Source: Mesodorylaimus sp. YZB2_4 (Eukaryota > Nematoda > Enoplea > Dorylaimida > Dorylaimidae). Taken from it: a stretch of DNA of 64,000 nt. The stretch lies in assembly GCA_030248295.1 (NCBI GenBank), contig JASANH010000944.1:1-64000 (forward strand), read 5' to 3'. Positions 1 to 64,000 of this stretch are shown here, one piece after another; the stretch's first letter is position 1, and each line of letters begins with the position of its first letter. The notes beneath the pieces were generated by a model that was given only the letters and a program-made list of their open reading frames with translations, did no database searches and was not told the origin of the DNA. A program made the position numbers and the translations under genes.

Positions 1-340
1 GGGGGGAGGATAAAACTCAAACATTTCCCAGATGCCATTATAGAAAGATAGACAGCCTAAAGCTTGCCAACAAGTCTGCTAACTCTGTTTATTTCAATAA
101 TTCTCTTCCCGAAGTCATGCTGCTCATAGCCGAATTCAATCAATATGCACGATATCTTCGTCTGCAACCTCATATTTATCATTTGACTCCTCAAGGAAAA
201 CATTTTCAATCATGTCCTTCACATTTTCCACACCTGATGATACTGTGCGGTAATTCAACTTTGTCCCCGGGGCGGAGGATTTTCAAGGGGGGAGAATAAA
301 GTTCAATCGGGGTCTAGACGGGGGAAAATAACTAGAGGGG
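1..340. repeat. Degenerate dispersed repeat, inverted partner at 45.1-45.5 kb
   Basis: Most of this stretch is found again, reverse-complemented, at about 45110-45487, including shared blocks such as AAAACTCAAACATTT and AAGCTTGCCAACAAGTCTGC. Both copies are bordered by G- or C-rich tracts and by GGGGTCTAGACG. No intact reading frame is preserved in both copies. It reads as two diverged copies of one mobile or repeated sequence; the class is not recognised. Confidence 0.6.
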
Positions 341-763
341 GGGAGGATTTTCGAGGAAATACGGTATACTAGCGAAGGGGCCTGGCCATTTCTGGCTGTG
401 AAATTAAAGGACGGAATACAGTATAAGTGATGAAAATTGGAGACCCAAACATACATAACTGATGAGAAGTTGTTTGTAAGAAATTTTTAAAAAAATTGGA
501 AATTCTCTCCTGTGATTATCGCTATGGTCAAGTGACACAACTGGATGTTTACTGGTCCAATATGCCACCACACCATCTTTAAGTGTGGACGGATACGCAG
601 TGCAGTCTCTTTCGTCTTTGTGGCGCTTGTTTCTATAGACAAGAGTTTTATGATGGAGTAAGTGCTTGTGTAGCCAGCATCCCTAGCGGTCGGCAGTATG
701 TAATCGATACCTCCCCTGGCTGGGACACGTCAACCTCTCGGGTTGATGTTTTTAGGGCATATA
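341..763. other. Intergenic, nothing recognised
   Basis: AT-rich non-coding sequence between the window-edge repeat and the 764-1290 MITE. I see no gene, RNA gene or organised repeat. Confidence 0.5.
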
Positions 764-1290
764 CAGTCGAGTCCGATATATCACCATCTCCGGACGGGAA
801 GAAAATGTGACAATATCCGGACTGTGACTGAAACCGAAGTACACTCTAAAATCGCCAAAACTTTACTTTTATGTGTTTTATCGCCATTTCGTATCATTTT
901 CATATATTCCTAGCGTGTTAAAAGACGAAACACTTTTTCAAAAGTTTTTGTAACCAAAGATATCCAAATTATGAGGAGCAGTCGGATCAAAGCTGAAGCA
1001 TAAAGGTGCCATGCGCCTTCATGCAAGCGTTTTCTTGCGATAAATCCTAGTTTTTGACGATTTTGCATTTGTTTCAGACTGACAAGAGTGGAAATGTGAT
1101 TTTTTTTCTCTTACTCCAATTTCTTGGCCAAGAAATTTATATGACAATAAGCGGACAAAGCAAAATTCAGCGTGATAATAGGCGAACTCAAAGTGCACAC
1201 AAAGTATAGGGAAAAAATTGGGACTTTGGAAACCTGTGATAATAACTGGACTGTGACATTATCCGATGTGACTCTAAGTGGACTCGACTG
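764..1290. mobile_element. 527-bp TA-flanked MITE (Tc1/mariner/pogo-like)
   Basis: The element starts CAGTCGAGTCC and ends GGACTCGACTG, and is bordered by TA on both sides (762-763 and 1291-1292). The inverted ends stay imperfectly similar for tens of bases. No transposase frame is present. A diverged second copy lies at 31244-31763 inside another element, and part of a third follows at about 31910-32030. TA duplication and CAGT ends are typical of Tc1/mariner-pogo type non-autonomous elements. Confidence 0.75.
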
Positions 1291-2065
1291 TAGTCGCGAG
1301 ACTAACCTGCCCTCAGTCGGAGTTTTTGTTTCAGAGACTTCGGTCTCTCACTTCTCCCGCCGCCTAGGTGCGCTGGTTACACTTGGGATAGCAGAAATGT
1401 AGTCTTCAGATGTTAGCAGATGCAAAAAGCTACAGACTTTATAACTAAATATCTTCGAATAACTTTTCGAATCAAGACATAAATTACATTTTCGAAGAGA
1501 GGAGAGCAGGTGCTGAAAAAATTAAAAACAAATTTTCCAAGCCTATGATGACCTGTTGAACCCTAAACAGCCTAAATCCCGTTGCTAACAGTCTTCGATG
1601 CTGGTGCAGCAGGACATGCGTCACTGTCACTCTTTTAGCAGTACCAATTAGAACTCAAGCCTTGATGCAGATCATCACTTTACTGTCTGCTGCTTTTCCC
1701 CCTTGAGTGGGACAAAGGGATTTCAGTCGTCGAATAACTTCCTTGATGACGCGATCGCACATCTTGAAACGAGACAATCGCAAGCAAACACCGATAGTCT
1801 GTTGATTACTTCTGCCTACATTTTTGAAGAGCACAATCAAGAAACTGAAAGAAAAGATGTTTGAAAGCATGACACCCACTCAAGACAGCATCTGCGCCCA
1901 CTCTGACAGCATCTCCAGACACCCCTACCATACAGTACTATGAAGTTAAAGAAAAAATCTGCCAGGTGCAATAGCCTTCTAATCCGCGGCCCAAGCGATG
2001 GTCGGTCGTGTCATTATTCTTTCGACTCTACCCCATTGCCTTTCCAAGGCCGTCCAATGTTGGTA
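1291..2065. other. Intergenic, nothing recognised
   Basis: No supported gene. The short open frames here lack recognisable domains, membrane segments or splice context. Confidence 0.45.
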
Positions 2066-3392
2066 TCACTTCTCGTTTTCCACTCTGTTGACCCCATTTT
2101 GAGCAACGGCTGTGAACACCTCTGACTGAGCAATACTTACGTCATGTTGTATCTTGCATTGACAGCAGCATAAAAGTTTCAGTTGCTGGCCTAGCGTGGC
2201 CTTCTTTCGTGCCAGCAAGATGGGATATAGGGCGCAGTAACCAATCGACAACAGGTCCATCGTGGCCTCCCATATTTGGTCTTCGGTTCTGCACGGGGTT
2301 TTATGATCGTCATCGGCGCTGTGGCTTCAGATGACACTGTCCACAATCAGATCAGCTGTAAATAGGATGATCCATATAGCTACATTTGCAGCCATCAAGG
2401 GCACTACGATCCTAGTGCGTTCATAGACTCGCTTTAGCAAAATACGAAACTCTAAATTTTGTTGGGTCCTACCAACTGCAAAATCCGTTTGCAATTTGTT
2501 ACTGTATCGACGAATTTTGTACAAAGCCAATCCAACTATCAGCTGCACAGCCATTATTGATGCCATAATGCCCGATCGTGGTGACCAATTCTGGAAGGTG
2601 AACCACGCCGCGTTCGTCGTGAACTCCGAATCCAAAGACGGTCAGAGCACAGGAGAGAAGCCATGCGACACACGCTTGAAGAAGTGATACGGTCTTATCA
2701 GTCTGCTCCAAGTTTGTGCTTAGGATCGATAAGCGACGGATGTCGTGTAAGCTAATGGAAAATATGGAAAATATCAGCGTCAGAGCGGATATGGAAAATA
2801 TGGTAGCTACGACTGCTGCGTCAGCCGCAAGGATCATACGCTCTTCATGTCTCACTAACTGCACTGCCATTGTAGGGATCACGATTCCTAGGGAGCTCAG
2901 CACAGCCGCTGCAAAATGCAAGACGGAGGCCAGAATATTAGCGAAGAAAATTCCAAAATACAAGGGGCGCTTGTTGTACCATAACAGGGTCCTGCGCTCC
3001 CTGTACAAGAGGACGCTGTTGCCTGCCATACTGAAGATACACACGGCCAGATTAAGTGAGATGATAATGTAGAAGATGGTGCCCCGTGCACTTAAGCACG
3101 ACTCGGCTTCAGCTTCCTCATTGTCGTCTAGGTCTTTCTCCAATTGGTCATCAGCGGTGACGGCGCCGTACAAAGTGGGGACAGCTTCGGTATCGACCAC
3201 GGAATAACGACCCGTGGTTCGGATGGTTTCGTCATCCTCCAGCTTGTCCTTCTTTAAAGACATCATCGAACTGGTGAATCCTGGAAATAAACGTGCGTAT
3301 CGACTTGTAACAAACTGTTTTGACTTCAGGGGCCCTAAAATAAATCTTTCCTTAAACTGAGGAAACACGCCAATCAATATATTTTCAGACAT
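2066..3392 (-). pseudogene. Seven-transmembrane receptor, disrupted (GPCR-like)
   Basis: On the minus strand a 297-codon frame (3392 to 2499) has an acidic N-terminal tail of about 100 residues. Four hydrophobic helices follow: TM1 around FYIIISLNLAVCIFSMAGNS, TM2 around LYFGIFFANILASVLHFAAA, TM3 around AAVVATIFSISALTLIFSIF, and TM4 around ACVAWLLSCALTVFGF. Right after TM4 the frame runs into non-receptor sequence, while the neighbouring frame (2635-2327) carries TM5-like (ASIMAVQLIVGLALY) and TM6-like (VVPLMAANVAIWIILF) segments. A third frame (2260-2066) carries a TM7/helix-8-like stretch, LLSIGYCALYPILLARKK. This is a receptor broken by at least one single-base frameshift near 2630 and a stop near 2327. 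An unrecognised small intron could explain the second break but not easily the first. The receptor family is not assigned. Confidence 0.55.
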
Positions 3393-5224
3393 CCTGAGAC
3401 TATGTTCGAATTGGCTTGAAGAAGTACAAAACCTGGTTTGGACTCATGTGCATCCACAAATGCGTTTATTCGCCAAGAAACCCTTACTGTGAATGCTCAT
3501 TTAGTTTACTCACTCAAATAGTCCCCCCCCCCCCGATAGTATGGGTATCTATAAGCTTCCAGAGCAAGCATCAATCATTTGGGAGAACTTCTTCGCCAAA
3601 ATGTGTTGTATTTTTATTGCCCCTCCCTCAAATTAGTCCTCAAATAATTTCCTCGCCCTGGACCCTTTTAGGGTAAAAGTTTTCTTAGAATATGCCAGAT
3701 AGCAGCCACCTTCTGTCTTTATTACTGACTTTTTCACTTTTCCTTCATGGAGCATACGACCTGGACGGCATGGACTGACGGCATGGAGCGGACATCGGCT
3801 GCCTAGCACCTGTATGGCTAGGAGGGAGGGGTGTGCCAATGTTTGGCAGCCAAAACTGTCACGAGAGCATTCACAGGTGAGCAATCATGGGCGCGAGCAT
3901 GGTCAGCTTGGGTAAGTTTAAAACCCAACTTTCTTCGCTGACGATCAACCAAATCGAAATCGGGGCGCTACTGATAGCTACTGACGTGAGTAATACAGTA
4001 AGGGTTCACGTCAGAACCGCAACTTCGCGAAGACCAGCTTGGTAAACAGCGGCAGAGGGACGGACCTGTAATGGTAATCTCCCCTTGCGGTAGGTGCCGT
4101 ACAGGGACGCAGCTGTGACAGCAATCGTTATCGGACGGCGGCCAGTGTACGAGTAGTCTGTACGAGCGAGCCGGAGCGGGTAGCATTGTACACATGCAAC
4201 AGCTCGTCGGTGCTGTGAAGGCTCAAGTATTGTCCGCCGCACTGGTACCATACATTAGCCTAGGGCTGCTGATTCCCACGGGAAACAGCAAACAGTGCGC
4301 GAAGGCAAAGGTTCTAACAGAAGAGAAGACCGTCTTTCAGCAAGGCATCCAGGGTCGTTTGCGTGACTCTGAGGGCATACGCCGAGGCAGAGTCACAGGA
4401 GAAATTGATTAGACCAGCTTGTTAGCAACAAGAGGGGTCATTTTAGTTACAACATATTCAGCCGATCACCTATTCTTTACAGCAGTAGACGTATGCGAAA
4501 GTTTGTTTTTGATGCTTAGCTTCTTTTACGCTTAGTGGAAATGCATTGGACAAAATCAAGGTTGAGAAATCAGCGTTTGTAATGGAAAGAACAAGCGCCA
4601 GCGATTATAAATACTTGGCCTTACTAGTAAAAAGTATCGAGTTCAAGTTCAAATTCTAATTCAAGCTAGTCTGCGACCCAAAGGAGCAGGAGCGCACTTA
4701 CTGGCGCAACCAACGAAAAATCCGACTGCAGCTGGCAAGTCTTGCGACTACCTACGCTTTAAACCTCAACCCGAGGGGTTGACGTCTCCTAGCTAGGGGA
4801 TACAAATGGTTGGTTGACTTTAGGCCCGATGGGAGATTTCATGGTCAATGAAAAGGGTAGTGATTTAAAATTGAAAACTAGATTACTCTCTCCCACTCGC
4901 CACGGCCTACCCGGCACGAGGTTACACTGCGGCAGACATAACCTGGATAAGAGAGCATGAGAAAAAAGTTACGTATGCGCTAAAAGGCATGCAGTCCGTT
5001 CAGGTCAGGTGCCAGATCACCGAACGGTTGTATGCATGGAGTGCGACATGATACAAGGCATAAATTTAGCTTCTTGTGACCCGACCTTGCGTGTGGATAA
5101 ATGCCTCTTGCACTGAGCGTTCCTATGTTCACTCAACATTTTTTGTCAAACAACGAATTACGTGGAAAACAGAAGCCTTCTGTTGGATATCAACAAAGTT
5201 TAAAATGCGTCTTCCTTATCGGTA
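3393..5224. other. Intergenic, nothing recognised
   Basis: About 1.8 kb without a supported gene. It contains a C-homopolymer near 3522-3534. Open frames in the GC-richer stretch 3970-4410 overlap on both strands and show no domain. Confidence 0.4.
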
Positions 5225-6685
5225 GTAATGCATTATTTCTGCACCTCGAAGTTAAACCCCCCGCGATAACCTCTTATCGTGTATGACCCTTGTGGTCGAG
5301 TCGGTATGGTTTTCGACTTCCAAGCAAGTGACCGGGGTTCAAGTCTCGGTGGTTCCAAAACTTTATCGCAATAATATGCGGTTGAAATACTAAACGTAAA
5401 ACTGGAAGTTGGCGAGTTGGTGGTGTAATTCTAGAATGCTCAAGTCTCGGTAAGACGGGTTCCTGACGGCGCATCTGCGACGCTCATACTTGCAGTGACT
5501 TCTGTGTATGATGGACTCCCAGCCGCTCGATCACTGGATCATACGAGATTCCGCATCCTCCCCTGAGCGGGATCGACGATGAGGACATTGCACCCCCCAA
5601 ATCCTGACATGCCCAATACCAGTGCGTCTGGCCGTTCCTGGAACCCTCCATGACCACTGGATATGGCAGGGCCCGGGTAAGCCGAGAGGGAGCCCGTATC
5701 GCAAAGCGTGAGGGCGGCCCAGCGGGTCGATGATGGACCAAGGGAGTCCTGATCGTTTTGCAAGGGTTTGTGGTTCAAAATATCAGAATTTTATTCATTC
5801 TAGAGGGGGATTTCTTGTCCTCGTACAGTAGAGTTTCATATAGTATATCGTTCGCGGAATCTGTCTGTGGTGTTGAACGAGGTTATCTTTCGTGTCGAAT
5901 AACTTGCTTGATTTATTTCGGTTCCCGTATTCGTATTTACTTACGCTCCCTGCGCAGTTCATATTCTTCCGTGTTTTCGCCACCAGGCCTTCCGCTTATT
6001 AAAAAAAAAATAGACAAAAATCGATCGAGCTACTCGTATTTATCAAATAGGCGCTCAACGCTAATAAAATTTTCCTTGCAAACGAGCCAAATTCGAATTT
6101 TACTTGACGAATTTGATTCGTGCCACTTTTAAAGAATTATCAAAACACAAACTCGACTTAACAGTTATCTTACAGTTATCTTACAGTTATCTTTCAGTTT
6201 ACTTTACAGTTATCTTTACAAGTACATTATCTTTTCGAGCGGTTAGAATTCGTGAATTATATGCTTACCAGCCAACTTGCAGTGTAAAGGTTGAAACAAG
6301 ACGAAACGAAAGTTACAAGACAAAGTCCAAGGTTTTCTTTTCTTGTGCATTTCTGAAAAGGTTCTCAGACGGATGGAAGCTTTCAGAGGCATAAGTGTTC
6401 GAATAAGCAGTACAGTGTCTGCTTCCTGCAAGTGGCAATCGTAGTAGGATCGCAGAAACCCCATCGTCCTGCACTTGAATTTGAAATTAAAATGCATATC
6501 ATGCGGAGAATGTTTCACGACTGCCAGAAGAATGACAGAAGCGATACTCGCATGGGCATTCCAAACAACCAGACAGCTAAAAACACGTGCTATTTTTTAC
6601 ATGATGACTGCACATTCTGCATGCTAAAATTGCAGGATCATCAACAGAACCTTCGCAGGCCAGCAAACTCCCAGAATCACGTGAA
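5225..6685 (+). mobile_element. 1.46-kb dispersed repeat with tRNA-like head, copy 1
   Basis: This stretch is repeated with high similarity in the opposite orientation at 24865-26262, including its short open frames. It starts with a shared non-tRNA segment, then a tRNA-Gly-like sequence (5285-5357), and ends near AATTGCAGGATCATC. Copy 1 contains an extra short array of TTACAGTTATC-type units near 6160-6225 that copy 2 lacks. No transposase or reverse transcriptase frame is visible. A Pol III-headed composite non-autonomous element is likely. Confidence 0.65.
5285..5357 (+). other. tRNA-Gly(UCC)-like Pol III head inside repeat
   Basis: The sequence has an A-box-like TGGTCGAGTCGG, an anticodon-arm-like CTTCCAAGC with a TCC anticodon, and a B-box-like GGGTTCAAGTC. 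The acceptor ends do not pair well, so it is probably a tRNA-derived relic rather than a working tRNA gene. The same head occurs in the inverted copy at 26131-26203. Confidence 0.55.
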
Positions 6686-7271
6686 AATGCAGAGCAATAC
6701 CAAACAGGCTAAATCATTTCTGATGGAAATGATACCAGATGCATAAAAGCGAACCCCTCATGTGTTTATGCACTCACACAGAACAGGGTTCTTCCAGTTA
6801 AATATAATTTGTCTTCTCACGATCAAGTCAAACGCGTTGGAGGAGCAAAGTCCTCAATTACAGTAGTTGTTTCCAGAAAACTGGCTATAGAAGCATTTAG
6901 CATTATATCGAGTCCGGTCCGCCAAATGCGTTTTTGAGCTTACAATAAATAGGCTCGTTTTTCAAGCATTCTGGCATTCGATCCCGAATGCGTAATTTGA
7001 GACTTGAAAAACCGAGATAACGCTCAGTTCGAGCCAACAGGTGCCAGCTATGAAATTTGAGCTTTTTGTTGTCGTTTATCGCATTTTCACTTTCTCGGTG
7101 GTCTTTGCGCTCAGTAAAGCCAGTAGTGCTTTTACAAGCTAGCTGACCCAAAACAGTCTTCAGTTGCCCACTTTTTCTGTAAACCAGCAACTTTTTAGAA
7201 CAGTTTGGTAATCTCGCGACGAGAAATCTCTCTAAATCATTAAATTTTAAAATTTTGAAAGGAAGTGGGAA
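6686..7271. other. Upstream region of the 7.3-kb receptor gene
   Basis: No gene is supported here. The final 60 bases before the ATG at 7272 are AT-rich. No promoter element can be named with confidence. Confidence 0.4.
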
Positions 7272-8372
7272 ATGGACGCAGAATCACACGAAAATATTCT
7301 CTCATTCTACTCAGATTTATGGGTACAACGTCTTCTGGCCATGTTCTGCATCGGTGCCTATTGCCTTCTGTATTTGGTGCTGACATGCGGGAGACGACTT
7401 CAGCGCAAGACCTATTGGCTGCAATGCCAAGTGGCCATTTGTGTCATAATTCGCAGTTTGTGCAGTTTGGTGGAAGGTCACTATTCTGAAAAATTGTACG
7501 TCATGGCGATGGATGAAAGTATTTTCGACGAGTACAATCCTAATGACACGCAAATTGAATTCGAGCATAAACACGCTGCAATAAATCAATTTATGGCCAT
7601 AATCAGACTTCGTGGTATATTTCGTGATGTCTCCGATTTTTGTGTACTCAGTTGGAATACATTCACTTTTTTGACCCTTTATCAATTTTATTACGATTTG
7701 AAACGCCCCTTGACTTTGGAACGGTTTAATTTAAAAAGCGCTTTGTTCACATTCGGAATTTGGTTTTCAGCTTTTTCATTTTGCAGCGTTTTCGTTGCTG
7801 TACGCGCCAATTTAATTCCTGGCTATGCCCTTTTTTGGTATTTCGAATTGGGGGTGATGGTTGCGCTAAGTTTGATGCACATTGTGGCCATGTTCATTCT
7901 GATCAGTCTGATCAATCGATTACAACAGAATGGATTCACTGTCGATTTGTTGATGGTTGATCAGAGATTGAACCAAACGCAATATGTTTTGGACGAGTCC
8001 TGGTGTCGTGCACGCCGTCAAAATTTTTTGATGATCTATATATGTGCAGGAATGTTGACAGTATCGAATATTTTGGTGGAAATCGAATGCATCGCTTTGT
8101 TTTCCAATGGAAGTCAAAATATCATGGGTTCTTTACACGTTTGGCTAAGGCGTATAGAACGGACAATGTGGTTGATTGCAGCTGCAATGTGGCCTGTATT
8201 GTGGTTGGTGTGCGAGAATGGACTGAAAATGCATGCATTCGAATTGTTGCAGTCGATTGGGAAAAAGATGATGGAGACAGGAAAAAAGAAAAAGGAGGAA
8301 ACAAGCAATGTGCAAATGGGAAAAGATGAATATGAGAAAAAGGAGTCAAATATTTATATAATCTCCATGTGA
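7272..8372 (+). CDS. Seven-transmembrane protein, receptor-like, single exon
   Basis: This is an uninterrupted 366-residue frame starting at an ATG in the context gggaaATGG. Hydrophobic segments lie at about residues 20-39, 49-68, 118-142, 156-182, 186-216, 252-277 and 298-314, giving seven membrane spans. Two charged loops (71-115 and 217-250) and a lysine-rich C-terminal tail (about 325-355) separate and follow them. The pattern fits a nematode chemoreceptor-like or other polytopic plasma-membrane protein. I do not recognise a DRY or NPxxY motif, so the receptor assignment is an inference from topology only. An intact frame of this length with no stop argues for a working gene. It stands alone, with no close same-strand neighbour until 9.2 kb. 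Confidence 0.7.
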   Translation: MDAESHENILSFYSDLWVQRLLAMFCIGAYCLLYLVLTCGRRLQRKTYWLQCQVAICVIIRSLCSLVEGHYSEKLYVMAMDESIFDEYNPNDTQIEFEHKHAAINQFMAIIRLRGIFRDVSDFCVLSWNTFTFLTLYQFYYDLKRPLTLERFNLKSALFTFGIWFSAFSFCSVFVAVRANLIPGYALFWYFELGVMVALSLMHIVAMFILISLINRLQQNGFTVDLLMVDQRLNQTQYVLDESWCRARRQNFLMIYICAGMLTVSNILVEIECIALFSNGSQNIMGSLHVWLRRIERTMWLIAAAMWPVLWLVCENGLKMHAFELLQSIGKKMMETGKKKKEETSNVQMGKDEYEKKESNIYIISM

Positions 8373-9201
8373 GAAGTCGTCCCGATTATTTTTTAGTTAA
8401 CGGGCCTTGTAAGGAATATTTTGTAAGAATCCCACCATGCATGAATTTTGTTCGAAATGTCATTTTGGTATGAACAGTACAGAACAGAATGACGTTGGAG
8501 TTTTTCATCTTGCTGCGCCATGACTAATATATATGACAGCACCATGACAACAGTACAGAACTGCTTTGAAGTAGCAGCTCTGGAGTCAAGTCAGGTGCGC
8601 TTGTAGTGATTCTGTTAGCCGTGGAACAATTACAAGTGATAGTAATAGTAATAGTAATAGTCCACATTATGTCTCGCTTAATTTTAGAAGTGAAAAATCT
8701 ATCCGTCTTAGTATAACTTAGATTACGGTATTTTTGCAAATGAAATTACCAACGATGCGACTCAGCGGCTTTTTAGCCATCGTGTAGATAAATCAATGTA
8801 CACGGCTAATTTAAACACTGTGAACAATACGGTGTAGTTCGTTTCGATTTCGTCGCTGTTTAAGGTCATAGGCAGAAAATAGGTGCACTATCTTTGTTGC
8901 GAAATGAGGGGTCAGTAAAAATAATTGCTGCCGCTATCGTTGTGGTCCTAACAGCTGGCTCAATTTTGTTATCTCGTTTCCCGCAGTGCCGAAACTCAAG
9001 TTTACTCAAGTGAAATACGTGCGCTCTACAGTATGACACGAAAAACGAAAAACGGAAGCGAAAACCAAGAGTGGTTCGAAAAGTGTGCAATTTGGTGAAT
9101 TGGGTTTATTGACATGAATAAAAGTATATTTTTCGTAAGGGTTTCGTTAAAACTTGTTTTGTTTTGGTGCTAAGTCGCTTTGTCGGCTATTTATCAACAA
9201 A
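8373..9201. other. Intergenic, upstream region of the SAM carrier
   Basis: AT-rich sequence with a short (AGTAAT)n-like microsatellite at about 8639-8660. No gene is supported. The promoter of the 9202 gene presumably lies in the right half; no specific element is recognisable. Confidence 0.45.
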
Positions 9202-10245
9202 ATGGACGAGAGCAGGTTGAATGTTCCTCTCGGTCATACGGAAGCTTTGTTGGCGGGCGCAATGGCTGGCTTAGCGGTCGATCTAACGCTTTATCCATTA
9301 GATACAATCAAAACTCGTCTTCAAAGTCAACAAGGATTCGTAGCTGCTGGAGGTTTTCGACAAATTTACTCCGGCGTTCCAGCCATCGCCATCGGTTCGG
9401 CCCCGAGCGCGGCATTATTTTTCGTTTCTTACGAAAACACGAAACGAGTTCTCGATAAAGTAGTGCCTCATTCTACCTTTGCTCATATGTCGGCTGCTTG
9501 CGTTGGTGAATTAGTCGCGTGCCTTATTCGAGTTCCAACTGAGGTATTTAAGCAACGTGCTCAAGCTTCGCCTAAATTGACCACTTTTCGAATCATTCAT
9601 CACGCGGCTGTCAATGATGGCATCGCTGGATTTTATCGAGGTTATTGGAGTACGGTAGCTCGTGAACTTCCGTTTTCTTTTATCGAATTCCCATTGTGGG
9701 AATATTTGAAGCAAGTATGGTCTCGAGAACAAGGAAAACCAGTGACAGCTTTGCAAACGGCGGCATGCGGTTCGATCGCGGGCGCCGTGGCGGCTGGATT
9801 GACAACGCCGTTGGACTTGGCAAAAACGCGAATCATGTTATCGAGGAAAGTAACTGGAGAACGAATGACTGTCAAATCTGTTCTAACAGATATTTATCGT
9901 GTTCACGGTGCGCGAGGCTTGTTCGCTGGATTTTGGCCGAGGGTCACTTGGATGGCTTTAGGTGGTTTCGTATTTTTTGGCGCTTACGACAAAGCCGTGC
10001 GATTCGTGAATGCATTCGAACCAGTGGACACACCCGAAAGGTTACAAATATTAGCATATTCGGAGTGGTATCGGAATATGATTGTTAAAATGTACGATTT
10101 TATTCTTGAAGATCCAAAAGAAACGGAAAGGAAAGGAAAATTGACGTTTGAAGATTCGTTGAGGGAAGCGGCCGAAACTGAACAAAAGCGGCGAGCATTT
10201 ATTGAAGCTTCAAAGAGAAGATTGGAAGAAAGAGGACAAATTTAA
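9202..10245 (+). CDS. SLC25A26: Mitochondrial S-adenosylmethionine carrier (SLC25A26 family)
   Basis: The protein imports S-adenosylmethionine into the mitochondrial matrix in exchange for S-adenosylhomocysteine (known for the family), in the inner membrane. The 347-residue protein shows the three carrier repeats, each with its PX[DE]XX[KR] signature: PLDTIKTRLQ, PTEVFKQRAQ and PLDLAKTRIM. The ending GGFVFFGAYD matches the close of the sixth helix in SAM carriers. The ATG at 9202 (ACAAAATGGACG) is preferred; an in-frame ATG at 9154 would add 16 residues. After the sixth helix there is an unusual hydrophilic extension of about 70 residues (from PERLQILAYSEWYRN) rich in E, K and R; typical family members of about 270-280 residues stop before it. 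No intron is apparent. The gene leads a same-strand series with MRM3 and ADAT3. Confidence 0.92.
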   Translation: MDESRLNVPLGHTEALLAGAMAGLAVDLTLYPLDTIKTRLQSQQGFVAAGGFRQIYSGVPAIAIGSAPSAALFFVSYENTKRVLDKVVPHSTFAHMSAACVGELVACLIRVPTEVFKQRAQASPKLTTFRIIHHAAVNDGIAGFYRGYWSTVARELPFSFIEFPLWEYLKQVWSREQGKPVTALQTAACGSIAGAVAAGLTTPLDLAKTRIMLSRKVTGERMTVKSVLTDIYRVHGARGLFAGFWPRVTWMALGGFVFFGAYDKAVRFVNAFEPVDTPERLQILAYSEWYRNMIVKMYDFILEDPKETERKGKLTFEDSLREAAETEQKRRAFIEASKRRLEERGQI

Positions 10246-10329
10246 AGAATTTAGGTACTAAATTTAGGAATTTTGTTGAATTTCCTTTTTTTTCTTGAAA
10301 TTTATCCAACCTTTAGAATGTTTGTTGGC

Positions 10330-10335
10330 AATAAA
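10330..10335 (+). terminator. Poly(A) signal AATAAA after SLC25A26
   Basis: A canonical AATAAA lies 84 nt after the carrier stop codon and about 120 nt before the acceptor-like sequence that precedes MRM3. This spacing is what a polycistronic nematode pre-mRNA would show at an internal cleavage site. Confidence 0.55.
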
Positions 10336-10447
10336 GTAGTAAAATTTTGAAATTACGATCCGGAATTCCTCTGTTATTCGACGTGCCGTCTCCGTAAAAC
10401 GTATTTTCCCATAGTTGGTGTAAGGAATATGACAATAGCTGACAATG

Positions 10448-10457
10448 TATTTTTCAG
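10448..10457 (+). promoter_or_regulatory. Splice-acceptor-like site just before MRM3 ATG
   Basis: The sequence TATTTTTCAG ends five bases before the MRM3 ATG (10463). It matches the nematode 3' splice consensus TTTTCAG, with no upstream donor or coding exon apparent, so a spliced-leader trans-splice site is the simplest reading. This is an inference; leader sequences in cDNA would settle it. Confidence 0.5.
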
Positions 10458-10462
10458 ATCGA

Positions 10463-13400
10463 ATGTGGACAAGAATCGTGTCGCGTGTTTGTCGAAGCCA
10501 AGGTATCGTTCAGGCGACGAGGCGATCGGTGAAAAGGTAAGTCAGTGAGTTTTGACTGTTGCTGTCGGCAATAGATATGAATGATGTGTGTTGATTTGAG
10601 GGAAGGGGAGAGAAGCGATGTGTTGAAAATCAACAGGTTTTGAATCGGTCGCATTTTAATTTAATTTAATAAAAAAAAATGCCATAAACTATTCCTTAGC
10701 TTGATCAAACAAGAATGCAAGCTCAATAATAATTTTTATGACTGTTTTTGCAATGCCGAGATTTAAAATTCATACGCTCTGTTTTAGGGATTGCAGAAAA
10801 GTGCAGATCTCAACGTGTAATCTTTTGGCGTAATATCTAAACTCTGCGCTCATGGGAAGGCGTAAAATTCAGCATTGTAGTGGTTATAATATCCTTCTTG
10901 AACTTTATTGTGTCCGACCCAATGCACTATTTGTGGGTCCACAGGGTTTATACTGCAACAATGCTGGGAAACTGGGAAAACCTGGAAAAGTCAAGGAGTC
11001 CCAGAAGTGTCTGGGAAATCAGGGAAAATAAAATTTTGGAACCAATATCAGGGAAAAGTGTAAAAGGCTGCATTTATTGAGGTTAAAAATTTTGAATCTC
11101 GCCTTTTTCTGAGGATGTACGTTCCAGATTAAGTCTAGTTTTAATCAGATTGATTTGACTTTGCAGAATCTTTCGACTAAGAAAGGGTATTGAGGCTGTA
11201 AATCAGTACCTAATCAATTTTATTTTGCTCAGTTATGCTCCGACCGGTCGAACGTAATCAGGAAAAAATCGAATTTTTTGTCTGGAAAAATTAGGGAAAA
11301 TCATTTTACGCGCCTTGTTTGAACCCTGGTACATTATTTTGTGACTGAGAGCTTTTTGTGACTTCAGTTACGCCCGCACACCAAAAAGAATTCTAACTAA
11401 TGATGAAGCCGTCGAGTTGGAATCGACCAAACCGAAAGTCAAAGAAGTTCATTATAGTCCCAGCGATTTGATGGCTGATCGATCTTCGAGAACTGTCATA
11501 GAATCGGCGAGGTACAAGGACTCTGGCCTGAGGCATGCTTCACCATCTGAACTTGAACTCGAGCCTCTTCCTGATGCCGAGATGGTTGGAAAGAAAATAA
11601 AACGGTTGGATAAAATGGACAAAACGTCGAATATGCATTTTGTGTAAGTCGGGTAATAATGGGAAAATTTTTGAGGTTGTAGCATTTGTAACCTGCGTTT
11701 TTGAAGATTGGGAGATCGACATTCTTCCTGGGCTGGTAACAATAGGTCGGGATCTCGATCCTGATCCCGACGTTCATCAGGATTCTGGATGAATAAGGCA
11801 AAAAGCATGCTAGGCTGGAAAGTACTGTCTGCGCATTGAGCACCTCTTCGCCCAATTCTACTAGGGGTGGGAGAAAAGCTGCCAAGGCTTACGTTAAAAA
11901 AAGGTGTGTGACTGAAAAGTGAGCTTCTGGTGAAGAAAGTAGGGTCATACGAAAAAAAAGAAAAATGTAAGAAATCCTGCTCCCGACCTGGATTGTTCTG
12001 ACCGCAATCCCGACCCCAACAACCCCTCTGATTGATGTTTCAGCGGCAGGTATAATCGAAAGACCTGGCTTCCTTAGTCGGAGTTTTTGTCCCACCCAGC
12101 TCAGAGTCTTGGGTCTCTCAAATCTCCCGCCTCCTGTGATGCGTGCTGGTGACACATTCAAAACTCTGAGGGCTTTTTCAGAAAGTTATCAGTCTGAAGA
12201 GAAAAGAAGAAAATTAAATGTACCTGAGGGTTTGTGCGAGGACGGAGACGCTGCAGCTAAAGGTGGAGTAGTGTAAGCTTTGAACTCTGGGGACGTGAGT
12301 TGACTGGGTTTTTGACATCCGATATGCTGAATTGCCTCATATTCCCACCTTGGTAGTGTAAACTGATGAAAGCGAGCCACTCTACGATTAGACAGATACA
12401 GGGACATTAACATTTTCAGGCAACTCATGGCCAGGATCAGGACGAAGGCGTATCGGGACAAAACGAGGCAAATTCTTTTGGAAGGCAAACGGCTTATAAG
12501 CGATGGCTTGCTAGCCGGGTGCAAATTGCATACATTGATTTATTGCGAGTAAGGAATATGTTTGGTAGATTATTGCAGCTGACGTTAGTTTTGCAACTTG
12601 CCCCATGCTTGGTAAGGGGCTGGATTTAAAAGGAAAGAGCTAATTGCGTGAGCGTGCTCGAAATTTTCCATTTTTTAAAATTTGAATGGAAAGGTTGCGA
12701 GAAATATGTCTTTCTTATTGTATTTCTCGCTACGTTTAAAAGGCCTACCTGGTTCCGCCTGAGCATCAGATAACGGAATTTAGTAGCGCTAGTTCACTGA
12801 TTTCTTTCCTGGCTATTGAGTAAAAGACAGAGAGATAAAATCTTTTCCATGGTTCCCAGCCCCTGAAAAACTTTAGAAACCTCAGAAAACTCCTCAAATT
12901 TCAAAAGGTGCTACTCAAAATCCTCAAAACCTACTCAAATTACAAGAAAAATCTTGAATCTCATCAAAAATCAAAAAGTGTGATTGCTGGAGAGCTGACC
13001 GCACGAGGTACTAATGGCCCGACACTAGAAAGCAAGGCACTTTTGCTGTTTAGTCCCCAACATACTGTAGGTTAGCTGGCCCGATTAGCTTAGGCTGGCA
13101 TATGACACCAGGCTTAGGCTTAGTCTGGTACATATAAGATTTAAGCTTGAGGCGACATTCGGCTTCAGCCGGCCGTATATTAGCCTTCGCCTGGGGATCT
13201 AACGGCAAAAGCGCTGAAAGCAGATAGTACCATTAAAAATAAACCAGTCAGGAGTCCAATAGCTCCACAATATCCTTCTTTTGGAAAAGCGCTGTCTTTG
13301 AAATCGAAAGCGTTTAAAAAGAACTTTTTAATTCCATTGTCAAGCAGAATTGCTGACTATTCTTGCAGTAGGTGCGCTGAGCGAGAATTTTTGTTTGGTC

Positions 13401-15859
13401 CATCAATCAGCCGATGAAATTAGGAATGATATGTTTCGCTGATATTTTCCAGAAAAATTTCTAAAAGTGTCAGTAGAAATTTCTGCTATGCTTATCAAAA
13501 AACTTTGCATAATTGCAACTTTTTTCAAACTTTTTTTGAACTTTGCATAATTGCAACTTTTTCCGATTGTTAGTCTTTTTGGCGTTTGGAGCGGCTGCAA
13601 TCATCCGAGGTCGACTGTATAGAAGAATATGCATAAGCTCGCTAGGTACACTCTGGTCCATCGTATCATATCTCGCTAGAGGAAGCAGAAGATATTGGCT
13701 CATTATCGTTCGATGAGATGATAAGTTCAGAGGCTGGCAGCAGTAGCGATGAATAGGCAATTGCTGGGGGGGGGGAATCAGCTAAAATCGATAACAATAG
13801 CGGCACTGATTTTGTTAGCCTAGGCCCACCATGCTGGACATGTATAGAAACTGCAAACGTACTCATCAATTAAGCTTACTGTATACATATTGATTGAAAA
13901 TCGGCCTAAGAACAAGATAAGAAACCTGGATGACTAAAAAGTGTGCTTTAGTGAGGAAAATAAGCTCATAGACAAAACACAGAAAAATTCAAGAAATCCT
14001 GATCCCAACCTTTTCCTGCTGATCGTGAGTTTGATGCATTCAGGGACTCGCCTTTGTTTTCTTGAGCATAATGATGGAACGGTTGGGGATGAGGGTATGG
14101 CTGTTAGTGAAAAAATATTCTGTATGAGTCAGTTTGTGAAGTATAGCAAAGTCATTTGTCAGCGTGAAAACCTCCTCAAAACTTTCCAAGCTCCCTCCTC
14201 AAACTCATCAAAACCTCGTCAAATTCTGGTCAGGAACAATGTTTTCCATGTGATACCTGGAATATGAGATGAAAATGCACAATTTTGAAGGATTAGGAAC
14301 GAATGTGCATTAAAATTGATAATTTGTTTTCTTTTATTAGCCCCAAGTTGCTCGAGCATCTTCCAGTCGTCGAAGGCGAAGGTAAACGAATTTTGATCGA
14401 CAGGGCTCGCATGGCCACGTGGTCACTGATGGAAGCGCCGCCAGGAATCATGGGTATGGAGTTGTGATGTTGAAAATTGGAAGTTTATTAAGTTATATTT
14501 AGAAAATATGTGACGGTTTCAGCGATCGTTGAACGACCAAGTGACGAAGATTTGGAATATCAAGAATTCAGAAATGATCGAATTCCATTGACGGTCGTCG
14601 TGGACGGTGCACGGGAACCTACAAATATGGGTATCATTATACGAACGTTGGGTGCTGCTGGATGTGAAAGAATCTTGATCACGAAGGGTATGTATCAGAA
14701 AATTACAGAATTTGATGTGTGATTATAAACGTTATCTTTCAGGGAGCTGCGATCCGTGGGAAGAGAAAGTACTGCGATCGGGAATGGGTGCACATTTTCG
14801 AGTGCCTATATTCACCAAGATCGATTGGTCGAAAATGATAAATTATGTACCAGAGAAATTCAGGGTGCGTGAGTTTATGCTGGTTTTTTGGGGGTCTTTG
14901 TTTCGCCGGGTCCTAGGAAAGGGCCGTATGGGTCGGAGCCTAGACCTTTTTAAGGCCGTGACTTCAGTCTGTGTGAGGGCTAGCGATAGGTTAGGGTCTC
15001 GATCTCAGTGGCGTCAGGATAAAGGCTACTTGTTTTCACTTATAACGGGCAGCATCTTTTAGCTAGAGTTCACTCGGTTTCTGTGATTTGATCTTACGAT
15101 TAGGGGAAGGGGCAGCCATGTATTAGCATAAGAGGTTTTTTGCAGATTTTCAGCCATCCATGTGGATGGGGGTTGTCTCCCTTTCCCCTTCCCTATGTCC
15201 ATACATGGTGTAAACAGCAGTGGCACTAAAAGTAAATATTGTAGGTCTTCTTGGCCGACAGCAATTCGTTCGAGGTTGTCAAAGAAGCGGCATCCTACTT
15301 CGACGATGTGAAAAATGAAGCGTATCAAATCGCATCTGGGGAAGAGAACGAAGATGATGCGGATCGATTTGGAGCGGGAGTGGAAATGGTTCGACACAGT
15401 GATGGGTCTGTGTTGCAAATAGAACCTGAATTACGTCGATCCTCGTCGAAATCGGCTTCGATACATCAGCATTTACTACCTATCTTCAAGTACTTCGAAC
15501 CGTCATATTTCGGACCAGATGGCGAGCCTAGTCATTGTTTGCTGATCATCGGTGGCGAGACATCGAGTTTGAGCGCGGCGGCTTATCAGTTCGCTCATTC
15601 GCATTCGGGTTGCAAAGTGCATATTCCCATGTGCAATGGGGTTAATAGTCTGAGTGTGGGATCGGCCTTGGGCGTGGTGGCCTTCGAGATTCAACGGCAG
15701 TATCTATTGAGGGAGCCGATCATAATGCAGGCTATTGAAGGTGGTGAGAGGAGAGAGGTGATTGGCGAGGAGAAAGTGAGGGGACTTGTGACTGATGGAG
15801 AACAAAGTGGAGATTCTAAAGAGCTGATTGGCGAGGATCAGGAGGCTGTTAAGAGATAG
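10463..15859 (+). CDS. MRM3: Mitochondrial rRNA 2'-O-methyltransferase MRM3 (SpoU/TrmH family)
   Basis: Six exons join in frame to 454 codons plus stop: 10463-10536, 11368-11643, 14341-14453, 14523-14687, 14743-14864 and 15245-15859. All introns are GT-AG and all junctions keep phase. The first 25 residues (MWTRIVSRVCRSQG...) are Arg-rich and lack acidic residues, as a mitochondrial presequence would. The SpoU SAM-binding knot is complete: motif 1 NMGIIIRTLG (about residue 189), motif 2 LLIIGGE (about 349), and motif 3 IPM...NSLSVGSALGVVAFE (about 376-397). Family members methylate a guanosine ribose in the A-loop of mitochondrial large rRNA using SAM. Length agrees with human MRM3 (about 420). 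Intron 2 (2.7 kb) has taken in transposons. The last 55 residues are a low-complexity acidic tail. It lies between the SAM carrier and ADAT3 on the same strand. Confidence 0.9.
13036..13215. mobile_element. 180-bp MITE with TTAGGC-type interior, copy 1
   Basis: The terminal inverted repeats are GGCACTTTTGCTGTTTAGTC at the left and, read inward from the right, AGCGCTTTTGCCGTTAGATC. The flanking 8-mers GAAAGCAA (13028-13035) and GAAAGCAG (13216-13223) match at seven of eight positions, as a target-site duplication. The interior carries CTTAGGCTTAG-like motifs. The second copy is at 17817-18016. Confidence 0.8.
13500..13617. mobile_element. Pogo/Tigger-like element end fragment
   Basis: The right end reads ATCCGAGGTCGACTG followed by TA. 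Internal ATAATTGCAACTTTTT repeats match the ends of the larger element at 30950-32165. The left end is not clear. It lies in MRM3 intron 2. Confidence 0.6.
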
Positions 15860-15960
15860 AATTGGTGTGTGGAATGTTGCAAGTAAATTCCTTTCACATA
15901 TGGCGGGGTTTGGTGTTGAATGGTAGTTGCCATCTTTATCTTGGATTGGTGTTTGTGATT

Positions 15961-15982
15961 GGTGTTTTAGATGTGTGTTTAG
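15961..15982 (+). promoter_or_regulatory. Acceptor-like sequence just before ADAT3 ATG
   Basis: Two acceptor-like ends occur, GGTGTTTTAG (ending 15970) and GTGTGTTTAG (ending 15982); the second is one base before the ADAT3 ATG at 15984. With only 124 bases between the MRM3 stop and the ADAT3 start there is little room for a separate promoter, so trans-splicing of a downstream operon gene is likely (inference). Confidence 0.5.
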
Positions 15983-15983
15983 G

Positions 15984-17180
15984 ATGGCGGAGGATGGACG
16001 ATCAGTTGCTGGAGGCGATCACTCGGATGATGGAGGATCGACCCCAGCCAAGATCATGCGTTTGGATAGAGCAGTGGTCAAGAATGATGCCCAACCTGTT
16101 CAACAAATGACGGAGACTCGACTGCTTGATCTGTTATCCACAGCCAAGCCGATCCAATCCGATGAATTGGAACGATCAGATCTGCCGTTATCGGATTTCC
16201 TATCGATTGAAATCGATGATCCGCGATCGATTGGTCAATCTTTACTGTGGTTGGATCAAAATGGGTACGGATGGGCCATGTGGAAGCATTTGAAAAGAGC
16301 GAGGCGATGGGCGATGAATGAAGAGATGGAGAAGGAGAGTGCACAAGTTTTGATCACTACGATGGAATATTATCAGAAATTATCAAGTGATCAGCGATCG
16401 ATTTTGGACGATTGGATAACGAAAACTGGTATTCTCAAGACGGTACAAGCAACGTCGAAACCGCCTTTGACTCGTGTCCAGTACGAATTCTCGCAAAGAT
16501 ATTGGCCGAGTGTGTTCCACGAAGACGGACAATCGAAACTGTTATCGAATTGGCCGCGATCATTGAAAATAGAAGAGCAACGATCGATCGTGGCCAATAT
16601 GAGAAAGGCTATCGATATAGCGAAAGTGGGGATTGGGAAACTAAGAAAGTGGAATGATGGAAATGTGGATTCGGATTGCGGGTGTTCCAAATCGGTTATT
16701 TCTGGCTGCGTAATTATCGATCCAGTATCGAATTCTGAGATCGCCATGGCGAGTAGTGCGTTATTACATTCGATGAAGAATCCGCTTTTGCACGGGGTCA
16801 TATGTGCTGTGGATTTAGTGGCTAGGAGTCAGGGCGGCGGGGCGTATGATTTCGGAGAGAAAGGACGGGATTGTGGATTTCGGTGGTGGCTCTACGAGGA
16901 TGGCAGGGAGAACAGCGAATATCTGTGCACTGGATACGACTGCTATCTGACTGAGGAGCCGTGCACGATGTGTGCCATGGCTCTGCTGCATTCGAGGATT
17001 CGTCGAGTATATTTTGGGCAAAGGGCAACTGATGGGGCGTTGGCGAGTAAACTGAAATTGCATTGCTTGAATGGGATCAATCATCGATTCGAAGTGTATG
17101 GCGGGGTGTTGGAAATGGAGTGCGCTTCATTGGGGGAAGAAGAAGGAACTCTGTCAGGTGATTTATCAATCGGGATTTGA
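15984..17180 (+). CDS. ADAT3: tRNA-specific adenosine deaminase subunit ADAT3
   Basis: The product is the non-catalytic partner of ADAT2 in the heterodimer that deaminates A34 to inosine in tRNA anticodons (family knowledge). The 398-residue frame has a divergent N-terminal half and a C-terminal cytidine/deoxycytidylate deaminase domain. The first zinc ligand motif is HGV (His at residue 270), with Val where catalytic members have Glu; this is the ADAT3 hallmark. The second is EEPCTMCAMALLHSRI (Cys 327 and 330). ADAT3-type flanking motifs YLCTGYD and RRVYFG are present. The start at 15984 fits an acceptor one base upstream; an ATG at 15927 in the same frame would add 19 implausible residues. 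No introns are seen. The start is 124 bp after the MRM3 stop, suggesting an operon. Confidence 0.92.
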   Translation: MAEDGRSVAGGDHSDDGGSTPAKIMRLDRAVVKNDAQPVQQMTETRLLDLLSTAKPIQSDELERSDLPLSDFLSIEIDDPRSIGQSLLWLDQNGYGWAMWKHLKRARRWAMNEEMEKESAQVLITTMEYYQKLSSDQRSILDDWITKTGILKTVQATSKPPLTRVQYEFSQRYWPSVFHEDGQSKLLSNWPRSLKIEEQRSIVANMRKAIDIAKVGIGKLRKWNDGNVDSDCGCSKSVISGCVIIDPVSNSEIAMASSALLHSMKNPLLHGVICAVDLVARSQGGGAYDFGEKGRDCGFRWWLYEDGRENSEYLCTGYDCYLTEEPCTMCAMALLHSRIRRVYFGQRATDGALASKLKLHCLNGINHRFEVYGGVLEMECASLGEEEGTLSGDLSIGI

Positions 17181-17640
17181 TCAATCGATAAGAATGGGTG
17201 ATGATGCTGGTAAGTGTTATTTTCTACTTTCTACAAAAAGTTGATTGGGCTTTGGTGGACTATGAACGTTCCTGGTTTACCTCATCGTCCCTGACGAGTG
17301 AGATAGTGAAAATCGTTTCTATACTCTAAGAACTGGTCCGCCTCTCTAATGGAGGGGGGATGGAGTGGCTGGTTTTGATGGCAAAGATTAATGACTGGCT
17401 TTCTAAGTAGTCAGAATTGCCCTTGACCGACTTTTCCACCGACCAATCATAACATCATTCCCCCACCATCGCGTAGGTGCGCTGCTGCTCACGAAGTGCT
17501 CCATACGAAAATGATAGGTGGGATTAATTGTGAAGAGTCTGTAGACTATTGAATCTGATTTTGACAAGCCGTAGGTTATCCTTGGCCAGTCAGGGCCAAG
17601 GAGGATTTTTGGCGAAGGTATATACGTATACCCTGCCCCT
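17181..17640 (+). other. Region between ADAT3 and snoRNA host gene
   Basis: About 460 bases with no coding sequence supported. It should hold the ADAT3 3' end and perhaps the host-gene promoter; a CCAAT-type motif (GACCAATCAT) lies at about 17441. No clear AATAAA is seen. Confidence 0.45.
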
Positions 17641-17816
17641 CACTTATAAGAATGCGCGTTGTGATTCAAGGTTAGAGCTGTTTGACCGTGATCAGCTGGT
17701 AGGAAGTGCTCCCTATTTTCAGGATGCCGACTGCGCTTCGTCGTTCCGTGCCAATGTAAGCAGAAGAAAGGAGACGGTAAGTAACGAGAAGTGGTGTGAA
17801 CGAGGGCGAAACGTAG

Positions 17817-18016
17817 GGCATTTTTGCTGTTTGGTCCCCAACATGGGTTAGCCAAGGCTGGTATTAGACTTAGGCTTAGGCTTAGGCTGGCATATGACTT
17901 GGGCTTAGACTCGTACCAGGCTTAGGCTTATGCTTAGTCTGGTATATAGGAATTAAGCTTAGGCTGATATTAGCCTCCAGCCAGCCTTTGCCTGGGGACC
18001 AAACGGCGAAAGCGCC
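17817..18016. mobile_element. 200-bp MITE with (TTAGGC)3 interior, copy 2
   Basis: The ends are GGCATTTTTGCTGTTTGGTC and, inward from the right, GGCGCTTTCGCCGTTTGGTC. It is flanked by the perfect 8-bp duplication AAACGTAG (17809-17816 and 18017-18024). The interior contains CTTAGGCTTAGGCTTAGGC, three nematode-telomere-type hexamers, and further TTAGGCTTA units. It inserted in the first host-gene intron, 20 bp upstream of box C of the first snoRNA. Confidence 0.85.
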
Positions 18017-18031
18017 AAACGTAGTTACTGT

Positions 18032-18101
18032 AGCTCGTGATGATCTATGGAGCTTTAGGACACCTCTGATAACAATTGCAGATAATTAGCCACTGATAAT
18101 T
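18032..18101 (+). ncRNA. C/D snoRNA A1 (28S guide family)
   Basis: Box C GTGATGA is at 18037-18043, box D' CTGA at 18066-18069 preceded by guide TTTAGGACACCT, and box D CTGA at 18093-18096. The guide is complementary to the conserved 28S segment AGGUGUCCUAA. By the D+5 rule it would methylate the G of AGGU-G. Box D is 55 nt from the acceptor at 18151. Confidence 0.8.
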
Positions 18102-18335
18102 GTTTTGATCGCTTAGTGTGGGTTGTCCTTGCGTTTGCTAATTGCTTTCAGTTTAGGTGCGAATATTATGGATTCAAACATCTGAAATGGCGATGCTTTT
18201 TGTTTTTGGCATTTGCAAGACTTCAAAAATTTTTTATGGATTTTAAGTGGGCAGTGGAAATTCTGAACGAAGATGGTGACGGCTGTTTCGTATGAGGTAA
18301 ATGAATGGAGAAATTGATATTTGGGAATGTGGGAA

Positions 18336-18413
18336 GGAGGATGATGAGAGATTATTGTCAGCCTTAGGACACCTCTGATATTCAGTGATGTTTCAAATAG
18401 CGTTCTGACTAGG
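18336..18413 (+). ncRNA. C/D snoRNA A2 (28S guide family)
   Basis: Box C ATGATGA at 18341-18347, guide CCTTAGGACACCT then D' CTGA at 18375-18378, a C'-like GTGATGT shortly after, and box D CTGA at 18405-18408. The acceptor lies 67 nt downstream (18475). The register is the same as A1 (target G). Confidence 0.85.
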
Positions 18414-18610
18414 ATTGACTTTAGTCGGTGTGTGTTTTCTGTGTGTGCCCTCTATTGGTACGACTTACTTTGCAGTGGAAGCTGTTACCTGGCGATCATT
18501 ATGAGAGGCGATATTGGTATCCTCGAATGCCAGTATCGTTTGTCGCGGTCATATGATCATAACCTGGGACATGTAAGTAATTCAAGTGCGCTTTGTGTAT
18601 GTTTGAAGTG

Positions 18611-18681
18611 AGCGTATGATGACAGACATACTTAGGACACCTTCTGATGTTTACTGATCGATGCTAAGTATTCTGACGGGC
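18611..18681 (+). ncRNA. C/D snoRNA A3 (28S guide family, shifted register)
   Basis: Box C ATGATGA at 18616-18622, guide CTTAGGACACCTT then D' CTGA at 18644-18647, and box D CTGA at 18673-18676. The extra T before D' moves the predicted methylated nucleotide by one relative to A1/A2. The acceptor is 69 nt downstream (18745). Confidence 0.82.
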
Positions 18682-18845
18682 ATTGATTGAGCTGGGGTTA
18701 GTTTTGCACAAACTTCGAATCACGCCTGCTTGAATTTATTTTTAGGGCCAATGCCGGTCAGATTGACAGCAAATCGCAGTCGTGAAGATTTGAATGGTGG
18801 TTTGGTTTAATGTAAGTTGGTTTTTTTGTTCTGCTGATTTTTGCT

Positions 18846-18911
18846 TGCATATGATGACTAGTTTTAACCGTCTGACTAAACCGTCTGAAGTGAAATAACT
18901 TTCTGATAATA
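18846..18911 (+). ncRNA. C/D snoRNA B1 (target unknown)
   Basis: Box C ATGATGA at 18851-18857, followed by CTAGTTTTAACCGT-CTGA, a second internal CTGA, and box D CTGA at 18903-18906. The acceptor is 65 nt downstream (18971). A close copy, B2, is at 20065-20129. I could not match the guide TTTTAACCGT to remembered rRNA. Confidence 0.75.
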
Positions 18912-19051
18912 ATCACTCATTGGAAATGTCAGAAAAGTTTGACGTGAGGCTGCATGACCTTTTGTTTGTAGAGATGCATGGGAAGAGTCAATGTGAGAAA
19001 GAATGTCTGGAATGGTATGTTATCGGTGTATTACTGCGTAGGATTGTTGTG

Positions 19052-19118
19052 GTTTTATGATGATCATATATTCCTCGTACTGACTATTCAGTTTGAATGC
19101 ATTTTTTCACTGAAACTC
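19052..19118 (+). ncRNA. C/D snoRNA C1 (target unknown)
   Basis: Box C ATGATGA at 19057-19063, guide ATTCCTCGTA then D' CTGA at 19080-19083, C'-like TGAATG, and box D CTGA at 19110-19113. GTTT/AAAC flanks form a terminal stem. The acceptor is 61 nt downstream (19174). It shares guide and C' with C2 and C3. Confidence 0.8.
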
Positions 19119-19265
19119 GATGAACTGACTTAGTTGAAGCTTTTGAAGCCAGGATCTAGTTGTTTTTTTTGTAGGATCGGCTGGGTCAAGACTGTTGGTT
19201 GGCGCTGTAACCTGCATTTTATGGTAAACAAACAGTCTTTTTGTGATGCATGTAGACTGACTTGG

Positions 19266-19338
19266 AGTATGTGATGAACATACAGCTTTAGGACACCACT
19301 GATAGTGTATCGCTTGAAGATAGGAGCTGCTGATTGAT
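19266..19338 (+). ncRNA. C/D snoRNA A4 (28S guide family)
   Basis: Box C GTGATGA at 19271-19277, guide TTTAGGACACCA then D' CTGA at 19299-19302 (one change next to D' against A1), and box D CTGA at 19330-19333. The acceptor is 61 nt downstream (19394). Confidence 0.8.
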
Positions 19339-19494
19339 GTGGTTGGTAAATGGAATGAGGAAGCAAAAAACGTTTTTCATACCTTGTTTTTTAGATGTGA
19401 TTCGGCGAGACCTCTTGCGATCGGAATGGCGCTGATAGACTGCTTTGTGGTAAGTGTTGGCGGACTGATGTCATAGAAAGAGAAGCGGTATTGA

Positions 19495-19573
19495 TCAGCA
19501 TGATGAAAGATATGTGTCAGCCTTAGGACACCTCTGATAATTAGGTGACGAGCTAATCAGTATTCTGAAAGGA
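19495..19573 (+). ncRNA. C/D snoRNA A5 (28S guide family)
   Basis: Box C ATGATGA at 19500-19506, guide CCTTAGGACACCT then D' CTGA at 19534-19537, and box D CTGA at 19565-19568. The likely acceptor ends at 19642 (74 nt); an alternative at 19618 would give 50 nt. It is very close to A2 through the first half (GTCAGCCTTAGGACACCT). Confidence 0.82.
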
Positions 19574-20064
19574 AATGATAGATGTCTCTGAGGTACTTGG
19601 GTCTGTCACAATTTCCAGTAAGTACAGTACGCCTACTTGCAGGCGCCAGAAGAGTACAGAAGTGACATCGAACGTGATCGTTAGGCTTTGTCGAGGCATG
19701 GTGGCAACGGGAAATCTGAAACATTTGGGTAAGTGAGCATTAATCTCATGAGTTCCTTAGTATGAAAAATGTGGTGGCACCAAGAAGACCTCACAGTTAG
19801 TTCATAGTCTATTGTCATTTGGCAATTTACTTTACACTTAGCTGCGAATGGGCTTTTGAGAGTGTACAGACAACAAAAACCTTGTCGGACCTGATTCTTT
19901 TGGTTGATTATGAAGAATGTTCTGATCGTTGTTCTGTGTGAAAAGAATCTTTTCTTTGGTTTCAGCAACTCACTGCATTATCTTGTTTCAGGCTTACCAC
20001 TGTGACAATCTGGGTAACCTAAGGTAAATATGTGGTTTTCTCTATGGTCTGACAGTATGCTGCA

Positions 20065-20129
20065 CCTTAGTGATGACTAGTTTTAACCGTCTGACTAAAA
20101 CGTCTGAAGTGAACAACTTTCTGAAAAGA
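20065..20129 (+). ncRNA. C/D snoRNA B2 (target unknown)
   Basis: Box C GTGATGA at 20070-20076, then CTAGTTTTAACCGTCTGACT as in B1, and box D CTGA at 20121-20124. The acceptor is 69 nt downstream (20193). It is nearly identical to B1 from box C to the second internal CTGA. Confidence 0.78.
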
Positions 20130-20277
20130 GATTATCTGCTGAGAAGTGCAAAATATTTTTGTGGTGTTGGTAAGGTCTGGTTTTGGTTTTTAGGAGCGCT
20201 TCTCAGCCAATGTCGTTTGGTTAGAGTCATGGAGAATATGGGTGAGTTATGGACTTTGTGAAATTGAGGAATTTATA

Positions 20278-20348
20278 GTTGTGTGATGACAGACATACTT
20301 AGGACACCTTCTGAGGTCACTTGATCGAGATCAAGTATTCTGATAATA
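20278..20348 (+). ncRNA. C/D snoRNA A6 (28S guide family, shifted register)
   Basis: Box C GTGATGA at 20283-20289, CAGACATACTTAGGACACCT then T and D' CTGA at 20311-20314, and box D CTGA at 20340-20343. It is nearly identical to A3 in the first half. The acceptor is 66 nt downstream (20409). Confidence 0.84.
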
Positions 20349-20477
20349 TGCAACCAGTCTAACAAAGTTTTTGGTCGACGATTGAAGTTACAATGTTTCT
20401 GTTTTTTAGGGCCTTTGATTGGTAGGAAAACTGGAAAATAAGTAAGGATGTGTTTATTAAATTGTTTATTTTGAGGA

Positions 20478-20547
20478 GGAAAATGATGATCTATAGAGCC
20501 TAAGGACACCTCTGAGAAAAAGTGAAGTGATAAAGCCTCTGAATCTT
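20478..20547 (+). ncRNA. C/D snoRNA A7 (28S guide family)
   Basis: Box C ATGATGA at 20483-20489, guide CCTAAGGACACCT (one change against the family) then D' CTGA at 20512-20515, and box D CTGA at 20539-20542. The acceptor is 68 nt downstream (20610). Confidence 0.8.
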
Positions 20548-20707
20548 ACAGAAGTTGTAAGAATATAGGAACAGGTGTTGTGGCAACGTGTAAATATAGT
20601 TTTTTTTCAGAAGCTGATTGCGACTGCAACTGTGTGCTTGGTGCCTGATGGAGGCTCGCTGGATGGAGGTATGCGGAGGTGGTAATGTTACTATAGTTTT
20701 GGGGACA

Positions 20708-20778
20708 TTTGAATGATGATTGTTATACTTAGGACACCTTCTGATATGTTTTGATGGATTACAAGTATTCTGACGCCT
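20708..20778 (+). ncRNA. C/D snoRNA A8 (28S guide family, shifted register)
   Basis: Box C ATGATGA at 20713-20719, guide ACTTAGGACACCTT then D' CTGA at 20741-20744, and box D CTGA at 20770-20773, with AAGTATT before box D as in A3 and A6. The acceptor is 70 nt downstream (20843). Confidence 0.84.
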
Positions 20779-20919
20779 GGTCTCAGGGCTTGTGATGAGT
20801 AGGGTTTTGAAACCTTTCTATGCTATTTTTTGCTGCTTTTTAGATTTGAAGCTCGTGAAATCGATGAATTTGTGACGAAGTACAGGGTAAGCTGAGATTT
20901 TGGTCGGAGTTTGTGTGTT

Positions 20920-20993
20920 GTACTAATACTGATTGCTGTATTCCTCGTACTGACTGCGTGCAGTAGTTTGAATGCAATAGATTTCTGAAGTCT
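20920..20993 (+). ncRNA. C/D snoRNA C2 (degenerate box C)
   Basis: Guide GTATTCCTCGTA then D' CTGA at 20950-20953, C'-like TTTGAATGCA, and box D CTGA at 20985-20988. The acceptor is 54 nt downstream (21042). Box C is weak (around ACTGATT, 20928-20934), so this copy may be decaying. Confidence 0.6.
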
Positions 20994-21293
20994 TGTTGTT
21001 CATGGCCATGTTTACAAAAGCAAGGAAAGCTGGCTTTTTCAGGATAATAGCGACGCAATGCGATCAGTCAGCTCAATCTGCATTTTAGTTCTGCGAAGTA
21101 AGCGTGAGATTACTTATTTCAGTGTTGATTAATTTTTCAACTTTGTTGCTGCACTGTAGGTGTTGGCAATTTTGGCGTTCCAAATGATGACATGTCCCAA
21201 CGTTGCTGCTGTGGTGAACTTGCAGTAAAAATGGATTTTGATGAAGTCTGAGAAAGATATCGAAAAGGTTAGTGAATATCTTCTCTAAAAAGT

Positions 21294-21390
21294 CCTAAAG
21301 ATGATAAAATTTTTTGTGTGCTAAACGCAATAACGTTATTCCTCCTCGTACTGACTCTAACAGCATGAATGCATAGATTATCTGAAACTT
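21294..21390 (+). ncRNA. C/D snoRNA C3 (long, box C variant)
   Basis: Box C variant ATGATAA at 21301-21307, TTATTCCTCCTCGTA then D' CTGA at 21351-21354, C'-like ATGAATGC, and box D CTGA at 21382-21385. The acceptor is 65 nt downstream (21450). The box C to D' interval is longer than in C1, which suggests an insertion. Confidence 0.62.
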
Positions 21391-21529
21391 GCCTTTTTTG
21401 TGCTTAAGTTATGCTTGTAAGCTTTGGAGTGATTGGCTTACTTTTTTCAGGACGATTGGTAGAGTTGTTGATCGCACTCTTTCCAGTCATGTAAGTTTTT
21501 TGTATAGTTTCGCTGGGCTTTTTGATTAT

Positions 21530-21599
21530 TACAAATGATGAGTTAGTTGCTCGAACTGTTCGAGATTCGTCTGTGACAAGAGAAACCTTGCTGACAATG
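21530..21599 (+). ncRNA. C/D snoRNA D1 (possible 18S 3'-end guide)
   Basis: Box C ATGATGA at 21535-21541 and box D CTGA at 21591-21594 preceded by AGAAACCTTG. An acceptor TTTTGTTTAG ends at 21661, 67 nt downstream. GAAACCTTG is complementary to CAAGGUUUC near the 3' end of 18S rRNA. No clear D' box is seen. Confidence 0.6.
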
Positions 21600-21800
21600 A
21601 AAAATGCATGGCGTTGCATAATTTGCTTGTGGCGGATAGAAAAATCTAGTATTTTGTTTAGGTGTGGATCGATTCGTAAAAGATTGGATATAACGAAAAA
21701 CGGATCATGGCATCGTTTGTTCATTTACTGCTCTTCCGGAGGTAAGAGGAAATTGCTAGACGGGGTTTCTGATAACTTACCATGCTTACATTACGCCTTC

Positions 21801-23869
21801 CTAGTCGTGTATGCCTGGGGCTTACGCGACTAGGGAGGCGTCTACTGGAGGAACCGTTTTTTAAGGGACTTATCTTCAGTACTCTCATGCGTACACGCGT
21901 GCCTGTGAGCTTTATAAAACACTCTGCAGTCCTTCCGTACCTAGATTTTGACTGATCTTACTGTCGTTGGCGAGTTATATCAACGTCGCAGCCCAAGCAT
22001 TTCACACGTCTTGGCTGCTACTGCTATTCTCTCCAGCATCTAAGTCTTTGCAGCGTAGATTCAGGCAGTGCAGCCTAGGTAAGATGTAAGAGGGAAGGAG
22101 AGGATGCGGCTGGCTGAATGACGCTGGCTTAGCAAGCGAGTCTTATCTGCTATGGGAGATCGATAACCCTATCCCACTCGCACTCATCTTCGCCACTGAC
22201 GAGGCCTAGAGAAGTATAGAGATAAGCCTTTGTCTCCACGCCCAACCAATCAGAATTTTAATGGTACGTTTTGACAGGTAAGCGCAATAAAATTGCAGGG
22301 CCTGCTGGAACTGTCTTAAAATGAAGGCAGCAGTCAAGTCGCAAGAGTTCAATAGCCAGTGTCTTTTGGGGTATTTATGCTTGGGTTCTGATTCTAGAAA
22401 TCAAGAATCGAGCAAGAAACTTAGACCATATACATCGGCCGTGAGCAGAAGCTAGGAGAATGACATCTGATTAGCAAGCCCTATATTTGTTCTGTCTTGC
22501 GCGGGTTATTTTACTGTATGCTCGTGTGATGTCGTACTAATCGTAAGAGGTACTCTGACTGTGGTAGCAATGGCCGTCTGGGACCATTTGTCGCAGAATA
22601 CGAAATGCATCATTTAGGATCGCCGACTTGGTTTTCTAGAAACTTGAACAAGCTTGTGCATAGCGGAAACTAAGCTCTTGAGATCGAATCAAATCCGCAC
22701 GAATAAGTGTTCCGCAATTGAATGTCGGAGACCGACATTCTTATTGGTTGGCAAAAGAGTGCCAGATTCAACCCTTCTCCGGTATGGACGCGTTTTCCCA
22801 ATTATTAATGTGAGGTTTCGCTTTATTTGCATCAAGAGGCTTTCAATGGATATCTTGTGGAGATTTGCCAGTACAAAGACGCTTAATTTTCATTGCATTT
22901 TGTGCAGTTTGCTAGCATAGACTGTCCAAAGGGGCGATAGCTATCTCTTGATGTCTGTATTATTATGAGTGTAATTCAAACGAACTATTCTGCGAAACGT
23001 TAGGGCGTGATCCTTCAGTGCACCGTACTGGTATAGCGAGCAAAAGCAGTAACTTCGTTTTCCTAACACAGCAAACATGCACGTAATGTATACATAAGGT
23101 GTGCCTATTAAAGTGCTGTCCCGAGTGGGGCGACCAATGATGAATTGGCATTCGGTTGACTATCCATTGGAGACACTGTCGCCTTGTAGCAGCGGAAGTT
23201 ACTTGCGTGGTGTGGAATTGGCGACAATAGACGAAACTATTGTATCTGGCCATAAGCACAGAATCAAACACGGGTGAACCGCTCGCACGGGCTGCCAACA
23301 GATGTTATAACTGACCTCCAGCTCTCTTCCCGTTCGTACTCTCACGATCAGGGCACATCATATCACAAAGGGAGCAGGTTTCAGGCGACGGAACTACTCC
23401 AGAATCTCTTCAGAATAATGCACTCGAGAATAACCCTTCTCGACAGACACAGCATTCTCCAGTAGTCACAAGTAGGGAACTGAATGCTGGCGTTTTGTCA
23501 GCAGTGTCGAAGACAGCATAACTACAGTGCTGTCAGCGAGTCATGACAAATTCAAACGCTGACCAAATCGTAACAGTGCGATTAAAATATTCGTTTCCAT
23601 CAAACCCGCAACAGCAAAAGCTCAACATCAAAAATTAAAATTACTGGTTACACCACGCTTGGCTTCATTACTTTGCCCAGGTGATTGCCAACCATCCAGC
23701 TCTGATTCGGACTTGAAGCACTTGCAAAGCCGAGGGACAGGCAGCACACTAAAAAAGCTGGCCTCATCTGCTTGCTGACTGCAATCGCATTTTCTATGTG
23801 GCGTTTGGTGCCAGACAGATTTGTCATATGGCCAGAATCAAGTAAGTTCTTTCGGCCACAGCTTACCTT
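21801..23869. other. Intergenic, nothing recognised
   Basis: Two kilobases with no supported gene. The left edge may still contain the 3' end of the snoRNA host transcript. Short frames have no domains. Confidence 0.4.
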
Positions 23870-24547
23870 CTTTGCTCATCATCAACTGTTATTTTCAATA
23901 GCTTTTTAGTGCGTCGGCGCAACGCGATCACCAAAAGAACATTGAGAACCATCAGCATAATCAACAGCAAACACTCTCGAAGCCGACCGCAAATAACCAA
24001 TGGCTTGTCCCCAAACAGTGAAAAGTACGCCAGTATATGTGGGCAGGATCATAAACATTCCTTCCCCGTCGCTTGTCTCGTTCGTTGCACTGTCGAAGCT
24101 TGATTTAGGGTACACTTCGAACACCCATCCGTCCCACGTTCAAAAATATTGACAAAGCTGGGCTAGTCACCGCGGCTGATATGTGATGCAACTTGGCATT
24201 TATTTTTGCATGATAAATATGGCACCGACAGGTATGGCGATGTGGGCGGTAAAATACTGCAAAATATAACTTTTCATAAAAGCACCATCGCTGATAAATC
24301 CACTGCAGTCATAAGCGACTATGAAAAGCATTTCTGTGAAAATTTCGCGAATTTTACTGGCTGTCAAATAAATTTGATAAATATAAGCGAACTCTTTTTT
24401 GGATTGCCTGTAAAAGCTCATAAACAAAATTATGTGCCCGATCAATCCCAGTGAAAAAGGAATGGGGGAAAAAGTCATGTCGATGATAAATCTGAAATAG
24501 TTATTTACCACTTGAATAGATTCGTAATGGTCGCACTGATAAGACAT
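23870..24547 (-). pseudogene. GPCR fragment (rhodopsin-like, nematode peptide-receptor type)
   Basis: The minus-strand frame 24547-24200 carries three hydrophobic segments: TM1 around PFSLGLIGHIILFMSFYRQS, TM2 around YIYQIYLTASKIREIFTEML, and TM3 around YILQYFTAHIAIPVGAIFIM. A different frame at about 24010-23875 reads ECLLLIMLMVLNVLLVIALR followed by RRTKKLL, a typical TM5 plus third-loop start. TM4, TM6 and TM7 are not found in order. It is either a gene with introns I cannot place or a decayed receptor. The TM2 to TM3 layout resembles FMRFamide-type receptors (inference). Confidence 0.45.
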
Positions 24548-24864
24548 GATCCCTATTTTTGATATTATATCGCAGAATTTTTCGATTTTTTTTCTGTGTC
24601 AGTCACATCCAGTCTATGTGAATACCTGCTCGAATAGTGACTGTTGCTGTCTGTGCTGTGACAGATAATTGAGAAAGCAATGGGTTCGGTTTACACAGTG
24701 CATTTGAACGCCAGGCAGAAAGGTCAGAAAATGGCGTGCCAGCTGCTTGAAAACGTCGAAAAGGTGGCTGTTCTCTCTCAAAGGGCCGTCATCAATGATG
24801 GTGATCATTATGGCTATACCGTCATCAATCCATCCTGAGTAATTAAAAACTCCGCTGTGGGAAG
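24548..24864. other. Intergenic, nothing recognised
   Basis: About 320 bases between the GPCR fragment and the inverted 1.4-kb repeat. No feature recognised. Confidence 0.4.
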
Positions 24865-26262
24865 TTTTGGGTGTTTGCTGGCTTGCGCAGTTTCTGCGGA
24901 TGATCCTGCAATTTTAGCATGCAGAATGTGCAGTCATCAGGGGAAAAATAGCACGTGTTTTTAGCTGTCTGGTTGTTTGCAATGCCCGTAAATATCGCTT
25001 CTGACATTCTTCAGGCAGTCGAGAAACATTCTCCGCATGATATGCAGTTTACTTTCAAATTGAAGTGTATGACATGGGGTTTCTGTGATCCTACTACGAT
25101 TGCCACTTGCAGGAAGCAGACACTGTACTGCTTATTTGAACACTTATGCCTCTCAAAGCTTCCATCCGCCTGAGAAACTTTTCAGAAATGCACAAGAAAA
25201 GAAAACCTTGGACTTTGTCTTGTAACTTTCGTTTCGTCTTGTTTCAACCTTTACACTGCAAGGAGGCTGGTCGGCATATAATTCACGAATTCTAACCGCT
25301 CGAAAAGATAATGTACTTGTAACTGTAAAGTCGAGTTTGTGTTTTGATAATTCTTTAAAAGTGGCACGAATCAAATTCGTCAAGTAAAATTCGAATTTGG
25401 CTCGTTTGCAAGGAAAATTTTATTAGCGTTGAGCGCCTATTTGATAAATACGAGTAGCTCGATCGATTTTTGTCTATTCTTTTTTTTATAAGCGGAAGGC
25501 CTGGTGGCGAAAACACGGAAGAATATGAACTGCGCAGGGAGCGTAAGTAAATACGAATACGGGAACCGAAATAAATCAAGCAAGTTATTCGACACGAAAG
25601 ATAACCTCGTTCGACACCACAGACAGATTCCGCGAATGATATACTATATGAAACTCTACTGTACGAGGACAAGAAATCCCCCTCTAGAATGAATAAAATT
25701 CTGATATTTTGAACCACAAACCCTTGCAAAACGATCAGGACTCCCTTGGTCCATCATCGACCCGCTGGGCCGCCCTCACGCTTTGCGATACGGGCTCCCT
25801 CTCGGCTTACCCGGGCCCTGCCATATCCAGTGGTCATGGAGGGTTCCAGGAACGGCCAGACGCACTGGTAGTGGGCATGTCAGGATTTGGGGGCTGCAAT
25901 GTCCTCATCGTCGATCCCGCTCAGGGGAGGATGCGGAATCTCGTATGACCCAGTGATCGAGCGGCTGGGAGTCCATCATACACAGAAGTCACTGCAAGTA
26001 TGAGCGTCGCAGATGCGCCGTCAGGAACCCGTCTTACCGAGACTTGAGCATTCTGGAATTTCACCACTAACTCGCCAACTTCCAGTTTCACTTTCAGTAT
26101 TTTAACCGCATATTATTGCGATAAAGTTTTGGAACCACCGAGACTTGAACCCCGGTCACTCTCTTGGAAGTCGAAAATCATACCGATTCGACCACAAGGG
26201 TCATACAAATTAGTAGGTTATCGCGGGGGGTTTAAGTTCGAGGTGCAGACCTAATGCATGGG
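24865..26262 (-). mobile_element. 1.4-kb dispersed repeat with tRNA-like head, copy 2 (inverted)
   Basis: This is the reverse complement of 5225-6685 with few differences; it keeps the same short open frames and lacks the TTACAGTTATC expansion of copy 1. The tRNA-like head is at 26131-26203. The two copies lie 18 kb apart in opposite orientation and bracket the whole SAM carrier/MRM3/ADAT3/snoRNA region. Confidence 0.65.
26131..26203 (-). other. tRNA-Gly-like head of inverted repeat copy
   Basis: Read on the minus strand it has the A-box-like TGGTCGAATCGG, CTTCCAAGA in place of the anticodon-stem CTTCCAAGC, and GGGTTCAAGTC as B box. The anticodon-stem change suggests decay after the copies separated. 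Confidence 0.5.
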
Positions 26263-26729
26263 GCCGGATTAGTTCCCTCATTGTTTAGCATACGATCCAA
26301 CAATATGGGTTAGGCATTGTCCGGTGGCTGTGTTTGCTATAATTTGCAAATAGCTATATTTTCTTCGGTGGCCAAGCACTTTAAAATAAGAGCAACTCCA
26401 AGGGCAGCGAACACTAGGGTTGCATACTCAATATACACTGGGGTGAAAAAGCAGTGCGTTTTGGCACACGCTTGGTTTCTGTCGGTTGGACACTGTCAAT
26501 GTTTTCACGCTTTCACGCTGACCCCAACTTCCCGTCCACCAAGTTTTGTTTCGAGAATAGCACAATTCCGTTAGGCCTTTCTCCAGTCACCTCACTGGAA
26601 TATTAGGGTGAGCTCGCGCGGAATTATCACGCACACCTCGGATCGGATCGGATCGGAAATTTAGGGATGACCTCAATGGGTTTTTCCAGTCAGCTCACTG
26701 TTTTCCAGCCAACTCCTGTTTTCCAGCCA
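26263..26729. other. Intergenic, CCAGTCA/CCAGCCA-rich
   Basis: No gene is supported. The last 150 bases contain repeated TTTTCCAGTCAGCTCAC and TTTTCCAGCC motifs leading into the perfect hairpin at 26730, and inverted partners (GAGCTGACTGG) follow at about 26812. Confidence 0.45.
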
Positions 26730-26768
26730 GCGTCGAGAATACGGCCTCAGAGGCCGTATTCTCGACGC
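26730..26768. repeat. 39-bp perfect hairpin (19-bp arms, 1-nt centre)
   Basis: The left arm GCGTCGAGAATACGGCCTC is followed by a single A and its exact reverse complement. It lies at the centre of a weaker inverted repeat carrying CCAGTCAGCTC about 50 bases out on each side, so it is probably the core of a small foldback element. Confidence 0.8.
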
Positions 26769-29288
26769 GTTTTCCTATGAGATCTTCCGCTCACCGAGCA
26801 CTTTTCCATCGAGCTGACTGGGATAGCTATTCTCAAATGTATTACTGTCACTGTCTTGTCACCGAGTCTAATTTTGCAGTCACTGAGCAAAGTTGGGTAC
26901 AAAATCGTATTTTCAAAAAAATGTTCGTGGGAAAAGTTCGTCGAGATAACCGGGTGAATGGGAAAAAATCGAGGGTCAAGACCGCCTCGAAACCTTTTCC
27001 AGCGAGGTCTAATGCAATAATTTCAAGCTTATGATACACATCCGTCATTGTCAAAGGCTCTAAACTTCATGACTATCGTTGTTGGATTGCCAGGTTCTTC
27101 TGACGAAGCATTTGTGATGGGTCAAGGAGATTTGTGGGTACCATGGAGGGTGACTATCGACTATGGCATGCTATGCTGGGTAACTTGTCCAAAGACTAAA
27201 ACATGCGAGAATTTCCAAGAGATAATGAGTCCGTGGAAATAATGATAGATAGCAGCTGATATGATGCATGTCATAAGCTGATGTCGCGCTGCACTTGCTG
27301 ATTAACGGGACGTTTGGGATCACAGTTTATCAGGGCATACAATCTGACTGGTTTCAATTAAGCGAAGCAGATCCGAACCCTCCCTGCATAAAACTTTGCT
27401 GAAGAGTGAGGCAAGTAATCTAATGCTTCTATCAGCTTGTTTCTATACATACTCGTATATATGGTCCCTTTGTAGAATCAACTTCATTCTGGCCCAAACT
27501 GGGATACCGAACAAGCGCTACGTCATCATGCTCTGAGCTTTTAGTCCGCCGTGGGGCAGGGCCAGCTTTTTTGCTTTTGTCTTCATTTTGTACAGCCCTC
27601 TGTGTCTTGTGGATTTAAGTTCATATTCCTTGTGTCTTCTCCAAGGGTGCCCAGTAAACATTTCTTATGTTCTGCTGGAATGTGTCTGGACTTACAATAG
27701 TTGAATGGTTGGTTTACTGTATATCCACAAAAGCATTCATGCCTTTTTACGTTTACCATTGTGCTGTGCCTTCTGAGTGGACCTCTAAAGCTGGAAGTAT
27801 AGTTCGATCCGATGCGTCAAATAAGCCTGCTATGCGACGTTCTAGACACCTTTTTACGTTATTTGTTTACTCAAAAGTGTCGCATCGCACGCTTATTTGA
27901 CGCATCGCATCGAACTCTACTTTGGCCTTAAGCCTTCTGGTACAGTAAAATTACATAAAAATATAATAAGCATTTGACTTGCAAGTGTGGCATAAAATTT
28001 CCCATGCATCATTCTTCTTAAATGAGTCTTTTGCCATTTTGAGCAAACGCGTCATGGTTAGTATGTACAGTAGAAGACATGGAGGAATCGTTCGTTTTGA
28101 ATACCGCATTCGACGAATTCATCCAGAAGCTGCCTCATGAGCATTGGCAGCTAGCATAAAAAGATCCTTAGCCAACAAGAAAACCAAAACAGCTTGTCAG
28201 AATCGTGGTTTGCTTGTACTACACAGACAAAAACAATGTTGTTTTTTTGTGCTCAACACTTACAGAGCCTTAGTTTTGCTTTCCTTGCGGTAACCTGTTT
28301 TTATAATGCTTGTCTTATCTTCTACACAATCGCATATTTTTTCTGGTAAGTTCATTTGCTTGTGCGATCAAAAAACGTTTTTGGAATGAAGCAATTTTCT
28401 AACCGGTGATTGTTCTGGGCAATGTTCCGTTGAAAAGTCTGCATGCAGCCCAGAATGGGGACATATCGCGTAACCCTGCCAATGCATCGGTGTCCATGTC
28501 AAAAGGACTCGCTTGCACCTTAGCGAATTCCTGTAGAATTGGCCAGCTGCCACAGCATTACACCTTGCTTCGGCTTACTTTCTCTGTACTTCATTTTGAC
28601 TCATCGTCGTCAGTGCAGTTCTATTTCAGATAACCCTTTGGGTTCGGGTCGCCGGGTCGTTTTTCTATTCCTATACGAATGTTTATGTTACAAGAGATCC
28701 GGCCGGTTTCAGGAAGATGTTCGTTTCGGGATGGGGAGTGGAAACGTTTTTGCACATTTTCACGACCTTAGCTTGAAAACTTCTCAACGGCTCGTCTCTG
28801 TTGGCCTTGAGGCATTGAAACAGCGGCTTTGAGGCTTCTTGAGCAACTGGCTGTGCGAAATGGCGTCAAGATGGCGCGTTGAGTGCGCATATTCAGATCT
28901 GGTGGCTCGTTCGAGTCAGGAATCATCTCTTCACCGAGTTACGTATTTCTTAACACTCTCTTCATCGCCGCTGGGCATAAGCGCTTTTTGAGAAGCCTGC
29001 TATATGTTCACTTCCGCTCGTAAAGCTGCTCTGTTGGAGGGCGGTAGGGGACGGAGTTAGTCCAGGCCAGAAACAAGAACCTAGCCGATCTCTCTCCCGG
29101 ACGAGGGGAGAATGAGAAGCTTGGGCTCTTTTAGTTAGCAGCTGTTGGGAGGCAGAAGCTTCGCGGGGTGCTTCGACGAGCTGAACGAAATTCTAACCTC
29201 TTGGCTACGAGCGACCACGGGGGTGCAGTCGCATCAGGGACGAAGTGGTAGCGGGAGTAGCCGTAAGACTGGGTCGTCATAGAAAAAT
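26769..29288. other. Intergenic, nothing recognised
   Basis: About 2.5 kb with no supported gene. The last 400 bases are less AT-rich and may hold the promoter and 5' leader of the 29289 gene; no motif can be named. Confidence 0.4.
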
Positions 29289-30218
29289 ATGGAACGTCGG
29301 TACAGAGAATCGGAGAAGAAAATTCATAGGTCGCCCTACGTCGATCCGGGCGAGTCGGCCGTCGACTTGCCGCAGGACATTATACGTCAAGGTGGCGATC
29401 TGATTCTTCTGAAACGTCCCATAACTTGGACTATCCCTCCTGAGCATCCTAGCTCCAACTACGCCAGGTCTGGTTCCGCTGCTGGTGATTACGGTTTGGG
29501 TGGTGGACGAGGGAGCGGCATCAACTCCAACGATTATGGCAGTTTAGGCGGTGGTAGCGGCTCCAAATATGGATATGGTGGTTCTGGAGGAGCTGGCGGT
29601 TATGGAAGCGGTGCGGGTGGCATTGGAGGTGCGGGAGGCGGTGCTGGCGGTTATCACGGCAGTGGTGGAGGCGGGGGTGCCTTCGGCGCCAGGGGCGGAG
29701 TTGGTGGAGGTTATCAAAGCGGTGCCAGTTTAGGAAGTCCCTATTCTCGAGGTGGACTCTCATCAGAAGGAGGATATTACTCGGGCGTCAACAGCGCTGC
29801 CACTGCATATTCGAACAACAACGATTACGCGGCTCCATCTCGTAACCAACGGGGCTATCCAGTCTCGATCAAACGATCGGCTTCGCACGGCGATTCTTCA
29901 TCGACATTTACACCAGCCCTATCGGACGAATACGATTCGTCTCACCGAGTCGTCAGTCTCAGTTCTCCCCAAAAGCACGCTGGCCTGAACGCCTTTCCAG
30001 TCAGCCCAGCCGACGCCCGTTTGTCATCTTGGACGGCATCGACCTCGCCAGGCGGTGAATCCACCTTGATTACGCCGGGGGGTACCAAATCGACCACCAC
30101 CGAGTACAAACGCCTGTATCAGTCGTCAGTCAGCACACGAACGACGGCCAATGGCAATGTGACTTTTAGTGACTATCATAATCAAAAACAGCAAGAACAA
30201 GGAAAATATTATTCCTAA
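29289..30218 (+). CDS. Gly/Ser/Tyr-rich protein of unknown function
   Basis: This is an uninterrupted 309-residue frame starting at AAAATATGG. Residues 1-60 form a compact charged segment with the stretch RPITWTIPPEHPSSN at its end. Residues 63-165 are a low-complexity Gly/Ser/Tyr region (GGxGG, GSGGG and YGG repeats). Residues 166-309 are Ser/Thr-rich with SP dipeptides and end YKRLYQSSVST...QEQGKYYS. There is no signal peptide or membrane segment, so it is probably intracellular. The Gly-rich block resembles loop-forming tails of structural or RNA-associated proteins, but I do not recognise the family. Higher GC and even codon use set it apart from the surrounding AT-rich DNA and support coding. 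Confidence 0.7.
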   Translation: MERRYRESEKKIHRSPYVDPGESAVDLPQDIIRQGGDLILLKRPITWTIPPEHPSSNYARSGSAAGDYGLGGGRGSGINSNDYGSLGGGSGSKYGYGGSGGAGGYGSGAGGIGGAGGGAGGYHGSGGGGGAFGARGGVGGGYQSGASLGSPYSRGGLSSEGGYYSGVNSAATAYSNNNDYAAPSRNQRGYPVSIKRSASHGDSSSTFTPALSDEYDSSHRVVSLSSPQKHAGLNAFPVSPADARLSSWTASTSPGGESTLITPGGTKSTTTEYKRLYQSSVSTRTTANGNVTFSDYHNQKQQEQGKYYS

Positions 30219-30949
30219 GACAACAGCAGACAATGTCTAATCAATTTTGACCCCCTTTTCAACGAGATTTTTATGCTGGTCGTAAATAGTGATAAAAGTG
30301 ATCATAGCGATCTTTTTTATAGACTGTTGTGCAAATGCCAGTTTTTTGTGCGCGATTTCATATTTGCTATTGAACTTTCGAATAGTGAGACCACGTTTTT
30401 ATGCACGTTTGGTTTCATGCGGCTTTGTTTTTCATTACTCAGCTTTGATCTGTCGGGCCGTGAAATTAGTCGATAATCCTATAATTCGCGGTGAAATGAG
30501 GATGTTATTAGCCGAGGCCGAGGCACCAGAGAAAGTACTAGCTTAAAACTGCTTTTAATTTACCCAACAAAGTTTTCTTACTCGCTGTTGCAGTAACGTT
30601 ATAGTTCTAAGCATACCTACATACAGTGCTTAGAATAATGCGCAGCAAGTTTTGAAAATGCCTCTGCATTTATATGCCGCAAACAAATGAGTGCTGACTA
30701 CTGTTGATTTGATATGACAAAAAGATACAGATATGGATATGATTTCGATATCCATATGTCTATAAAATATGGATATGGATGCCGATATCCGTATCCAACT
30801 ATCTTCAAAAAGATTTCGATAAATATCGATTTATATATCGATATGAGGTAATTGATTCTAGTTTGGTAATCTAACTGCAGGCCACTCCCGGAAATCTATC
30901 ATCCGACTCAGGTAGGACACATTGCAGGATAAAAGACGCAAAGCAGTAA
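30219..30949. other. Intergenic, AT-rich with GATATGGATAT repeats
   Basis: Downstream of the Gly-rich gene, 30718-30850 holds irregular repeats of GATATGGATATG and TATCGATAT. Similar stretches recur at 33185-33350, and the same dinucleotide style appears in the 51.4-kb satellite. Confidence 0.55.
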
Positions 30950-32165
30950 AATCGACCTCGGATTATTGCAAAGTCAGGATAATTGCAACAAGTTCCCATT
31001 CCTCGATTTTTTGTCATATGTTTTTTCATGTATGTCAACCTCGGATAATTGCACCTCGAATATTTGCAACTTCGCTTAATTGCAACGCTTTTTACACCTC
31101 AAGGCGCATTTTACTGCGCGTAATTGCAATTTTTCTCTTGCAGCAGACGGTTAATAATCGTCGACCATAAATTCAGACTTCCCGCACTTTGGCCTAAGCA
31201 GTCAATGGTCTGAAATATTCTGCTTTTTATTCAAACGAGGATACAACCGAGTCCGCTTAGTATCCCCAGCCCCGGACAGGAAAAAAATATGACGATATCC
31301 GGGCTGTAACTATGTCGAAGAACACTCTAAAATCGCAAAAACCGAATTCTTTTGGGTTTTTCTCGCGAAATCATTCCATTTTCGTGTATTCCTAATCATT
31401 TGAAAGACTTTACGCTTTTTCAAACAGCTTTTGTAATTAAAGAAGATTAAATTATGCGAGTCAGCCAAATCAAAGCTAAGGCACAAGGTGCCATCAAACA
31501 AAACTTGCGCGTTTTATTGTGAAAATCCTAGTTTTGACGATTTTGCGGTTGTTTCAGTCTGCCAAGGGTGTAAATGTGACACTTTTCTGATCCTTATTCC
31601 CCTTGGCACAGAAATTTATGGGACAGTGAGCCGACTGGGCCAAATTGTGATAATAGCGAACTCAAAATACACACAAAATATAGGAAAAAATTGAGGCTTC
31701 GAGAACCTGTGACAATAGCTGGAGTGTGACATTATCCGGTGGTACTCTAAGTGGACTCGACTGAATGGGTGAAAAGAACTTTGTAATTCATCGTCGTCAA
31801 CGCAAAATTGCCAACTGTTTTTGCCGTAAGATTGGTGAGGGAGAGATTTCGGCTGTACAAAACTATGCGACTCAGAAAATGTTGTTTCCCTGATAAAAAT
31901 CTGTTTTGACAGGAAAAAAATATGACGATATCCGGGCTGTAACTAAACCGAAGTACACTCTAAAATCGCAAAACCGAACTCTTTTGCGTATTTCTCGCGA
32001 AATCATACCATTTTCAAGCATTAATAAAGATTGGTGGTGACTTATGTGCGCAAAGCATACAAAACTTTGCGTAATTGCAACTTTTTTCAAAAATATATCT
32101 GAACTTCGGCTAATTGCAACTTTTTTCTGGCGTCCCGAGCGGTTGCAATTATCCGAGGTCGACTG
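30950..32165. mobile_element. Pogo/Tigger-like non-autonomous element, 1.2 kb
   Basis: The left end has TCGACCTCGGATTATTGCAA and several TAATTGCAAC units. The right end reads TTGCAATTATCCGAGGTCGACTG followed by TA in register with the left end inverted (quoted block is the terminal 20-odd bases, positions 32143-32165). No transposase frame is present. A second TA-MITE (31244-31763) is nested inside, and part of a third copy of that MITE follows at about 31910-32030. Confidence 0.65.
31244..31763. mobile_element. 520-bp TA-type MITE nested in pogo-like element
   Basis: This is a diverged copy of the element at 764-1290. It begins CAACCGAGTCCGCTTAG, ends GTGGACTCGACTG, and keeps internal blocks such as ACACTCTAAAATCGC. 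The left flank is TA; the right flank has mutated. Confidence 0.7.
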
Positions 32166-33670
32166 TATTCTGCAGGCTGATGCTGAAAGTAACCTGACAA
32201 ACTGACGAGCCTGAATAAAACTGCATTCGTGTTGCGCGAGGTTTAATAAAAACACGTGGCGACCTAATCAGCGACCCAAATACGGGTATACAATGCCTTT
32301 ATAGCCAAACACAACATGGAAAACATGACCTGATCAAGCAGCGGAACGTTTGAAACAAAACTTAAACAATGTTTTTAAAATAGTTGAAGCAGTAGTCGTT
32401 AAATTTAAAAAGGATTTGTACGATAGCAAGAGAGAAAATAGTTAAGATGTTAAACTTTTATGGGAGAGCTTTTATGGTTATTTTTTAGCTGAAAGAATTT
32501 TTGGCAATTGTAGCTGACCTATGCCCGAAAGGTTACCAGAGGATAGCTATGTAGCTTGTATGCAGAGGCGATTTGATAAAACAAGCCAGTTTGTGTGCTG
32601 GAGCCAGTTTTACAATTAGATGAGACGTGTTTGATCGTGAGTCGTTGGACATCTACGAGTAAAATCCTCCCCCCCCCCCCCCTACATCAAAGCGATGTGG
32701 CCGTCCCAAGCTATGAATTAGCGTGCATAATAGTGAATGTGATTTGGATCCTGCAGAAGGTAAAGGTTGCTGCTTTGGTGCATGATATTCTCTGTACATA
32801 AGTAAGGACTCGTGGACCACGCCACCTTAGTCTCTCTTGGCCCCTCACAGAGGCTCAGGAAGAATCGCTCATCTTCTCTTCTATCTTGTATCAAAGTTTT
32901 CTAACTGGAGATGCTCTGGTTTTAAATACCTTCCAGGCAACTTTCCACTTACATTCAAGCTTTCATAGCATCATTTTATCTTTGCTTCTTGAAATCTTCT
33001 CGTCGCTGCTTTGATAGGAGCTTACGATTAGATAGATAATCAAGAAAGCAAGTCAGTCAGTCGTGTCGAGTGACACCCACTCACTAGGGCAGTCTTGACA
33101 TTCTCCACGGATGGCGCCTTAGCATCGTTTCGACAAACCAGGTTCTTTTAGCGGCAAACAAATATTTTCAGATCTTTGAAATGCCTAAATATCCATATCT
33201 TTCTATCAATATCTTGGACATAAAAAGATATAATATAGATATAGATATGGGTATCCAAAAAAGATATGGATATGGATATGATTTCGACGTCCATATTTCA
33301 AGTGATATCGATATCGATTATATATAGACATGGATATATCCGTATCAACAGTAGTGTAGACAAACGCAAAATGAACTGATTTTTAACATAATGACGCCAA
33401 CTTAAAATTTTCTGTCATGTGTAATTACTCTTATATTTATGCAAGGTCAGATGGGCCACACTTTTTTAAAAAGGCGGCAACCTTTGAAGTTGGCTCAATT
33501 ACATCAGCTTAATAACGAAGACATAAGTTCGATAATTACATGTTATTCATATATCTTCCTTCGATCTAGTGCGTGTGAAGAAAGTCGTTGATACAGCATA
33601 CGGGTACAGTCGACCTAGGATCCCATTCAAGTCCCTCAGCATGTCTCTTTACCCCATTTTCGATCTAATA
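32166..33670. other. Intergenic, nothing recognised
   Basis: No gene is supported. A run of C lies at 32668-32682 and a GATATGGATAT-type stretch at 33185-33350. Confidence 0.45.
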
Positions 33671-33860
33671 AGGGGAACTTCTTCGCCGTTAAGTCGAACT
33701 TTAGGAAACGAAAAATTGTAATATGTTCCAGGGTCCAAAAGAAAGCTCTGGGGCAAAATATTAGAGGCGTCTGGCCAACTGGTCAGCAGTGGTCAGTGCT
33801 TGAAGTACAGTTAAGTTTTTCAATTCTACTGGATTTTTTGGGGTTTTCAGGCAAAAACCC
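33671..33860 (+). repeat. Foldback-family repeat, left of the retrotransposon
   Basis: The core GCAAAATATTAGAGGCGTCT plus GGCCAACTGGTCAGCAGTGG recurs inverted at 37753-37886 and again on the minus strand at 58440-58625; a looser palindromic copy is at 38640-39000. It is a dispersed family whose inverted copies flank the retrotransposon. Confidence 0.7.
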
Positions 33861-33973
33861 TGCACCAGAGTGTTGAAAGCTCAGACTCGAAACTCCGATC
33901 CCAACCGGATTTGGAAAGAACTCTGCCTGTTCAAGGACTGGGGCGACTTGGGGCGTCGGGACTGCGTTGAAGA

Positions 33974-34806
33974 ATGGTCGGCTTACCTTTTGCTGTGTCG
34001 AGACCAGTTTTCTGCACGTGTCTTCTTTTTATCACGTACGTACACATGGCAACTAAGCAAGATCGACAAAACTACCATATTTTTGGATTTGCAAACGTCA
34101 ACAGTATTTTGGGAAAGATCGATGATGTTCGCGCTGAAATATTGTCTACAAATTACGACTTATTTGGAATTATCGAAACGAAAATAGATTTGTTTATTGG
34201 CAACGAGGAATTATCTCTTGGTAACTATTGCATCTTCAGACGAGACAGAAAGCGTGGTGGCGGGGGATTATTGTTATACTCAAAGTCTAACATTCCTGTG
34301 GTTCTTCTGGAACACCACTCTCGCTATGGTATCGAGAAAGGAGATCTAGAAACGCTGGCCGTTAAATTTGGACATGGCAATTCGTATGGAATTGTTCTGC
34401 TGGTCTATATACCCCATCGGAGCGCCGAGGCTGTCAATGCATCAACGAGATATATTCAAACCGCTTTTAAGAATAACCTCCATCGACTAGTCATTTTGGG
34501 AGATCTGAACGCGGACCTTCGTACTGCTTCCACAGCACGCCAAGCATTACTACAGCTAATTGCATCGATTGATGGGATCCAAACGGTAATATCACCTACG
34601 CGCGGAACTTCGCTTTGGGACGTCTGTGTGCTTGGCGATCCGCATCGTCATATCGCTAAAACCGTACTCCCTCCAATTTCTACGTCTGATCACTGCTCCG
34701 TATTGGTGCAAATCCGTCGATTCTGTCATACACCAAGGAAAACCCCCACAAAATCTGGTGTTTACGGCGCGTAGATTGGCAAACCGTCAACACCCAACTA
34801 TCGAGT
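33974..34806 (+). pseudogene. Retrotransposon endonuclease domain
   Basis: The EEP-type endonuclease motifs appear in order: N-VNSILGK near the start, DLFGIIETK (the catalytic Glu region), RGGGGLLLYSK, VILGDLNAD, and TSDHCSV with the catalytic SDH. The frame is lost near 34755 and continues in another phase (WCLRRVDWQ...) to the insertion point of the foldback element. Confidence 0.85.
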
Positions 34807-34814
34807 ACCACTTG

Positions 34815-35553
34815 CATGGATACACTATATGCGCCGAAGGCGCTGGATCGACTGCTTAGACACACCACGGCGCTGAAAACGGATGTCACGAATGCTATTA
34901 CCCATTTGTGGCGCGAATATACAAGATATCAAAAAACAAACAACGGCATTGAGGAGGAAATAGGATGAGTTGGGCCGTTGAAAACGGGGACCTCGAGTTG
35001 CTAAATTTAAAAAAATTTTAAATTTGCCGCTCTGCAAGTACAGAGGGCACTTACGTCAGCAAATTAATGTCTGCAGGACGCGGTAGGCAGAGAGAGAATG
35101 ATCGAAAAAGAAGAAAAAAGGCTCTGGCTGGTTGTCCTCGTCGTCTTTTAGTTAGTCTATAGTAGTGTCAGACTCTCTGGTGCCTGATTTTATTTTATTT
35201 TGTGCAGCTGTTCATGGGTTTTCTTCCGGCCAATGGCCAATGGATCGATCCAATCGAATCGATCAATCCATTCTATTCTTGCGGCCACGGCCGCACAGTC
35301 CCACAGTATGCTCCCTACCTGCATGGCCTAAATTTTAGCGGCAAATTTAAAATTTTTCTCAATTCAACAACTCGAGGTCCCCGTTTTCAACGGCCCAACT
35401 CATCCTATTTCCTCCTCAATGCCGTTGTCCGTTTTTTGATATCTTGTATATTCGCGCCACAAATGGGTAATAGCATTCGTGACATCCGTTTTCAGCGCCG
35501 TGGTGTGTCTAAGCAGTCGATCCAGCGCCTTCGGCGCATATAGTGTATCCATG
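34815..35553. mobile_element. 739-bp foldback element with P-element-like ends
   Basis: The terminal inverted repeats are about 217 bp (34815-35031 and 35337-35553), beginning CATGGATACACTATATGCGC. They are nearly identical. The flanking 8-bp direct repeats ACCACTTG (34807-34814 and 35554-35561) are a target-site duplication inside the retrotransposon. Removing the insert and one duplication restores reading phase across the site. A CATG start with an 8-bp duplication is characteristic of P elements; there is no transposase in the 305-bp centre, so it is non-autonomous. hAT is the alternative. Confidence 0.88.
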
Positions 35554-37584
35554 ACCACTTGCCTCAGCACAGTGCTAGACGCCAATTCAGCGGACGCTGC
35601 TTGCGATGCCTTCATGGGCCACGTCACATCGACTATTATGAACATCATACCTTGCCGTACCACGTCAGGGAATGCCCAGCACCTGTGGCTAACGCGGGAA
35701 ATTTTGCACCTAATTAAAGAGAGAAATTATGCCTACCGGAAGTGGAAGAGAACAGAAAATGACGCTGACTATTTTTGGTTCTGTAGACTACGACGTCAAG
35801 TAAAAAAAAACACACGAAAAGCAAAGCGACAAAGTGTAGAAGCTACTCTTGCATGCGCGAAATCTCCAAAAGAATTTTGGGCCGCCTTTCGTCGCTTTGA
35901 ACCTCAAAATCGATCCATACCTCCATTGACTGACCAGTTCGAAGTCATCCACTATGCAACGGCACAAAAAGCGGAGTTACTTCGAGAGTCATTCGAGTCA
36001 AATTTCAATGATCTGCCGTCGACTTTTTACCATTGTCCTCCACCTGATCCTGATGACTACTTTGATTATTCAGTCACACCGTTTTTTGTCAAGAAGCAAT
36101 TGTTAGCACTAAAAGCCGGGGCACCGGGAATAGACAGTCTTACTGCACCTATTTTGCGCAATATTGCCGACACCATCTGCCCTGCGCTACTTTGATCAAT
36201 CGTTCACTTCATGAAGAGTCCTATCCATCTGCTTAGAAACTAGCAAAAGTGATCGCAATACCAAAACAAGGTGACCGAAACCAAGCGAAGAATTACCGAC
36301 CGATTTCCTTGTTACCTGTTCTCTCAAAAATTATGGAACGACATGTTTTGCGGCTCCTCCAACCACAGTTGAAATTATCGGATCTGCAGTTTGGATTTCG
36401 TCCACGTTACTCGACAACAACAGCTGTTATCAACCTGACGCAAACCACCCATGATTGGTTAAATGGTAAGACATATCGCATAGTTGGAGGGGTGTTTTTT
36501 GACTTACGACGAGCCTTCGACAAAGTTCTACATCATCGTTTACTTCAAATTTTGGAATCATATCACAAAATCCCTGTGAAACTTTTGCGATGGCTTAAAT
36601 CGTACTTGAGTGACAGGCAGCAATTTATTTCAATCGATGATTACGCTTCATCCATCTCTCCTGTAAAATCAGGGGTGCCCCAGGGAACCGTACTAGCTCC
36701 TTTATTATTCACAGCAAAGATTGACCCGCTTTTATCTGCTTTTATAAACGTTTCCCGGATTGCCTGCTTCAAGCTTTCGCTGACGATCTGGCCTTACTGG
36801 TACCGTCAACGTCAACCGCTGATATTTCCGACCGATTGCAAGCCGCCGTCGCATTTGTTGTAGCTGGAATTAAAGATTTAGGCCTCGAATTGAATCCTGA
36901 AAAAACCCAGGGTATTTTTTTCCGACTAGGGCGACTGGCTCCAACGACTCCACGAGTAACTGTTGATGGGCATAATTTGGTATTTATGGAATCGGTGAAG
37001 TATTTGGGCATTATTGTGTCATCAGATTTAAATTTATGGAACAGTGTCACATCGTATCAACTGAAGCCAGGAGAATGATTGGTGCTTTTAGACGTCGATT
37101 TGGAAAGCATGCCAGCTCGACCTTACGAACGATCTATACTCAATGTATTTTACCAGTTCTCGATTATGGATGCTGTGCCCGGGCCCCAACTCAAAGCGGC
37201 CTAATCGATGACTTAGAAAAATCCCAGAAACTGGCTGTCCGGTCAATAATGAACAATTGGACTGTGGATTACAAGGAAGCGTTAAAGGCCACGAATCTGA
37301 TTCCATTGCAACAACGCCGAGATAAGTTGAAGCTTGTTCAGTTTTACAAGTATTATCATGGACTGGCATTTTACCAAAATCGAGTGTTCATTCATATTCA
37401 AGATCGACAACGGGCAAGCAGCCGACATGTCCAAAGTCACCATCTTATTTTGCCACTGCCTCGGACAGAAACTTTCAAGCAGAGTTTTTTATACTCCGCA
37501 ATAGCCCAGTGGAACCGAATAAATGAAGATATTGCACTCGGTCCCTTTGAAAAGTTTAAAGCGAGTCTTTTTATCAGAGATTGA
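35554..37584 (+). pseudogene. Retrotransposon reverse transcriptase and C-terminal domain
   Basis: RT motifs: KNYRPISLLPVLSKIMERHV, FDLRRAFDKVLHHRLL (first catalytic Asp region), SGVPQGTVLAPLLF, and FADD at about 36776-36787 in a shifted frame, then FMESVKYLGIIVSSDL. The C-terminal part (37036-37584) has YTQCILPVLDYG and ends near FKASLFIRD. Frameshifts separate these blocks, and a stop lies near 36195. Confidence 0.88.
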
Positions 37585-37706
37585 TTAACTCACGCTTTTC
37601 ATGCCTTTCTCTTCACGCCTCTGTACTGTATGTTCAATGTATAATCCTAGTGTGCAGTGTGTAGTGTGCGGTGCCCTTGGAGTGCGCTTTAAAGTGCTTG
37701 GCTACC

Positions 37707-37742
37707 GAAAATATAGCAATATAGCAATAATATAGCAATATA
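37707..37742 (+). repeat. ATAGCAAT-type 3' tail of the retrotransposon
   Basis: Three to four units of ATATAGCAAT directly end the element and adjoin the inverted foldback-family repeat. Short tandem 3' tails are typical of CR1-like elements. Confidence 0.7.
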
Positions 37743-37752
37743 GGACTTTGGA

Positions 37753-37886
37753 CGCTGACCACTTCTGACCAGCTAGCCAGACGCCTCTAATATTTTGCAC
37801 AGAGCTTTTATTTGCACCTATGAACGTATTACAATTTTTCGTTTTCCAAAGTTTGACTTAACGGCTGGCGATGTTCCCTTGTAAGT
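37753..37886 (-). repeat. Foldback-family repeat, right of the retrotransposon (inverted)
   Basis: This is the reverse complement of 33671-33808: AGACGCCTCTAATATTTTGC and TTGACTTAACGGCTGGCGAT match the left copy read on the other strand. Confidence 0.7.
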
Positions 37887-38639
37887 TTTACGTATATATT
37901 TCTACCTCGGGCAGTTGGAACTCCAGTTTTGTATGGAAAGTCGAGATCCACTCCAGGGTGCCCTGGTGTGAAGGTGCTCTTAGTGGAGACGCACAGATGG
38001 AGCGCGCTATGAGATTGTGATGAGGTTATTCCTAGTGCTGAGTAGCGTTGTTATAGTTGACTGAAAAACTGGATCTATCAGTTAACTGAATCTTTTTAAT
38101 TCAGTAAACTATAACTAAAACTGAAACTGAATCTCCTCGCCAAAACTGAATTTAACTGTTACTGAATCTTTTAAGAACCAGTTAAATTCAGTTTTCGAGT
38201 CACTACGCTTTCGAGAATTTGTAATCTGTTTGCGGATGTTCGTGCAGATATCAAAGAGAAACGGAGCGCAGCTAGACGAGTGAATCATCTTAGTCGCGAG
38301 TAGGAGGTGTACTTTGTTATCCTTAAAACGCTGGTTATATTATAAAAATAGATCCATTCGAACTTTGGTCCAAATGTAGAGAAAAGTTGCAAAATCTTCA
38401 CCAATATTGTAGGACTTTATCATTCCCTGCAGGCTAGCGCCGAGTGAAAGAGTTATGAGCTAGGCGAGGTCCAAGTTGAAAAGCAGTCGTCATAGTTAAA
38501 GTAAAATAAAAATACCTTTAGTATATGAAAAAGGGTTTCTTTAATGTCAATCATTTTATTACAAGCATTTTAAAGTCACATCTTCTTGATCTTAGAAAGC
38601 TTTGCCAACCATTAAGTTGAACTTGACATGCTTATTCGA
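37887..38639. other. Intergenic with CTGAAACTGAATCT-type repeats
   Basis: No gene. Stretch 38040-38190 consists of repeated and inverted ACTGAATCT / AGTTAACTGAA motifs; a related stretch is at 39255-39390. These look like parts of a small palindromic element. Confidence 0.5.
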
Positions 38640-39000
38640 TAATTCCGAAGTTCCTGGTGTGAAAGAAAGCTCTACTGGGAATATTTAACCCTTATGGCCA
38701 GCTGGTCAGCAACGGTCAGCTCCTAAAATATTGCGGGCTTCTTAAATTCGTGTCTTGCGAGGCGACAGATAGTTAAGAAACACTCGCAGGGCTCTTCTGA
38801 ACCCGCTGTTCAGGTCAAGGGATTTAGCTCCGTCTTCCAGGCTTCTGGTTTTGAATTTTTTTGCAAAAAAGACCCGACGAAGCGAGAATGTTTCGAAAAA
38901 TTTGCAGGACTTCGGCCGCTGACCTCTGCTGAGTAGTTGGCCTGACGAGCTAAATATTTTGCGCGGAGGTTTCTTTCGGACCAAAAGAAATCACAATGAT
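38640..39000. repeat. Diverged palindromic copy of the foldback family
   Basis: The left half has GTGTGAAAGAAAGCTCTACT and GGCCAGCTGGTCAGCAACGG. The right half carries the inverted equivalents (CTGACCTCTGCTGAGTAGTT, AATATTTTGCGCGGAGG). It is a compact inverted pair of the family also seen at 33.7, 37.8 and 58.5 kb. Confidence 0.55.
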
Positions 39001-41770
39001 GATCTATGGCAAGTTCGAATTAGAACGGTCACAAGGTTCAGATACTTGATGTTTGCGGATTTGTTGGTGGGTGGACTGTTCAGACATGGTCGTGCATCGC
39101 TGTGCTCGTGAAGGACCCTCTGGTGCTGACTTTGGTCTTTACTGCGCCTTGTGAGCTGTTTAAAGTCTTAAATGCGGAAGAGTAGTTATTTGAATGAAGA
39201 AAAGTGGAGATTGTTCTCGTCAAGTGTTCACATCTAGATTGCGAAATGCTTTTTAAGGAAAAACTGAATCATTCACTTAAATTAAGTTAATTGAATCTTT
39301 TGAGTTCCAGTTAACTGAAACTGAAACTTAATCTATTCGGAGATTCAGTTAACTTAACTGAAACTAAAACTGAATCTTTTTCCAAAACTGTATTAACGCT
39401 AATTTTGAAGGATTGGAGAGCTCGTATGCTATAGTCCGAGTTTCTTATGGTATATTTTTTTCACAGACGAATTTTAGGTTTGCATCGTATGTTTCAACGC
39501 AATCAAGGGAGGACACTTCTACATTCGCGGCATGCCTGCGCTGTTTCCTAGCTGTTTTATGCGTTGCCGCAATAACCGCAATTTTCATCTTTTATGGGGT
39601 CTAGCTTCAATCAACGGGCGATTGATATGAGAAGAAGGAAACTTGGCAAATCGGGATTAATAAGCTAAAGTTGCCCTGGCGATGATGATATTATCACGAT
39701 GGCATGGCTAAGGCTGGAAAACATAACTATTTGACCATCTCTTTTTCTTGAAAGGTTTTTATTAAGGAGTTCGCTAGAATTCCACAATATGATTCTCTAA
39801 GTCAATTGATCATTTAGGATCCAAAACCAAATTTAACCAATGTGGCAGAAAGATAGCTAATTGAATGGGGAAGCGCGGGTTTGTGGACGCGCTTGTAATG
39901 AACATACATATGTGATTCACACACGTCATGAGGCCGTTGGGATTTCAGAAGTTTAAAATTTTTTAAAGTTTGTGGATTGTTTCACTGAATATCATGGGAA
40001 GAAGCGTCGTGCTGTGAGGTTGAACTGGCTTTTTCGGTCATCTTCATGCGGATGAAATCATTCTAGCTGGCCAAAAATTGTGCGTTAAAAACACCCCCGC
40101 GACACAGCTTTTTGCATTTACCGCTGCACCACCGACGATGAGTGTACCAAAAGACTTGACGCATACAACGCATACAATAAGCATTATAAAGGTTTGAAAC
40201 CAGAAAAGCTTTGGAGCTAGTTAAACTAAGTGATAAGAGTGTCAGCTGGGCCAGGTGTGGAAGGAATGACACAAAAAGGTTCATGTGTGAACTGCTGCTT
40301 AAAACTTGAAGCTTTTCTTACTCCTTGGACGGCAGTAATTATTCTCTAAAGTCATATTCCCACCACTGGGGCTGGGGGCCACTTGAAACCTCGTCTGTGT
40401 TTATCATAGCCCAACATACTTTTGTTGCTGCAAGCAATATTAGGGTGGTTTAAGTGGAGGTTTGATTTGATTGGTAGTGCGTTTTGGGGACGTCCGTGAG
40501 GTTTGGCACTCGTATTATACTCTAGGAGCTTCCTGCGTTAGACTTTACTGTTATCATGATTTGACAAGTTTCAAGTGAAATATTTCCGATACAAGTAAAA
40601 TATTTTAAGAGGGCTGGGAAAAAGGGTTTCTGTCAGACTGAACAGCAGAACGGCATCCGCATGAAGGGTTTTGACGAAAAAAATGGTGACAGAATGGCAC
40701 CTAATTATCTACCTTCATAATGGACGACTCCTGCTGCAACTGAGGCGTGACAACTGAAGTGACAGGCTCATGGACATATTTGTGGCAGAGCCTTTTTATC
40801 GAACGCGCGACATAGATTTGACGGGTTCCTGAAACTAGGTTTTCCTGCACGAGGCCTGTGACGATGCAGAACCACTGCCCGTGATTCATATTCCTGACTT
40901 TTGGCATCACCCAGTGACCAGTCTACAACAAGTATGCTACTTCATGATGAGAAAATCAAGTTTTCAGTAACCAATCAACCATACACAATCAAATGACACA
41001 GGCGAGAGCGACGAAACACGCACGCAGGCAAGCGCGGTGGGCGTGTCTAAGGGATTATAGTCCAGATTCTTATTTAAAATTTTGATAAAATGATCATTGC
41101 TGGACTGAGCAAGACCTGTCACTCTCTCATGCTGTATATTATGTACACGACATGTCGACACTGCTGTCATCATAATTATGGGAAACGGCACCATGGTAAC
41201 TCCATCTTCCTAATAGCCATGGCCCTGACCCTGGTTCACCTCGCTCGTAGTTCCTGTAGTGTCGAACAGCAGGGAACCAGAACGTGCGTGACGACTTTTC
41301 ATCGATCGATATTGTATGAAAAGAAGTCACGGTCAGAGGGTTCGTCAACTCGTTTAAGTGCCTTTCGTAGAGCTCAAAGACTCCTTCCGTATTCCGCTCG
41401 GCCTGCGAGTCCTTTTCCCTGCGACCCTTTTTCTGTCCGCCTGCTCGTATATTTATCCTTGACCCCAAATGTAAAACTTGAATAGCAATATTCCAGTAGC
41501 AACGTCAAAATCACGTGTTACACGATTTGGCATTAAAAACAGCTGCGAATCAGGTACTGTACTCATGAGCTTATTTTGAAAGCGCTATTCTGTTCCTTTC
41601 CTAGAAATCTGTGCTTTCCCTCATCTCTGATTATGATAGCAATATTGTAAGCTGCAGTGTACTCACCCACTTACCCTTTCTAGAAAACTAAAGACCAGAT
41701 TTTTGAGAAATCTGTGAATCAATAGTGAAAACGTTACTCTGCTGAAACAGCTGTTTTCTGCAAATTACAG
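39001..41770. other. Intergenic, nothing firmly recognised
   Basis: About 2.8 kb. A frame ending at 39604 finishes with a hydrophobic helix (CFLAVLCVAAITAIFIFYGV) but lacks support. Repeated CTGAATCT motifs lie at 39255-39390. No other candidate. Confidence 0.4.
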
Positions 41771-41830
41771 GATTCCTGTGGTGAAACTGGTCCCACTCAG
41801 ACAGTCGATGAATTTCCGCTTCAGATCGCA

Positions 41831-42549
41831 ATGGATGGCAACTCTGACGAAGCTCCTCTGTCATATCCACAATGTGATTTACATAACCACTCCAGAGACG
41901 ATGCAGTTAAAGCGGTGGAAATGTTTTTAGCAAAATACAAAAATGGTATGCTCAATTTTATTAGTGCTTGTTTCCAAGATTTTGTAATTTCAGCCGCTGC
42001 GGAGCACCCTTATTTGATCATAATTACTGGCCAGGGTCTTCACTCATTGGACGTACCAATAATCAAGCCTCTTATTAAGAGATACCTCCACAGCTTAGGC
42101 TACACATATCGCGAGGTAGGAGACTTCCATCAGTGTGTGTGAGCTATGTAAGAGAAAGCAATAAAAGCCCCTTACAGGATCCTCAAAATGCTGGGCGTTT
42201 AATCGTTCGAAATATTTCGGATGCGCACAGCAAGCTTACATGTGGAAGAGATTTTACAGTGTCAGAAGAAAACTATGGCGCAGAATTTCCTGCCTTGGAA
42301 TCTGATAATTTTACTGCGCAAAATTCGTTTCGTGGATGGCCGTCGTTAAGGCAGCAAAATGTCATGTTTCAACGTCAGTCGAACTACTCGGACGCCTTAA
42401 GAAGGAGAAGAACACAAGAAACTCCTGTAAATGCAAACAGAAACCCCAGGACAGGGGAAGAATCAAATAATCTTTCGCTTAGTTTACTAGTTCTTATATG
42501 TCTTTTAATATTTATTATTATTGGGCTCAAAATCAGTGGGCGACTTTAA
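41831..42549 (+). CDS. Smr-domain protein with C-terminal membrane anchor
   Basis: The exons 41831-41945, 41994-42115 and 42178-42549 join in frame to 202 codons. The introns are 48 and 62 nt with GT...TTTCAG and GT...TTACAG. Residues 13-82 form a small MutS-related (Smr) domain: CDLHNHSRDDAVKAVEMFL gives the LDxH-type motif, IIITGQGLHS (49-57) the [TH]GxG motif, and after the second junction REDPQNAGRLIV matches the NxGxxxV end. Known Smr domains bind or cleave RNA or DNA; N4BP2- and Cue2/NONU-1-type proteins are the eukaryotic examples. Residues 83-170 are polar. Residues 174-196 (LSLSLLVLICLLIFIIIGLK) form one transmembrane helix followed by ISGRL, a tail-anchor layout with the Smr domain in the cytosol. 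The frame stays open upstream to an acceptor at 41770, so a longer N-terminus with another exon is possible. Confidence 0.78.
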
Positions 42550-45109
42550 TTCCATGGAAATGACAAATGCAATGAGAACTGTGAATCGGTAATTTGGGCT
42601 AAAGTCTACTGCGAAATAGCTCGGATGTGGGTAAGAGTGCGAGCAAATACGTGTCAGATATGACAGCTGAGTTTGCTGGTAGCTGTGGTCCGTCTATAAT
42701 ACGGGTATCTACGCTGCAAGTTCTTTTGTAAGGGTAAATGGCATGAATAAGTTTCAGCTATAGCCTGGCACAGCAATCTATCAAATTTCAGCGCTCATTA
42801 GTGGCATAAGCGTAAATATCGACACCCCTTTCAAAGTAAATATCGAAGAGATTTCATGTGGATTCATGCTGGCGAAAGTAACCTTAAAACAAATACCTGC
42901 CTTGCAACTATGCCATGTGGATAAATCCATCGAGGTCATTTTAAAATTATTTTTCAACCGCTGAAACCACCATATCTTCCTTGGCTCCTTGAGCGGAGCC
43001 CGTTTTTCCTCCAGTATATTCAACTAACAGTAAGTCAAACTTTATATCAAGGCTTAGGGGCACTGGAGCGATCCTCTGTGTGTCTCCACTGGAAGCACTC
43101 GTACATGATCGCAACCTGGACACTAGATTCATCGGTCAATGGCAGGTGGGCTGTAAACTGACAGCCTTGACTGTCTACTCGTTTGTGCGTCTCTCCACTC
43201 ACGATCAGAGCACCTCGACGGTGCTGGATGAGTCACTCACGGCCTGGCGTGCGAGGTCAGTGAGATTTTATGGTTCGCAAACCGACCTCCATCACCGGGA
43301 ATTAAACCCCAATGAATAATGGGCTGCTAATAAAAAGAATTTGCTTACAGGTTACTATGCTGTAGCCAGTAAAAATCGGTTTCAAATGTACATAGCTTCT
43401 CAGATTCCCCTTTTGGACGCATCTGGCTGGAGCACTTTCAGGGCACCATAATACCGGCTACCAAATGCGTGCTGGTCAGAAAATCAGTGGGTGTATGTGG
43501 CGGGGGCATCAGGGCCCGTGGGCCATGGCCTCGGCTTACTATAAACCAGTGTTTCGCCGCCCTTGCTTCCCTACCAGCGCATAGGCTACCTTATGGCATT
43601 TGGTCTATGACTACCAAAAATTTCATTGAGGTCAGTTTAATCAATGCTCTCGCTTGGCGTTCCGAGCCTTAGTTTCGCTTTTTTTCATTCAAATCAAATA
43701 TCATTGACCCCACTCTGATTTAAGTTGTAACGCCAGTACAAGCTTTTGTTTAGGATCTTCCTCACCTGCCATTAAAGCAAACATTTTATTGCGCCACGTC
43801 AAGTGTGTTACCCGGCTGCTTTTTCAGCCATCGGTTTCATAAGCTAGCAATTTCCTAGGCATTTAATCCATTCATCAAAGCATGCATTTAAAGCGAAGCG
43901 CGCCGTTTAACAGAACATTGTCGACCCAATGCCGCATCGTCTATGCGAAATAAAAGTAGTTTCAATTTTGATTGTTTTTTCCCTCTAGTTACCTCGCACA
44001 TATTTCTTTAACCGTGAACCGGTAAATAGCTAGACCGGTAGATACCTAGACAGACCCGTCGGGCGTCCAGTCTTACTGTAAAAAAGCTACTGTGTGTGTT
44101 TGTGCATGTAGTCCACCGCCCTCCCTTCGCTGCCAGCAGATAAAACTACTTTTCCTAGGCTTCCAGATAAAACTTCGTTTCTACGTTTTACTGCCACCCC
44201 GCTAGACAAACAAGGCTCTAAGCTGAACGAATCATCTCATTCAAAGCTACCCGTAATATGTAGTACTGTAGGTCTAACGTGACCTCAGCTATCAGGAAAA
44301 CCATAAGCTGCAAGATCTATTGTAGAGCATCTCTTGCAAGCAGGCTCTGTACTTTTGAAGTCTTATTCAAGTAGAGTCCAAGAGCATTCATGATGATAAC
44401 ATAGGTACAGTACGAGTACTATGCGTAAACTCATTGTGTAGTCTCCCTCCCAGTCTCATTTCCGATAATAAATTCCGCTCATATTCTTTTAAAATTTGTG
44501 ATTTCTTGTAGCCTATGTAACCTGGTAAACTAGTACCAAGAAAGCACTGTCGTCTTAATAACCGTACCACCGCATTTTTTAGCTAAATTGGATTACCAAA
44601 GACGAGGTCGCAAAAACCGACTCAATGCGATTGCAAGATGTGGGACTGTAGCTTATGGAGTCTACATTGTCGTGTGGGGCGGCAAAAAGAAGGGCAATCA
44701 AACGGTCGGCCGAGAGCATCAGTCAGCTTCAGATAGTGCCTAATGTCGAGAATTTGGTGTAATTGTTGGAGCAAAGCCACGGATTAAAAATAATGTTGGC
44801 GGAGGTTATGGCGCATGAAACAGAGGAAGATATGATCAGAGTTACTGCAGCTGGTCTCTGCTGGCACAGCTTCTAGATTCTAAAAGCATAGAAAGCTCGA
44901 ATAAATATAACTGCGCCAGGCGAGGGCACATTATAAAGATTACTGGTTAGCTGCACAATAATTATAATTGGAATATCCACTGAGTTGGTCGTGCATGTTC
45001 TACGTCAAAGAGAATCAAAGTGGTGCCATCATCAGTAACTTCTTACACAAGCAAATACATGCTCTTGGCAGGCGGTAGACACACAAAATTAATCACTTCT
45101 CGCCCCCCC
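42550..45109. other. Intergenic, nothing recognised
   Basis: No supported gene or organised repeat in about 2.5 kb. Confidence 0.4.
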
Positions 45110-45487
45110 CCCCCGCCCTCTGGTTATGTTCCCTCGTCTAGACCCCGATTGAACTTTATTCTCCCCCTCTGGAAATCCCCCCCCTTCCCCCGTGACGAAT
45201 TTGAATTACCCACAAAATCATCAGGTGTGGAAAATATGAAGGATATAAAAATGTTAGCGTGATAGAAAATGTATTTCTTGAAGTGTCAGATGATGGAGAT
45301 GAGGTTAAAGGCGAAGATATCGAGCATATTGGTTGAATTCGGTTATGAGTTTCATGAATGCGGGAAGAGAAGTAGTGAAATAAACAGAGTTAGCAGACTT
45401 GTTGGCAAGCTTTAGACTGTCTATCTTTCTATAATGGCATCTGGAAAATGTTTGAGTTTTATTCTCGATTCCCCGATTCTTGTCCAG
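45110..45487 (-). repeat. Inverted copy of the repeat at the window start
   Basis: Reverse complement of about 1-340, with scattered substitutions and small gaps; bordered on the left by a C-rich tract (45102-45120). The partner lies 45 kb away. Confidence 0.6.
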
Positions 45488-46154
45488 CACCTGCTCTTTC
45501 ACTGATTTTTTTGCATAGTTATTTCCCTGCTGCTGGCTTGGCTCTAGCGCATGGTATATTCTTACGTATATAAATTCCGCTTGCTAGGGGGTGGGGGGGG
45601 GGGGGGGGGGGGCTGCATGACACGTCTTTTTAAAGCTAGCAGGAAAGTATATGAATTGGCATATTAAAGTGTTTGACGTTTTCTTTGTAATCAATAATAA
45701 AAAAACCCATGATCAATTCGTTTAGCATGGCCCCATATGGCCGCACCCCTACTGTACAGCATGTAGTCAGCATTTGTTAGCAGTACGTTCGGGCCTACTG
45801 TGACCAAAGCCAAGTCCGCAAGCACTACCGACTATGGCAGACAGGTGGCGCTTTTGTAGTGGTGTACCCAGCAGACCTCAATTCATACAGTGTAGGCTGC
45901 AATGGTCGCGTCTGCTGGTACATATCGAAAGCCATCGAAGGAAATGTGAATCGTGAACTTTTAATGCAAGAGTCCTTCAGTTGGAGCTGTAGAGAGATTT
46001 AAATAATGCATCTCATCATCCTGCAGTATCCGTATCTGGTACAGAGACAATAAAAAAAAACAAGAACAAAATCTACACAGACCTTGCCGTTTACAAATTT
46101 GAAACTTCCCGGGGCGTTTTACTGTATATTTCTGTGTGATCCCAAGGGGGCTTG
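45488..46154. other. Intergenic with long G homopolymer
   Basis: A run of about 20 G residues interrupted by one T lies at 45587-45612. No gene is supported. Confidence 0.5.
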
Positions 46155-46755
46155 TTAATCGACTGATGGAACTTTGTCCACATTTGCGACGACAGGTGGC
46201 ACTATTGTAGTAGCCACCTGGTTTTTAAAACATTTTAATCTGTCAAGTTGAAAGAATCGGGCTGACGATCTTCGGAACTCCGTGTGTAATGCCACATGAG
46301 CAAGAATGTTGACGATAGCGTTAGTGTGGTAAGTAAACAAGGGATAGGAGGTGACGCTAACCCCAGTGAAAACTCCGAATACCACACTTAGCATCAGCAG
46401 CATATTTGGGACAACTACCACAGCCAAGTCTGAAAAGGCTACGGTCAGCATAGCCATAGTGAGCTGAAGTTGCTTTCGTTCTCTCATTCTGATGGCATTA
46501 GATGCTGCTGCCTATGGTATCTTCTTAAACCAATTTCTGCCAACAGTAAACGAGATAGCTGTGTTCGTGACAGCGCATAAACCGCTCAGAATTGATATCC
46601 CGTAGAAGTAGGGAAAAGAGAAAAGCTGATTTTTTTAGAAGTTTTCGGTCTCTTATCAATGTGACTAACACGAGAATGTTGACCATTGAGGCGAGTGAAC
46701 CTATGCTTACCTGGGTCACATTATTGCTTACTCTGCTGCTCAAGGACGGCATCAA
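46155..46755 (-). pseudogene. Nematode-type GPCR relic lacking central helices
   Basis: On the minus strand, a TM1-like segment (SLASMVNILVLVTLIRDRKL) is followed, with one frameshift, by a helix FYGISILSGLCAVTNTAIS that resembles TM5. A stop follows, then a frame (46487-46155) with TM6 (QLQLTMAMLTVAFSDLAVVV) and TM7 (TYHTNAIVNILAHVALHTEF). TM2-TM4 are absent. The TM6/TM7 style (VVPNMLLML, NAIVNILAHV) resembles nematode srsx-class receptors. Frameshift, stop and missing helices together indicate a pseudogene. Confidence 0.6.
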
Positions 46756-47840
46756 AAGTTCGTTGATGGCGTGGTTGAGAACATGATTGTCTGACAGCGC
46801 AGATAAGCTCTAAGACCTCCCCTATCAGTTAAGACTCTGTTACAGATTGCCATTCATCTTATTATGCTAGGCCTGCACAGTGATTGGGCAATTTAATTTC
46901 AGACTCATGGTTAACCTGTACGAGGACATTAGGGACATGAGTAGGAGCACGCTGTTGGCACACTGTCCACTTTATGCCATTACTGAGGCTGATACTAATT
47001 ATGTTTCTCTGCTGAGTCTTAGATCATACAATTAGGCATATATTAGTTAGGCATCGAGACTGTGTGGCACACTATGAGACGCGGGCTCCTTTAATTAGGA
47101 GCTGGCTGTTCAGGCTAGGCATGTTACGGTCGAAAACACGAGGGGCGTTCTTAAAAGTCCCAGGACTTCTTTGAAAAACAAAGCAACTCGAGATATGATT
47201 TTACTCTTAACCATACGCACCATCTGCATGGGATGTCCCAGGCTTTCGTCCATTCCTTACAGGGTGCTTCGTTAAAATTGAACCATCTCAGAACAGCACT
47301 CTCAATATCCGTATCATTAGTCTATGGGGCTCGGCCACGTGGTGCAGGTGAATCCAATTCTGATGGTATTAAAATTGTGAAGCTGATGGATTTTTTCTTG
47401 AATTACAGAGATTTTTTGTAGTCACACTCGAATGATAACCAATCGTCAGTTATAACAGGCTGATATGTTCAATTACTCAATGCATTAAACAAAATTTGTA
47501 CTACTCGTACCACTAGCTCTGCATTTCCCCCTCTTTATGTATATTCTAAAATCTTTTTATTCAAGTAAGTCCCGGTAGCAGCTTGAGTGATTTACATTTT
47601 GACGCAGAAGGGAATATGGTCAAGTAAACTTCGTATATCTAATATCGACCGGTGTGATAACAGAGTGAGTCATCCTTGCCTGATGAGCGTTTCTAACACT
47701 GCACCAGCAGTCTTTGATATTCATTCAAAAATGAAGTAATAAAAAATAAAACTCTATACAGCTGATAGTTAATATTTTGATGGCTATTAGTGCTCTGTTC
47801 GCTTGTCCTGTAGTCTTATCACAAACGAAGTATTACTGAG
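46756..47840. other. Intergenic, nothing recognised
   Basis: About 1.1 kb with no supported feature. Confidence 0.4.
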
Positions 47841-48275
47841 TCATTGCCTATTTATCCATAGCTTGTAAAAGAACGGATGTCTGTAAAATTTCGAAGAAAG
47901 AATGACAACGACAAACAAAATTATAACTGTCGCTGCACAACCGGCAACAATAGCAAACGCTTGTAATGAATCTTTGCCCATTGCTGGATGAACCACAGTA
48001 GAATTTGTACCAGAGTTCACGACTGGTGCGTGGGTATGCAATGAAGCGTGCTCGCTGCTAATGTTTTCTTTGAAACTGCTATCACCAGGGAGTGTCGTCG
48101 AGTAGGCGAGGTAACTCGCAGTTGTGGTGAGTGCACCATTTGCAGTGGTAATTTCTGACGTGGGTCTTTCATCCAACGAGATTGTGATGTTTCCATTGAC
48201 GTCCAACGCAGGTGTCGAATAAGCAGCCTGGTTGTTCGAGTTTTGGCCGACTGCCTTAACGTATTCGCAAGACAC
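47841..48275 (-). CDS. Putative single-pass membrane protein (last exon)
   Basis: A 144-codon minus-strand frame. The N-terminal 100 residues are Ser/Thr/Asn-rich with N-glycosylation sequons (NIT, NIS, NST), followed by a strong transmembrane helix around AFAIVAGCAATVIILFVVVI and a short cytosolic tail (SSKFYRHPFFYKLWINRQ). This is the layout of a type I surface protein's end. An acceptor-like GAACTGCGTAG lies near 48285, so the frame probably represents a 3' exon, with upstream exons (perhaps in 48256-48504) unplaced. Family not recognised. Confidence 0.5.
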   Translation of the reverse strand: MSCEYVKAVGQNSNNQAAYSTPALDVNGNITISLDERPTSEITTANGALTTTASYLAYSTTLPGDSSFKENISSEHASLHTHAPVVNSGTNSTVVHPAMGKDSLQAFAIVAGCAATVIILFVVVILSSKFYRHPFFYKLWINRQ

Positions 48276-48504
48276 CGTTTTCTACGCAGTTCCAGTATAT
48301 ATGAATAAACTTGCGACAACGCGTAAAAGATAAACTATGGCTGCAGGTCTCATTGTTAGAAATAACTATGAACTTGTTCGCTAAACAAGCTTCTTTAAAT
48401 AGCACTTTGTCATTAAATATTGAAAATATCAGACGTCTGAATGACTTGCTTTTTTGGCAGCTGCCCCAGCGATATTTTGAAGGACACACAGACGAATGTA
48501 TCAT

Positions 48505-49122
48505 AAAAGCTATTCAGCTCGAGACAAACTGCGTCAGAGTCAGAGCTCTCATTTTTGTGAGACACGAAGGTTCTAGAGCTTTCCCACTCTGGCGGCGTCT
48601 AGTGTTCAGTCGAATATCTTTAGAATGTGACCTTTAATGAATTATCATTCTACAGTTAGGCGGAATCTCCTGACGCTTTCATGCAAATTTCTGTTTCACA
48701 ACACCGAGTGTGCAAAAAATCTTGCGCTGGCCGCAGATAGTTGATCTTTTTGCACTTTACAGCAAACTAGCAGTCTTGTCGGATATGCAGTAAAAATTTA
48801 ACTGCAAAATAATTTTGGTATCCCGCTAAAGATAAGAAATTTTTTCAAGAGGGTAGAACTCACGCCATACTGCTCAAATACTTCAGTGGATAGGCGGATT
48901 CCATTCATTCCAGATTCTAAAAACAGTTTCCCACGCGGGATGCATTTAAAGACTCTGAATTATCATAGGGTCATTGATGACAACATCCTCTTGTTCCAGA
49001 AAACTTCCAAGCATACATCGCGAGAATTTATTGCATCAAAAAAATCAGTATCATCAAACACGAATCATCGCCGTACTGTCAAACAATTCTTATTGCAAAT
49101 ACCAAGCGCAATAACAAAATCG
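48505..49122. other. Intergenic, nothing recognised
   Basis: No supported gene between the membrane-protein exon and the hAT-like element. Confidence 0.4.
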
Positions 49123-49130
49123 CGTACTTG

Positions 49131-50571
49131 CCAGGTCCGACAATGGTTCACAGTTCGACCCAAACACAACCGAAAAGTTTTTAAGTCGAACTCAATCCAA
49201 ACCCGTTTTTTGAAAGTCAAACCCAACACATCGCAAGTGAAACCAAAAAACCCCCCAAAACCCATATTTTTTGAAAAAATTGACTGAAACCAAAAAAAAT
49301 TACTTTTGTTCAGCGAAGTAACTATATTATGAATATGACAAACATTTTTGTAAAAAGGCTTTCAGTCTTTACTAAACGATCCCAGGAAAAGCATTCTTAG
49401 CAGTGGCTTTACTCAAACCTCTCCTTGTGAGAGAGAAGTTGGGAGGTTAATGAAAGAATCTCTCCAGGCCTCCCCAGGGCTCTGGATGGCATATTTCTCC
49501 TGTGCGCATAATCCTAAGACTTGACCTTCCGATGGATACATTTTTGAGCAGTAGAGTGATTCATGCCCAACTCGCATCTTTCATCTACTTCTAGAAAGAT
49601 ACATGAAGCAAATTATTTAACTGCCATCATCTAATATGGCCACATTTTAAAATCGGCTTGTTGGAATCCATCAAAAAAACGTCAACCTGAGAAGCATGTC
49701 ATATCTTAACGAGCATTTCCTTTTCGAAATCCGAGTTTCAAATGGCATGACCCGAGCTGAGGGACCATTGTCACCAATGCACTGAAATCTTACAAGCCCT
49801 GTTCCTCGAACAAAGAGATATTCCTCTCCCATCATCATTTTCACCCGCCAAAGGACAAAAAGGCAGAAGTTCCAATCAAGAAATAGCTAAAAATATAAGG
49901 GCCCTGCAAGGCCTACTGTACGAACCTTCTTCTAACTCGCTCACAGGTTCCAAGTCTATGCTTTTTCTGAATACTTGTGAGTTCATCAATTTAGATCGCT
50001 TACAGTTTTTATATACATAAGTCCTGCAATGATCGTAATCGTCGATGGATTATTGTGGTGAAGCACGAGTCACTTATGCACTTGTAACTTGACGGAACCC
50101 CGATGTGATTCGTAGCTACTCCAAGCTTGGTATTTATTTAGAATGTTTTTTCCTAAATGTATATGCACAGACATCGCGGGGACGTATTCAAGGAGTGCGT
50201 TTCAAAAAAAAGATAATAATCAGACTTTCGAAGTGCTTCCTAGCAAATGCGAGTCGATAAGATATTAGGTTAGAGCTTGATATCATCTGCTGACAGACGA
50301 CTTCTCATTTTCAGTTCGTCGCAGTGAGACTGACGTGTCGAATTAGACTAACAGGGGGCACTGGGTACTCGAGCGGCCAAGTTTTTTTGATCACGGCTAA
50401 TCTCACGCTGACTAATAAGGCTGACCCCAAGCGGAAAAGTGGTTTCGAAGTGGCTGGGTTCGAAAAAAGGTCAACCTCCACAACACAAAACCGCTCCGCC
50501 TAAAAACCCGACGAGCCCAATTCAAACACCCAAAAAATTGATTGGGTTTTGGGACGCAATGTCGCACCTGG
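49131..50571. mobile_element. 1.44-kb hAT-like non-autonomous element
   Basis: The ends are CCAGGTCCGACAATG and, inverted, CCAGGTGCGACATTG, with a perfect 8-bp duplication CGTACTTG on each side (49123-49130 and 50572-50579). Sub-terminal regions on both sides are AACCC/CAAA-rich. No transposase frame is present. The 8-bp duplication and CAGG-type ends fit the hAT superfamily. Confidence 0.82.
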
Positions 50572-50579
50572 CGTACTTG

Positions 50580-51382
50580 TATATATAAAATATAGTCCAA
50601 GACTCTTCGAAGCGGCTTCAAAATTAGCCTATCTTGAAACAGCCATGCCCAATGTGTGTCACGCTTACACGAAATATTATCCAATCAAAACAAGCTCTCG
50701 AGGGACTTTTTTTAAGACTTAATTTAAGAACAATCGATCCAAAATCACTCAAGATTGAACTTTTTGCAAAGCTTGAGCTTGACGCAGAGAAGATCTGCAC
50801 TGTATTGTCGAGAGTAGTCCCGTTTTCAGAGGTTATATAACAAAGAGCATATCAAAATATTGTATCTATGTACCTATTGCATTAGGGATTTTGCTTTTAA
50901 TGAGGGGGCATTGGTGTGGCGCATTGTATTCCGATGGAACAATCAAGATCCCCACTAAATAAACCTACCCTTCCGCCAACTATCAGCGCCCCTGGCCTAA
51001 TCACGGAGCCTGCAGTAAAAGACTGCAAATGCATGCAATATAGATCTGAAAGCAGGCAAAAATCAGCAGCAAAACTAACGTGCTCTTGTCGCAAATCACG
51101 ATGCTGGCTTTGCTGTGACTGCTCGGCTCCTCGTTGTCACTTAGGCCTGTGTAATTGTTGCAATGTGGAGTTGTGAGAGCAATATTTTTTCTTTCAGCCA
51201 GCTTACGGAGCACAATGAGAGCATATCGCCGGCTGCTTTTGTTGGCTTCTTCGTACGCGTCAAAGTTGAAACCGCATTCGTTTGAGACGAACTTTGAAAT
51301 ACAATCGGCGTAGCATTTCCTGGCGCTATAAAGCATTACATGCACGTTATACTCTCGAGTCTGCAGGCTGTTTGTAATGAAG
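50580..51382. other. Intergenic, nothing recognised
   Basis: No gene supported. A hydrophobic stretch in the minus frame ending at 51001 (TLVLLLIFACFQIYIACICS) is isolated and lacks context. Confidence 0.4.
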
Positions 51383-51925
51383 TCTATATCTAATCGATAT
51401 CTATATCTAATCGATATCTATATCTAATCGATATCTATATCTAATCGATATCTATATCTAATCGATATCTATATCTAATCGATATCTATATCTAATCGAT
51501 ATCTATATCTAATCGATATCTATATCTAATCGATATCTATATCTAATCGATATCTATATCTAATCGATATCTATATCTAATCGATATCTATATCTAATCG
51601 ATATCTATATCTAATCGATATCTATATCTAATCGATATCTATATCTAATCGATATCTATATCTAATCGATATCTATATCTAATCGATATCTATATCTAAT
51701 CGATATCTATATCTAATCGATATCTATATCTAATCGATATCTATATCTAATCGATATCTATATCTAATCGATATCTATATCTAATCGATATCTATATCTA
51801 ATCGATATCGATATCTATATCTAATCGATATCTATATCTAATTGATATCTATATCTAATCGATGTCTATATCTAATCGATATCTATATCTAATCGATATC
51901 TATATCTAATTGATATCTATATCTA
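51383..51925. repeat. 17-bp tandem satellite, about 32 copies
   Basis: The unit is TCTATATCTAATCGATA. It is nearly invariant for about 540 bases, with a few variants near the right end (an extra ATCGAT insertion near 51800, ATTGAT and GATGT substitutions). Each unit contains the palindrome ATCGAT. Confidence 0.95.
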
Positions 51926-52994
51926 CAATATCTTCTATATATTACTATTCTTCTACCGTTAAGTACAGCCCACCTAAGGACACTAATTCAAGTGAATCTG
52001 ACTAGCCTACTGTTTCTGTACTCGCCACATCGCGTGATGCAGCATGCGCACCAAACATCGAACTTGTATACTGTCTACATATCCGTTTGCATATTCTGCT
52101 TTTTTGTGTGCGACTCGCATTCAAAAAATGTATCCACTAGACTAGCCGCTGCGTCCAATATATGCTATGAATTGCACCCTGGAGGGGGGGTAGAGTTCAG
52201 TAGAAGCATTATCCATTGGTGCGCTGCCGTCGTACGAGTAGACGTTGCTTAAAACCAATGCATTAACTCAGATTCTTATTGAAAGCTCAGTAGCTATCAA
52301 CAGTACTGTTGTAGGCGCCAGCTGTAATATTACTATGTCGGACGCGGCTGAACTACTGAATTGCCTGTAAGCTGTTTTTCCAGCGAGGCAAGAAAAACAG
52401 CGTTCAGACGATTTAACACACCCACTCACCTTTCTTCAGAATACTGTACATGGCGAGTTTGGCGTTAGTGGTGGCGTTGGTGTACTGTAGCTACCAACGC
52501 CAAACTCCTAGGATCATCATAGGACTTTGGCTTGGGTCCTGGGATTTCAGAGAAATCGGACTTTAGGCTATACATCGAGGGAATTAGAGAATTGCGAACA
52601 GGTCCAGCGAACATTATCCTGCATAAGAGTGCCTATTGCTGGACCCCAACTGGTATATGGGCCCTGAAAAAAGGGCAATTCTGTTAGTGATAAAAAGAGA
52701 GAGCAAAATTGTAAGGTGAAAGGGTGCTGAACATGAATGACATGATTTAGGCACTAACATTTCACACCACAATTTAAGGCTCCTGCCCTCCCCTGGAGAT
52801 CCCCAGTAATCGAGGTTATAAAATGTGAAGGTGTTCGATCTGAGAATATACCGAAATACTCATTCAGTTTTCCTCCCCAAACCAATTCCCTTATGAATTT
52901 CCTGTCAAAAAGTTTTCCACACGTGGTGAGTAGACACACAGTATGCACAGTGTAACCTCACTTCTGGGTTAGTTAGCGTGAGTTAGTGTTAGAA
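51926..52994. other. Intergenic, nothing recognised
   Basis: No supported gene. A small palindrome around 52462-52508 (GTTTGGCGTTAG...CCAACGCCAAAC) with a GGCGTTGGTGTAC centre is the only structure seen. Confidence 0.45.
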
Positions 52995-53142
52995 ATGACT
53001 TAACCTTAGTCTTAGAAATAAAGGTCAAGGTCAGAATTCTGTCAAAACCCCGATTGACCGACCCTTGGTCAAGATCAGGGTCAAGGTCAGAAAATTTTTT
53101 GAAGGGTCGGTCAAGGTCAGGGTCAGGTCAGAATTTCTTGCA
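52995..53142 (+). repeat. TCAAGGTCA-rich repeat, copy 1
   Basis: It carries several GGTCAAGGTCAGGGTCA blocks between TGTTAGAAATGACTTAA and CAGAATTTCTTGCA. Copy 2 is at 57789-57968 in the same orientation. TCAAGGTCA is the extended half-site of monomer-binding nuclear receptors (NR5A/ERR class). Confidence 0.8.
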
Positions 53143-53879
53143 GAAAACACAAAACTCTGTAGACTCAAAATTATGACTTGGAAAAAACAAATGATGCGGT
53201 TCACGCGGTCTGCTCACATGATGGTTAGATTTTGTGCATAAAACGGGAATTTCCAAATAATAAACCCCATGGTAAACATTAAAAAATAAACCCAATTTGG
53301 CACGTTTACAGAGCTCATGTAATGTGGACCAGCCTTCCTTAGCCAAGGCGGCCTCGTGAAATACTAAAATTATTTAGATACAATCGCACAGCAAACTTCG
53401 ACCAGTAATGGGTGCCCAGCTTACAGCCCAGCTAGTGTCAGAGTCACTAGAATCTAACGTCTAAGAGACTTCTGAGGTAACTCTGTCGTAGATCCTTACC
53501 TCAATATCTGGCGAATATCCATCGTTAAATATGCGCTGAATGTTTAACAAGAGCGGTTCAAAGTTGCTTTCAGTCAAGTGCAAGATCTTTCTTGATCGCA
53601 AAAATAGTCATGATTTCTTCTACACGCGTCAAGGCTTGATCTAACATCGCTCGCTGTCGAGAATTTCGACCATATTGCAAACTGCCAACAAACGATCAAG
53701 GAATTCCTAGCAGCCGCCGCATAGTGTGAAGCTTGCTCCCGATGTTCACCGCCAGCACTGAAATATACGATCTTTAGCTCCGTTGACATCATCGAAAGCT
53801 TTTCTTGAAATTTCTTTCAATGGCTCGGGAGATGTGGCGCTACTATCTTCGGTCAAAGCTGAAGTTTCTGTTTTAGCAA
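53143..53879. other. Intergenic, nothing recognised
   Basis: No supported gene; short frames only. Confidence 0.4.
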
Positions 53880-54420
53880 TTTCTACCCACCGCTGCAAAA
53901 CGCAACCGCGGTCGGCAGAAACTGGTTTTTCTGCATGAATATCAGCAGCACCAGTGAGCAACCAGCAGAGGATCGTGTGAAGATCCAGCTCTTGGCTACA
54001 TAATTGGCCAAGAGTGTCTGCCTCTTGCGCTGGGCGCTCACTTACTGGCGTGTTCGACTGGCTTTGCTGATTGCTCGATGTCATTGCCATTGCTGATGTG
54101 GCGAAACATCAGCATGCGCATAGAGTTGGAAGAAAGGGGGGGGGGGAAGTTTTTTGACAGTGTTTCAACTCCCTCGTATCGCTAGAGACTCTCTCAACGA
54201 AGAGCGTCTATAAGCCATCCCAATAACTACTAGCTGCTGCAAAGTATATTTGACGGAAGGTATGGCAAGCAGAGCTTTAGCGTATTTAGGTTGCTAATGT
54301 GAAACACCGCAGCTGCTATCCTTTTGAAAGCCTGTCTGAACAGCAGCAGTACACACACACATCGTGGCTTTGAACATCTGTGCGTGAGTGATTACACACT
54401 TTGCAGTCCGCAGCATATCG
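53880..54420 (-). repeat. Diverged relative of the 63.1-63.9 kb foldback element
   Basis: It shares TTTTTCTGCATGAATATCA and CTGAACAGCAGCAGTACACA with 63245-63264 and 63628-63650 in the same order and spacing. The long terminal inverted repeats of the 63-kb copy are not recognisable here. A frame on the minus strand (54090-53746) overlaps it, and I treat that frame as non-genic. Confidence 0.5.
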
Positions 54421-55959
54421 GACCCTTGTGACGTATCGTATGTGGCCACTAGCCTAGGGTACATTATCACACTGGCTCAAATCTGCTTACCAAATCTGTT
54501 TTTGAGGAGAACTCCCTCCCCTTCCGAAACCTCAAGTCCTGCGTACGCCTGCGGTCCTGTAAAACTGGCCCAGCTTTACGTGCGCTATTTTGCGAGTGTC
54601 CTTACAGCAGGCGCACAATTCTAAACGAACAATGTCGATAGTCAATGAGTCAAGAACAGTCCAAACCGAAAAAAAAATAATTTGCAAGCTTTGAGACATA
54701 GGTGAGATCTACAACCGTACCAATTTTTATCAAAATACGTCAAGTACGACAAGCGACGGATAAAAAGAGCCGGAATTGACTATTTTTGGGTATGAGTTTT
54801 TAAAAATTGATGCTTTTAAAAAATGAATGTAAAATGGCAGAGTCCGGAAACTTAAGCTTTCAGAAAAGCCATCACTTACAACTGTACGACCTCTGGTTGT
54901 TGCTCTCTACTGATGTTGTCATCTCCTCCCCGTCCTCTCCCCTGAACAAGGAATCGCGTGTTGTGGAAGTCGACGATGGCTGAATGGATTTTGATAAAAG
55001 TTTAAACGATTGTAGATCCAGCAATTCTGCAAAGTATGCGATTAATCAAAAATTTTTGTTGAACCGTTCTCGTGTTAGTAAGCGGGGAAATCGTCCTCGA
55101 AAGATTGTGCGTCTGGTAAGCGTCTAACGATAAGCAGGTACGTGCCTGCTGATAAAAGTATCGCTTCAACCAAGTGCTGGCGTCCAAGATGGCAATGCAG
55201 ACAGTCATTGTATACACTTTTGCTGCATGGCTCTCAATAGCCAGTCAATGAACCCCGCTCTTCTTCAATGCAAAAAGGGGACTCAACACGTTGTGACTTC
55301 AAAGTAAACAGAGATGCGCCGGAAAAATTGTTTTCGGCGAAAACATGTTTCACAATGAACGCCTTCGCAGAGAATCGTATCAGGACGATTACTGCATTTT
55401 CGGCTACGCATCTTTGATGATTGCCTGCATGAATTTATAGCTGGCACTAAAACAGAGCTTAAGTGTTTTTCTGTTGTTATTGAAAGCAGTCTCATGTGCA
55501 TGCCACCATTTTCTGCTGCTTCCTTAGCAAAAAAAAGTTTCAAAACTGACGTGCAAAACTTTTATCACATAAAAACCAAATTTTCTTTGACGTACAGACG
55601 TGGTCGCTTGTGCTTTTTGAGTTGTTGGAAAGCATACTGGAAGGAAACCGATTGCTCGCCATCAGCATAAAGTACGCGATGTGCTTTTAATGGAGCCTTA
55701 TCGGTGCTTGCTTCCGATAAAATCCAGCACCTGGAGACATATTTTACACGTATTTTGCAAAAGTTCCAAAATGTTCCAGTTCCAGTTCCGAAATGGGAGG
55801 AACCTGACTTTGGCACAGCAGAAACGAAGCTGGGTATTCAAAACTGCGTGTGTCACAGTTTTGCCAGGAATTGTAAAATGCTGTTTCAGATACACTGATT
55901 TTGTGTGCCCAGAATGGACATTGCATTTCACTTTACCATCTCTCTTTTCATGGGTGACT
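54421..55959. other. Intergenic or 3' part of the Het-C-like gene
   Basis: Minus-strand frames at 55985-55565 and 55543-55283 lie downstream of the Het-C-like frame and could include further exons, but no domain or convincing splice junction was found. Confidence 0.35.
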
Positions 55960-56847
55960 TCAGCATGCAGATGCATCAAAATCACTTAAGCCCACGAACT
56001 TCTCAAACAGCTCGTCACCAATATCGTGTCGAAATTCTGTCAAATATTGAACTGTTCCTAATTCAGCCACAGCTGCGGCCTGCTCGTATAAATGCCCGTG
56101 TTCATCTTGATAATTATCTTTGTTGATTCCTCCAATTGGATTGATGTAGGCACTGGTGTCGCTGACGCCCCCGTGACTGCACTTTCCACTGCCAGGTGTC
56201 TTCTGCACGGGTGCTCCCTGGGCGTCCACCTGACCTTCAGCGTAATAGCCGCTGGTCAATTTGTCGGTAATGATGTTGTCTGTGCATACTTCCTCGGGAT
56301 AACCTGGACAAGGCTTGCAGGTGGGCGTGTCTGGCCCGGCCAACGGCACGTTATCGAACCCTTCTGCATTGCCCAGGCCCGCCATTGGTTCCTTGTTCCC
56401 CAATTCGATCCAGTTGGAATGGCTGTAGAAATCTTGGACTCCATGCAAAGCGTGGCCAATCTCGAATCGCGCTTGTTTGATAATATCATTTTCCAAAGCT
56501 TTTTTAGCAGATTTTTTCCACTCGACCAGATTTGCATTGCCTTCCAAAAACTGCTCGCCATCAAAATGATAGCTAGCTCTCCACAGCATAATTTCGTCGA
56601 TATCCGTGAGCGCATTCCCTTCAAACACTTCATCGCAGGCATTCTCGAACATCTCTAATTTCAGGAAGCATTCAAGACTGGCGGATGGAAGGTCATTGTC
56701 CCGAAAATAATCCCCCACAACAAATTTCAATGCATTTTCAGTCATTGACTGGTGCGAAAACTGAGGAGTAAGCAATACAAAACAGTTCGTGAGAAAAATA
56801 CAGAAAAATTGTAGGTCCAGAATCAGGAGTAAACTGACTGGCCTCAT
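55960..56847 (-). CDS. Secreted Het-C/VWA7-like protein
   Basis: An uninterrupted 295-codon minus-strand frame. Residues 1-28 are a hydrophobic signal peptide (MRPVSLLLILDLQFFCIF...). Then SHQSMTENAL (31-40) and EIGHALHGVQDFYSHSNWIE (129-148) are the hallmark motifs of the Het-C domain also found at the N-terminus of animal VWA7. The His-rich arrangement is related to zinc-dependent phospholipase C-like folds (family knowledge; activity here is not shown). A Cys-rich insert (TCKPCPGYPEEVCT) and a Gly-rich GGVSDTSAYINPIGGINKDN segment follow, as in VWA7. VWA7 proteins go on to a von Willebrand A domain, which I cannot find downstream, so this is either a short stand-alone protein or the first exon of a longer gene. 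Confidence 0.78.
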   Translation of the reverse strand: MRPVSLLLILDLQFFCIFLTNCFVLLTPQFSHQSMTENALKFVVGDYFRDNDLPSASLECFLKLEMFENACDEVFEGNALTDIDEIMLWRASYHFDGEQFLEGNANLVEWKKSAKKALENDIIKQARFEIGHALHGVQDFYSHSNWIELGNKEPMAGLGNAEGFDNVPLAGPDTPTCKPCPGYPEEVCTDNIITDKLTSGYYAEGQVDAQGAPVQKTPGSGKCSHGGVSDTSAYINPIGGINKDNYQDEHGHLYEQAAAVAELGTVQYLTEFRHDIGDELFEKFVGLSDFDASAC

Positions 56848-57788
56848 TCTTGCTATGATTCTGTAGCTATGCAGCTGGTTGTGAATCTGTTTTTGCTGCT
56901 TTCGCAGGAACTAGAAAATGGTTCGCTCCACTCGCGGCCTCACACCTTCTTGAGAATATGTAAGTGCGAAATGAACAGCACGTATTACATATTGAGCAAG
57001 AATTTATCCCCCTGAAACTACAACCTGAAGCAGCGTTCGGAGCAGCATTGGTGCACCATCTAGAATCCCCAAATGCTTTTCCTCCACCTCCGGGGGGGGG
57101 AGGGGGCTAAAAAACAACTGAAGACAGAAATTCATCGCAGAAAGCGCCAGATTGCTTCGGGGTATTTCTCCCGCTAGAGCAGGAAGGCCGAGGGTCGAGG
57201 CAGGCATCGAGCTCATTGGACTAAAGTAAGAATTACTCACTGTACAACTTATTTATCAATAAAATGCCGAAAAGAATTTTTGCTAATAATGCAAGCAAAA
57301 ATTTTATTTGATTCAAATCCATTTTTACTTTCATGAAACTTCCGCACAACTTTTCTAACAAATTTTCTTGAAAACTTTTTATATTCATTCAAAGTCCGGC
57401 TTCACAGGTCAATAATGCCATGCGTGTTTCGATCAATAGCCGATAATTACTGTGCACTTCCAATCCTTTATGTTCCGCTCATCCAAGTCTACGCTGAAAC
57501 GCCGTGTCTCATGTCGAACCAGCTAAGCAAAGTCCATGGCCTGTCACGGATCGTATACGCCAGTGATGGGGAGATTGGAAAGCCCCACCCGAATATGGTA
57601 CAATCAATAATTCCCCCCTCACTGACATATTTATGCACCCAGCAGAATTCAATGTAACGTTATCCAACTCATGCTGTAGTTGCTGATACTATGTACAATC
57701 GTTTGCGTACAAAATACGCATACACAAAGTTTTCGTATCATGCAGTGAAATTTTGATGCTTTTACGCAAACGCATTCCACCGGATGAT
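56848..57788. other. Intergenic, upstream of the Het-C-like gene
   Basis: No gene recognised. A G-rich run lies at 57091-57108. Confidence 0.4.
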
Positions 57789-57968
57789 AGTGTTAGAAAT
57801 GACCTCAAGGTCAAGATTAGAATTTTGTCAAAACACTGATTAACCGACCCTCGGTCAAGGTCAGGGTCAAGGTCAGAAAGTTTTTTGAGGAGTCGGTCAA
57901 GGTTAGGGTAAGGTCAAAAAATTTTTTGGGGGCTTGTCAAGGTCAGGGTCAGGTCAGAATTTCTTGCA
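57789..57968 (+). repeat. TCAAGGTCA-rich repeat, copy 2
   Basis: Direct copy of 52995-53142: AGTGTTAGAAATGACCTCAA at the start, several GGTCAAGGTCAGGGTCA blocks, and GGTCAGAATTTCTTGCA at the end. It has one additional internal unit. Confidence 0.8.
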
Positions 57969-58439
57969 CCTGTTCAGAGTTTTTTGGCAGCGAAAGAAAA
58001 TAAATTTGATAAAATGTTCAATCCATTTCCTAAATTCTAGGACAGTCCTAGGTCATTTCACAATCAGCTTAGTGTCCCACCCCAGGACACCAAGCTGTCT
58101 AAAGTGTAGGACGACCTCGACCATGTCCGAAGTCTGGTGTCTTTACATCCTAGAAGCGCTGCCAAGCAGTCACGGCTGTCAGGCGCAGGGCAATCGCCCT
58201 TCATCGAGGGCAATTTTGAGCTGACCTTTCTAGAGCAATTTTTAGGGCAATCTTTGGGCGTCTTGAGCTATTTTTAACCACTGAGGCCAAAAACTGACGA
58301 GAGAATGCCATCATTTAAAAGCTACTTGGGGCGGCAAAAATGGTTGCTGTCATAAGAGTATTGCTGCTATCAGGGTTGCTCTTATGCAGGGCTCAACTGT
58401 GTACAAAACAGCTTTTAATACTCTTGTTCGCGGTTTTTT
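57969..58439. other. Intergenic, nothing recognised
   Basis: No gene; low-level repetition of GGGCAATTTT-type motifs at about 58190-58260. Confidence 0.4.
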
Positions 58440-58625
58440 CCTTAAAAAACCCAAAAAATGCAGCAGAATTGAAAAGTTTTACTGTACTCTAAGCGCTGAC
58501 CACTGCTGACCAGCTGGCCAGACGCCTCTAATAATTTGCACAGAGCTTTTTCTTGCACCCAGGAACATATCACAATTTTTCTTTTTCCAAAGTTCGACTT
58601 AATGGTTGACGATGTTCCCTTGTCA
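58440..58625 (-). repeat. Foldback-family repeat, third location
   Basis: Read on the minus strand it follows 33671-33860 closely, including AGAGGCGTCTGGCCAGCTGG and the trailing TTTTCAATTCTGCTGCATTT. This shows that the family extends past the part shared with 37.8 kb. Confidence 0.7.
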
Positions 58626-59147
58626 CAGGAGGAGAGGATAGGACATAAAATCAGTCGTGAATCCAATCAACTTGTGCTGCTTCAACTAGCCGAACAAGGA
58701 TCCGCGTGCGAATAATTTCCCTGAACTTTTGCACAAGGGTCATCTGGGGCACAATGACCTGTCAGCAGATGTTGCATGGTATCTTATTCGCGGTTTGATT
58801 GGCCCAAACAAGTTAAGCCACGCCCTTTCGCAGTCACATATTCCTCACTTGGTGACTAAAATCAGTCTGTAAAAAACTGAAGGCTGCGCAACCACAATTA
58901 ATAATTGTTTTTTGCAACACTACATCATTTCTGCCGTTCTCTTATTGAATGCAACACAAACCTTACAGTGTATGCTAATAGTGGACAAACTTCGCAGGTA
59001 ACACTTGCTTGCGACCCTCACACCGCCGTATCGCTTACATAAAAAAAAACAAAAAACGAAAGGCGAATAAACCAAATATGTACCAAATTACGTCAAGTAA
59101 TCATTTCTTTTTTATGACTTTCGCGCCGAATTGAACCGATTCGCAGC
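58626..59147. other. Intergenic, 3' flank of SEC61G
   Basis: No gene supported. It contains A-rich runs (59040-59060). Confidence 0.45.
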
Positions 59148-61047
<1,900 letters not shown>

Positions 61048-61552
61048 TTCTGTCGAACTTTGATTGTAAAAACGAAAACAAACACCAAATTACCTTGCTT
61101 TAGTTCACGAAATCTTTCACTGGGAAATACAGTTGTTGGTGCGTTATTTCGTCCACGCCTGGAAAGAACACTGTGGCGCACTCTCCGCGATTGCAATAAG
61201 AAGTTAAAGACTGCAAAGCCGAAGGCGCGAAACGCGGGAAATATAAAATTTAGAAATAGCACCCCCGGAGTGGCGATTCGCGTAATTAACCAATTGCATC
61301 ACATCGTATTTCATACTTTATCCATCACATTACGCCACAAATTCACTGTTTCTATGCGCATCGATTAATTCCTCTCCACATTCCAGCCCGGATGCACGTG
61401 TGACAAAAATAAATGCAAACTAAATAAAGCCCACTAATATACAAAAAAGGTGCCCAAGTGAAAGACCTAAAACCCAAATAACCCTCGTACTGTCCAAAAA
61501 TATCGAAGAAGAAGTCATGTCTTTTTCAGGAATATTAAGAAACAAAACAGCT

Positions 61553-62536
61553 TTATTTTATACGTTTATGATTTTTTAAGGGCCGTTTCTCGTGCCATTC
61601 ACGATGTTCTCTCCAATCGGCACGTTGACATTGAACATCGCAGTACCGTCGTTTCGGACGGACGCCTTCCTTGACGCATCTTTTGCAACAAAGCAACGCC
61701 TTTTGGCGATTTGACGCCCCGCATTTGCCGCACGCTTTCAATTTTCCGAAAGCTAAAATTTCGAATCTTTCTCCTCCAACTAAATCGAACAGTCGTTCCA
61801 AATATACTTGATGACCACCAGAGTTACGTTTTCCTTCTATTATGTCGAGAATTCGCAGCCTATCGGCCGAGGAAAAACGAATAGGTGTAACACCAAGTTT
61901 CAGTAAAGCTCTTGATCCATTTTGGAATGAACGAAAATGAAAGAATAATTTGACACAAAATTGGTACACAAAAAAACATGTTTGCCGAGACCACGAACGC
62001 AAATTAGCAGATTCTTGATTATTTCCGAAGACGTCATCGTGATTTTTTGCGAAATTGACACCTAGAAACGATTTTATCGATGCGCTTAGGCCGATTTCTT
62101 TGAACCATTTTCGTTCAGTTTGCACACTGCCTCGCTCGCCGATATGAGCGATCGAGTTTAAAGCATCGAAAGCGCGTAATAATTTAGTTTCTCCTCCTAC
62201 GGAATTATTGAAATCAGTTTCGACAAATACGTGACGAAAAATCCACAAACACTCGGTCGACATCCACCAATAATAGGCGTCCAAATCGCTTGAAGTGGCT
62301 ACCGATAAGTGACGTTGGAGAAAAATACGTTCCTTCGTTTCACACGGCAATATCTTCCACATTTCGACCAATAATTGCGGCGAAACGACAAAATCCGAGT
62401 AGACCAAACTCGTGGGTAAACGCTTTGGATTTCGAAACGAGCCTTGAGGAAATCGAAAGTGAGTTGTATCGGGAGGGCATTCTTCAGCTGAATTTCCCTT
62501 TGCAACAACAGCTGATTCCTTTTCGACTTTGTCCAT
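61553..62536 (-). CDS. MYND-type zinc-finger protein
   Basis: An uninterrupted 327-residue frame. The C-terminal segment (about residues 267-317) is a MYND finger: CGKCG, then CCKRC, RYCDVQCQRADW and HREWHEK supply the C-x2-C, C-x2-C, C-x3-C and H-x3-H ligands. MYND fingers bind proline-rich peptides in partner proteins (family knowledge). The N-terminal 260 residues are mostly helical in character, with no signal peptide or membrane span, and no SET domain or ankyrin repeats are recognised, so the subfamily is open. The Lys-rich tail (RPLKNHKRIK) ends the protein. It lies 505 bp upstream of SEC61G on the same strand. Confidence 0.8.
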   Translation of the reverse strand: MDKVEKESAVVAKGNSAEECPPDTTHFRFPQGSFRNPKRLPTSLVYSDFVVSPQLLVEMWKILPCETKERIFLQRHLSVATSSDLDAYYWWMSTECLWIFRHVFVETDFNNSVGGETKLLRAFDALNSIAHIGERGSVQTERKWFKEIGLSASIKSFLGVNFAKNHDDVFGNNQESANLRSWSRQTCFFVYQFCVKLFFHFRSFQNGSRALLKLGVTPIRFSSADRLRILDIIEGKRNSGGHQVYLERLFDLVGGERFEILAFGKLKACGKCGASNRQKALLCCKRCVKEGVRPKRRYCDVQCQRADWREHREWHEKRPLKNHKRIK

Positions 62537-63098
62537 ATCGATCGATCAGCTGCCTATCAAAAACCGATAGCGAAAGTAATCCGGAATTGCAGAAGTATCG
62601 GCTCCGCTTACTGGAGCGAGCGGTTCAAGAGACGGTTGATAAAACGCATTTGGAATTTGCGCAATATACAGTAGCTCACCCGCCCAATAGCATCCTTGAC
62701 GTACAGATTGATATAAGCAGTGTACCTGCACATCAAGCTGCTAGGGGGAAGTAGAAAAAGTAGGGAACTATATATTGTATTATATGTGGCGGCTCCAAGT
62801 TGATTCTGTTGATTCTCTCAAAAACGTTCATTTTACTTTGCTCTGCAATAAAAAACTGAGTGTTTTTCCTGGTTTTTCTTCGTTTCCAACATGAAACATT
62901 TTAAGCAAGTAAGAAATACCAGATTACCAGCGTATCTGCTGACCTTGGTTTGCGCGCCAAGAATCGACAAACGCGTGGGCGGAAGGGCAGGTTTTCGTGT
63001 GAAGACATGTTTGTGTTCACAAAATTCTTCAGCTCTTGCCTCGGCTTATGCTTTTGATGAGCTTATGATTCATTTGTTGTATGCTCGCTAAATTTCAT
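62537..63098. other. Upstream region of the MYND gene
   Basis: The minus-strand promoter of the MYND gene presumably lies just right of 62536. A plus-strand frame (62290-62754) overlaps the MYND coding sequence antisense and is not supported as a gene. The rest is non-coding. Confidence 0.45.
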
Positions 63099-63861
63099 AT
63101 TATCTCCAAAAAGTCTGTTATGACAGACTCGAAACTTTCAGACCAGCCAATGCACAGAGTGGAACCAGGGCTTAGGATGGCTGGTCTACTCGGCCACTGC
63201 TGAGCGCAACCACAGTTAAGGAAAAACGTCTGAGCAGAAGCTGCTTTTTCTGCATGAATATCAACAGGACGACTGATCCTGGCAGAGGACCATGCAATCT
63301 TGTGCTCGTAGTCCACTTGGTCGGCTAGCAGTGTCTAATTCTCGGGCTAGTTGTGCTTGCTCTTATTGTTAGTAAGGAGTGTTCGACACGCGGCCAAGTA
63401 AATCATTTTATGTCATGTGCCCCTTCCTCCTTGAGTGTGTCATTACTGATATGATACACCATGAGCATGAACATAAAGTTTGAAGAAGGGGAAAAAATTG
63501 TTCAGTGTTCATCGAGGCTTAGGCATGTAACGATATGCAATATCACTTTGCCCCCTGCGCTACAGCTTTAGCATGCAGTATGCAGGTTGCTTGTGTGGAA
63601 CAGCAAAGCTGCCTTTGGGGAGCCTCTCTGAACAGCAGCAGTACACAGAACAAACTGCTTTGTGGCTTGGATGCTGACATAGCTATGCATGCATACAGTA
63701 GGTGTGCGAGATTACAAGCTGTTTGCAGTGCCTAACATGTTGGGCCACCTCTCCTTTTTCTTGTGGCCGAGTAGACCAGCCATCCTAAGCCCTGGTTCCA
63801 CTGTGTGCAGTGGCTGAACTAAAAGGTGCAAGTCTGTGATAAGAGACTTTTTGGAAATAAT
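63099..63861. mobile_element. 763-bp foldback element with TIRs of about 100 bp
   Basis: The left end ATTATCTCCAAAAAGTCTGT and the inverted right end ATTATTTCCAAAAAGTCTCT continue as inverted repeats through AGTGGAACCAGGGCTTAGGA and TGGCTGGTCTACTCGGCCAC on both sides. No clear target-site duplication or transposase is seen. A relative without clear ends is at 53880-54420. Confidence 0.75.
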
Positions 63862-64000
63862 GTGCCCGTTTTTCGTTTTTGCTACAAGCTAGTTTGGTCC
63901 GAAATACCGCATGTCCTCACATGGATAAACTGAGAGAGTTGGGTGACATGACTACTGTACGCTTTCTTCCAAACCTCTGAAAAACAGAAACGAAACGTGA

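Follow-up and report, generated by a model that had tools for sequence, protein, structure and literature searches.

The plus strand of the 64-kb window (the whole stretch of Mesodorylaimus sp. YZB2_4 DNA analysed here) seems to carry a nematode gene of about 4 kb that apparently encodes no protein and holds about a dozen guide RNAs for rRNA methylation in its introns. We propose, with a probability of about 0.9, that this is a dedicated RNA polymerase II gene without a protein product, which is transcribed for its introns and yields C/D snoRNAs that guide 2'-O-methylation of rRNA. The prediction of a compact host that is noncoding and has a single snoRNA in each intron is supported, because the motifs are clustered, family A is complementary to rRNA, the elements occupy near-constant positions in their introns, the likeness among copies is confined to the snoRNAs and no reading frame is open.

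The box C/D cluster

The strict pattern consisted of RTGATGA, CTGA and CTGA with a C-to-D span of 48-70 nt, limits that were chosen after the elements were known. Scanning of the 64 kb gave 11 matches, all on the plus strand and all between 18038 and 20773, and none on the minus strand. In 1000 dinucleotide shuffles of the region the same pattern occurred 0.035 times on average and at most twice. The C/D cluster is genuine and far beyond chance expectation. A looser span (44-80 nt) resulted in 12 matches in the 64 kb, the additional one being located at 38018, outside the region. Sound box C/D candidates amount to 12, namely the 11 strict ones and one without a canonical D' box (21536-21594). 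Two further segments, at about 20925 and 21318, have kept the guide word of family C, a C'-like part and the D box, but possess no recognisable C box. Consequently, the 14 C/D snoRNAs counted in a previous reading of the sequence alone correspond to 12 sound elements and two decayed or divergent copies: the cluster as such holds, whereas the count was slightly high, with 11 of the 14 strictly fitting the architecture. The core lengths from C to D box are 54-68 nt, or about 64-78 nt including flanks, in agreement with the 65-78 nt given there for most elements. Four families are present, and eight copies (family A) resemble U58/SNORD58.

Elements, from C box to D box (the first 11 from strict scan and guide test; A3 and A10 also from the relaxed Rfam scan):
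18038..18096, +, snoRNA A1, U58-like, LSU G site
18342..18408, +, snoRNA A2, U58-like, LSU G site
18617..18676, +, snoRNA A3, U58-like, LSU U site
18852..18906, +, snoRNA B4, suggested targets SSU U621 (D') and U612 (D)
19058..19113, +, snoRNA C5, suggested target SSU A1578
19272..19333, +, snoRNA A6, U58-like, LSU G site
19501..19568, +, snoRNA A7, U58-like, LSU G site
20071..20124, +, snoRNA B9, suggested targets SSU U621 and U612
20284..20343, +, snoRNA A10, U58-like, LSU U site
20484..20542, +, snoRNA A11, U58-like, LSU G site, pairing down to 9 bp
20714..20773, +, snoRNA A12, U58-like, LSU U site
20925..20988, +, C13, copy of C5 that has decayed or diverged, C box not recognisable, start position an estimate, intact guide of 9 bp
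21318..21385, +, C14, copy of C5 that has decayed, C box not recognisable, start position an estimate, guide down to 7 bp
21536..21594, +, snoRNA D15, has both C and D boxes but lacks a canonical D', 9-bp match of the D guide to SSU G1774

The sequence-only reading had expected 14 plus-strand matches from a C/D scan. The strict pattern confirms 11 of them above the level of shuffles, whereas Rfam at gathering scores reported no family. In a relaxed Rfam scan SNORD58 was the best match (E = 0.04), its 25.1 bits falling short of the cut-off of 42. This family was the best match of two A copies (25.1 and 18.7 bits), and other families were named for other elements, A11 being matched to SNORD79 and A12 to TtnuCD6, for instance. 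Since the scores for SNORD58 (RF00151) lie below 42 bits, family A is called U58-like and is not filed as a member. The terminal stems appear weak: a scan in which four of five terminal pairs were needed retained five elements of the region and the one at 38018 outside it, compared to a mean of 0.10 and a maximum of 2 in 300 random sequences with the dinucleotide frequencies of the region.

Predicted rRNA targets

For the guide test, 32 guides were compared with SSU rRNA and a 1150-nt stretch of the 3' part of LSU rRNA from the same genome; a search of the genome for two universal words did not reveal the remaining part of LSU. In each of the eight A copies the D' guide pairs over 9-14 bp with LSU AGGUGUCCUAAGGC at the box-D+5 position. 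Compared to 300 shuffled guides, seven of the eight reach p values of 0.010 or less (A11, p = 0.097). The predicted targets, a G for five copies and the U just before that G for three, lie in AGGUGUCC, and one added base before D' shifts the predicted target from the G to the neighbouring U. Judged by eye, these residues are the human 28S positions Um4197 and Gm4198, which are both described as 2'-O-methylated (PMC4463414); SNORD58a is given as the guide for Gm4198 (PMC9696202). Like SNORD58 (U58), family A matches the LSU GGUGUCC site with its D' guide, and the UAUUCUGA end is present in the best match. It differs by the scores below the cut-off and by its eight copies in one gene. The D-side guides of seven A copies found no target that beats shuffles in the rRNA parts compared (A10, p = 0.033).

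The 145-Mb genome contains the guide word followed by the box, AGGACACC-N1-2-CTGA, at 43 places. All eight occurrences in the gene are preceded by an exact C box and followed by a CTGA, whereas none of the 35 elsewhere has the C box. U58-like elements were found only in this gene in the 145-Mb genome. A DNA search with A3 matched the gene at three places and nothing outside it; as five further A copies of the gene went undetected, this search says little about absence elsewhere, and the pattern count takes its place.

For families B, C and D the targets are plausible, weak singly and suggestive only. The D' guide of family B would pair over 11 bp with SSU U621 (p = 0.033 and 0.030), which fails correction for 32 tests, and its D guide over 9 bp with SSU U612 (p = 0.27 and 0.15). 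The single guide difference between the two B copies at the SSU sites preserves pairing, and both occurrences of the B guide word in the genome are in this gene. The matches of C5, C13, C14, D15 and the D side of B have p values of 0.11-0.88, none being significant singly; an extra CTGA 3' of C5 (19125) gave p = 0.023, which was judged meaningless with 32 guides tested. Matched by eye, SSU A1578 seems to be equivalent to human 18S Am1678, which is assigned to SNORD82 (PMC12931454). Family C, however, has no SNORD82 match in Rfam at gathering or relaxed scores, and only one of its three copies is intact.

Structure of the predicted host gene

The splice model was made by hand, with splice sites and exon borders chosen by eye. 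It contains 17 GT-AG introns, of which 14 carry one element each and three carry none. That each element resides in a short GT-AG intron of its own, as previously noted, is therefore retained as a prediction: 13 of the element-bearing introns are 156-193 nt long and intron 1 has 375 nt. The absence of an open frame common to the exons was likewise reproduced, the three frames of the spliced 1187 nt containing 22, 16 and 16 stops. The 5' end of the host would lie at about 17641-17723 and its 3' end beyond 21805. A TATATA motif is located at about 17619, and the AATAAA at 22286 is the sole AATAAA/ATTAAA within 21800-22500. Features of the SSU rRNA sequence suggest a nematode; the exact 22-nt SL1 leader had no match in the assembly.

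Predicted host gene (exons from the splice model):
17641..21900, +, predicted noncoding host gene (hand splice model, TATATA, AATAAA)
17723..17776, +, exon 1 (upstream exon or intron possible)
17817..18016, no strand, transposon copy of 200 nt with inverted repeats (MITE-like), inside intron 1, 8-bp direct repeat AAACGTAG at both sides
18152..18296, +, exon 2
18476..18572, +, exon 3
18746..18811, +, exon 4
18972..19014, +, exon 5
19175..19223, +, exon 6
19395..19449, +, exon 7
19643..19728, +, exon 8
19729..19991, +, intron of 263 nt, no recognisable snoRNA, weak likeness to D15
19992..20023, +, exon 9
20194..20241, +, exon 10
20410..20441, +, exon 11
20611..20668, +, exon 12
20844..20886, +, exon 13
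21043..21097, +, exon 14
21160..21267, +, exon 15
21451..21490, +, exon 16
21662..21741, +, exon 17
21805..21900, +, exon 18 (21900 is the model cut only)

The distance from donor to C box is 40-51 nt in 11 of the 12 sound elements, the exception carrying the transposon copy, and the distance from the end of the D box to the acceptor is 55-74 nt in all 12. Within the gene, the snoRNA bodies are alike among copies (mean z 8.7, 28 A pairs), whereas flanks and exons are unlike on average (mean z -0.1 to 0.8), with a few exon or flank pairs reaching z 2.7-3.9.

Proposed mechanism and alternatives

Transcription, splicing, snoRNP assembly and methylation would proceed as follows. The host transcript would be made by RNA polymerase II and spliced. 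During splicing of each intron, the snoRNA, which lies some 65 nt before the acceptor, would be bound by the C/D core proteins; box C/D snoRNAs are stable RNAs with a fibrillarin/Nop58 core. Debranching of the lariat and exonuclease trimming would then release box C/D snoRNAs of 60-75 nt, leaving the joined exons as by-products. The snoRNAs would direct 2'-O-methylation of rRNA, the eight U58-like copies acting on one LSU site (five on the G, three on the preceding U). Less surely, two copies may serve SSU U621 and U612, one SSU A1578 and one SSU G1774. A more far-reaching joint reading is tentative, and we lean against it as a whole: the gene might be the sole source of guides in this genome for the LSU U/G pair, with two subsets of one duplicated snoRNA, a single base apart between guide and D' box, giving both methylations; the fixed spacing might show splicing-coupled C/D snoRNP assembly in this lineage; and a single snoRNA might serve both U612 and U621, SSU sites that are not known to have a human counterpart.

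Alternatively, the snoRNA introns could be part of the transcript of an upstream deaminase (ADAT3-like), either as a spliced 3' extension or as a downstream cistron of an operon. The deaminase ORF is on the same strand, its end at 17180 being separated from the region by about 460 nt, and 17180-17800 contains no AATAAA or ATTAAA. However, the TATATA at about 17619 suits a separate start and the gap is long for an operon; we regard such a linkage as improbable. The exons are noncoding whether the host gene is separate or linked to the deaminase. Still less probable is independent transcription of the snoRNAs from own or tRNA-like promoters, as at many snoRNA loci of C. elegans, or their endonucleolytic release from an unspliced polycistron. 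Loci of this kind are described for C. elegans (PMC2527325), but here donor- and acceptor-like sequences surround every element at near-constant distances, and the stretch before the C box is unlike among copies on average (mean z -0.1, 28 A pairs).

We give hardly any credence to a locally duplicated pseudogene cluster that has lost its function, although C13, C14 and perhaps intron 8 have a decayed look. The C and D boxes are kept in 12 copies, and for each of these a pairing with rRNA over 9 bp or more is predicted, although some of the pairings are not significant singly. Since boxes and pairing were kept while the surroundings diverged to background, selection is needed. Equally slight is the chance of a protein-coding host whose ORF escaped the hand-made model: exon borders were set by eye, but shifting them would leave exons with internal stops closed, and each frame of the spliced 1187 nt has 16-22 stops. 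For the spliced model itself, a protein-coding host is ruled out by stops in every frame.

Comparison with known host genes

Vertebrate UHG (SNHG1) and GAS5 have noncoding exons and C/D snoRNAs in separate introns, and vertebrate snoRNA hosts carry mostly different snoRNAs. UHG-type hosts are RNA polymerase II transcripts, often of the 5'-TOP type and sensitive to NMD, and between species their snoRNAs are conserved but their exons only poorly. The predicted nematode host has noncoding exons and C/D snoRNAs in separate introns in common with UHG and GAS5, but contains four families by local duplication. An equivalence to these vertebrate genes had been suggested previously; the compact noncoding UHG-type host remains, but the nearest analogue we found is Drosophila Uhg1, which shares the plan of a host without ORF and with one snoRNA per intron. 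Drosophila Uhg genes are described as lacking a recognisable ORF and having up to 16 introns with a single snoRNA each, two introns being without one (PMC4430873). Uhg1 carries 16 snoRNAs, by which five positions are targeted exclusively, and its deletion from the first to the last exon spans about 4.2 kb (PMC4430873). Uhg1 belongs to another phylum and is likened here by gene plan; in the nematode gene eight U58-like copies dominate.

Short ncRNA loci of C. elegans are reported to be frequently intronic (PMC2527325), its snoRNA loci, as described, lying in introns of protein-coding hosts or having upstream motifs of their own. A noncoding multi-snoRNA host in a nematode was not found in the titles and abstract openings of the top-ranked literature matches, which is not to claim its absence from print. 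If the proposed gene is genuine, the UHG design of flies and vertebrates would reach a nematode. In the eight-copy family with its one-base D' shift, nature would offer a clean example of the box-D+5 rule. The near-constant intron spacing despite divergence of the flanks would make splicing-coupled assembly testable in this lineage.

Other intron features

An H/ACA snoRNA hidden in the 263-nt intron (19729-19991) was considered and rejected, as the fold is no better than that of shuffles (z -0.43). TTAGGC-like units in intron 1 raised the possibility of a telomerase RNA, but the strand present is that of the repeat and not a template, and the stretch is the transposon copy. This transposon has at least 40 other matches in the genome (40 of 358 candidates were scored, all matching).

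Gene model and snoRNA families

The region 17641–21800 is well supported as a UHG-type noncoding snoRNA host gene. It lies in the first 64 kb of contig C219 of an assembly of 145 Mb in 1067 contigs. Positions 17001–22500 were read by eye, and elements of the region were listed from exact TGATGA words and one-mismatch words, each with at least two CTGA downstream. On both strands of the whole window, a strict C-D'-D pattern, with span limits chosen after the elements had been seen, gave 11 matches, all on the plus strand within 18038–20773. In 1000 dinucleotide-preserving shuffles of the region, the mean was 0.035 and the maximum 2. With looser span limits the minus strand stayed empty, and a twelfth match appeared beyond the region, at 38018. 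With a terminal stem of at least four of five pairs required, the window scan retained the 38018 match and five elements of the region (300 random sequences: mean 0.10, maximum 2). The latter (38018–38089, plus strand, span 72 nt, 5/5 terminal pairs) resembles a C-D'-D element distant from the host gene and may be a solitary snoRNA or have arisen by chance.

The elements sort into four families and are designated in gene order, the letter denoting the family. Twelve of the 14 box C/D elements claimed by the sequence-only reading stand as sound candidates; the other two, C13 and C14, have no recognisable C box and are decayed or divergent.

Elements of the host gene (start positions or range, strand, description)
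18038, 18342, 18617, 19272, 19501, 20284, 20484, 20714; plus; family A, U58-like candidates, eight copies, aligned
18852, 20071; plus; family B, two copies
19058, 20925, 21318; plus; family C, the copies at 20925 and 21318 without recognisable C box, starts estimated
21536; plus; family D, one copy
17817–18016; MITE-like inverted-repeat element in intron 1, 200 nt, inverted ends, flanked on both sides by AAACGTAG as an 8-bp direct repeat

A sequence profile of family A recovered these eight copies and no others across the window (E at most 1.3e-13); since they match their own profile by construction, the informative result is that the window holds no further copies. In intron 8 (19729–19991, 263 nt) a snoRNA is not recognisable. 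The intron resembles D15 weakly (z 3.3 in a set of 60 comparisons), which might point to a relic or decayed copy of family D.

Our hand-made splice model has 18 exons and 17 GT-AG introns. Fourteen predicted introns contain an element, 13 of them being 156–193 nt long, in line with the earlier claim that each element lies in a short GT-AG intron. The claim that the exons have no shared open frame also fits the model, whose exons have 22, 16 and 16 stops in the three frames of 1187 nt. In these 13 introns the distance from donor to C box start is 38–51 nt (mean 44.6, s.d. 3.6) and that from D box end to acceptor 54–74 nt (mean 65.8, s.d. 4.8). Leaving aside C13 and C14 with their estimated starts, 11 of the 12 sound elements have a donor distance of 40–51 nt, and all 12 have an acceptor distance of 55–74 nt. 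The donor-side outlier is A1 in intron 1, with a donor distance of 261 nt, downstream of the inverted-repeat element. Without this element and one copy of its flanking repeat, together 208 nt, the distance would be 53 nt, near the spacing of the other introns; therefore the insert is regarded as a later passenger. It contains TTAGGC-like units and has at least 40 other matches in the genome (all 40 scored, of 358 candidates). Judging from the 8-bp flanking repeat, it is presumably hAT-like. According to a passage of PMC8162545, splicing-dependent C/D assembly in mammals works best at about 50 nt from the branch point on its upstream side, assisted by AQR/IBP160. The predicted intron spacing would fit this assembly mode.

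Rfam gave no match on the region at gathering scores and, at E up to 5, eight matches, seven of which are snoRNA families. SNORD58 matched 20278–20348 (E = 0.04) and 18611–18681 (E = 2.5), and under the same relaxed threshold other families matched other elements. The better of the two SNORD58 matches shares the D' guide and the UAUUCUGA end with the family consensus. A strong hairpin lies right at the last predicted acceptor (21793–21843); its match to mir-1268 (E 0.79, 22.6 bits, cut-off 83) is probably due to chance.

Predicted guide targets in rRNA

Targets were searched in the genome's own rRNA, namely the complete SSU (1806 nt, C791) and a 1150-nt stretch of the 3' part of LSU (C443); the remainder of LSU was looked for with two universal words and not found. 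Every CTGA in range was used, giving 32 guides, with p values from shuffled guides. The D' guides of all eight family A copies pair with AGGUGUCCUAAGGC in the LSU stretch, over 14 bp in A1 (one G-U), A2 and A7, 13 bp in A6, 12 bp in A3, A10 and A12, and 9 bp in A11 (p 0.010 or less for seven copies, 0.097 for A11). The spacer from AGGACACC to D' is one base in five copies, placing the fifth base upstream of the box on G367 of the LSU stretch, and two bases in three copies, with U366 as the predicted site. Human Um4197 and Gm4198 are neighbouring residues, both methylated, as stated in part of PMC4463414, and an excerpt of PMC9696202 assigns Gm4198 to SNORD58a. Judged by eye, the predicted U366/G367 pair matches these human residues. 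Of the D-side guides of family A, seven of eight are at shuffle level against SSU and the LSU stretch (A10, p = 0.033).

The family B D' guide pairs over 11 bp with SSU U621 (p 0.033 and 0.030, lost on correction for 32 tests), and its D guide over 9 bp with SSU U612, where B4 forms a single G-U pair (p 0.27 and 0.15). C5, C13 and C14 pair with SSU A1578 over 9, 9 and 7 bp (p 0.11, 0.22 and 0.88). This residue apparently corresponds to human Am1678, which a section of PMC12931454 attributes to SNORD82. D15 pairs over 9 bp with SSU G1774 (p 0.12). A CTGA downstream of C5 reached p = 0.023 but lies beyond any sensible snoRNA. The LSU pieces L038/L039 (C443) and L040/L041 (C311) start abruptly near the same conserved point, preceded by unrelated DNA, which points either to rDNA units that are truncated or interrupted or to breaks in the assembly.

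Conservation and copies elsewhere

Among the 28 family A pairs, the snoRNA bodies average z 8.7 relative to shuffles, with 5.3 as the lowest value; the shared boxes contribute to these body scores, as in the other families. The intron parts before and after the snoRNA have mean z values of -0.1 and 0.1 (single pairs up to 2.9 and 2.7), the preceding and following exons 0.8 and 0.5 (up to 3.9 and 3.0). In the one family B pair the body scores 18.8, the flanks 1.0 and 1.9 and the exons -0.1 and -0.4; the corresponding values for the three family C pairs are 6.8, -0.3 and 0.5, and 0.8 and 1.3. Since the bodies are alike, flanks and exons are on average near background and the exon frames contain stops, selection seems to have held the guide-bearing part of the gene.

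The pattern AGGACACC-N1-2-CTGA occurs at 43 places genome-wide (reversed control 20), eight of them in the host gene. These eight all have TGATGA upstream (within 45 nt) and CTGA within 60 nt downstream, whereas at the 35 places outside, all of which were read, the 45 nt upstream never contain an exact TGATGA. The family B guide word occurs twice genome-wide, both times in the host gene (reversed control 1). Thus, within a possibly incomplete assembly, U58-like guides seem to come from this gene alone, and with less certainty the same applies to family B guides. A DNA search with A3 hit the host gene at three places and nothing else; since it missed five family A copies of the same gene, this is weak evidence of absence.

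Comparison with known host genes and neighbouring features

According to portions of PMC4430873, Drosophila Uhg genes have no recognisable ORF and as many as 16 introns, each holding a single snoRNA; Uhg1 carries 16 snoRNAs, five positions are targeted exclusively by these, and a null allele deleting about 4.2 kb from first to last exon slowed growth. The host gene described here is of about equal size and plan to Uhg1. For C. elegans, passages of PMC2527325 place short ncRNA loci frequently in introns, there of protein-coding genes, or give the loci upstream motifs of their own. A review figure of host biotypes in PMC11028025 takes in the worm. The top-ranked literature matches, a scope outside which the main nematode snoRNA paper fell, included no nematode example of a noncoding host with several snoRNAs. 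The host is ordinary in principle; what stands out is its lineage, its compact build, the duplication of the U58-like snoRNA to eight copies and the D' switch by one base.

From features of its SSU sequence, the genome is probably that of a nematode. The assembly contains no exact copy of the canonical 22-nt SL1 leader. Upstream of the host gene, the following ORFs were observed:
15245–15859, plus; SpoU-like motif by eye, no Pfam match
9151–10245, plus; mitochondrial carrier (PF00153)
15927–17180; single-exon ORF with Pfam deaminase domains (PF00383, PF14437)
We take the carrier to resemble an S-adenosylmethionine carrier, and the deaminase ORF presumably encodes the tRNA deaminase subunit ADAT3.
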